DNA from: a virus
Length of the DNA: 29,697 nt
IMG/VR virus record: IMGVR_UViG_3300039249_000004
Location: 1-29,697 of that record
Direction: 5' to 3' (one strand)
Both the position numbers and the translations under genes were made by a program. This document shows positions 1 through 29,697 of this stretch, piece after piece (the first letter of the stretch is position 1; each line of letters starts with the position of its first letter). The notes under the pieces were generated by a model. That model had not been told where the DNA came from. It saw nothing but the letters and a program-made list of their open reading frames with translations, and searched no databases.

Positions 1-22
1 GGACTCACCACACCCACGTTGA

Positions 23-187
23 GATCAGATCGAGTGCAAGCAACTGGGCCACACACTGGATGAGATCGTCGAAGCCATCGAGAGTTGCAAAATTCACGTC
101 TCGCAGATCGGGGATACCGAGGCAGTGATCGAGGAGCAGAACCGGATGGCCGTCTATCAGGAGGACGAATGGAAGGACGATTCCTGA
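23..187 (+). CDS. C-terminal part of an unknown acidic protein (start unclear)
   Basis: An open frame runs from just after an in-frame TGA (20-22) to a TGA at 185-187. It encodes about 54 residues of protein-like sequence, rich in Glu, Asp and Ile, ending in QEDEWKDDS. No ATG, GTG or TTG start lies in this frame; only CTG codons (44 and 56) are available. The gene could therefore use a rare start, or could begin further upstream in another frame because of a frameshift or sequence error. Its stop overlaps the ATG of the next gene (TGATG at 185-189), which is typical of coupled phage genes and is the best reason to think it is real. I do not recognise the family. Confidence 0.35.
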   Translation, partial: DQIECKQLGHTLDEIVEAIESCKIHVSQIGDTEAVIEEQNRMAVYQEDEWKDDS

Positions 188-618
188 TGCGCATCTCGGC
201 GATCACCAAGTCGGGCAGGAAGCTCTCGGCGGGGCAACTACTGGAAAAAGAGGTCACGCAACAGGTCAAGGACTTTCTCGCCTACCGCGGCTGGCGTCCC
301 ATCAGAATGATGCGAACCGCGATTCCTGGGTCCTTCTCCGTGGGCGAGCCGGGTATGCCGGACTTTCTATTCGTCCGGTACCTGGAGAAGCCCCTGGGGG
401 CCTGTATTGCGCTCTGGGTGGAGATGAAGCGGCCCGGCGGAAAGCTCCGCGAGGGCCAGCCGGAATGGCATGCGCGAGAGCGGGCGCGCGGTGCCACGGT
501 CTGGGTAGTGGATGATTTCGACTTTTTCGCCAACCTCTACGAGAAGCACTTCGGATGGCTCCATTCCGGAGATTCGGCAGTGGGTCAACTCGACCTCTTG
601 GCGGGCTTGAAGACATGA
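187..618 (+). CDS. VRR-NUC domain nuclease
   Basis: This encodes a 143-residue protein starting at the ATG that overlaps the upstream stop. A longer in-frame start at 85 is possible, but its extra 34 residues look like a shadow of the upstream frame. The sequence shows the PD-(D/E)xK arrangement of VRR-NUC nucleases: GMPDF supplies the acidic residue, then WVEMKRPGGKL gives E-x-K, followed by a Gln in EGQPEW and a strand ending VWVVDD. Phage VRR-NUC proteins are small stand-alone endonucleases, often acting on branched DNA during recombination or replication. The position at the head of the replication region fits that role. The precise substrate cannot be told from the sequence. The family call is good; the role is inference. 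Confidence 0.8.
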   Translation: MRISAITKSGRKLSAGQLLEKEVTQQVKDFLAYRGWRPIRMMRTAIPGSFSVGEPGMPDFLFVRYLEKPLGACIALWVEMKRPGGKLREGQPEWHARERARGATVWVVDDFDFFANLYEKHFGWLHSGDSAVGQLDLLAGLKT

Positions 619-691
619 AACATAGGGGAATTATATACATGGCTACATTCGCCTTTTCTTCAAAAATCTTCACGCGGCCCTCGTTTTTCGC

Positions 692-720
692 TTGCAAAAG
701 TCCGTGTAGTCATCTACTAT
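692..720 (+). promoter_or_regulatory. sigma70-like promoter
   Basis: In the 151-bp gene-free, AT-rich stretch 619-769 a TTGCAA box (692-697) and a TACTAT box (715-720) are separated by exactly 17 bp. Both are close to the TTGACA/TATAAT consensus. Transcription would start near 727 and run into the 770 gene and the operon behind it. This is the clearest consensus promoter I can see in the window. Nothing else in 619-769 looks like a gene. Confidence 0.6.
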
Positions 721-769
721 AGAAATATGGAAAGCATAGTGGTGGTGGTCAAAAAACGGAACGGAAAAG

Positions 770-1372
770 ATGAGGTTCCCCGGCAAAACGATGCCCGATG
801 GATCGATCCGGGTTTTGGCGAGCGGCAAATGGATGCCAGTCACCAACAGCGACGCCTGCAAAGCTATGGGGATTGAGCCCAAGACCGTAGCAGCAAAAGC
901 GTCCCCCGTTGAAGCCCTCGCCCACATGGGAGACAACGGTTACGGCCTCCACGTCTACGCCGCAACGGAATGGGACAGCATTCAAAACCAAAAGCGCGCA
1001 GATGCGGCCACTGCCCTTGAGTCGGCGGTCCCTGGCCTCGCTGAGGCAATCCGGCTTAGTGATGCCGCTTACAACGAGCGGGAGCGCTACTCTCGGGCAT
1101 TTGATCGCATGATGGCCGACGAGTACAACGACGGGGCGCGCCCCCCGAAGCCGGAAGACAAAACCATCGGCGAAAAACTTACCGCGCACCTCTCGACCCA
1201 TCCGCGCGCCGCCCTCTACCTCAAAGCACGGAACCAGCATGATAGCTCGCACTGGGCCGACAACACCGGCAAGGGCGCGGCTGGACAAAAGGCAATGGAC
1301 ATTCTGGCGGCCGGTGGCAGCCTGGACGATGCGAGCGTAGCCCTTGCGGTGCGCCGCGAATTTGTTGATTAG
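770..1372 (+). CDS. unknown protein, 200 residues
   Basis: No family is recognised. The protein is soluble-looking and charged, with alanine-rich helical stretches around residues 80-120 and a short C-terminal helical region (residues 165-200). It has no signal peptide, membrane segment or cysteine cluster. The first ATG (770) follows a weak GGAAAAG ribosome site; a second ATG at 791 is possible. The gene is the first behind the promoter at 692-720 and is followed after 9 bp by the 1382 gene, so the two are very likely co-transcribed with the transposase. A long open frame on the opposite strand across this gene and the transposase is a shadow. Confidence 0.7.
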   Translation: MRFPGKTMPDGSIRVLASGKWMPVTNSDACKAMGIEPKTVAAKASPVEALAHMGDNGYGLHVYAATEWDSIQNQKRADAATALESAVPGLAEAIRLSDAAYNERERYSRAFDRMMADEYNDGARPPKPEDKTIGEKLTAHLSTHPRAALYLKARNQHDSSHWADNTGKGAAGQKAMDILAAGGSLDDASVALAVRREFVD

Positions 1373-1381
1373 GAGACCGAA

Positions 1382-1633
1382 ATGCAAACGACAGTAACTA
1401 TCGGCAAAATCTGCAATCAGGGAGAGAAGCTGTTCGCCACCGTTCAAGGGCGCTTTGGCGGCGGCTACCAGGGCGCATTCGCGGGAGCGGACGCCCAGAG
1501 CGCGGGCATTTTCGCCACGCGGCAAATGATCCGTTACGGCACCTGCAATCCTGATGGCGCGGTGTTGGTCGCTCCGGCTGATGTCCTGGCCGTAGTGCCA
1601 GAGCACTTGCGTAAAATCGAGCCGAGGAGATAA
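1382..1633 (+). CDS. unknown small protein, 83 residues
   Basis: A short, basic, glycine- and alanine-rich protein of unknown function. It starts with alternating hydrophobic/polar residues that suggest beta strands (MQTTVTIGKICNQG...). The start is well supported: an AGGAGA ribosome site overlaps the stop of the preceding gene and sits a few bases before the ATG. It ends three bases before the GTG of the transposase, whose ribosome site lies inside this gene's last codons, so translation of the two is probably coupled. No match to a known domain is visible. Confidence 0.6.
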   Translation: MQTTVTIGKICNQGEKLFATVQGRFGGGYQGAFAGADAQSAGIFATRQMIRYGTCNPDGAVLVAPADVLAVVPEHLRKIEPRR

Positions 1634-1636
1634 CAA

Positions 1637-2581
1637 GTGTCCCGTTCCACAATCAGCACATTTCAGCTTTTCGCGCTGTACCCCGATGAGGAATCGGCGC
1701 GCATTTACCTGGAGGGCCGGATCTGGCCCTCCGGTCCAACCTGCCCCAACTGCGGCACTGGAGAGCGCGTAAGCACCCTTGGCACATGCGCCACGCGCAA
1801 GGCCGGATACTACCGCTGCCTGTCCTGCGCTTTCGACTTCACCGTCCGCACCGGGACGGTGATGGAACGCTCTAAGGTGCCCCTGCACAAGTGGCTCTAC
1901 AGCATGTATCTGCTGGTCACCGCCCGCAAGGGCATTTCCAGCCTGCAACTCGCCAAAGAAATCGGCATCACGCAAAAGTCCGCATGGTTCGTCCTGGGAC
2001 GCCTGCGTGAAGCGTGCGGCGGTCCCGATGGCCCGCTCGACAAGTTGCGCGGTACGGTCGAAGTCGATGAGTGTTTCGTCGGCGGAAAAGAGGCCAACAA
2101 ACACGAGCACAAAAAACTGAAGGCGGGGCGCGGATCGGTTGGCAAGGTCGCCGTCCTGGGGATGCGTGAACGTGGCGGTCGTACCCACGCGATGGTCATA
2201 CCGGATACGGGGCTCGCCACCATTCAAAACGAAATCCACGGCGCGGTGGAAGTCGGCACTCAGCTCTACACCGATGAGCACGGGGCCTACAGCGACCTTG
2301 ACGGGCTTTTCTATGACCATGCCACCGTCAACCACGGGGCGGGAGAATACGCGCGTGGCGCGGCTCACACGAATGGTATCGAGAGCGTCTGGGCCGTCCT
2401 GAAACGTGGTCTGCATGGTGTCTACCACCATGCCAGCCCGAAGCATCTTCACCGATACGTGGATGAGTTCACTTTTCGGCTCAATGAGGGGAACGTGGCC
2501 AACCACACCACGCGGCGCTTGGATAGTTTCGTTGATGCGACCGTAGGCAAGCGGCTCACCTATCGGAGGCTCATCGCATGA
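1637..2581 (+). CDS. IS1595-family (ISXO2-like) transposase
   Basis: This is a 314-residue, full-length DDE transposase of the ISXO2/IS1595 group. An N-terminal zinc ribbon is visible (C36/C39 and C61/C64), then a helix-turn-helix-like region (residues 85-125), then the catalytic core. Likely catalytic residues are D144 (in VEVDECFVGG), D213 (in YTDEHGAY) and E249 in the signature HTNGIESVW, followed by LKRGLHGVYHH. All expected motifs are present and unbroken. The GTG start has a GAGGAGA ribosome site inside the previous gene, and the stop overlaps the next ATG (ATGA). I found no terminal inverted repeats or target duplication. It may be a resident phage gene, a decayed insertion sequence with only its coding region left, or an element whose ends I cannot recognise. 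Confidence 0.92.
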   Translation: MSRSTISTFQLFALYPDEESARIYLEGRIWPSGPTCPNCGTGERVSTLGTCATRKAGYYRCLSCAFDFTVRTGTVMERSKVPLHKWLYSMYLLVTARKGISSLQLAKEIGITQKSAWFVLGRLREACGGPDGPLDKLRGTVEVDECFVGGKEANKHEHKKLKAGRGSVGKVAVLGMRERGGRTHAMVIPDTGLATIQNEIHGAVEVGTQLYTDEHGAYSDLDGLFYDHATVNHGAGEYARGAAHTNGIESVWAVLKRGLHGVYHHASPKHLHRYVDEFTFRLNEGNVANHTTRRLDSFVDATVGKRLTYRRLIA

Positions 2582-2766
2582 AGCCTCCCATCGAGCTTGA
2601 CCAAATCGCGGACATGGTGCTGAATTACCGTCCGAAACCGAAGTCGAAAGCATCGCGGAAACGGGCGAAAAAGTCCGCGAAGCTGCGCCCTGGCTTGATC
2701 AGCCTTCGGCTTCGTCAAGGGATGCCGCCAGAGAAGGCACTGTCCCTTAAGGATCTGCGTCGATGA
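2578..2766 (+). CDS. unknown small basic protein, 62 residues
   Basis: A very basic protein: the middle is a run of Lys/Arg/Ser (residues 18-37), suggesting nucleic-acid binding. The flanks are more hydrophobic helices. The start overlaps the transposase stop by 4 bp and its own stop overlaps the next start by 4 bp, so it is translated as part of the operon. No family is recognised. Its basic linker and position next to a replication protein make a DNA-associated role plausible, but that is inference. Confidence 0.6.
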   Translation: MKPPIELDQIADMVLNYRPKPKSKASRKRAKKSAKLRPGLISLRLRQGMPPEKALSLKDLRR

Positions 2767-3566
2767 GACGACCGCGGGCGGTTGACATAAATTACTACGA
2801 GTGGAGCGTGATTCGGTGGCTGGCCTCCGACACCAGGGCCATGCTGGACCCGGCCGGCCGCGGCATCTACCGGGAGATCATCGACCTCTGCTACACCCAG
2901 GGGTCCATACCCAAAGACCTTGAGTTGCTCGCCCGGAAAGTGGATTGTACCGAGGAGCAAATGAGGAGGGTCTGGCCCATCATCGAAAAGCACTTTCGCG
3001 CGGACAAAAAAGACAAGTCTGTACTCGTAAATCACGCAATAAATACACGTCGGAACGCAATAATTCACTACCATGTACAACAAAAACGCAATGGAGTACA
3101 GGGCGGCAGAAAAAAAGAACCACCTAACGGTAACGGTTTCAGTGGTATAGGAACCGGTGGGTTAACCGACTTTGAAAATCGGTTTAAGCCAACGAAGCGA
3201 ACTAATATTACTAAGCGAACTAAGCGAACGAACGAAGCGGCGGGGGTGTCTCCGAAAGTAGATGGTGCACCACCGGAAACGCCGCCGCCGCTCGATTCGC
3301 CGCCGGCCGCCGCGATAGAACCACAAGAAATACCAGAGATCGACAAACTCCGTTTCATCTCGCGCGAACTGACCTACTACGTGAACGAACTGTGCCACCT
3401 CGGATGGCAACCTGCTGATGAAAAGATTTGTGCCGAAATTCTGAAAGCGATAGAGGGCGATCTGGATTTCTTTACAGCCAAACTCGGACAACTCTGGAAA
3501 TCACGGAGGGCGAGCCCCAAGAAATCGTACGGCTGGTTCACATCGGTGCTGAGGAAGGAAAACTGA
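2763..3566 (+). CDS. DUF1376-like phage replication protein
   Basis: This is a 267-residue protein. Residues 8-95 fit the DUF1376 pattern: an aromatic start (INYYEWSVIRWLASDT), then GRGIYREIIDLCYTQGSIP, a short winged-helix-like segment and a C-terminal strand region. DUF1376 proteins are found in phage replication modules and are thought to act as initiators or helicase loaders. A low-complexity Lys/Arg/Thr/Asn and Pro/Ala-rich linker (about 105-195) separates it from a C-terminal helical domain ending KKSYGWFTSVLRKEN, similar in style to helicase-loading tails. Short AAGCGAAC repeats lie in the linker. It overlaps both neighbours (ATGA upstream, TGATG downstream). A second, unrelated initiator is encoded at 7207. 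Confidence 0.7.
   Translation: MRRPRAVDINYYEWSVIRWLASDTRAMLDPAGRGIYREIIDLCYTQGSIPKDLELLARKVDCTEEQMRRVWPIIEKHFRADKKDKSVLVNHAINTRRNAIIHYHVQQKRNGVQGGRKKEPPNGNGFSGIGTGGLTDFENRFKPTKRTNITKRTKRTNEAAGVSPKVDGAPPETPPPLDSPPAAAIEPQEIPEIDKLRFISRELTYYVNELCHLGWQPADEKICAEILKAIEGDLDFFTAKLGQLWKSRRASPKKSYGWFTSVLRKEN
3195..3240 (+). repeat. short AAGCGAAC direct repeats inside the DUF1376-like gene
   Basis: AAGCGAAC occurs at 3195-3202, 3213-3220 and 3222-3229, with a partial copy at 3235-3240. Starts are 18 and 9 bp apart. They encode the KRTN-type repeats of the linker. AT-rich sequence lies upstream (about 3003-3120). This could be a minor iteron array or simply codon-level repetition. Confidence 0.45.
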
Positions 3567-3886
3567 TGCCAGTCCGGATGCTCCCGATCCCGCCAATTGA
3601 TTGCCGCCGGATGGTGGAGTTGAATGCGAGCCTCGCGGCCAACAATGGCAACGTGACCAAGTACGAAGCCCTGGACCGACATGCCGCGGCGATGCGTGAT
3701 AAGCAGACTCAATCGACAGCAAGCGTCCAGGCAGCGGGACCTCGCACGATGCGCCAAGAGCCGGGTCCCACGGCGCGATTACTCGAACTGGCCTATGCGC
3801 GCCCGTGTCTGATTTGCGGAAAAGATGGCGCCTGTCGGCATCGAGAGCCAGCAGTGGAGCTGGCGTTGATGAGGCAACGCGGATGA
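3566..3886 (+). CDS. unknown protein with a small cysteine motif, 106 residues
   Basis: The start is the ATG at 3566, overlapping the previous stop as TGATG. The open frame extends further upstream, but that part is a shadow of the DUF1376-like gene. The N-terminal half is helical and polar. The C-terminal part has CLICGKDGACRHRE, a C-x2-C...C-x-H group that could bind one zinc ion. The function is unknown. The gene sits between replication and modification genes and overlaps the next start by 4 bp, so it belongs to the same translational chain. Confidence 0.6.
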   Translation: MPVRMLPIPPIDCRRMVELNASLAANNGNVTKYEALDRHAAAMRDKQTQSTASVQAAGPRTMRQEPGPTARLLELAYARPCLICGKDGACRHREPAVELALMRQRG

Positions 3887-4110
3887 TCATCGGCACCGAT
3901 AACTCCGGCCGCGACGTTCGAATCCAACTGGATCGGCTGGTAGAGAGCCGCATGCTCGAATCCGCGCGCGCTGCGCTTATTCCGGCGCGCCCGCACCAGC
4001 CGGTAGCGGTCGCAGGCCGGATTCCCTGCGATGTCTCGGACCCGGGCGCAGTGCATGATCTGGAAAACGGCGGCTACTACAAGTACGACACCGAGGTGAA
4101 GCGTGGATAA
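3883..4110 (+). CDS. unknown small protein, 75 residues
   Basis: The ATG at 3883 overlaps the previous stop (ATGA). A longer in-frame start at 3805 lies within the upstream gene and is less likely. The protein begins MIIGTDNSGRDVRIQLDRLVESRMLES, reading as a strand followed by a helix, and ends in a polar tail. It has no membrane segment or recognised domain. Its end overlaps the GTG of the Gp37/Gp68 gene by 8 bp. Confidence 0.5.
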   Translation: MIIGTDNSGRDVRIQLDRLVESRMLESARAALIPARPHQPVAVAGRIPCDVSDPGAVHDLENGGYYKYDTEVKRG

Positions 4111-5125
4111 GAAGATCTACGGACTCGCCGACAAGGCCTGGCAGGTGGTGGTGGGGTGCGATCCGCGCATGCCGTGCGCCCCACGGTGCTGGGCACGCAA
4201 GACGGTGGCGCGCATCGTAAGGTGTCAGGAGAAGGAGCACTCAGACCGCGCTGCTTTCTTTCAGATCGCGCTGACCCCGGACGGGAAGCAGTGGTCTGGG
4301 CAGACGTTTCTCGACGAGACACACCTCGCCGATCCGTTGAAGTGGCGCAAGCCGGCGCTGATCGCCACCGGGTTCCACGGTGATCTGTTCCGCCTGTCGG
4401 GCGGGAATATTATGCGCGTCATGAACGTCGCGGCCCGTGCGGACTGGCACACATTTCTATTCCTCACGAAATGCTCCAACCTTGCCCTGGAATGGGCGAC
4501 TCGATGGTCAGATACGGCCGAGTCCGATTATGAACCGAAGTTAGCGCGCGGGCCAGAAGCGGTACGAAAGGTGCATACCTGTGGACGCGCCATGCTATTC
4601 GCCGACATGCTGGATGCGATGGGGAAGCCGCCGGCTGGATGCGCATACCCCCTCTACGACTGGATGGAGGGCATGTGCCGGTGGCCCGATAGGTTTCACC
4701 ACATCTCGATCGGCTGCTCGATCATGGACCAGGTCGCCGCCGACGCGCAGCGGCCGGCCATGGCGGCGCTCGCGGCTCTCGGCTGGAGCACCCACGTCTG
4801 GTACGAGCCGGCCATCGGCCGCGTGAACTGGCAAGGATGGGAGTTTATCAAGCTGCTCATCGTCGGCGGCGAGACGGGCGCAAATCCACGACCGTTCGTG
4901 GACAACTGGGCGTACGTGTCTCTCGATTGGTGCCAGCAGCATGGGATCAAGTTCTGGATGAAGCAGCTCGGCGCCAACCCCGTGGATTCTCTCGGCAAGA
5001 TGCGCGGAACGATGTTCCTCAAGACCGACCGAAGCGGCTCGAGGCTGGAGAGCCTGCCGGGCTTGCTGCGCGTCCGCGAGTTACCGGAGACGTTCCGGCG
5101 CGCGACAGCGGAGGTCCCTCGGTGA
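4103..5125 (+). CDS. phage Gp37/Gp68 (DUF5131) family protein
   Basis: The 340-residue product fits the DUF5131 (phage Gp37/Gp68) family. Near the N-terminus a cysteine motif (GCDPRMPCAPRCWARK, C-x5-C-x3-C) matches the family's Cys-rich element, though the usual last spacing is shorter. The middle has the DLFR...W.TFLFLTK pattern, and the C-terminal part carries the family signature LLIVGGETG...RPF...W, then FWMKQLG. The biochemical activity of the family is not settled. Its cysteines have led to comparison with metal- or radical-SAM-type proteins, which I cannot confirm. The start is GTG, in an 8-bp overlap with the upstream gene. The stop overlaps the next GTG (GTGA). Confidence 0.85.
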   Translation: MDKKIYGLADKAWQVVVGCDPRMPCAPRCWARKTVARIVRCQEKEHSDRAAFFQIALTPDGKQWSGQTFLDETHLADPLKWRKPALIATGFHGDLFRLSGGNIMRVMNVAARADWHTFLFLTKCSNLALEWATRWSDTAESDYEPKLARGPEAVRKVHTCGRAMLFADMLDAMGKPPAGCAYPLYDWMEGMCRWPDRFHHISIGCSIMDQVAADAQRPAMAALAALGWSTHVWYEPAIGRVNWQGWEFIKLLIVGGETGANPRPFVDNWAYVSLDWCQQHGIKFWMKQLGANPVDSLGKMRGTMFLKTDRSGSRLESLPGLLRVRELPETFRRATAEVPR

Positions 5126-5262
5126 CCGCCGCTATCGATAGGTTCGGTCCCGTCGTCGCGGTTATGAACCGCAAGGCCGTCGAGTACTGGGGCGGAAAGC
5201 CGGCACAGACGGATCTGGCATTTGTTGGCTATTCGGAAGACAGTGTGGAAAGTGACAGATGA
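5122..5262 (+). CDS. unknown 46-residue protein
   Basis: A small reading frame fills the gap between the DUF5131 gene and the methyltransferase. It starts with GTG in a GTGA overlap and ends in an ATGA overlap with the next gene. The product begins VTAAIDRFGPVVAVMNRKAVEYWGG (first residue Met in the cell) and has an acidic tail. The frame stays open further upstream, but only as a shadow of DUF5131. The double overlap and protein-like composition support it as a real coupled small gene. The function is unknown. Confidence 0.5.
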   Translation: MTAAIDRFGPVVAVMNRKAVEYWGGKPAQTDLAFVGYSEDSVESDR

Positions 5263-6491
5263 TCGATAACACGTCACCATCTCTGAAATCGGAACATAGC
5301 GTAGAAAATCACGCTGGAGTCCGAATCGTGCCGTCATACGATCACGCCGGAATCACGATCTACAATGGCGATGCTCTGGAGATCCTGCGCCAACTCCCCG
5401 ATGCTACTGTGAATTGCTGCATCACGTCGCCGCCGTACTGGGGTCTGCGGGATTACGGCACGGCGACGTGGGATGGTGGTGACACAGAGTGCGATCATCT
5501 TCAGCCGCGTAGAGGCGGCGATGGTCCAGCGTCGCCGATAAACGGCGGCGGATCAGCTCGGAATACTTCGGTTGGGTTGCAGCAGTTCCATGGCACTTGT
5601 CGTAAGTGTGGCGCCACCCGCATCGACTCTCAGATCGGCATTGAACCCACCCCCGAAGCCTACGTCGCGCGCATGGTCGAAGTGTTCCGCGAGGTGCGGC
5701 GGGTGCTGCGGGATGACGGGACGCTGTGGTTGAACTTGGGAGACTCCTATAGCGACAGAAAGATCGGGCGTGCGGATGCTGAGCGCAACGGGGTGGACGG
5801 GTTCACAGGCGGGCAGAAGTTCAAAGGAGAGAAATTTAGCCAGCGTGCGGTGCCCGACGGACTGAAGCCGAAAGACCTGGTTGGCATCCCATGGCGAGTT
5901 GCATTTGCCCTACAAGCGGACGGTTGGTACCTCCGTTCCGACATCATCTGGGCGAAGCCAAACCCGATGCCGGAAAGCGTCACAGACCGGCCAACGAAGG
6001 CACACGAGTACCTGTTCCTGCTGGCGAAGTCCGAGCGATATTGGTACGACGCCGCAGCTATCCGTGAGCCATTCGCAGATGATCGCATGGGGAACCCCAA
6101 TGGTGGCGGCCAGTACGCGAGGGAACTGTATCCTGTTCGTGGACAGGATGGACTGCGCACGGGAAAATGGACGCGCGGCGAAGAATTAGGAGGGCGCAAC
6201 AAGCGTGATGTGTGGACCGTCAATAGCGACCCGTTTCCAGAAGCCCACTTCGCCACGTTTCCGCCTGCGTTGATCCTGCCGTGTGTTCTGGCCGGCTGCC
6301 CGGCCGGAGGAACGGTGCTGGACCCATTCAGCGGAGCCGGGACAACAGCACTGGTCGCCAAAGAGCAAGGACGCCGAGCTATTGGCATCGAACTGAATAC
6401 GGATTACGTCGCCATGATCGCCAAACGACTGTCGCAAGATGTATTGTTTCCAGCGCCACCAGAGGATGAAAGGATAATTTATGAGCGATGA
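5259..6491 (+). CDS. DNA methyltransferase (N4-cytosine/N6-adenine, beta class)
   Basis: This 410-residue enzyme transfers a methyl group from S-adenosylmethionine to an exocyclic amino group in DNA. Motif order is that of the beta class: catalytic motif IV TSPPYW at residues 56-61 near the N-terminus, and the AdoMet-binding motif I DPFSGAGTT at 355-363 near the C-terminus, followed by the acidic IGIEL strand. TSPPYW is more typical of N4-cytosine enzymes, but N6-adenine cannot be excluded. An insert after motif IV (about residues 75-115) contains C-x2-C groups that could bind zinc. No restriction enzyme gene is adjacent, so it looks like a solitary phage methylase, probably for escape from host restriction. 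It overlaps both neighbours. Confidence 0.92.
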   Translation: MIDNTSPSLKSEHSVENHAGVRIVPSYDHAGITIYNGDALEILRQLPDATVNCCITSPPYWGLRDYGTATWDGGDTECDHLQPRRGGDGPASPINGGGSARNTSVGLQQFHGTCRKCGATRIDSQIGIEPTPEAYVARMVEVFREVRRVLRDDGTLWLNLGDSYSDRKIGRADAERNGVDGFTGGQKFKGEKFSQRAVPDGLKPKDLVGIPWRVAFALQADGWYLRSDIIWAKPNPMPESVTDRPTKAHEYLFLLAKSERYWYDAAAIREPFADDRMGNPNGGGQYARELYPVRGQDGLRTGKWTRGEELGGRNKRDVWTVNSDPFPEAHFATFPPALILPCVLAGCPAGGTVLDPFSGAGTTALVAKEQGRRAIGIELNTDYVAMIAKRLSQDVLFPAPPEDERIIYER

Positions 6492-6930
6492 ACAACCAAT
6501 CGTCTGCCCGTGCTGCAACAACGTGAAACGTGATGACGGTGGTTTCGGGTGCGATTGCTTCGGTAGTGGCTGTTCAATTTGCCACAAGTGCCAGGGACAC
6601 TGCTCCGGTCCACAGGAACACACTCCAGAGCGGCTGTCCAAAAAGGCCATTTCTCGGAGGGTGTATATGGGAGGACAAAATATGCCGGCCTTGGAACTGG
6701 CGGTCAGCTACACGCCCCCAGGAACCGATCTCGCGATAACTCTCGCCACGGTACGAGACCTCTCCCTGCTGGTGGCCGTGCTCAAAATTGCCATCCAGCA
6801 GGCGCGCGCACGGGCCCAGACCGAACCGAATCCCATCTCAAAGGCCGGCTTCGAGGTGCAGGCGAGGTATCTCCAGCAGTGCCTCGAGCGGTTGTCCGGT
6901 GAGCAGTCGATCCCGGCGCCCGTGATGTAA
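6481..6930 (+). CDS. unknown protein with N-terminal cysteine cluster, 149 residues
   Basis: The ATG overlaps the methyltransferase end by 11 bp and is preceded by AAAGGA. The first 45 residues hold nine or more cysteines (CPCC, CDCF, CSICHKCQGHC), likely binding two zinc ions. Residues 65-149 form a separate helical region without cysteines. An internal in-frame ATG at 6667 has its own GGAGG site 6-10 bases upstream, so a shorter product (residues 63-149) lacking the zinc part could also be made. The function is unknown. The context suggests a DNA- or RNA-binding accessory protein. Confidence 0.65.
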   Translation: MSDEQPIVCPCCNNVKRDDGGFGCDCFGSGCSICHKCQGHCSGPQEHTPERLSKKAISRRVYMGGQNMPALELAVSYTPPGTDLAITLATVRDLSLLVAVLKIAIQQARARAQTEPNPISKAGFEVQARYLQQCLERLSGEQSIPAPVM

Positions 6931-6949
6931 CCTCTCCCACGCCATCAAA

Positions 6950-7210
6950 ATGCTCGCAAATGCGCCGCGCGACGCCACGGGTGCCGGAGGTGTCTCTCCG
7001 CGGCTGGTCGACGAGTACTCCGCATCGGCGTACCTGGCCGTCTCGGTGCAGACGGTACGCCGGATGCGCGCGCGTCGGGCGCGGGGCGAGATGGGGCCGA
7101 CTGCGGGGCCGGCCTACGTGCGCGTGGCGTCGGCGGTGCGTTACGACCAGCGCGATTTGGACAGCTACGTCGACGCGCTGCCGCGGGCGGGCGGAGGGCG
7201 GGCGGCATGA
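6950..7210 (+). CDS. AlpA/excisionase-like helix-turn-helix protein
   Basis: An 86-residue basic protein with the MerR-like winged helix of the HTH_17/AlpA group: LVDEYSASAYLAVSVQTVRRMRARR is the helix-turn-helix, then a wing, and VRYDQRDLDSYVDAL is the characteristic closing segment. Such phage proteins act as excisionases or as small regulators. No integrase is present in this window, so regulator or recombination directionality factor cannot be separated. It starts 20 bp after the previous gene and overlaps the initiator start by 4 bp (ATGA). The middle is unusually rich in Arg. Confidence 0.75.
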   Translation: MLANAPRDATGAGGVSPRLVDEYSASAYLAVSVQTVRRMRARRARGEMGPTAGPAYVRVASAVRYDQRDLDSYVDALPRAGGGRAA

Positions 7211-8238
7211 GCGCGGGCAACGGAAATCCGTTCCAGCCGGAGTTTATTCAGATCCCCTACGCGGTGTTCCGCGATCCGAACTTGAGTGCGTCGGCTAAGC
7301 TCGCCTATGGCCGACTCAAGCTCTATGCGGGCGTGGACGGCCACTGCTTCATGGCCCACCGGACGCTGGCGTCCGAGATCTGCTTGGGGCGCCGGCAAAC
7401 TCAGAAGATTCTCGATGAACTGAGGGCGGCCGGCTGGATTGACTGGGAATGGAGCCGCGGCGAAACGGCCACGTACACGGTTCGGCAGGTTGCGCAGAAA
7501 AGTGCGCAGGGGGATGCGCAGAAAAGTGCGCAACCCCTACGAAGAAAAGTGCGCAAGGGTTGCGCACAAAAGTGCGCACAGAATAGAGGATTTGAAGATC
7601 ATCATCTGGAAAGAGGAGTTGAAAAGAAGAACCCCGAGGCCTCCGTCGAAGGTTCAACAGCCGGCGAAGCCCCGAAGGAAACCCCAAAAGCAAAAACCGA
7701 TTCTTTGAATGCTGATGATGATAAAAACTGCTTCCCACCGGAAAGCCCCGAGGCACGGTTGAAGGCCTGGGCCGTGAACCGTGGCGATCCGCTCTCACTG
7801 AAAGACTGGTGGGACATCAAGGCGCAAGCGGAAGTCCGAGGGCTGGCGCTCGGCGAGCTCGCGGACCTGGCTGAGAAGAACAACGGCCACTGGAAGAGTT
7901 CGGCCGCCGGCTTGCGGTGGCTGCTTAAGCAGTTCGCGCGAAAAACTACAGACGCTCCTGCGGAAGTTGTGACGCCGCAACCGGTCGAGAAGTGCCCAAA
8001 GTGCCGATGCCCGAAGGGCCAGGGAACGGTGCTGGTAAACGGTCACCTGGAAGCGTGCGAGTGCGCGACCGCGGAATGGCGCCGCCAGATCGCGCAGGCC
8101 GCGGCGCGCGATGCTGCGAACGGTTCGAATGCAATCAAGCCGGTCGCAGAAGTCCTGCAGCATCCGGTGCCAACCGAGGTGGCGCATTGCGCCGGCAGAT
8201 CGTGCGCGGCCAGGGGCGCACCGTGGTCGAGTTTCTGA
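7207..8238 (+). CDS. phage replication initiator (O-like, winged helix)
   Basis: A 343-residue protein. Residues 10-95 form a winged helix typical of phage replisome organisers: an IQIPYAVFRDPNLSASAKLAYGRL opening, then the RTLASEICLGRRQTQKILDELRAAGWI helix-turn-helix and a wing. These proteins bind repeats at the phage origin and recruit host helicase. A basic, repetitive linker (residues 95-125) is encoded by the iteron array at 7491-7578. A helical domain follows (about 175-240), then a cysteine cluster (CPKCRCPKG...CEC, about 263-285). Origin sequences inside the initiator gene are known from lambda O, so the protein probably binds its own gene. It starts with an ATGA overlap. Confidence 0.8.
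   Translation: MSAGNGNPFQPEFIQIPYAVFRDPNLSASAKLAYGRLKLYAGVDGHCFMAHRTLASEICLGRRQTQKILDELRAAGWIDWEWSRGETATYTVRQVAQKSAQGDAQKSAQPLRRKVRKGCAQKCAQNRGFEDHHLERGVEKKNPEASVEGSTAGEAPKETPKAKTDSLNADDDKNCFPPESPEARLKAWAVNRGDPLSLKDWWDIKAQAEVRGLALGELADLAEKNNGHWKSSAAGLRWLLKQFARKTTDAPAEVVTPQPVEKCPKCRCPKGQGTVLVNGHLEACECATAEWRRQIAQAAARDAANGSNAIKPVAEVLQHPVPTEVAHCAGRSCAARGAPWSSF
7491..7578 (+). repeat. iteron array, candidate replication origin
   Basis: An 18-bp unit, TGCGCA-GAAAAG-TGCGCA, occurs at 7491-7508 and 7515-7532. A half-degenerate copy covers 7538-7555 (GAAAAGTGCGCA intact at 7544-7555), and a fourth copy with CAAAAG lies at 7561-7578. Starts are 24, 23 and 23 bp apart, so the sites fall on nearly the same face of the helix. 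AT-rich DNA follows (7579-7640 and 7681-7735), where melting could start. The layout copies the lambda origin within the O gene. Confidence 0.7.
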
Positions 8239-8453
8239 AGCGCTACAACCCGGTCGGATCCGGCTATCCCGAGAAGGTCGCCGCGTTCGGCCGGTTGATT
8301 ATGTTTGACAATCAGATCGATTTGTTTCAAACTATTGGCGTAAACTGTGCAGTTTTGAACTGCGATTTGCAAGCGCTCCTCCGACGAGGGCATAACGCAA
8401 CGGGGCGGATTCACCCGGTCGGACGTTTCGGAGCCACCCTTCCCAAAAGATGA
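8223..8453 (+). CDS. unknown small protein, 76 residues
   Basis: A GTG start at 8223 has AGGGG a few bases upstream and lies inside the end of the initiator gene. In-frame alternatives upstream are possible. The product starts VVEFLKRYNPVGSGYPEKVAAFGRL and has two cysteines in its middle. Its stop overlaps the ATG of the next gene (ATGA), which supports it. Against it, the middle of the gene is AT-rich and holds promoter- and operator-like sequence (8305-8363), so part of it may be regulatory DNA. No family is recognised. Confidence 0.45.
   Translation: MVEFLKRYNPVGSGYPEKVAAFGRLIMFDNQIDLFQTIGVNCAVLNCDLQALLRRGHNATGRIHPVGRFGATLPKR
8305..8363 (+). promoter_or_regulatory. possible promoter/operator with overlapping palindromes
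   Basis: A perfect TTGACA (8305-8310) lies in an AT-rich patch. At proper spacing only weak -10 candidates exist (about 3 of 6 matches near 8328-8335). Just downstream are two overlapping palindromes, AAACTG-tg-CAGTTT (8342-8355) and GCAGTT-ttg-AACTGC (8349-8363). This is the kind of symmetry bound by dimeric repressors. Confidence 0.3.
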
Positions 8454-8827
8454 CATTCAAGCCGCATGTCGCCGTCTGTTCATACTCCGGCGAAATCCTT
8501 TTCCACGTCCACGCCGAGCGAGCGCGGCTGCTGGTGCGAGATGGCACGGCCACTCCGGACACCAGCAACCACGTCCGCAGGATCAGGTTGCGGGACGGCG
8601 GACCGGGGGACAGGGATGCACCATCGCGCGATGGTAATCCAGGGAAGTATACGTTCCGAGAGGCCCTTGGCCAGCCGGTCGACGCGCACTGCCACAGCCA
8701 TAAACCCAACGTTGCCACACGCAATAACTGGCCTATATTCCGCGCGGCGCTGGTGGATTGCTTGCCACCGTCGGACCAGGCGCAGATTCGAGAGCTGTTT
8801 GCGCCGACTGCGAGGCGCGCAGCGTGA
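8450..8827 (+). CDS. unknown protein, 125 residues
   Basis: The gene starts in an ATGA overlap with the previous one and ends in a GTGA overlap with the next. The protein begins with a possible beta-hairpin (HVAVCSYSGEILFHVHAERARLLVRDG), then a charged, Arg/Asp-rich middle and a helical C-terminus (WPIFRAALVDCLPPSDQAQIRELF). A short His/Cys group (DAHCHSHK) might bind a metal. No known family is evident and the neighbours give no specific hint. Confidence 0.55.
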   Translation: MTFKPHVAVCSYSGEILFHVHAERARLLVRDGTATPDTSNHVRRIRLRDGGPGDRDAPSRDGNPGKYTFREALGQPVDAHCHSHKPNVATRNNWPIFRAALVDCLPPSDQAQIRELFAPTARRAA

Positions 8828-9021
8828 AGGTGTCGACCAGTGGTGCGCGCTGGCTGGCCCGCGAGCGCGGCGCCCACGAAGGAACGGAGCGACCCAGGGT
8901 GGCCATCGTGTCGGCCCCTGCCGGCTCTGTCCGCATCAACGGGCCGGGCCGGGACGCGCTCCAACGTGAGATCGAGGGCCAGATCAACAAACGGCCGGCG
9001 GACCGGCTTCTCGGATTCTGA
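8824..9021 (+). CDS. unknown small basic protein, 65 residues
   Basis: GTG start in a GTGA overlap. The open frame extends to 8758, but that part lies in the preceding gene. The product is basic, with strands at the start and a final helix (RDALQREIEGQINKRPADRLLGF). Nothing identifies its function. It is followed after 9 bp by the coiled-coil membrane protein gene. Confidence 0.5.
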   Translation: MKVSTSGARWLARERGAHEGTERPRVAIVSAPAGSVRINGPGRDALQREIEGQINKRPADRLLGF

Positions 9022-9030
9022 GAGCGAACG

Positions 9031-9438
9031 ATGAGCGATGGAGCCGATGAAATCCCGTTGCGGGACCACTTCGACGCAAAGTTAGCCGACCTCGAAAAGC
9101 TCGTCGCGACCAACTTCAAAGCTCATGAACGCGAGCACGAGCTGATGGAGGTTGTCCGTGTAAGCGACAGAGCGGCGCTGGACAAGCACTTGGGGTGGCT
9201 AAATGAGATGCGGGGAGCCCTGAAGGATGAACGCGCCGAACGGGATCGAATGTTTCCGCGGTTGGAGCACGAAGCCTATTCAAAAAGCGTGGAAACAGAC
9301 TTGCGTGGACTGCGGGAATCTCGCGCGGAAATGCAGGGTAAAGCGAGCCAGAGCAATTTGAACGTGACGTTTTTTATCGCCATGGCCGGATGTATTGGCG
9401 CGATGGTGGACATGATTCTGCGGATCTGCGTAAAGTAG
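9031..9438 (+). CDS. coiled-coil protein with C-terminal membrane anchor
   Basis: A 135-residue, highly charged helical protein (residues 10-105, heptad-like spacing of Leu/Val/Met). It ends in one hydrophobic segment, NVTFFIAMAGCIGAMVDMIL (about 110-129), and a short Lys-ended tail. This topology resembles small tail-anchored phage membrane proteins. A lysis role (holin- or spanin-like) is possible, but there is no endolysin gene nearby, so I leave it open. It is the last intact gene before the packaging block, and the sequence after its TAG stop continues in the same frame into the methyltransferase relic. Confidence 0.6.
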   Translation: MSDGADEIPLRDHFDAKLADLEKLVATNFKAHEREHELMEVVRVSDRAALDKHLGWLNEMRGALKDERAERDRMFPRLEHEAYSKSVETDLRGLRESRAEMQGKASQSNLNVTFFIAMAGCIGAMVDMILRICVK

Positions 9439-9792
9439 GCTGGGACGGCCACGAAGAAAACCGGCGACCAGCCAGTTGCGGGCGATCTCATCTACGAACC
9501 CTTCGCCGGCAGCGGCACAGCAGTCGTTGCCGCGGAACAGTTGGGGCGGACGTGCTGCGCCATGGAGATCTCGCCCGCGTTCGTGGACGTGATCATTGAG
9601 CGCTGGCAGAAGCTTACGGGGAAGCGGGCCACGCTCGACGGCGATGGGCGCACGTTTGAGGAAGTGGCGGCGGCGCGCGTTCCGGAGGCGGTGGTGGAGG
9701 CTGAGGCGGCAAGCGCGTCCATAGCTCCTGCGTCCGAATCCCGTTTCTCTTTGAGGCGCCTGGCTCGGTGGGTCGCGCAGCGTGGAAGGTGA
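9439..9792 (+). pseudogene. relic of a DNA methyltransferase (C-terminal part)
   Basis: Reading on from 9439, the frame is open to a TGA at 9790-9792. It encodes the C-terminal section of a beta-class DNA methyltransferase: DLIYEPFAGSGTAVVAAEQ is AdoMet motif I, followed by AMEISPAFVDVIIERWQKLTGKRA, the usual closing helix of adenine methylases. The catalytic motif IV and target-recognition part are missing, and no ATG precedes motif I (only TTG 9541 or ATG 9562, both inside the fold). This piece differs from the intact methyltransferase at 5259, so it is not a duplicate. It most likely marks an old recombination or deletion. A short alanine-rich tail (about 35 residues) follows the relic. 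Confidence 0.75.
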
Positions 9793-9806
9793 GGGAGGGA
9801 GCGCGC

Positions 9807-9872
9807 ATGAATTCGCGGGTCCTGTCTGGGCCCGGCGCCGGCGCGGGTGAATTTGTTGTGAAGGAGGGCTAG
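9807..9872 (+). CDS. possible 21-residue peptide
   Basis: An ATG follows a strong purine-rich ribosome site (GAGGGAGGGAG). It opens a 21-codon frame rich in Gly and Ala ending VVKEG, stopping at TAG 9870-9872. It lies in the 168-bp spacer before the small terminase. It could be a leader peptide or chance; only the ribosome site argues for it. Confidence 0.2.
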   Translation: MNSRVLSGPGAGAGEFVVKEG

Positions 9873-9888
9873 TTAGGACCCTAAAAAA

Positions 9889-9928
9889 GGGGTTTCCATG
9901 GCATAACGACCATGGCTGGAAAGTCCCC
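9889..9928. promoter_or_regulatory. inverted repeat before the terminase genes (possible packaging site)
   Basis: GGGGTTTCCATGG (9889-9901) faces CCATGG...GGAAA..CCCC (9910-9928) across an 8-base loop, giving a strong imperfect hairpin. CCATGG occurs three times (9896, 9910, 9927). No T-run follows, so it is not a standard terminator. In lambda-type phages cos lies directly upstream of the small terminase gene, so this is a candidate packaging or terminase-binding site. Confidence 0.4.
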
Positions 9929-9960
9929 ATGGCGCACCTGGGTTGAAAGCAAGTTGCCGC

Positions 9961-10557
9961 ATGACGGTCTCCACCCCCGAACTCGCAGCCGCCTTCGGCA
10001 TCTCCCGCCAGCGCGTGAACGAGCTTGGCCGCAAGGGCAAGATAATCCGCGAGCCTGACGGCCGCTGGGACGTGGAGAAGGTGCGCGCGGCGCTGGGCCG
10101 GAATCTGGACATCCGCCAGGTGTCCCCCGCGCGCGGTGAAGCGCCGCCGCAGACAGTCGGCAGGCGGCCAACCGACCCGCCGCGAAATGGGGTATTTACT
10201 GGTGATCCTGGCGGGGCGAAATCGGGTGAAATGGGGACGGACATGATTCCAGACACCGGCCCGGCCGTAGGTACCTTGGCCCACGCGCAACTGGTACACG
10301 AGACCGCGAAGGCGAAGAAAGCGGCGCTCGAAGCGCGGCGGCTGGAGGGTAGCTTGGTTGACCGCGAAGCAGTGGAGGCCGAGTGGACCGCAATAGGCTC
10401 AGAGATTCGGGACAGAGTAATGGCGTTGCCGTCCCGTGTGATCAATCGTTTACCCAGCGAATGGAGATCGCAACTGCTGCCCGTGATCGAAGAGGAGGCG
10501 CGGTCCATGCTAACCGTGCTGAGTGATGGAATCCGCTCCGCTTCAAGGGCTGCGTGA
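9961..10557 (+). CDS. terS: terminase small subunit (Nu1-like)
   Basis: This is a 198-residue DNA-packaging protein that recognises the packaging site and hands the DNA to the large subunit. Residues 3-45 are a Nu1-type winged helix (TPELAAAFGISRQRVNELGRKG, then IREPDGRWDVEKVRAAL). A Pro/Gly-rich linker follows, and from about residue 105 come long helices (HAQLVHETAKAKKAALEARRLEG) ending in the MALPSRVINRLP-type motif common to Nu1 relatives. The ATG at 9961 has no good ribosome site; an upstream TTG (9943) would add six residues. The end overlaps the large-subunit gene by about 32 bp, the usual arrangement. Confidence 0.85.
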   Translation: MTVSTPELAAAFGISRQRVNELGRKGKIIREPDGRWDVEKVRAALGRNLDIRQVSPARGEAPPQTVGRRPTDPPRNGVFTGDPGGAKSGEMGTDMIPDTGPAVGTLAHAQLVHETAKAKKAALEARRLEGSLVDREAVEAEWTAIGSEIRDRVMALPSRVINRLPSEWRSQLLPVIEEEARSMLTVLSDGIRSASRAA

Positions 10558-12553
10558 TGCGCTTGCCGATGCCTTACTTCCGCCGCCGATCCTGCTGCTT
10601 TCGGAATGGGCGCGAAAGAAGTTCGTGCTTAGTTCGGACTACGCGGGTACGACCGGGGATTTTGTGCCGTACCCGTACCAGATCGAGCCGCTTGACGTCC
10701 TCGGTCCTTCGAACCCGGCGGAAACTATGTGTTTGATGTGTGGCGCCCAGATGATGAAGACGCTCCTCATGATGATCCTGCTCGGCTACGTGATCGACGC
10801 CGAGCCGGGGCCGGTCCTTATCGTCCAGCCCAACGAGGCCGACGCCAAGGCTTTCTCGGCGGAGCGCGTGGCACCCATGCTGCGCGACCTGCCGTGCCTG
10901 CGGGGCAAGGTCCACGAGGCGAAATCTCGTGATGCGGGCAACACCATCCTGCAGAAGCGCTTCGCCGGCGGATCTATCGCGCTCACCGGGACGGTATCTT
11001 CCCGCGGTCTGCGCCGCCGCTCAGTGCGCTACCTGCTGATGGACGAGATTGACGGCTATGAAGACACCCGCGATGGCGATCCGGTTTCACTGGCCGCCGC
11101 GCGCACTTCGAAGTTCTGGAATCGCAAAATCGTCAAATGCTCGACCCCGACCTCCGAAGGCCGGAGCCGGATCGCTGCAGCGTTCGAACTCTCCGACCAG
11201 CGGCTATACTTCGTACCCTGCCCGCTGTGTGGAGAGATGCAGGCATTGGAGTGGAGGCCGTCTCCAGATTCTGGCGTTCGATGGGGCGACGTCGACGGCC
11301 AGTACATCGAGCCGGAAGCGGCTATGTACCAATGCGCAGGATGCCATGGGCTTATCCCCCATCACCGCAAACTGGAAATGCTGCGGGCCGGCGAGTGGCG
11401 CGCGACGAACCCGGATGGCAAGTATCCCGGCTTCCGAATCTCCCGGCTCTATTCCCCGGACTGGGCCTGGGGCAAGGTGGTGACTGACGCCGATGAGGGC
11501 TGGATTCCAGCGCAGGGTCACCCAGAAAAGTTGCGAGTCTTCGTCAACAACACCCTGGCTGAGACCTGGCGCGAGCCCGGGGAGGCTCCGCCGGACTACG
11601 AGAAGCTGATGGGCCGCAAAGAAGATTACTCGCTCGGTGAGGTTCCCGACGGCGTGTTATTCCTGACGGCGGGTGCGGATGTCCAGAAGACGTGGCTCGA
11701 AGGCTACGTTTGGGGATGGGGCAGGAATCGCCAGCGCTGGCTCGTGGATTGGTGGCGCATCGACCAATCGCCCTTTGAGCCGGGCGCGTGGGAGCAACTC
11801 GAGGCAAAGCTTCAGCAGACTTACCGCCATCCCTCCGGTGCCGAGTTGAGCATCGTCCGCATGTGCATCGACTCCGGTTTTGCCGGCAACGAGGTCTATG
11901 CCTTCTCCAAGCGGCACGGCTCCTCGCGCGTGCTGGCTGTGGATGGCCGCCCCACTGGCCGGGCGCTGGTGGACCCACCCAGCCTGGTGGATCTCACAGT
12001 CCGAGGCCGAAAGATCACCCACGGCTGCAAACTCTGGCCGGTCAACGTCTCGATGGCGAAGCAGGAGCTGTATGCGCAACTCAACCGCGAGCGGCCGGCG
12101 CGCGGCGATCCGTACCCGGCGGGGTGGGTCCATTTCCCGATCGATGCCCCCGAAGAGTTCTACCGGCAGTTGACCTCCGAGGAATTCAGGCTGAGCGTCC
12201 GAAAGGGCGGCGTCCGGAAGTACCACTGGGAGCCGATCGAGAACCGTAGACACGAAGCGCTCGATTGTGCGAACTACGCGCGCGCCGGCGCCTTCGTGTT
12301 GGGAATTGACCGCTTCGGGGAAGCGCAATGGGCGCATCTGGAGAGTCTGCTGAATGTGAAGACGTTGCCGGCGGCAGCGTCAACGCAACAGAAGAAAGGC
12401 CCAGATTACGCCGCCCTGCGGACTCAGGAGCAACAGGCGACAGCGCCATCGCCGCCGGCCGAAACCGCCCCACAGCCGGTGGAAGCACAGCAGCAGCAGC
12501 AGCGGCAGCCGCGGTATATCGGCCGCTTCGACGTGACCAACTGGCTGGGATAA
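10526..12553 (+). CDS. terL: terminase large subunit (GpA family)
   Basis: This is the 675-residue packaging motor and nuclease. The N-terminal ATPase shows LSEWARKKFVLSS at the start, a deviant Walker A CGAQMMKT (72-79, where most relatives have GAQVGKT), SSRGLRRRSVRYLLMDE with Walker B at 170-174, and a C-motif-like CSTPT (205-209). A zinc-binding pair of C-x2-C groups follows (C232/C235 and C270/C273). The C-terminal nuclease domain begins at FLTAGADVQ; its acidic residues include GADVQ, CIDSG and the late ALDCANYA. The tail holds a run of five glutamines before a conserved-looking YIGRFDVTNWLG end. ATG 10526 directly follows GTG 10523; either may start the protein. Confidence 0.95.
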   Translation: MESAPLQGLRDALADALLPPPILLLSEWARKKFVLSSDYAGTTGDFVPYPYQIEPLDVLGPSNPAETMCLMCGAQMMKTLLMMILLGYVIDAEPGPVLIVQPNEADAKAFSAERVAPMLRDLPCLRGKVHEAKSRDAGNTILQKRFAGGSIALTGTVSSRGLRRRSVRYLLMDEIDGYEDTRDGDPVSLAAARTSKFWNRKIVKCSTPTSEGRSRIAAAFELSDQRLYFVPCPLCGEMQALEWRPSPDSGVRWGDVDGQYIEPEAAMYQCAGCHGLIPHHRKLEMLRAGEWRATNPDGKYPGFRISRLYSPDWAWGKVVTDADEGWIPAQGHPEKLRVFVNNTLAETWREPGEAPPDYEKLMGRKEDYSLGEVPDGVLFLTAGADVQKTWLEGYVWGWGRNRQRWLVDWWRIDQSPFEPGAWEQLEAKLQQTYRHPSGAELSIVRMCIDSGFAGNEVYAFSKRHGSSRVLAVDGRPTGRALVDPPSLVDLTVRGRKITHGCKLWPVNVSMAKQELYAQLNRERPARGDPYPAGWVHFPIDAPEEFYRQLTSEEFRLSVRKGGVRKYHWEPIENRRHEALDCANYARAGAFVLGIDRFGEAQWAHLESLLNVKTLPAAASTQQKKGPDYAALRTQEQQATAPSPPAETAPQPVEAQQQQQRQPRYIGRFDVTNWLG

Positions 12554-12556
12554 CCC

Positions 12557-12817
12557 ATGGCACTTTCGCTCGCACAACTTCAGGCCAACCTAGACGCGAT
12601 CAACACGGCAATCGGCAGCGCAGTGTTGAGCGTGCGGTTCCCCGATGGCCGCCAGGTGACGTATAGGACTATGCAAGAGCTTCGCCTCGCCAAGGCTGAT
12701 ATCGAGGACGGGATTCGCACCTATGGCGGAAGCAACCCGAGCAAATCCACTTTGGGGCAAACCAGGCGGGGGGACGGCCCCTGTGGTCCGGGGTTTCCGG
12801 GATGGGGGCATTGGTAG
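12557..12817 (+). CDS. gpW-like head-tail connector protein
   Basis: This is an 86-residue protein starting 3 bp after the large terminase. Residues 1-58 fit the gpW pattern: two helices (LAQLQANLDAINTAIGS and TMQELRLAKADIEDGIRTYG) around a beta-hairpin (VLSVRFPDGRQVTY). gpW joins head and tail in lambda-like phages and sits just after the terminase, as here. The Gly/Pro-rich C-terminal extension (60-86, GPCGPGFPGWGHW) is not part of the usual fold. The stop directly abuts the next ATG. Confidence 0.75.
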   Translation: MALSLAQLQANLDAINTAIGSAVLSVRFPDGRQVTYRTMQELRLAKADIEDGIRTYGGSNPSKSTLGQTRRGDGPCGPGFPGWGHW

Positions 12818-13069
12818 ATGGCGAATCCGACAGGTGGTGCGTATCAACCCGCGCGGACCGGACGTTCCGATCCGCCTCGCGGTGGGTCCGGGCTTTCAGA
12901 TCCAGGGGCGACGGGACAAGGGTACGCAAATGCAGTGCTCGACGCGATTCTCGAGGAGCTTCGCGCCATTCGTAACGCACTTGAAAATCCGAAAGACACG
13001 GCGGTCAAAGAGATCCGCGACGCAGAGTACCCGGAGGACGCGGTGGAGGGGCGCGGGCACAACATATGA
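12818..13069 (+). CDS. unknown small protein, 83 residues
   Basis: The ATG follows the preceding stop without a gap. The N-terminal 40 residues are Gly/Pro/Ser-rich and probably disordered. The rest is a charged helical region (NAVLDAILEELRAIRNALENPKD) with an acidic tail. No family is recognised. Small proteins of this kind are common between terminase and portal genes. The end overlaps the next start (ATGA). Confidence 0.55.
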   Translation: MANPTGGAYQPARTGRSDPPRGGSGLSDPGATGQGYANAVLDAILEELRAIRNALENPKDTAVKEIRDAEYPEDAVEGRGHNI

Positions 13070-13308
13070 AACCTATCCGCCGGTTCTTGGCTTGGTGGGC
13101 CGCGCGCCCTGAGACGTTGATGGCGCTGATAAACCGTCCGCGCCCCGCTTCAACCTCGAAGCTCTATGTGGTCGAGATCGACTTTTCCATGCCTCCGCCG
13201 ATGATGGAGGATTTCGAGAAAAACCTGGACAGGCTGCGGGAGAAATTCGGCTTGGACTTCCTCATGGTCGAGCCTGGCATAAAGCTGAAGAGATTCGATG
13301 ACTTCTGA
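13066..13308 (+). CDS. unknown small protein, 80 residues
   Basis: The gene starts in an ATGA overlap and ends with an 11-bp overlap into the portal gene. The N-terminal segment is aromatic and basic (RRFLAWWAARPETLMALI). From residue 30 it follows a beta-alpha-beta pattern (KLYVVEIDF, EDFEKNLDRLREKFGLDFLMVEPG), resembling a compact ferredoxin-like half-fold. The function is unknown. It may assist portal assembly by position only. Confidence 0.55.
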   Translation: MKPIRRFLAWWAARPETLMALINRPRPASTSKLYVVEIDFSMPPPMMEDFEKNLDRLREKFGLDFLMVEPGIKLKRFDDF

Positions 13309-15022
13309 CACCCTCACGCCCGAAGTATTGCCCGCAACCTCCCGCCTGCCAGTCCTGCGCCGCGACTGGTCCGTGCCGCAACCGATGACCGTACAGCGCA
13401 TGAGGGCGCAATTGGTCTCGGAGTACATGGACCGCCACGCCCAACGGTTCAGCTATGACGGAGCATCGGCCGGCCGCCGCACTCATGGCTGGTACGCCCC
13501 ATCCTCGGACGCCAACGTCGAGTTGATGGGATCGCTGGTCTGGCTTCGCAACCGGAGCCGCGAACTGACCCGCAATAATCCCTACGCGGTTAAAGCGGTC
13601 GAGGAGTTGGCGGGAAACGCGGTCGGGACCGGGATCGTCCCGCAGGCAAAGACGGGCGACGCCGGAATCGACAAGACCATCGATAACGAATGGGCTTACT
13701 TCGTCGAGCAGTGCGACACGCCGCAACGTCTGGACTTCTACGGGATGCAGGCATTGGTCATGCGGACCATGGCTGAGAGCGGCGAGGCCGTCCTGCGGTT
13801 CCGGCCGCGGCTCACGGAAGACAATTTGCGCGTGCCGCTGCAACTCCAGTTGCTCGAGGCGGACTTCCTCGATCAATTCCGCACGATGGGAACGGTCAAC
13901 GGTCACGTCATGCAGGGCGTGCAGTTCGATCTATTGGGGCGCCGGGTGGCGTACTGGATCTACACGTATCATCCCGGCGGCGTCCTGATTCTCAATCCGC
14001 GCGGCGGCATTGTGAGCCAGCCGGTGCCGGCCAGCCAAATCCTGCACGCCTATCGCGTGCTTCGGCCAGGCCAGGTGCGTGGCGTGCCCTGGCTGGCGCC
14101 GGTCATGCTGGCGCTCCGCGACCTGGACGATTACTGCGATGCGGAACGGGTTCGCAAGAAGATCGAAGCCTGCATGGTGGCGATGATTACGCAGGCGGAG
14201 GGCATCGAGGGATCATGGATGGGATACAAGGGAACCGATCCGCTTACGAGTCATCCAGTGGAGAGCTTCCAGCCCGGCATGGTGTCCTACCTCAAGCCTG
14301 GTGAGGATGTGAAGTTCAACACCCCGCAAGCGGCAGGCGGCTACCGCGATTACAAGACCACCGAACTTGAAGGGATCATGGCAGGCCTCGGTGTTCCCTA
14401 CGAGCTCGGCACCGGCGACATGTCGAAGGTCAACTTCTCCTCGTGGCGCGGTGGCATGCTGGGCTTCCGCAATACCATCGAGAATTACCGCTGGTTGACG
14501 CTGATCCCCATGGTCTGCATGCCAGTGCGGCGCCGCGTGATCGACCTCCTGGTCCTCCTGGGCAAGATTCCAGCGCGCGCGGTGGAGGATCCGAAGCTCA
14601 ACCTGTATGCCACCCAGTGGACTGCCCCGCGGTTCGAATCGGTGGATCCGGTGAAGGACGCCGAGGCCGCGCTGAAGGACGTCCGCATGGGCCGGAAGAC
14701 GTGGTTCGAGGCCGTCCTCGAAAATGGCTTCGATCCCAACGCCCAACTCGCCCAGATTGCGCTCTTCAACAAGCTCGTGGACAAGTTCGAAATCATCCTC
14801 GATTGCGATCCGCGCAACGTCACGCTGCGCGGCCAGGAGCAGCCGGCCGCCACAGAGGAGCGCACGCCCAGCAGCAAGGCGGTCGCGGGCAGCAAACAGA
14901 GCCAAGGGTTGGCCGCCCTCTCGGAAGAGGACCTGGCGATGGTCAAGGAGCTTCTGGTCGCGGGCTCATCGGCGCGCGCCGATCGCGATTGGGGAAGCGC
15001 CACAAGGACGTATCTCACGTAG
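13298..15022 (+). CDS. portal protein (lambda GpB family)
   Basis: The 574-residue portal forms the dodecameric ring at the head vertex through which DNA enters and leaves. Family marks in order: LRNRSRELTRNNPYAVKAVEELAGNAVG, the YGMQALVMRTMAESGEAVLRF stretch, VPASQILHAYRVLRPGQVRGVPWLAPVM, DYCDAERVRKKIEA, and YELGTGDMSKVNFSSWRGGML (about 372-392), the conserved wing/clip end. A polar tail from about residue 500 (EERTPSSKAVAGSKQ) is probably flexible. Length fits the family (about 500-550). Its position after terminase and gpW is standard. Confidence 0.95.
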   Translation: MTSDTLTPEVLPATSRLPVLRRDWSVPQPMTVQRMRAQLVSEYMDRHAQRFSYDGASAGRRTHGWYAPSSDANVELMGSLVWLRNRSRELTRNNPYAVKAVEELAGNAVGTGIVPQAKTGDAGIDKTIDNEWAYFVEQCDTPQRLDFYGMQALVMRTMAESGEAVLRFRPRLTEDNLRVPLQLQLLEADFLDQFRTMGTVNGHVMQGVQFDLLGRRVAYWIYTYHPGGVLILNPRGGIVSQPVPASQILHAYRVLRPGQVRGVPWLAPVMLALRDLDDYCDAERVRKKIEACMVAMITQAEGIEGSWMGYKGTDPLTSHPVESFQPGMVSYLKPGEDVKFNTPQAAGGYRDYKTTELEGIMAGLGVPYELGTGDMSKVNFSSWRGGMLGFRNTIENYRWLTLIPMVCMPVRRRVIDLLVLLGKIPARAVEDPKLNLYATQWTAPRFESVDPVKDAEAALKDVRMGRKTWFEAVLENGFDPNAQLAQIALFNKLVDKFEIILDCDPRNVTLRGQEQPAATEERTPSSKAVAGSKQSQGLAALSEEDLAMVKELLVAGSSARADRDWGSATRTYLT

Positions 15023-15036
15023 AAGGGACGACAAAG

Positions 15037-15150
15037 ATGACGGATTTCTGGAGCACTTATAAGCCGATCATCATGGCGATTGTTTTTGCTTGCGCGGTGA
15101 CGGGTTTGCTTGTGTGGAACGATCCAACGTTGCTCCATGCTTGCCGCTGA
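15037..15150 (+). CDS. small single-pass membrane protein, 37 residues
   Basis: This short frame starts at ATG 15037 with a purine-rich AGAAGGGA about ten bases upstream. The product is MTDFWSTYKP, then a hydrophobic segment IIMAIVFACAVTGLLVW, then a short polar end with one cysteine. This looks like a single membrane helix with the tail outside. Tiny membrane proteins in phages may act in lysis or superinfection exclusion, but here it lies in the head operon and no role can be assigned. Confidence 0.5.
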   Translation: MTDFWSTYKPIIMAIVFACAVTGLLVWNDPTLLHACR

Positions 15151-15179
15151 GAGTAACAACCCAACAAGGAGCTAAACCA

Positions 15180-15674
15180 ATGAAAGGTAATCCGAAAGTC
15201 ATGGCTGGCCTGCAAGAATCCATCAACCTCGAGGCCAGCCGCTCGGCGCAGTACAAACTGGATGGCATCGACGCCAAGCGTTTCGGTCTGGAGATCGCTG
15301 GCGACCTCCTGACCTTGCACCAGCAATCCGAAGACGCTCAGGACGGCCTGGTCAGTCGCCTCTTCTTTTTCGAGGGCGAACCGGAGATTGCCGCCCAGAC
15401 CGCCAAACCGCATCAGGATTTCGGCTCTCTCATCGCCGATCACATCGCCGCCGAGACAGCGCTGGTCGGTCGCTTCCGTGAATTGGCGAAGGAAGCCTGG
15501 GACGCGGGCGAGATCGACACGGCGCACAGCTACGAGCACCTGGCGAACTATCACACGGTCGGATGCGCCATCGGCGGCAACGAGCACAAGGGCCATCTGG
15601 CTTGGCTTCAGAAACAACTGTGGCAGCGCGGCAAGCTGGGCGAGACCGATTACATCGCCGTGCAGGCCGGCTAG
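15180..15674 (+). CDS. bacterioferritin-like protein with altered metal site
   Basis: This is a 164-residue protein whose whole length lines up by eye with bacterioferritin. It begins MKGNPKV...L......E......QY, has SRLFFFEGEPEI where E. coli Bfr has ERILFLEGLPNL, has an AAE...REL helix, and ends GHLAWLQKQLWQRGKLGETDYIAVQ where Bfr has [25 protein letters not shown]. Of the six diiron ligands in Bfr (E18, E51, H54, E94, E127, H130), equivalents of E18, E94 and H130 are kept; E51, H54 and E127 seem replaced. The haem-ligand Met is also missing. It has a good AAGGAG ribosome site. It lies between portal and capsid genes, so a structural or packaging role is possible; ferroxidase activity is doubtful. 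Confidence 0.7.
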   Translation: MKGNPKVMAGLQESINLEASRSAQYKLDGIDAKRFGLEIAGDLLTLHQQSEDAQDGLVSRLFFFEGEPEIAAQTAKPHQDFGSLIADHIAAETALVGRFRELAKEAWDAGEIDTAHSYEHLANYHTVGCAIGGNEHKGHLAWLQKQLWQRGKLGETDYIAVQAG

Positions 15675-15683
15675 GAGCAAACC

Positions 15684-18311
15684 ATGTCACTACTCGGACA
15701 GACCATCGAAACTCTGGGAGCCATCGGCGTCCATCACACGGCCGTCGATAAAGACGGCGCCTGGGATGCCGGGGCGAACCTGAAGCGCCTGGGCGACAGT
15801 CCATCGAAAGACGCGCTCCGGGCGATGCACGCCTGGGTGGACCCGTCAAAGGACGCGGCCACAAAGGGAGCCTACAAACTCCCCCATCACGACGTCTCGG
15901 CGGACGGCAAGGTGGGCGCCGCGAACATGGCGGGCTGCGCAGCCGCGATGGGGCGGCTGAACGGGGGCGGCCTCGACATTCCGGCAGATGACAAGAAGGC
16001 CGTCCACGCGCATTTGGTCGCGCACTACAAGGACGCGGGCAAGGATGCCCCGGACCTCAAGGCTGGCGCGTGCACCGGCGGCGAGACGATCTTTCAGGGC
16101 GAACTCTTCTCGGCGGCCCACGATGAGATCAGCTTCGCTCCGCAGACCGCGGATGCCAAGAATCGCACGGTCGATGTGGTCTGGTACGGCGGACAGACCG
16201 TGCCGCGCTACGACGCCGAGACGGACACGGATTACATGCTCCGCTTGAATATGGCGGGCTGCCGCATGGCGCGCCTGAACGCTGGCGCCCCGGTATTCGA
16301 TTGCCACATGACGGGTACGGATTTCAAATCCATCGTGGCGAACCAGGCCGGCGCGAAGGCGCAGCGCGGCTCTGTGGTCAAAGCCTGGGCCGATGGAGCG
16401 GCGGGGAAAGCAACACTGCAATTCGGAGTCGAAGGCGAGAACAAGGACACAGACCAACTCTGGTCCGGCATCGCCTCCGGGCGTATCCGAAACCTCAGTT
16501 TCGGGACGTGGATCTACAGCAAGCAGCCGGTCAAGGACGCCAGCGGCAACGGCACGATGGCGCCTCATCCGAGCGGCAAGCAGGCGCCGGTCTTCGAGGC
16601 TACCGATTGGGAGCCTTTCGAGGTCTCGGCGATCACGGTGCCTGCCGATTTTTCTACTCAATTTCTGTCCGCGTTGGGAGCGGACGGACGACGGGCAACC
16701 AGCCCAAATCAGGAGAGAACCGTCATGGAAGAGACGACTCAGACGGGCGCGGAAGCCCGTAACAATCAGGCAGTACTCGATGCGGCGCGCACCGAGGGAG
16801 CGACGTTGGAGCGCCAACGGGTGGCCGAAATCACCACGCTGGCAACTAACTTCAAATGCCAAAAACTCGGGGCCACGCTGATCGCATCGGGCGCAACGGT
16901 GAAAGAGGCGGAAGCCAAGTTCGCCGCCGCCAGCGAAATCCGCACCATCGGGACTCCGCATCTGAAGCACGGCATTACCACGGAGTTTCTGGACGGGCTG
17001 ATCGACACCGGTACGACGCTCGATGCGGCCAGGGCCAGCATTCTTCAGGAAATCGAGAAGCAGGGGAGCCGCGGGGTGGGCGGCCACCGGGTCGATGTCA
17101 GAACCGAGCTCTCCATCACGCGCGATCAGCAGGAAACGTTCGGCGAGCAGATGACGGCCGCCTTGTTGCTGCGCTACCAGCCGGGCTTCTTCGGTCCGAC
17201 CCGCGGCGCGGAGGTGGCCGCGGAGACCCGCCGGCAGCTCGACCTGGGCAAGCAGTTTCGCGGCTTGAAGCTTATCGAGATGGCGCGGGAGTACCTGGAA
17301 ATCTGCGGCATCAGGACCCGCGGCATGGGGCCGGACGTGATCGCGGCAAAGGCGCTCATCCCCAAAGTTCCGCGCTTCTCGTTCGAGTTGTTCGAGGGCG
17401 GCGCCGAATCCACGTCCGATTTCCCCGGCATCCTGGCCAACGTCGCCAACAAAACCCTGGTCCCGGCTTACCAGGCGTACCCGCAGACTTTCCGGCCGCT
17501 GGCCCGCCAGCAGACGGCGCCCGATTTCAAGCCGATCAATCGCGCCTTCCTCTCGGATTTGGCGGCGCTGCCGAGGCTGAACGAGAAAGGCGAGTACCAC
17601 CGCGCCATTCTGACGGACGGAAACGTCAGTTATTCGCTGGCGACTTACGGCGAGGTGGTGGCTCTGACGCGCAAGACGATCATCAACGATGACCTCCAGG
17701 CCTTCACGCGCACGCCGGCGGAACTCGGTGTGGCGGCCTCCAGAATGGAATCGGATGTCGTCTGGGGTATCGTGCTGGCCAACCCCTCTGCGGTGTATAT
17801 GGGCGACAAGACCTCGGTGGCGCTGTTCGCCGCTGGCCACAAGAACTTCCAGACAGGCGCTCCCTCGGCTTTCGCCGTGGCGTCCCTCGCCACCGGGCGG
17901 ACGCTCTTCCGCCAGCAGACTGGCCCGCAGGGCACGCCCCTCAATCTCACGCCGCGCTACCTCGTCACGGGGACCGCGCTCGAAACCACGGTCGAGCAGA
18001 CCATTTACCCGATGCAGTTGGCAGTCACGGCGGTGACCGCGGGTGTTCCTCCCTGGGTGCGCTCGCTGGTCCCGGTGGTGGAGCCGCGCCTCGACGCCTT
18101 AGCGACCTATGGCGCGACGGCTTGGTACCTGTTCGCCGACCCGGCGGACGTGGCCGGGCTGGAATACGCGTTCCTGGAAGGTCAGGAGGGCGTGTTCCTG
18201 GAGACTCGCCAGGGCTTCGAGGTGGATGGAATCGAGATCAAGGCGCGTCACGATTTCGGCGCCGCGGCAATCGACTACCGCGGCATTCAGCGGAGCAACG
18301 GCGCTGCGTAG
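15684..18311 (+). CDS. prohead protease/major capsid protein fusion
   Basis: One 875-residue frame joins three parts. Residues about 35-125 are a small phage domain (YKLPHHDV...KAVHAHLVAHYKDAGKDAP). Residues about 133-330 are a prohead protease, with likely catalytic His208 (PVFDCHM) and Ser272 (RNLSFGTW) and the closing motif EVSAITVPADF. From about 345, a helical, charged scaffold-like delta region leads into a Mu gpT-like major capsid domain (about 480-875: FPGILANVANKTL, SYSLATYGEVVALTRKTIINDD, LFAAGHKNFQTG, then IKARHDFGAAAIDYRG). The fusion would be self-cleaved after shell assembly. An internal start with its own ribosome site at 16725 could make extra capsid protein. AGGAG precedes the ATG. 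Such fused protease/capsid proteins are known in phages. Confidence 0.9.
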   Translation: MSLLGQTIETLGAIGVHHTAVDKDGAWDAGANLKRLGDSPSKDALRAMHAWVDPSKDAATKGAYKLPHHDVSADGKVGAANMAGCAAAMGRLNGGGLDIPADDKKAVHAHLVAHYKDAGKDAPDLKAGACTGGETIFQGELFSAAHDEISFAPQTADAKNRTVDVVWYGGQTVPRYDAETDTDYMLRLNMAGCRMARLNAGAPVFDCHMTGTDFKSIVANQAGAKAQRGSVVKAWADGAAGKATLQFGVEGENKDTDQLWSGIASGRIRNLSFGTWIYSKQPVKDASGNGTMAPHPSGKQAPVFEATDWEPFEVSAITVPADFSTQFLSALGADGRRATSPNQERTVMEETTQTGAEARNNQAVLDAARTEGATLERQRVAEITTLATNFKCQKLGATLIASGATVKEAEAKFAAASEIRTIGTPHLKHGITTEFLDGLIDTGTTLDAARASILQEIEKQGSRGVGGHRVDVRTELSITRDQQETFGEQMTAALLLRYQPGFFGPTRGAEVAAETRRQLDLGKQFRGLKLIEMAREYLEICGIRTRGMGPDVIAAKALIPKVPRFSFELFEGGAESTSDFPGILANVANKTLVPAYQAYPQTFRPLARQQTAPDFKPINRAFLSDLAALPRLNEKGEYHRAILTDGNVSYSLATYGEVVALTRKTIINDDLQAFTRTPAELGVAASRMESDVVWGIVLANPSAVYMGDKTSVALFAAGHKNFQTGAPSAFAVASLATGRTLFRQQTGPQGTPLNLTPRYLVTGTALETTVEQTIYPMQLAVTAVTAGVPPWVRSLVPVVEPRLDALATYGATAWYLFADPADVAGLEYAFLEGQEGVFLETRQGFEVDGIEIKARHDFGAAAIDYRGIQRSNGAA
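16711..16727 (+). promoter_or_regulatory. internal ribosome site and start within the protease/capsid gene
   Basis: AGGAGA (16711-16716) sits 8 bases before an in-frame ATG (16725). Starting here gives a 528-residue product with scaffold-like and capsid parts but no protease. The spot falls exactly between the protease end and the helical region. It resembles the lambda C/Nu3 nested start and could supply the large excess of capsid subunit over protease. Confidence 0.55.
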
Positions 18312-18362
18312 TGCGCAGCTAGGCGGGACAATCACGGGGCGGTGAACAAATCGCCGCCCCGT
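18303..18362 (+). promoter_or_regulatory. two hairpins between capsid and decoration genes
   Basis: A 6-bp stem (GCTGCG 18303-18308 / CGCAGC 18314-18319) spans the capsid stop codon. It is followed by a perfect 9-bp stem, ACGGGGCGG (18334-18342) with CCGCCCCGT (18354-18362) and an 11-base loop. Downstream is A-rich, not T-rich, so a classic terminator is unlikely. A processing or stability element just before the AAGGAG of the next gene is more likely. Confidence 0.5.
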
Positions 18363-18389
18363 AAAAAGAGAAAAGGAGAACCAACTCAC

Positions 18390-19133
18390 ATGATCAACTT
18401 CGTGCAACGAGGGGCAACCCTCACCGTTCTGGCGCCCTACGTACTCACCAGTGGCGCCGGCTGCCGCGTCGGAAACATTTTCGGTGCCGCAGTCAACAAT
18501 CAAGCCCAGGGCGACTCAAGCGAGATCGTCCTGGAAGGCGTGTTCGATCTCGCCAAAGACAGCAGCACCTTCGCCTCCGGCGACCTGGTTTACTGGGACG
18601 ACGTCGCGAAGGCTGCCACCAGCACGGTCGGCAGCAACCTGCTGATCGGCGAGGCGACGCTCGACCAGGCCAGCGGGACGGCCGCGCTCGGAGGAGCTTC
18701 CGGCGATGCGACCGTGCGCGTCAGGCTGTTCGGCGTGCCGGGATTCTCCGGCCAGGTCAACGGGCTGCGCGTGGCGCACGCGCTCTACGATTACAGCGTG
18801 GACGGCGGGGTAAGTTGCACGCCGGCCCAATCGGACACCATTCCGGCGAAGGCGGTGGTGCATGGCGGCGTCATCAACTCGACCGTTGCCTGCACCGCCG
18901 GGGGTTCCGCGACGGTGGCATTCGGCACCACGGCGGGATCGGCGGCCAATTCGATTCTGACGGCGACGGCTATCGCGAGCCTCTCGCTCGACGCTGTGGT
19001 CAATCCGACCTGCAAGACCACGCCGTTCAAGATGTCGGCTGCTGGCCAGATCTCGGTGGCTATCGCCACCGGGCCGCTCACGGCCGGGCAAATCGAAGTC
19101 TGGGTGATTTACCAGCTCGCCAGCAACGCGTAG
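18390..19133 (+). CDS. capsid decoration protein (DUF2190 plus second domain)
   Basis: A 247-residue virion protein. Residues 1-115 fit DUF2190: NFVQRGATLTVLAPYVLTSGAGCRVGNIFGAAVNN, then EIVLEGVFDLAKDSSTFASGDLVYWD and the closing ATVRVRLFG. DUF2190 relatives decorate the outside of phage heads. Residues about 125-247 form a second all-beta domain (VAHALYDYSVDGG..., SAANSILTATAIASL..., LTAGQIEVWVIYQLASNA) seen as a separate phage head protein elsewhere, so this looks like a fusion of two decoration modules. ATG 18390 has AAGGAG at 18373-18378; a start at 18342 in the hairpin region is unlikely. Hairpins bracket the gene on both sides. Confidence 0.85.
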   Translation: MINFVQRGATLTVLAPYVLTSGAGCRVGNIFGAAVNNQAQGDSSEIVLEGVFDLAKDSSTFASGDLVYWDDVAKAATSTVGSNLLIGEATLDQASGTAALGGASGDATVRVRLFGVPGFSGQVNGLRVAHALYDYSVDGGVSCTPAQSDTIPAKAVVHGGVINSTVACTAGGSATVAFGTTAGSAANSILTATAIASLSLDAVVNPTCKTTPFKMSAAGQISVAIATGPLTAGQIEVWVIYQLASNA

Positions 19134-19145
19134 AAGTCGGGGCGA

Positions 19146-19194
19146 AGGCAGAACAAGGGCCGGCGCTTCTCCTTCTTCACGCCGGCCCCTGCCT
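19146..19194 (+). terminator. strong hairpin after the decoration gene
   Basis: GGGCCGGCG (19157-19165) pairs perfectly with CGCCGGCCC (19180-19188). An outer AGGCAG (19146-19151) pairs with CTGCCT (19189-19194), with a 5-base bulge on the left arm. The loop is pyrimidine-rich. There is no T-run after it and the next ATG is 8 bases away, so it may act as a weak terminator, an mRNA end-stabiliser, or a brake on translation of the next gene. Confidence 0.5.
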
Positions 19195-19202
19195 GAATCA
19201 CC

Positions 19203-19523
19203 ATGGCCACGTCTGCGCTGAACTTCTCGCAATACAACCAGGTCTTTCTGGAGCAAGGCGGGATCTCTGTCACCTTCACACCGCAAGACGCATCGGGCGC
19301 CCAGCAGCTTCAGGCCATCGTCATGCCGCCGGGCCTGGCCGAAGAGATCATGGGCGGCGCAGGATCGGCCGTGCTGCGTCTCTGGGTGGACTTCCAGGCG
19401 ATCTCTCCGCAGCCGCAAGAGGGCGATCTCTTCACCGTGGGCGGCGTGACTTATGTGGTTGCCAAGCCCGAAGCGGAGCCGGTATCGACGGGCGGAGCGG
19501 TGCTGAAACTCCGAACCCAGTGA
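19203..19523 (+). CDS. head-tail joining protein (FII-like)
   Basis: A 106-residue, mostly beta protein: SVTFTPQDASGAQQLQAIVM, AVLRLWVDFQAISPQPQEGDLFTVGGVTYVVAKPEAE, GGAVLKLR. The EGD...VGG...Y.V pattern is typical of phage head-tail connector proteins of the FII/gp10-adaptor type that plug the portal after DNA filling. There is no ribosome site before the ATG and a strong hairpin ends 8 bases upstream, so expression is probably low or coupled. The gene position, after decoration and before tail terminator, supports the call. Confidence 0.65.
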   Translation: MATSALNFSQYNQVFLEQGGISVTFTPQDASGAQQLQAIVMPPGLAEEIMGGAGSAVLRLWVDFQAISPQPQEGDLFTVGGVTYVVAKPEAEPVSTGGAVLKLRTQ

Positions 19524-19530
19524 GATTCAA

Positions 19531-20022
19531 ATGCTGAACCCCGGGCCCATAGCGGACGCCATCGCCGCGGCGCTCGCGGCGATTCCCGACCTGGCTGCCG
19601 CCATGACAGTGACGGACGCCAACGGCAACGCGATTTGTCGGATCAACAGCTTTCATTACCGGCTTGGCCAGGAGCATACCCGGGCGATGGTCGTCTACAA
19701 GATGCCGGCGCCGTCGATGCTCGTGGTTTGGGACGGCACGCAGGGCGGAAACTTCGACGGCGAGACGATGTGGAAACATCGTTTCCATGTCTATTTCCGT
19801 ATGGGGAACATGGCGGGATCGAACGACCCGGTGGGATATGAGGAGTTGTGGACGCTGGTCAGCAATGGAATCCCTACCGGGTCTTCGGTGAATATCCGCT
19901 ACATGAATTTACTCCCCGGGCTGAACATCATGGACACCCCGAGCGACGCGCACGCGGTCGACGAAGACCTGGTAGACCGTTTCGTCGGGACGTTCATCAT
20001 TCCTGAAATCGGAGACAACTGA
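19531..20022 (+). CDS. tail terminator/neck protein (gpU-like position)
   Basis: A 163-residue protein with an N-terminal helix (PIADAIAAALAAIPDLAAAM), then a beta-rich body (RAMVVYKMPAPSMLVVWDGTQGG, MWKHRFHVYFRMG) and a final strand containing LVDRFVGTFIIPEI. Helix plus sheet of this size, directly before the tail tube gene, is the place and shape of tail terminator proteins, which cap the tube and join it to the head. I identify it by context and outline, not by a clear motif. It starts 7 bp after the preceding gene. Confidence 0.55.
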   Translation: MLNPGPIADAIAAALAAIPDLAAAMTVTDANGNAICRINSFHYRLGQEHTRAMVVYKMPAPSMLVVWDGTQGGNFDGETMWKHRFHVYFRMGNMAGSNDPVGYEELWTLVSNGIPTGSSVNIRYMNLLPGLNIMDTPSDAHAVDEDLVDRFVGTFIIPEIGDN

Positions 20023-20023
20023 C

Positions 20024-20230
20024 ATGGATTTCAAACAAGAAGTTAACGGCGTCGACGCGGCCAAGGCGGAGCAACCCGCGTCTGGATCGGCCGCCGCCAA
20101 GGTTCGGTTGCGGCATCCGCACACCGGAGACACCCAGGAGGTCGATGCGACCCCTGACAAGCTCGTGCCCTTGATGATTCAGGGGTATCAACAGATTCCG
20201 CCGGAGATCCCGGCCACCAAAGGAGTATAA
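20024..20230 (+). CDS. unknown small protein, 68 residues
   Basis: Starts one base after the previous stop, with GGAG about 12 bases upstream. It is Ala/Lys-rich at first, then AAKVRLRHPHTGDTQEVDATPDKLVPLMIQGYQQIP, which looks like a strand followed by a helix. The second half resembles a small domain found in phage tail proteins that reads out position in the chain, but I cannot name it. It ends 1 bp before the tail tube gene, whose ribosome site lies in its last codons. Confidence 0.55.
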   Translation: MDFKQEVNGVDAAKAEQPASGSAAAKVRLRHPHTGDTQEVDATPDKLVPLMIQGYQQIPPEIPATKGV

Positions 20231-20231
20231 A

Positions 20232-21242
20232 ATGGCAGCAAGAGTACAGCAGCTTATCCTGGGGATCGGCAAAGGGAAACAGGCGGCCATCGGGACGGCT
20301 GGGACGACGTTTCTCCGATTTAAGAAACTCAACGCGGACCTGACCACGCCGAAACCGATCTTCGAAAACGATGCGGCTGAAATCGGGAAGGCAAACGAAT
20401 TCATCGCGCAGACCTATCCGAGTCACTACGAGGTGGCGAACCGTTTCGAAAAATATGCCTCGGCGGAGTTTGTGACGTGGGCGGCGGCTTACGGTCTGGG
20501 TAACATCGTTCAGACCGGATCGAGCAGCCCGTACACTTACACGATCACTCCGTTGAATCCAGGCACTACACTGGAACTGCCGTACTTTTCGGTGGTGGAG
20601 CAGGTGTCGGAGGGCGGCGGTAACTGTGTCGATAACCTATACGTCGGCTGCGCGGTGGAAGACTTTATGTACCAGGCTAACTATGGGCCGGGTCCGAAGT
20701 CTTCGAAGATGACGGTCAACTGGGCCGGTTCCGGCCTACTGACTTCGCCGAGTGCGATCACGGTTCCGGCGCTGACGATTGAAAATAACATGCTGTCGGC
20801 GTCGATGGCGTTGAGCGTGAACGGCGTCGATTACGTGGCGACGAAGCGTATTCTGTCCGCCGAGGTGGGGTGGAAGAATAACCTGCTTCTGAACGCCGGC
20901 TTCTTCCCTGGATCGGGACTGCAAAACGGTTGCCAGGTGCGCGGCCGGATGGAGATCGGGGCGCGCGTTCCAAGTTTCAAGTTCACGGCGCGGTTACTGT
21001 ATGGATCGACGGAGTACAATACGCTGATCGACCAGACCACGGGTACGGCGATACTGAGCGTGCAACACGACGCGAACAACTCGGTATCGTTCGCGTTCCA
21101 ACAGATGGCGTTTCAGGCAGTAGAGAACGGCGAGGGAGACGGGATCGTGACGGTGGTGGTTACGGGCGCGCCGGAGTATAACTCGACTAACGGCATACTG
21201 ACGGTTACCGCGCTTTGCAGCATCGCCGGAATCGCGCAGTAG
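20232..21242 (+). CDS. major tail tube protein
   Basis: This 336-residue protein has a good AAAGGAG site. It is beta-rich with the layout of phage tail tube proteins: a start ILGIGKGKQAAIGTAGTTFLRFKKLN, an F..YAS.EF core, and a C-terminal domain with repeated strands (GRMEIGARVPSFKFTARLLYGS, SVSFAFQQMAFQAVENGEGDGIVTVVVTGAP). It forms stacked hexamers through which DNA is injected. A terminator-like hairpin follows, as is common after this abundant protein. The call rests on length, beta content and position directly before the frameshifted chaperone pair and the tape measure. Confidence 0.8.
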   Translation: MAARVQQLILGIGKGKQAAIGTAGTTFLRFKKLNADLTTPKPIFENDAAEIGKANEFIAQTYPSHYEVANRFEKYASAEFVTWAAAYGLGNIVQTGSSSPYTYTITPLNPGTTLELPYFSVVEQVSEGGGNCVDNLYVGCAVEDFMYQANYGPGPKSSKMTVNWAGSGLLTSPSAITVPALTIENNMLSASMALSVNGVDYVATKRILSAEVGWKNNLLLNAGFFPGSGLQNGCQVRGRMEIGARVPSFKFTARLLYGSTEYNTLIDQTTGTAILSVQHDANNSVSFAFQQMAFQAVENGEGDGIVTVVVTGAPEYNSTNGILTVTALCSIAGIAQ

Positions 21243-21267
21243 GCCACACGAGAGGCCGATAAGGCCC

Positions 21268-21332
21268 GCGCCGGACCGGAGACGCTCCTCCGCGTCCGTG
21301 AAGGTCCGGCGCATTTGTTGTTTCGCTCTTTT
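21268..21332 (+). terminator. rho-independent terminator after the tail tube gene
   Basis: GCGCCGGACC (21268-21277) pairs perfectly with GGTCCGGCGC (21303-21312). The loop can form a smaller inner stem (GGAG with CTCC). A T-rich stretch follows directly (ATTTGTTGTTT...CTCTTTT, 21313-21332). This is the best terminator candidate in the window and would lower transcription into the tail assembly genes. Confidence 0.65.
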
Positions 21333-21354
21333 CGTCGGGCCGCTGTGGTTCATC

Positions 21355-21525
21355 CGGGTTGGCGCCAGCAACGGGTGACATAGCGCGCGAATGTCCAAGG
21401 GAACCCGATACCGCGGACCGCCAAACCCGCACGGTGATGAGTCGCTACGGGAACGCCGATCAAGCAAGCAGCGGGGAGTGTTATCTAGGCGTGACGCTCG
21501 GGAGAGACCGGGAAAAACCAAAACA
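21355..21525 (+). ncRNA. structured RNA-like region, possibly HEARO/OMEGA (IscB-type) RNA
   Basis: This part of the 298-bp gene-free gap (21243-21540) does not read as protein in any + frame (Arg-rich or broken). It shows several short stems: GTTG/CAAC (21358-21372), CCCG/CGGG around 21426-21451, ACGCC (21453-21457) with GGCGT (21488-21492), and CTCGG (21497-21501) with CCGGG (21508-21512) closing a GAGAGA loop, followed by A-rich AAAAACCAAAACAAG. From memory, stretches such as CGCTACGGGAAC and the A-rich end resemble HEARO RNAs that accompany IscB. No iscB gene follows, so it would be a stand-alone copy. The family is unproven. Confidence 0.4.
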
Positions 21526-21540
21526 AGAGGGATTGTCAGG

Positions 21541-22179
21541 ATGCTCTACGGAGAATTGCCGGTAGTTACGATTGACGGACAGGAATTGAGGGGCGTGACG
21601 GTGCGCGTCGCGAACCCTCCCAAGACGGCCGTGCTTGGGTTGCCGACGAATCAGCAGATGATGGAGCGACTGGATCAACAGAAATCGATCCGGAGGACGA
21701 TTGGACGAAGGAAGTCACAGACGGAATTCGTGCCAAACCTGAAGGCCGACCTGGACCTGTTCGGGAAGATCCGGCAGGATAAGGGCGCGGATTTCGACGA
21801 ATACGAAGCCAGTAACGCCATCGGCAAGCTGAGTTATTGCGAGGTGACGGATTGCCAGCGCGTCGGCGACGAATACCGGGTGACGATCAAGACGCCATTC
21901 GGCGAGACGGCGCACACGCTGCGGATTCCGACTCAGCGGGATATTACGCTGTACCGGCGGACGGTGGTTTCGGCGACGGACCTGCCTCACGGACAGGAAG
22001 AGCTGCGGTACCGGATTGAGCCGGCGGTGACGCTGTACGATGCGGTGTCGGCGAAGATCGAGGGATACGCGGCTTCGTTCAAGCCGGCGGACACGCCTCC
22101 GCATCACAAGTCGGCGGCGGTGGTCGAGTTGATTTCGGCTATCGATGATCTGGACCCGGATCTGGACCCAAACTCTTAG
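21541..22179 (+). CDS. tail assembly chaperone, short form (G-like)
   Basis: A 212-residue protein made when no frameshift occurs. The start at 21541 is chosen because the upstream 50 codons of the open frame are Arg-rich and lie in the structured RNA region. AGAGGG is about 10 bases before the ATG. It opens with a beta sheet (ELPVVTIDGQELRGVTVRVANPP), then helices, a second beta part, and an acidic end (AIDDLDPDLDPNS). The family is not recognised by motif. The assignment as chaperone G rests on position between tail tube and tape measure, and on the -1 frameshift signal at its end, which is diagnostic of G/GT pairs. Confidence 0.75.
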   Translation: MLYGELPVVTIDGQELRGVTVRVANPPKTAVLGLPTNQQMMERLDQQKSIRRTIGRRKSQTEFVPNLKADLDLFGKIRQDKGADFDEYEASNAIGKLSYCEVTDCQRVGDEYRVTIKTPFGETAHTLRIPTQRDITLYRRTVVSATDLPHGQEELRYRIEPAVTLYDAVSAKIEGYAASFKPADTPPHHKSAAVVELISAIDDLDPDLDPNS

Positions 22180-22215
22180 AGCCGGAAGAGTGGCCGAAGC
22201 CGGTCACTCTACGGC
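22167..22215 (+). promoter_or_regulatory. programmed -1 ribosomal frameshift signal
   Basis: The heptamer C-CCA-AAC (22167-22173) is in the correct reading frame, two codons before the TAG stop (22177-22179). After a 7-base spacer comes a hairpin: GCCG (22181-22184) with CGGC (22212-22215), and AGAGTGGCC (22187-22195) with GGTCACTCT (22202-22210, one G-U pair). The overlapping -1 frame is open from 22149 to 22625. All parts of the standard X-XXY-YYZ signal are present. Confidence 0.85.
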
Positions 22216-22625
22216 TGCTGATTTACAGGTCGGTGCGTGCGCACGAACTCTGCGAGGGCGGTGAAGAGGGGCCTGGTGGGTGCCCGAATGCCAACGACGT
22301 GACGTGCGGGAAGTGCGGCTTGCGGCGCGAAGTGGAAGACACGGGCGCGCCGGGCGACTGCCCGCAATGCGGCGGCCGGCAGTTCACAGTGAACCGGTGT
22401 GAGCGGTGTCCGGTGAACGAGCTGGAATACGTCCGCGCGCACTCCGGGGCGGGTAGACTATTCGAGCGGGTGCTGGAACTGGAGTTCGACTGCGATCACT
22501 TCGCGGTGCCGTGGGGGGACGTAACGGCAGAGGAAGTGAGGGGATTGCAGATACTTAAGGAAGAGCGCGCGCGGTACGAGCGGGAACTGCAAAAGCGGAA
22601 CCAAATCCATGCCATTTCAGGCTAA
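22173..22625 (+). CDS. tail assembly chaperone extension (T part of GT fusion)
   Basis: The -1 frame continues from the slip site with LLEPEEWPKPVTLRLLIYRSVRAHELCEGG and so on for 150 residues, giving a 361-residue GT fusion. The frame has no convincing start of its own: the first GTG (22233) would cut off the clearly coding LEPEEWPKPVTLRLLIYRS segment. The T part carries a double zinc ribbon (CGKC...CPQC...CERC) and a C-terminal helical tail (EEVRGLQILKEERARYERELQKRNQ). In lambda, GT brings tube subunits to the tape measure; the same role is inferred. It overlaps the next gene by 17 bp. Confidence 0.75.
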   Translation, partial: LLEPEEWPKPVTLRLLIYRSVRAHELCEGGEEGPGGCPNANDVTCGKCGLRREVEDTGAPGDCPQCGGRQFTVNRCERCPVNELEYVRAHSGAGRLFERVLELEFDCDHFAVPWGDVTAEEVRGLQILKEERARYERELQKRNQIHAISG

Positions 22626-23058
22626 GATCACGCGGGCGCGGTTCGTGCTGGGGCCGTTCAGCGCGGAACAGATGCAGACCATCGGCAACGTGATGCGCGA
22701 CACGATTGCCGAGCGGATACAGAGCGGGATCAACTGCAATGACGGCCAGGCGAAACCGCTCAAGCCGGGCCGGAACGGCAAGCGCGGATACCCGGACTAT
22801 AAAATCGCGCGCGGGATACCGGGGATTCGTAACTGGATCTGGACCGGGCGCACAATGCGGTCGCTGAAGGTGAAAGCGGTGAGCGAAAACCGGGTGACGA
22901 TTGGCTTCGTCGATCCGCAAGCGGACGCGATAGCACACTACAATAATCGACGGGAAAAGCAGTTTGGGGTATCGCCGAAGGATCGCATGGCATTGGGGAA
23001 GATCGTGATGGCGGTGCTGAGGCAGGCGCGGATTGTGCGGGTCAAGAGGGCGGCATAA
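22609..23058 (+). CDS. tail completion/virion morphogenesis-like protein
   Basis: A 149-residue basic protein with the pattern of phage tail-completion proteins (gpG/gp10-like morphogenesis family): an N-terminal helix (FSAEQMQTIGNVMRDTIAERIQSGIN), a basic loop GQAKPLKPGRNGKRG, WTGRTMRSLKVKAVSENRVTIGF, then AHYNNRREKQFGVSPKDRMAL. The T-G-x-M-x-x-S-L and GVSPKD elements are typical. It usually sits near neck genes; here it lies between the chaperones and the tape measure, which is unusual. It starts within the chaperone frame and ends directly before the tape measure ATG. Confidence 0.6.
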   Translation: MPFQAKITRARFVLGPFSAEQMQTIGNVMRDTIAERIQSGINCNDGQAKPLKPGRNGKRGYPDYKIARGIPGIRNWIWTGRTMRSLKVKAVSENRVTIGFVDPQADAIAHYNNRREKQFGVSPKDRMALGKIVMAVLRQARIVRVKRAA

Positions 23059-26000
23059 ATGGACACGGAATCGTTAGTACTGGAAGTCGATCCGCGCAGC
23101 GTGCTGGCGGCCATCAAGGAAGCTAACCGCGCGGTCGATAGCTGGGAAAAGGGAACCGTGGGCGCCGGGGAGAAGATGCAGGCGGCGCTGGAGCGGCAAG
23201 CCGAGCTGCTCATCAAGATGAACGATAAGTCCCGCACCTCGATGGAGCGGCTGACTAACGCGACGATCAAACAGAACGAGATGTACGGGAAGACTCCGGT
23301 ACAGCGGGTGCTTGCTGAGCGCGACCTAATCATCAAGCGGCTGGCCGACGAACAGGGAATGATCGAGAAGGTTAACGCGAGCTACGCGAAGCGCATTGCG
23401 ATCATGGAAGCCGAGCAGGCAGGACACTCGACATTCGGCGAGAGTATCAAAAACTTCATTCAGAACCCGATTCAGGGCGCGCAATCGGCGGCGTCAGGGC
23501 TGCTAGAGAAGTTGGGGCCGGTGGGCGTGGGATTGGGAATCGGCGCGACGGCGCTGGTGGCGTTCGCGACGGCGGCATGGGAATCGGCGAAGGGTCTGGG
23601 CGAGCTGGGCGTGCGCACGGAAGACGCGAAGATCCGACTGGGGATGACAACCAGGGAAGTCGGGGAGTTTTCGTTCGCGGCGAAAGTGGCCGGGCAGGAT
23701 GTGACTGTCTTCGAGCGGATGATGCGCGGCTTGACGATGGCCGTGGAGGATGACACAGCGAAGGGCGAGAAGGCGCGCGGATGGTTGAAGGCCTTCGGGG
23801 TGGATATCGCGGCGATAAAGAACGGGACGGAATCTCCGGCGGAAGTATTCAAGCAAATCGCAGAGGGGTTGGACCGGCTATCGAAGTCGCCGGACCCGTT
23901 CGCCGAAAAGAAAGCGATGCTCGATCTGTTTAAGCGCGCCGGGATCGAAGCTATCCCGGTGATGGAGAAGCTGAACGAGAATCTGCGGACGGCGCATCAG
24001 AACGGGTTCGGGCTGAGTGACGAAGAGCTTACGCGGTTTTTGGAATACCAGAAATCAGTGACGATCATCGAAACGAAGTGGGATGCGATTGTCCGGCACT
24101 TGAAAGAGGGTGTGGTTGGCGCGGTTGCCGCGGCTGCCGATGTTCCGGGGATATTGCGATCCAGGGGCGGTCCGGCGGCGCTGTTCGGCGGCCTGGCGCG
24201 CTCGCTTTTCGGGTTACCGCAAGATTACGCCGGGATGGCGAACGTGGGACGGGACCCGGAGACGGTGCGGCGGGATCACGATCCGTTCGGGCCGCATCCA
24301 ATCGGAGTTCCGACTCCGCCGGCGGAGCCGGTGAAGGCTTCGGCCGAAGAAAACGAATGGGCCCGGCAATTACTGGTGCTTCAGAAGAAAGACACGGAAG
24401 ATGGGATGCTTCCGCTCCAGCGGCTAGTAGTGGAGCGGGATAGGTTCCTAGCGCAAGGGAAGGCTGTCGGGGTGTCGATCAAGGACCTGGCGTTGGCGCA
24501 GCAAGCGTACAACGATCTGATCCGGGATGGCGTGAAGGGGCTGCTGGCACAGAACAAAAAACAGCTCGGCGCGGAGATCAATAAGGAAGATCACGCGCAA
24601 CTCAAGGACCTGCCGAAGAAACTGGTGCTGACTGGCTTCGATCCCGAAGCGGGGAAGCGGGCCGCGGCGGCGGAAGAGGCGGACCGGCAGATTGAGAATA
24701 TCAGCGTGCAGGCGCAGCGGGACGCGCTGAATCGGGAGGCGCGGCAGGCGCACGCGCTGGTAGGGGCGAGTGGGATGGGCGGGGAGGATGCGATCCGCGC
24801 GACGTATCAGATTCGGATCGACCTGGCGCAGCAATTGGCGCTAGTGGAAGCGACGCGGATTGCGCAAGAGAACGACGGGGACAAAAGGCGGATCGATGCG
24901 GCGCACTTGATTGCAGATATTCAGAAAGAGATGGCCGAGGCCCAAGAAGAAGCGTTGCTGAAGCAACTAGAGCTGCAAAAGCAGCAGACGGAGACGCTAA
25001 AGCGCGACACGGAATCGCTATGGAGCACGCTACTGACGCATCCGGCGAAGTTTGGGAAGCAACTGAGCGACACGGTACACGCGGCGGTGATTAAGCCTGT
25101 AGCGGAGGGAATGGCGGGGGTGACGGCCACTGTGTTGAGGCCGATCATTTACGGCGCGGACGGTGGCGGCGGAATCGCGAGCGTGTTTAAGGGCGCATTT
25201 GGCGGCGGGAAGCAAGACCCGATCAAGCTGGCGACGGACATGAACACGGCGGTGACGGCGCAGAATTCGACGGCGCTAGCGACACTGACGGCGGTACTGG
25301 CTGGCGCGATGGGGATGGCGGCGCCGGCGATGGCGACTCCGGCTGGAGTGGGTGGGGTCTCGGTTCCGGCGATATCGGCGCCGGCGGTGAGCGGGATCTC
25401 GCGGGTGTTTAGCGGCGGGCGCGCTTCCGGCGGGTCTGGCGGCGGGGCGAGTTGGATACCGCAGATATCCTTCGGCGGCGGCGGAGGGTCCTGGGGCTCC
25501 GGGACGGCGGTACTGGCTGGCGCGATGGGGATGGCGCCGCCGGCGATGGCGACTCCGGCTGGAGTGGGTGGGGTCTCGGTTCCGGCGATATCGGCGCCGG
25601 CGGTGAGCGGGATCTCGCGGGTGTTTAGCGGCGGGCGCGCTTCCGGCGGGTCTGGCGGCGGGGCGAGTTGGATACCGCAGATATCCTTCGGCGGCGGCGG
25701 AGGGTCCTGGGGCTCCGGGACGGCGAGCGGAGGGTATTCTCCGACGCCTTGGAGCGGCGGCGGGACTCCGCCTTTCGTGGACGCCGGGGGCGGATCTGGC
25801 TGGGATAGCAGTTCGTCGGGAGTTCCGGCGCTGAGTCGGGCGTCCGGCGGCGGCGGAGGCGGCGGGTTCAATCCGGCGTCGATCATACGGATGTTGGGCG
25901 GCGCCGGCGGTGGCGGATCGGCTCCGGGGAGCGACGGAACGTGGGGCGTTTCGTTCGCGGGATCGACGATAGGCGGTGGCTCGACTAGTGATTTTGGTCC

Positions 26001-26868
26001 ATCGGGCAAGTCCGGTAATCCGTTTTCCGCTCTCACGCATAGTCCGGCTTTCAGTAAGGCGAACTGGGGTGTCGGAACCGACGCCGCGGGCGGGACTGAC
26101 TTTGGTAGCGTGGCGACCAGTAAGGGTATGGGCTCGGTTTATTCGAGCATCGGCATGCCACTGATGACTGCCGGGCTGATGGGGAACAGCCGCGGGACAG
26201 GCAAGGGTATCGCGATGGGCGGTATCGGCGGGATGTTTACTGGCGCCGGAATTGGGTCTATGTTTGGGCCGATGGGAACGCTGATCGGCGCGGGCGTGGG
26301 GTTGGTAGCCGGACTCGCGGTGGGAGGGATCGAAGACCTGCTCGGGATGCAATCGCCAGAGCAGAAAGCTAAGCAGCAGGTCAAGGCGATCTATAACATC
26401 TCGATCGATAACGGGATGGCGCAGCAGATCGCCAACCTGGCGCAGTCGAAATACGGCGGGGATGTCGAGGTTGCGGTGCGAGACCCGGAAACGCGCAAGA
26501 TGTTAATGCTGTATGCGCAAGGGACCGGGCAGAAGTTTCCGCTGTCGGCTTCGACTCCGGTGGCCGGGAATCTGGCGGAATCGGGCGGTAATCTGTATCA
26601 GCAAGCGAGCTACGTGAATGGGGTTGCGACCACGTTTACGTCGAGCTTGCCAGTGATGGGCGGACTGGGTGGCGGAAACAACTATCCGACGCCGGGCGGT
26701 CCGAATACGTCGAGTGGCGCGGGTCCGAGTATCGCACTGAATATCAACGGGCAGCCGATCACGTCGGACTTCGTGGCGGATGCTTCGATGGCGGCACAGA
26801 ACGCGAGCTACGGGAGAGTGCAGCAGTCGGCGACGATGCAGGTGCCGGGGCTGATGGTGGGGACGTAA
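23059..26868 (+). CDS. tape measure protein
   Basis: At 1269 residues this is the largest gene in the window. The N-terminal 140 residues are a charged coiled coil, followed by a hydrophobic segment (VGVGLGIGATALVAFATAAW, about 155-175). Then come long helical stretches (to about 690), a Gly/Ala/Ser/Pro-rich region (740-1000) with two copies of a 72-residue repeat, and a hydrophobic glycine-zipper region (IAMGGIGGMFTGAGIGSMFGPMGTLIGAGVGLVAG, about 1050-1090). The protein sets tail length; at roughly 0.15 nm per residue it would give a tail near 190 nm, less if the Gly-rich part is not extended. The hydrophobic segments are those inserted into the host membrane during injection. Confidence 0.92.
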   Translation: MDTESLVLEVDPRSVLAAIKEANRAVDSWEKGTVGAGEKMQAALERQAELLIKMNDKSRTSMERLTNATIKQNEMYGKTPVQRVLAERDLIIKRLADEQGMIEKVNASYAKRIAIMEAEQAGHSTFGESIKNFIQNPIQGAQSAASGLLEKLGPVGVGLGIGATALVAFATAAWESAKGLGELGVRTEDAKIRLGMTTREVGEFSFAAKVAGQDVTVFERMMRGLTMAVEDDTAKGEKARGWLKAFGVDIAAIKNGTESPAEVFKQIAEGLDRLSKSPDPFAEKKAMLDLFKRAGIEAIPVMEKLNENLRTAHQNGFGLSDEELTRFLEYQKSVTIIETKWDAIVRHLKEGVVGAVAAAADVPGILRSRGGPAALFGGLARSLFGLPQDYAGMANVGRDPETVRRDHDPFGPHPIGVPTPPAEPVKASAEENEWARQLLVLQKKDTEDGMLPLQRLVVERDRFLAQGKAVGVSIKDLALAQQAYNDLIRDGVKGLLAQNKKQLGAEINKEDHAQLKDLPKKLVLTGFDPEAGKRAAAAEEADRQIENISVQAQRDALNREARQAHALVGASGMGGEDAIRATYQIRIDLAQQLALVEATRIAQENDGDKRRIDAAHLIADIQKEMAEAQEEALLKQLELQKQQTETLKRDTESLWSTLLTHPAKFGKQLSDTVHAAVIKPVAEGMAGVTATVLRPIIYGADGGGGIASVFKGAFGGGKQDPIKLATDMNTAVTAQNSTALATLTAVLAGAMGMAAPAMATPAGVGGVSVPAISAPAVSGISRVFSGGRASGGSGGGASWIPQISFGGGGGSWGSGTAVLAGAMGMAPPAMATPAGVGGVSVPAISAPAVSGISRVFSGGRASGGSGGGASWIPQISFGGGGGSWGSGTASGGYSPTPWSGGGTPPFVDAGGGSGWDSSSSGVPALSRASGGGGGGGFNPASIIRMLGGAGGGGSAPGSDGTWGVSFAGSTIGGGSTSDFGPSGKSGNPFSALTHSPAFSKANWGVGTDAAGGTDFGSVATSKGMGSVYSSIGMPLMTAGLMGNSRGTGKGIAMGGIGGMFTGAGIGSMFGPMGTLIGAGVGLVAGLAVGGIEDLLGMQSPEQKAKQQVKAIYNISIDNGMAQQIANLAQSKYGGDVEVAVRDPETRKMLMLYAQGTGQKFPLSASTPVAGNLAESGGNLYQQASYVNGVATTFTSSLPVMGGLGGGNNYPTPGGPNTSSGAGPSIALNINGQPITSDFVADASMAAQNASYGRVQQSATMQVPGLMVGT
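25287..25725 (+). repeat. 216-bp tandem duplication in the tape measure gene
   Basis: 25287-25502 and 25503-25718 are two copies of the same 216 bp, with the match running on to 25725. I found a single difference, G at 25321 versus C at 25537, changing Ala to Pro. The unit is in frame (72 codons) and encodes the AVLAGAMGM...WGSGT block. The near identity means the duplication is very recent or kept uniform. Confidence 0.95.
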
Positions 26869-26871
26869 GTC

Positions 26872-27291
26872 ATGCCGGGAAATCTGAGTTATGCGGCGCC
26901 CAGCGGGGTTTTACCGGCGGGGCTATGCGCGGCGTTCACGGAACTGCGGGAATATGCGCAACTCCAGGCGCTGTATCACGACGGTACGGTGCAGCGCGGG
27001 CAGCTCGCGCTGAGCTCGCGGCGGACGTTCAGGATATCGCGAAGGCTGAGTAGCACAGCGCTGGCGACGCTGTACGCGTTCTGGTGTGGGCAAAACAACG
27101 GGTTGACTCCGTTCTTTTTTTACAACCCGTTCGAGCCGGCGGCGGGGCTGGCGGTGGGAAGTAACTACGACGCGACCGGGATAAGTACGCAAGGGCGGTA
27201 CACGGTGGCGTTTCGGGGTGGGACTTGGACTCAAGCGACGGACATATGCCGGACAAACGTGCAAGGGTTGGAATTGGTGGAGGTGGCATAG
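26872..27291 (+). CDS. distal/minor tail protein
   Basis: A 139-residue protein starting 3 bp after the tape measure. Its central part (RTFRISRRLSSTALATLYAFWCGQNNGLTPFFFYNPFEP) has the F.......L..L..F......... PF.YNP pattern of the minor tail/DUF2460-type proteins at the tail tip. The same pattern recurs at the start of the 27519 gene. The C-terminal strands (GRYTVAFRGGTWTQATD, GLELVEV) fit a small beta-sandwich. The position directly after the tape measure is where distal tail proteins are encoded. Confidence 0.7.
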   Translation: MPGNLSYAAPSGVLPAGLCAAFTELREYAQLQALYHDGTVQRGQLALSSRRTFRISRRLSSTALATLYAFWCGQNNGLTPFFFYNPFEPAAGLAVGSNYDATGISTQGRYTVAFRGGTWTQATDICRTNVQGLELVEVA

Positions 27292-27416
27292 CGCGGCACT
27301 GGGTACGGGAAGTCGCGGCGGCAATCGATTATCTGGAATCGCTGGGGTTCGTGATGGGGCGCGATTTCAGGGCTAGCGACGCGATAATGTGTGGCGCTCT
27401 TAGTGTGGGACGGTAA
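27246..27416 (+). CDS. unknown small protein, 56 residues
   Basis: The likely ATG at 27246 lies inside the end of the previous gene (46-bp overlap); a longer start at 27225 is possible. Residues 18-55 (GIARHWVREVAAAIDYLESLGFVMGRDFRASDAIMCGAL) are protein-like, with an amphipathic helix. No family is recognised. Small proteins in this position may chaperone tail-tip assembly, but that is only by analogy. Confidence 0.5.
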   Translation: MPDKRARVGIGGGGIARHWVREVAAAIDYLESLGFVMGRDFRASDAIMCGALSVGR

Positions 27417-27510
27417 GCGGTGGGTCACGTGGACTGAGTGGCAAAACCGGCAACTGGATAGGATCTTCGGAAGATCATTAGGCGAGCGCACGCGGCGCGT
27501 CTTCAGGTAA
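27391..27510 (+). CDS. possible 39-residue protein
   Basis: GTG at 27391 opens a short frame overlapping the previous gene by 26 bp and ending 8 bp before the next. It encodes VALLVWDGKRWVTWTEWQNR (Met first in the cell) and a basic tail, with five aromatic/hydrophobic positions that look coded rather than random. There is no good ribosome site. It could be a small tail-tip accessory protein, or the distal part of the preceding gene after a frameshift. Confidence 0.4.
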   Translation: MALLVWDGKRWVTWTEWQNRQLDRIFGRSLGERTRRVFR

Positions 27511-27518
27511 CCCAAATA

Positions 27519-29697
27519 ATGTCAGATCAAATAGGACGTATTGCGGTCCCCGCCGCGGCGATGTCTACCGGTGGCGGCGGCCTATCGGGGACGCAGGTGT
27601 TTCCGTTAACTACGCAATTTCCGTTTGGAATGTCGGTGGATGCGCCGGTAATCACGCATCGGTTCGGCACGCTCGACGCGAAGCAGGAGCAGCGGTATTA
27701 CGTGGGGATGGGTGCGCGGCGCTTTAGATTCCAGCGGAACCCGTTACGGAAGATGGAAGTGGATCAACTGCGGGCGTTCTGGGAATCCATGGCGGGGCCG
27801 TGGGAGGCGTTCACTTACAACGTCCCGAACGCGGATAACACGACATCGCAAGTGTTAGTGACGTTCGAGCAGGCGCCGCTTTCGTTCGCGCAGATGGCGA
27901 ACGCGGCGCAGGTGGGGCTGAACCTTGTCGAGGTGATTTCCGTGGCGTCGGAGGGTCCGTACGCAGTGGCTTCGACCTGTCTACGGTTCCCATCGAGCAC
28001 GCTTTCTGCGGCGCTACTGAGCGAAGTGCAGCGGGTTATTCCGCTGATTCACATCCGGCCGCGCGAGGCGGCGGTACCGGACATTTACCTTTCCGACCGG
28101 CGCGTGGTGGTGGGCGGACAGACTTACCTGCCGCGGGTGACGGGGATCGGCGAGCCTGGCTCGGACGTTCTTGTCACGCAAGATATCAAGGGCACGTCGG
28201 ACAACGTGCGCTTCACTTTCGGCAACGCCGACAGGGTGATGACGCAACTGGCGAACGACACGGACCTGAAATATGCAGAGATAGACCTGTGCCTGTACCA
28301 CGTTAACTCCGGGATTCTGTTGCAACTTTGGACGGGAGTTATCCAGAGTTATGTCAGCGATGGGACACCTAACTTCCCGGTGACGTGCTCAGATGGGTTC
28401 TTCCAGATCATGAACCAGTACCCGGAGCGGCAAGTGTCGCGACAGTGCTGGAAAGTGCTGAATGACGGCGTGGCGCCGGCCGTGACGGGGCTCTCAATTG
28501 CTTGCGGGACGCTGTGTCCGTATGCGGGCTCGCCGAGTGTGTCGATTTATTCCGCCACGACGGCTTATGCCGCTGGCGCCCACGTGATCTATAACTCCGC
28601 GTTTTGGCTGTGCCAGCAGGGGTGTACGGGGCAGACACCGGGGGTGTCGGCGGGTTATTGGATCGCAGATGTCTGCGATTATTACCTGGAATCGGTTAAC
28701 GGATGCCAGGCCCACGGCATGGATATCTATTTCGGCGGCCAACAGGCAGACCCGCAGGGTGTCGTGATTAAGGACGATTCGACGGGGTTTCTGGGGTTCG
28801 GGCGGAACTCGGTCAACGCGACCTCAATCATATCAGACACCGTGTGGGGCCTGGCGCTGCAAGAGGTGTGGTGTAACTCCGGGTATAACGCACTGTTCGC
28901 GTTCATGGTATCGGCACTGATGGTGGATTACCGGGATGAATCCACGTTCGCGGACTCACTGGGAATCGTGGGCGCGGGGCCGATAGGCGGATACACGCAA
29001 TCGCAGGTTTGCACGACGGCGGACGGCTATAAGTACGTGGTAGCACCGATGGTGGACGGGTTCACGTGGCAGGGGTTCAAGGTTGACGGGAACCTGAATA
29101 TTACACAGAACCAGGCCGGAGTGGGATTGCGGCAGACACAGGGCAGCGATCCAGCGAATCCGGGGTACGACTACTTTTCGCTGGGATCGGGCACGCCGCA
29201 AGTCTGGGAACCGAACAACTACGCGGCGGGCGCGGCGGTGTGCGAGATGCGCATCACGAAGTCCAGCTCGATCCAGCCGAGCACGCCGGACCAGCACAAG
29301 ATGACGATCCCGGTGGACTTCGGTCTGTGGGGTTGGGTGTGGGATCAGTACGGGAACCGCTCGGCGGTGATGGGGCTGATTAACCCGTTCTGGATTGCGG
29401 TCAATATGGTGCTGCGCGCGATGGGATTGTACGGCAACCCATCGACAGGATACGGACCCAGTTCAGCGAGTCAATTGGCCACGTTCGTGCTGTCTTCGTT
29501 GGCGAACGGCGGATCGGGCGCGGCGGAGGTAGCGGCGACGCAAGTGGCACCGATTCTGGGCGTGGTTTCTCCGGTGGTGAGCTATGCGATCACAACCACC
29601 GGGAGGGCGCTTACGGCGCCTTCGATCCTGACTAACCCGGACGGGAGTTATTCGTTCTCGTACTGGAGTTCGCCACCGCCTCCGCCACCGGCGGGGA
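27519..29697 (+). CDS. tail hub/tip protein with chitin-binding-like insert (partial at the window end)
   Basis: The frame opens at ATG 27519 and is still open at the last base (726 codons seen). Residues about 45-110 repeat the minor-tail pattern (RFGTLDAKQEQRYYVGMGARRF..., LRAFWESMAGPWEAFTYNVP). Residues 175-330 resemble the DUF2163/BR0599 tail-hub type, with repeated strands, a Cys-Trp and a CPYAG near the end. Residues about 341-385 (TTAYAAGAHVIYNSAFWLCQQG... then YWIA) fit the short carbohydrate-binding fold of CBM5/12 type. Further beta domains follow, with a TTTGRALTAPSILTNPDG segment and a proline run at the end. It probably forms the tail tip and contacts cell-surface glycans. Confidence 0.75.
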   Translation, partial: MSDQIGRIAVPAAAMSTGGGGLSGTQVFPLTTQFPFGMSVDAPVITHRFGTLDAKQEQRYYVGMGARRFRFQRNPLRKMEVDQLRAFWESMAGPWEAFTYNVPNADNTTSQVLVTFEQAPLSFAQMANAAQVGLNLVEVISVASEGPYAVASTCLRFPSSTLSAALLSEVQRVIPLIHIRPREAAVPDIYLSDRRVVVGGQTYLPRVTGIGEPGSDVLVTQDIKGTSDNVRFTFGNADRVMTQLANDTDLKYAEIDLCLYHVNSGILLQLWTGVIQSYVSDGTPNFPVTCSDGFFQIMNQYPERQVSRQCWKVLNDGVAPAVTGLSIACGTLCPYAGSPSVSIYSATTAYAAGAHVIYNSAFWLCQQGCTGQTPGVSAGYWIADVCDYYLESVNGCQAHGMDIYFGGQQADPQGVVIKDDSTGFLGFGRNSVNATSIISDTVWGLALQEVWCNSGYNALFAFMVSALMVDYRDESTFADSLGIVGAGPIGGYTQSQVCTTADGYKYVVAPMVDGFTWQGFKVDGNLNITQNQAGVGLRQTQGSDPANPGYDYFSLGSGTPQVWEPNNYAAGAAVCEMRITKSSSIQPSTPDQHKMTIPVDFGLWGWVWDQYGNRSAVMGLINPFWIAVNMVLRAMGLYGNPSTGYGPSSASQLATFVLSSLANGGSGAAEVAATQVAPILGVVSPVVSYAITTTGRALTAPSILTNPDGSYSFSYWSSPPPPPPAG

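Follow-up and report, generated by a model that had tools for sequence, protein, structure and literature searches.

ORF1 and ORF2, two overlapping reading frames upstream of a tape-measure-like gene in the analysed window (the whole 29,697-nt stretch of viral DNA, IMG/VR record IMGVR_UViG_3300039249_000004), are almost certainly joined by a programmed −1 frameshift at their junction. To the explanation as a whole, in which ORF1 would yield a product ending at its own stop and a minority of ribosomes, aided by a hairpin, would slip by −1 to make a GT-like fusion, the chaperone roles of both products included, we give a probability of about 90%. Sequence comparison shows four of its elements, namely the −1 geometry, the slip site, the missing start of the second frame and a constraint at the RNA level.

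Slip site and frame geometry in the window

The junction comprises the following features:

21541–22179, + strand: ORF1, likely a gpG-like tail assembly chaperone, 212 aa (start by homology, MLYGE...; modelled)
22149–22625, + strand: ORF2, −1 frame, stop to stop (stop TAA at 22623–22625)
22167–22173, + strand: putative slippery heptamer C_CCA_AAC (window and 42/42 first-round loci)
22177–22179, + strand: ORF1 0-frame stop TAG, one codon (TCT) beyond AAC
22174–22179, + strand: spacer from the heptamer to the first paired base (sequence and fold)

An in-frame CCCAAAC just before the stop of the first gene had been claimed in a preliminary description of this DNA, and it was found at 22167–22173 on the + strand, where the ORF1 frame reads it as C-CCA-AAC within the terminal codons GAT CTG GAC CCA AAC TCT TAG. 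The same description held that the second frame is open over the slip site and has no early start. Indeed, ORF2 is open from 22149 to 22625, and its earliest ATG, GTG or TTG is a GTG lying 60 nt beyond its first codon. ORF1 and ORF2 overlap by 31 nt with the heptamer inside the overlap, and because the −1 frame is open only between 22149 and 22625, the shift has to fall inside these 31 nt. Reading from 22173, ORF2 would supply a gpT-like extension of 150 aa. The start of ORF1 was placed by homology at ATG 21541, and the ATG of the longest open reading frame at 21391 was rejected.

The junction peptide, given earlier as DLDP-K-LLEPEE, needs correction, since standard decoding of AAC yields DLDPN-LLEPEE; a K at the junction would be expected only if slippage of the P-site tRNA preceded the decoding of AAC. 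As a plain 7-mer, CCCAAAC is not rare in the window (6 occurrences on both strands against 3.4 expected, a number reached in 16 of 100 shuffles). The heptamer by itself is therefore no proof, and the case is a comparative one.

Conservation of the junction in close relatives

ORF2, used as a query singly and as an alignment, retrieved 37 loci in viral contigs and five in bacterial MAGs (first-round loci), the MAG titles of the five being Bryobacterales (2), Solibacteraceae (2 loci, one MAG) and Acidobacteriia (1). GACCCAAACT in the −1 geometry is kept by the window and by 42/42 of these loci (43 rows), relatives that are non-independent, many coming from the same MAGs and clades. Conservation of the heptamer among related phages, suggested earlier as a comparison to make, thus proved complete in this first round. 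In the 42 loci the ORF1 stop lies one codon past AAC (TAG in 39, TGA in 2 and TAA in 1), and L007 has an in-frame insertion after the stop. Several of the loci are near-duplicates, and the junction of L002 is identical to that of the window.

The codons GAC CCA AAC show zero synonymous change in 35 distinct ORF1 sequences. At each of the other conserved proline columns listed for ORF1, CCA is a minority codon or absent, and CCG, CCC or CCT leads. After amino-acid normalisation, the 14- and 17-codon windows starting at GAC have the lowest synonymous change in ORF1 and ORF2; with windows of 3, 5 and 10 codons, equally low or lower values occur at the ORF1 start. The analysis was run on 35 ORF1 rows and 31 ORF2 rows after L041 (broken ORF1), L022 (cut ORF2; dropped for ORF2 only) and identical copies had been removed, and L024 was included with an incomplete start.

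A probable stimulatory hairpin 3′ of the slip site

22180–22216, + strand: hairpin, probable stimulator, 10 bp + 5 bp with a 4-nt loop by RNAfold (fold z, relatives, synonymous constraint)

A 61-nt test piece containing this hairpin had a folding energy of −31.2 kcal/mol (z = −4.1), which 0 of 200 shuffles equalled. The hairpin had been described as a 9+4 bp stem behind a 7-base spacer; its presence stands, and its dimensions are revised to the 10 + 5 bp given by RNAfold and a distance of 6–7 nt from the heptamer. Relative to related sequences, the window differs at three stem positions, which jointly lengthen the uninterrupted inner stem. Across 16 aligned sequences the stem hardly varies, with 98.4% of cells paired, and because of this near-invariance no base-pair covariation was found in them. 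Compensatory changes among relatives, which the preliminary description had named as a further check, were looked for and the covariation was absent; two-sided changes at two outer pairs in the RNAalifold output were discounted as support for it.

Among 27 distinct first-round sequences including the window, 19 had a fold z of −2 or lower, and the remaining eight (L005, L016, L029, L030, L032, L033, L035 and L042) folded within 2 sd of their shuffles. The predicted hairpin is weak in L030, L032, L091, L092 and L102, all of which have the CCCAAAC heptamer. L054 has a different hairpin at the equivalent place (−20.7 kcal/mol, an energy alone, taken without shuffle comparison), and L033 has one of 7 bp there (z −0.8, no better than shuffles). 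In L007, a 54-nt in-frame insertion (L007:4941-5006) directly after the ORF1 stop is itself a hairpin beginning about 6 nt past the heptamer (z −2.5), and an exact 27-base piece of it was found in the viral collection in its own contig only. The −1 frame of L007 is open through the insertion, the old beginning of ORF2 now has an ATG and the heptamer is kept. Translation of ORF2 in L007 could start at this ATG, and −1 frameshifting is also compatible with the open frame.

Synonymous change is also depressed at ORF2 codons 4, 6 and 10–14, located within the hairpin arms (31 distinct ORF2 rows). The hairpin is thus supported by frozen synonymous codons, by fold scores in most relatives and, in a few, by different hairpins in the equivalent position, and it is probably a stimulator of the frameshift.

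The two proteins and their gene neighbourhood

The genes flanking ORF1 and ORF2 are as follows:

20232–21242, + strand: upstream tail gene (weak match to PHROG 290, tail, E 2.5e-8)
22609–23058, + strand: small gene overlapping the ORF2 end (no PHROG match; sub-threshold Pfam match)
23059–26868, + strand: tape-measure-like gene, 1269 aa (size, position, weak PHROG match)

The gene order runs terminase, portal, protease-capsid fusion, head decoration, tail gene, ORF1/ORF2, small gene and tape-measure-like gene. The last of these matched the tape measure PHROG 12506 with an E of 0.0013, and a PHROG of unknown function matched better (2.4e-6). Within it, positions 25287–25725 hold a 216-base tandem duplication (99%), possibly a recent change in tail length. 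The protease-capsid fusion is a single 875-aa protein (15684–18311) with matches in head protease as well as major capsid families, among them PHROG 4523 'major head and protease protein' (E 3.9e-163) and Phage_capsid_4. Elsewhere, the window carries an IS1595-family transposase (1637–2581; DDE_Tnp_IS1595 E 1e-46, zinc-ribbon domain E 2.2e-9) and an N6/N4 DNA methylase (5259–6491; PF01555, E 7.5e-48), which adjoins a DUF5131 gene at 4103–5125.

Among the VIA rows for the predicted structure of ORF1 (pLDDT 85.7), the HK97 tail assembly chaperone 2ob9 ranked first, the match being confined to the N-terminal half (Z 4.7, rmsd 4.2, 70 aligned, 23% identity, residues 2–99), and was followed by unrelated rows at Z 3.8 and 3.7. 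A Z of 4.7 lies below the level of kinship and can reflect a shared arrangement alone. Foldseek searches of ORF1 against PDB and viral models gave no match at E ≤ 0.001, with viral "tail assembly chaperone" proteins appearing at E 0.17 and 0.40. PHROG and Pfam scans, run with single members and with alignments, named neither ORF a chaperone, and tblastn with ORF1 and ORF2 of the window and with both L179 frames found nothing in 50,697 phage records. The second half of the ORF1 model repeats a similar order of elements to the first. Comparison of the profiles of the two halves gave E 0.0038 with a probability of 8.8% for a divergent 10-row alignment and E 0.08 for a 19-row one. L172 and L174 are each matched twice by segments from the C-terminal half of the ORF1 profile. 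An internal duplication in ORF1 is therefore possible. The earlier view that the two frames are tail-chaperone-like is upheld, with the chaperone identity resting on gene order and the weak fold match; taking these together with the architecture, a tail-chaperone function is likely.

In ORF2, cysteines are conserved:

22251–22409, + strand: eight conserved ORF2 cysteines, C27, C37, C45, C48, C63, C66, C76 and C79 (invariant in 19/19)

Four of them make up an outer site, into which a putative second zinc ribbon (C45–C66) is inserted. The inner four are absent in L171, L173 and L179, and in the short form of ORF2 generally. In the 19-row alignment, conserved ORF2 residues begin directly past the junction. 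Pfam zinc-ribbon and HypA matches of the window ORF2 are below the cut-offs, and zinc-ribbon matches are below the cut-off in up to 7 of the 19 members. Foldseek gave local matches to zinc ribbons of RNA polymerase with high probability and an E of about 0.3, and a VIA search with the ORF2 model (pLDDT 70, pTM 0.48) gave nothing above Z 2.4. Adenylate kinase, which occupied the top structure rows, some of them zinc-carrying, fitted poorly and was rejected as the identity of ORF2. The double zinc ribbon proposed for the second frame is in line with the eight invariant cysteines and the weak profile matches, the second ribbon being inserted in a single part of the tree, the branch of the window. 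ORF2 thus probably contains one or two zinc-binding sites. Among the papers listed, we found none linking tail assembly chaperones with zinc, judged by titles and the beginnings of abstracts.

Slip-site turnover in the wider family

An ORF1 alignment brought in more distant relatives, L084 and L085 at 53% identity and L090, L091 and L092 at 33–35%, and a single query with L091 added L102. CCCAAAC is present in L084, L085, L091, L092 and L102 and absent in L090. Of 396 genomes of the phylum that were searched, 5 had a match, and a broader profile matched 48 of 257 genomes of the order.

The resulting census held 174 loci, with many contigs represented twice, which reduced to 109 distinct 120-nt junctions and 107 clean ones. 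The two set aside were L206, with an indel later in ORF2 and CCCAAAC present, and L247, at a contig edge with no junction. L041 and L246 were counted through their intact end, which is identical to that of L016. Four of the 107 (L070, L186, L210 and L248) have ORF2 cut by the contig end after 20–29 aa. Nine loci in which ORF1 has no ORF2 match or is cut (L086, L088, L089, L093, L172, L174, L244, L249 and L250) lie outside the counts; at the ORF1 stop, L172 has GGGAAAC, L174 GGGAAAA and L244 GGGTTTT.

All 107 clean distinct junctions, from viral contigs and Acidobacteriota genomes, show the −1 relation. An X_XXY_YYZ heptamer occurs in 91 of them, in 89 cases at most 16 nt from the ORF1 stop, and is CCCAAAC in 73, AAATTTT in 12 (two of which sit 31 nt before the stop), GGGAAAC in 3, and AAAAAAC, GGGTTTC and AAACCCT in one each. 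The 16 junctions without such a heptamer divide into seven NNNGGAA sites (CCCGGAA in 6, including L090, and CTCGGAA in L241) and nine with TTTT (AAGTTTT in 7, two of them some codons before the stop, AACTTTT in 1 and AGATTTT in 1). The CCCGGAA and CTCGGAA junctions (L090, L177, L178, L184, L185, L241 and L245) are still −1 and have no ATG nearby, and may represent a non-canonical slip site. An in-frame A_AAG heptamer was found in the last 37 nt of 0 of the 107 junctions.

An ATG, GTG or TTG in the −1 frame between −60 and +30 nt of the ORF1 stop occurs in 4/107 junctions, with no ATG among them, and the first −1-frame start past the stop is found at a median distance of 53 nt, the maximum being 344 nt. 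Loss of the heptamer together with gain of a strong ORF2 start had been named beforehand as evidence against frameshifting; all four start-bearing junctions keep a canonical heptamer, and L007, with its ATG, keeps the heptamer as well.

On a quick ORF1 tree of 101 of the 107 rows (pieces below 120 aa dropped, last 12 residues excluded), which includes several long branches and leaves 37 of its 98 inner branches open, the slip class changes 15 times, against a shuffled mean of 29.4. L190 (CCCAAAC) and L215 (GGGAAAC) are one example of sister pairs with different sites. The long and short forms of ORF2 are separated by one change on the same tree.

Two multi-copy cases were also observed. The Solibacteraceae MAG G001 (L170 and L175–L179) holds six copies of the chaperone gene in three slip classes (CCCAAAC, AAATTTT and CCCGGAA). 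The 66-kb contig IMGVR_UViG_3300036781_000806 carries two copies of the cassette, L091 and L092, in opposite orientation and with ORF1 63% identical, pointing to two tail modules or a chimera.

Upstream Shine-Dalgarno-like elements

Of 59 short-form junctions, 50 carry an AGGAG, GGAGG or GAGGA core at most 25 nt ahead of the slip site, and in 46 of these 50 it ends 8–11 nt before the site. The core is present in 4 of 48 long-form junctions, and the window junction (row L002) is without it. Such elements characterise the sister branch, not the branch of the window. In the bacterial dnaX frameshift, an upstream Shine-Dalgarno sequence acts as a stimulator, and the short-form element resembles it. 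The codons that make up the element (CAG, GAG) are also common in these genes. The pattern suggests selection for an upstream Shine-Dalgarno-like element, the host anti-Shine-Dalgarno sequence being assumed.

Proposed mechanism and alternative explanations

In the proposed mechanism, most ribosomes would terminate at the TAG at 22177 and release the 212-aa ORF1 protein. A minority would pause at the hairpin (22180–22216) with tRNA-Pro on CCA and tRNA-Asn on AAC, and a tandem −1 slip would move tRNA-Pro from CCA to CCC and tRNA-Asn from AAC to AAA. Continued reading in the −1 frame would produce a 361-aa GT-like fusion (211 aa + 150 aa; ...DLDPN-LLEPEE...), the C-terminal part of which would carry the probable zinc site or sites. 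By analogy with lambda, the short form may coat the tape-measure protein and the scarce fusion may recruit tail-tube subunits. We infer slippage itself, its efficiency, the chaperone function and this division of labour.

In E. coli, with a strong IS3 stimulator, 61 of 64 X_XXZ_ZZN motifs shift, and C_CCA_AAC is not one of the three failures named in the available part of that report (PMC4066793). According to the available parts of PMC4066793 and PMC5009743, A_AAG sites are stronger than A_AAC in E. coli, the former source ranking them as the strongest, and this counts against the explanation.

ORF2 might instead be a gene in its own right, expressed either from a start of its own or through re-initiation past the ORF1 stop, with the heptamer incidental. 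Overlapping, translationally coupled genes are frequent in phages, and candidate starts exist, namely the GTG 60 nt into ORF2 of the window and, in L007, the ATG at its new ORF2 beginning. However, starts near the ORF1 stop are as rare across the 107 junctions as given above and none is ATG, the first one usually lies well downstream, conserved ORF2 residues run from the junction on, and the DPN codons are frozen at the RNA level, which makes a separate gene very improbable. That the two frames are a single gene broken by an assembly error or as a pseudogene is hardly credible. Metagenome contigs do carry indel errors, and ORF1 of L041 and L246 and ORF2 of L206 look broken, but the same −1 relation recurs in 107 distinct junctions from many assemblies as well as bacterial genomes, and in the first round the position of the stop is constant while its identity varies. 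The 107-junction comparison thus refutes breakage as a general explanation.

The shift could also be real but arise during transcription, by polymerase slippage, or from one tRNA slipping beside the stop, rather than in tandem. Relatives with AAGTTTT, AACTTTT, AGATTTT, CCCGGAA and CTCGGAA, mostly right before the stop, speak for such a process, as canonical tandem re-pairing is impossible there. CCCAAAC, however, lacks a long homopolymer on which a polymerase could slip, and CCA and AAC are both conserved in the branch of the window, as fits tandem slippage. We give this reading a slim chance, slightly above that of a separate ORF2 gene, and retain tandem −1 slippage at C_CCA_AAC as the explanation for the window.

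Host tRNAs and comparison with known systems

The tRNA loci examined in the G001 MAG, the source of L039, include Lys CUU and UUU, one Asn GUU, and Pro UGG, GGG and CGG. With at most 2 mismatches allowed, 215 of the order's 257 genomes matched the anticodon-arm pattern of tRNA-Lys(CUU); among the 48 genomes that have a chaperone match, a count by eye gave 41. Some of the matched arms may be from other or degenerate tRNAs, and the reversed-pattern control gave one match (G650). No such arm was found in G421, G455, G557, G560, G610, G621 and G632, genomes that are possibly incomplete. A dedicated AAG-reading tRNA may make A_AAG a poor slip site and lead to the choice of A_AAC and TTT, the comparison of host groups covering this order only. 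Extending this, phages of Acidobacteriota might have re-tuned the frameshift to the host tRNA-Lys(CUU), avoiding A_AAG, using A_AAC, U_UUU and NNNGGAA/nnnTTTT, and trading the hairpin for an upstream Shine-Dalgarno-like stimulator between branches; we put this forward tentatively and judge the odds to be somewhat against it.

The cassette appears to be the lambda G/GT device, already well known, in a further group of phages, those of Bryobacterales and related soil Acidobacteriota, with variant parts and not a new kind of system. As in lambda G/G-T, which has many counterparts in other long-tailed phages, and going by the available part of PMC5009743, overlapping frames lie upstream of the tape measure gene (here a tape-measure-like one), the −1 slip falls near the end of the first frame and the second frame has no start. 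It differs from lambda in the C_CCA_AAC site with an Asn A-site codon, in one or two probable zinc sites in ORF2, in an ORF1 of about 210 aa with a possible internal duplication and in an extra small gene before the tape measure. The likeness to lambda G/T is one of architecture; sequence kinship was not found. ORF1 is also about twice as long as the HK97 chaperone 2ob9, its best structural row.

In the haloarchaeal tailed viruses HCTV-1 and HCTV-2, the g-t frameshift uses G_GGA_AAC and A_AAA_AAC, likewise with A_AAC as the second codon (available part of PMC5009743). GGGAAAC and AAAAAAC also occur among the relatives here, a likeness of slip sites; the hosts of those viruses are archaeal. Two non-canonical SEA-PHAGES chaperone motifs of PRFect, threetwotwo and twoonefour, fit CCCGGAA and AAGTTTT by their names alone; as far as the available part of PMC10885494 goes, PRFect was trained on SEA-PHAGES genomes, whereas CCCGGAA and AAGTTTT were found here in Acidobacteriota genomes. 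We found no literature on CCCAAAC recoding and, on frameshifting in Acidobacteria prophages, nothing on this cassette, both judged by titles and the beginnings of abstracts; a search for 'CCA AAC' with frameshift and phage also returned none.

The unusual parts of the cassette are A_AAC in place of A_AAG, slip-site turnover, branch-specific Shine-Dalgarno-like elements and one natural 54-nt hairpin insertion. Our results would extend the lambda G/GT frameshift to a large group of Acidobacteriota phages, the chaperone-like proteins of which were unnamed by the libraries searched. Together, the relatives form a natural series in which one junction occurs with several slip heptamers, two kinds of putative stimulator and an in-frame hairpin insertion. 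These natural variants make the determinants of the slip site (tRNA set, stop context and stimulators) directly testable, and the conserved cysteine site, in a domain that would be made only as part of the fusion, provides a handle on the role of the T domain.
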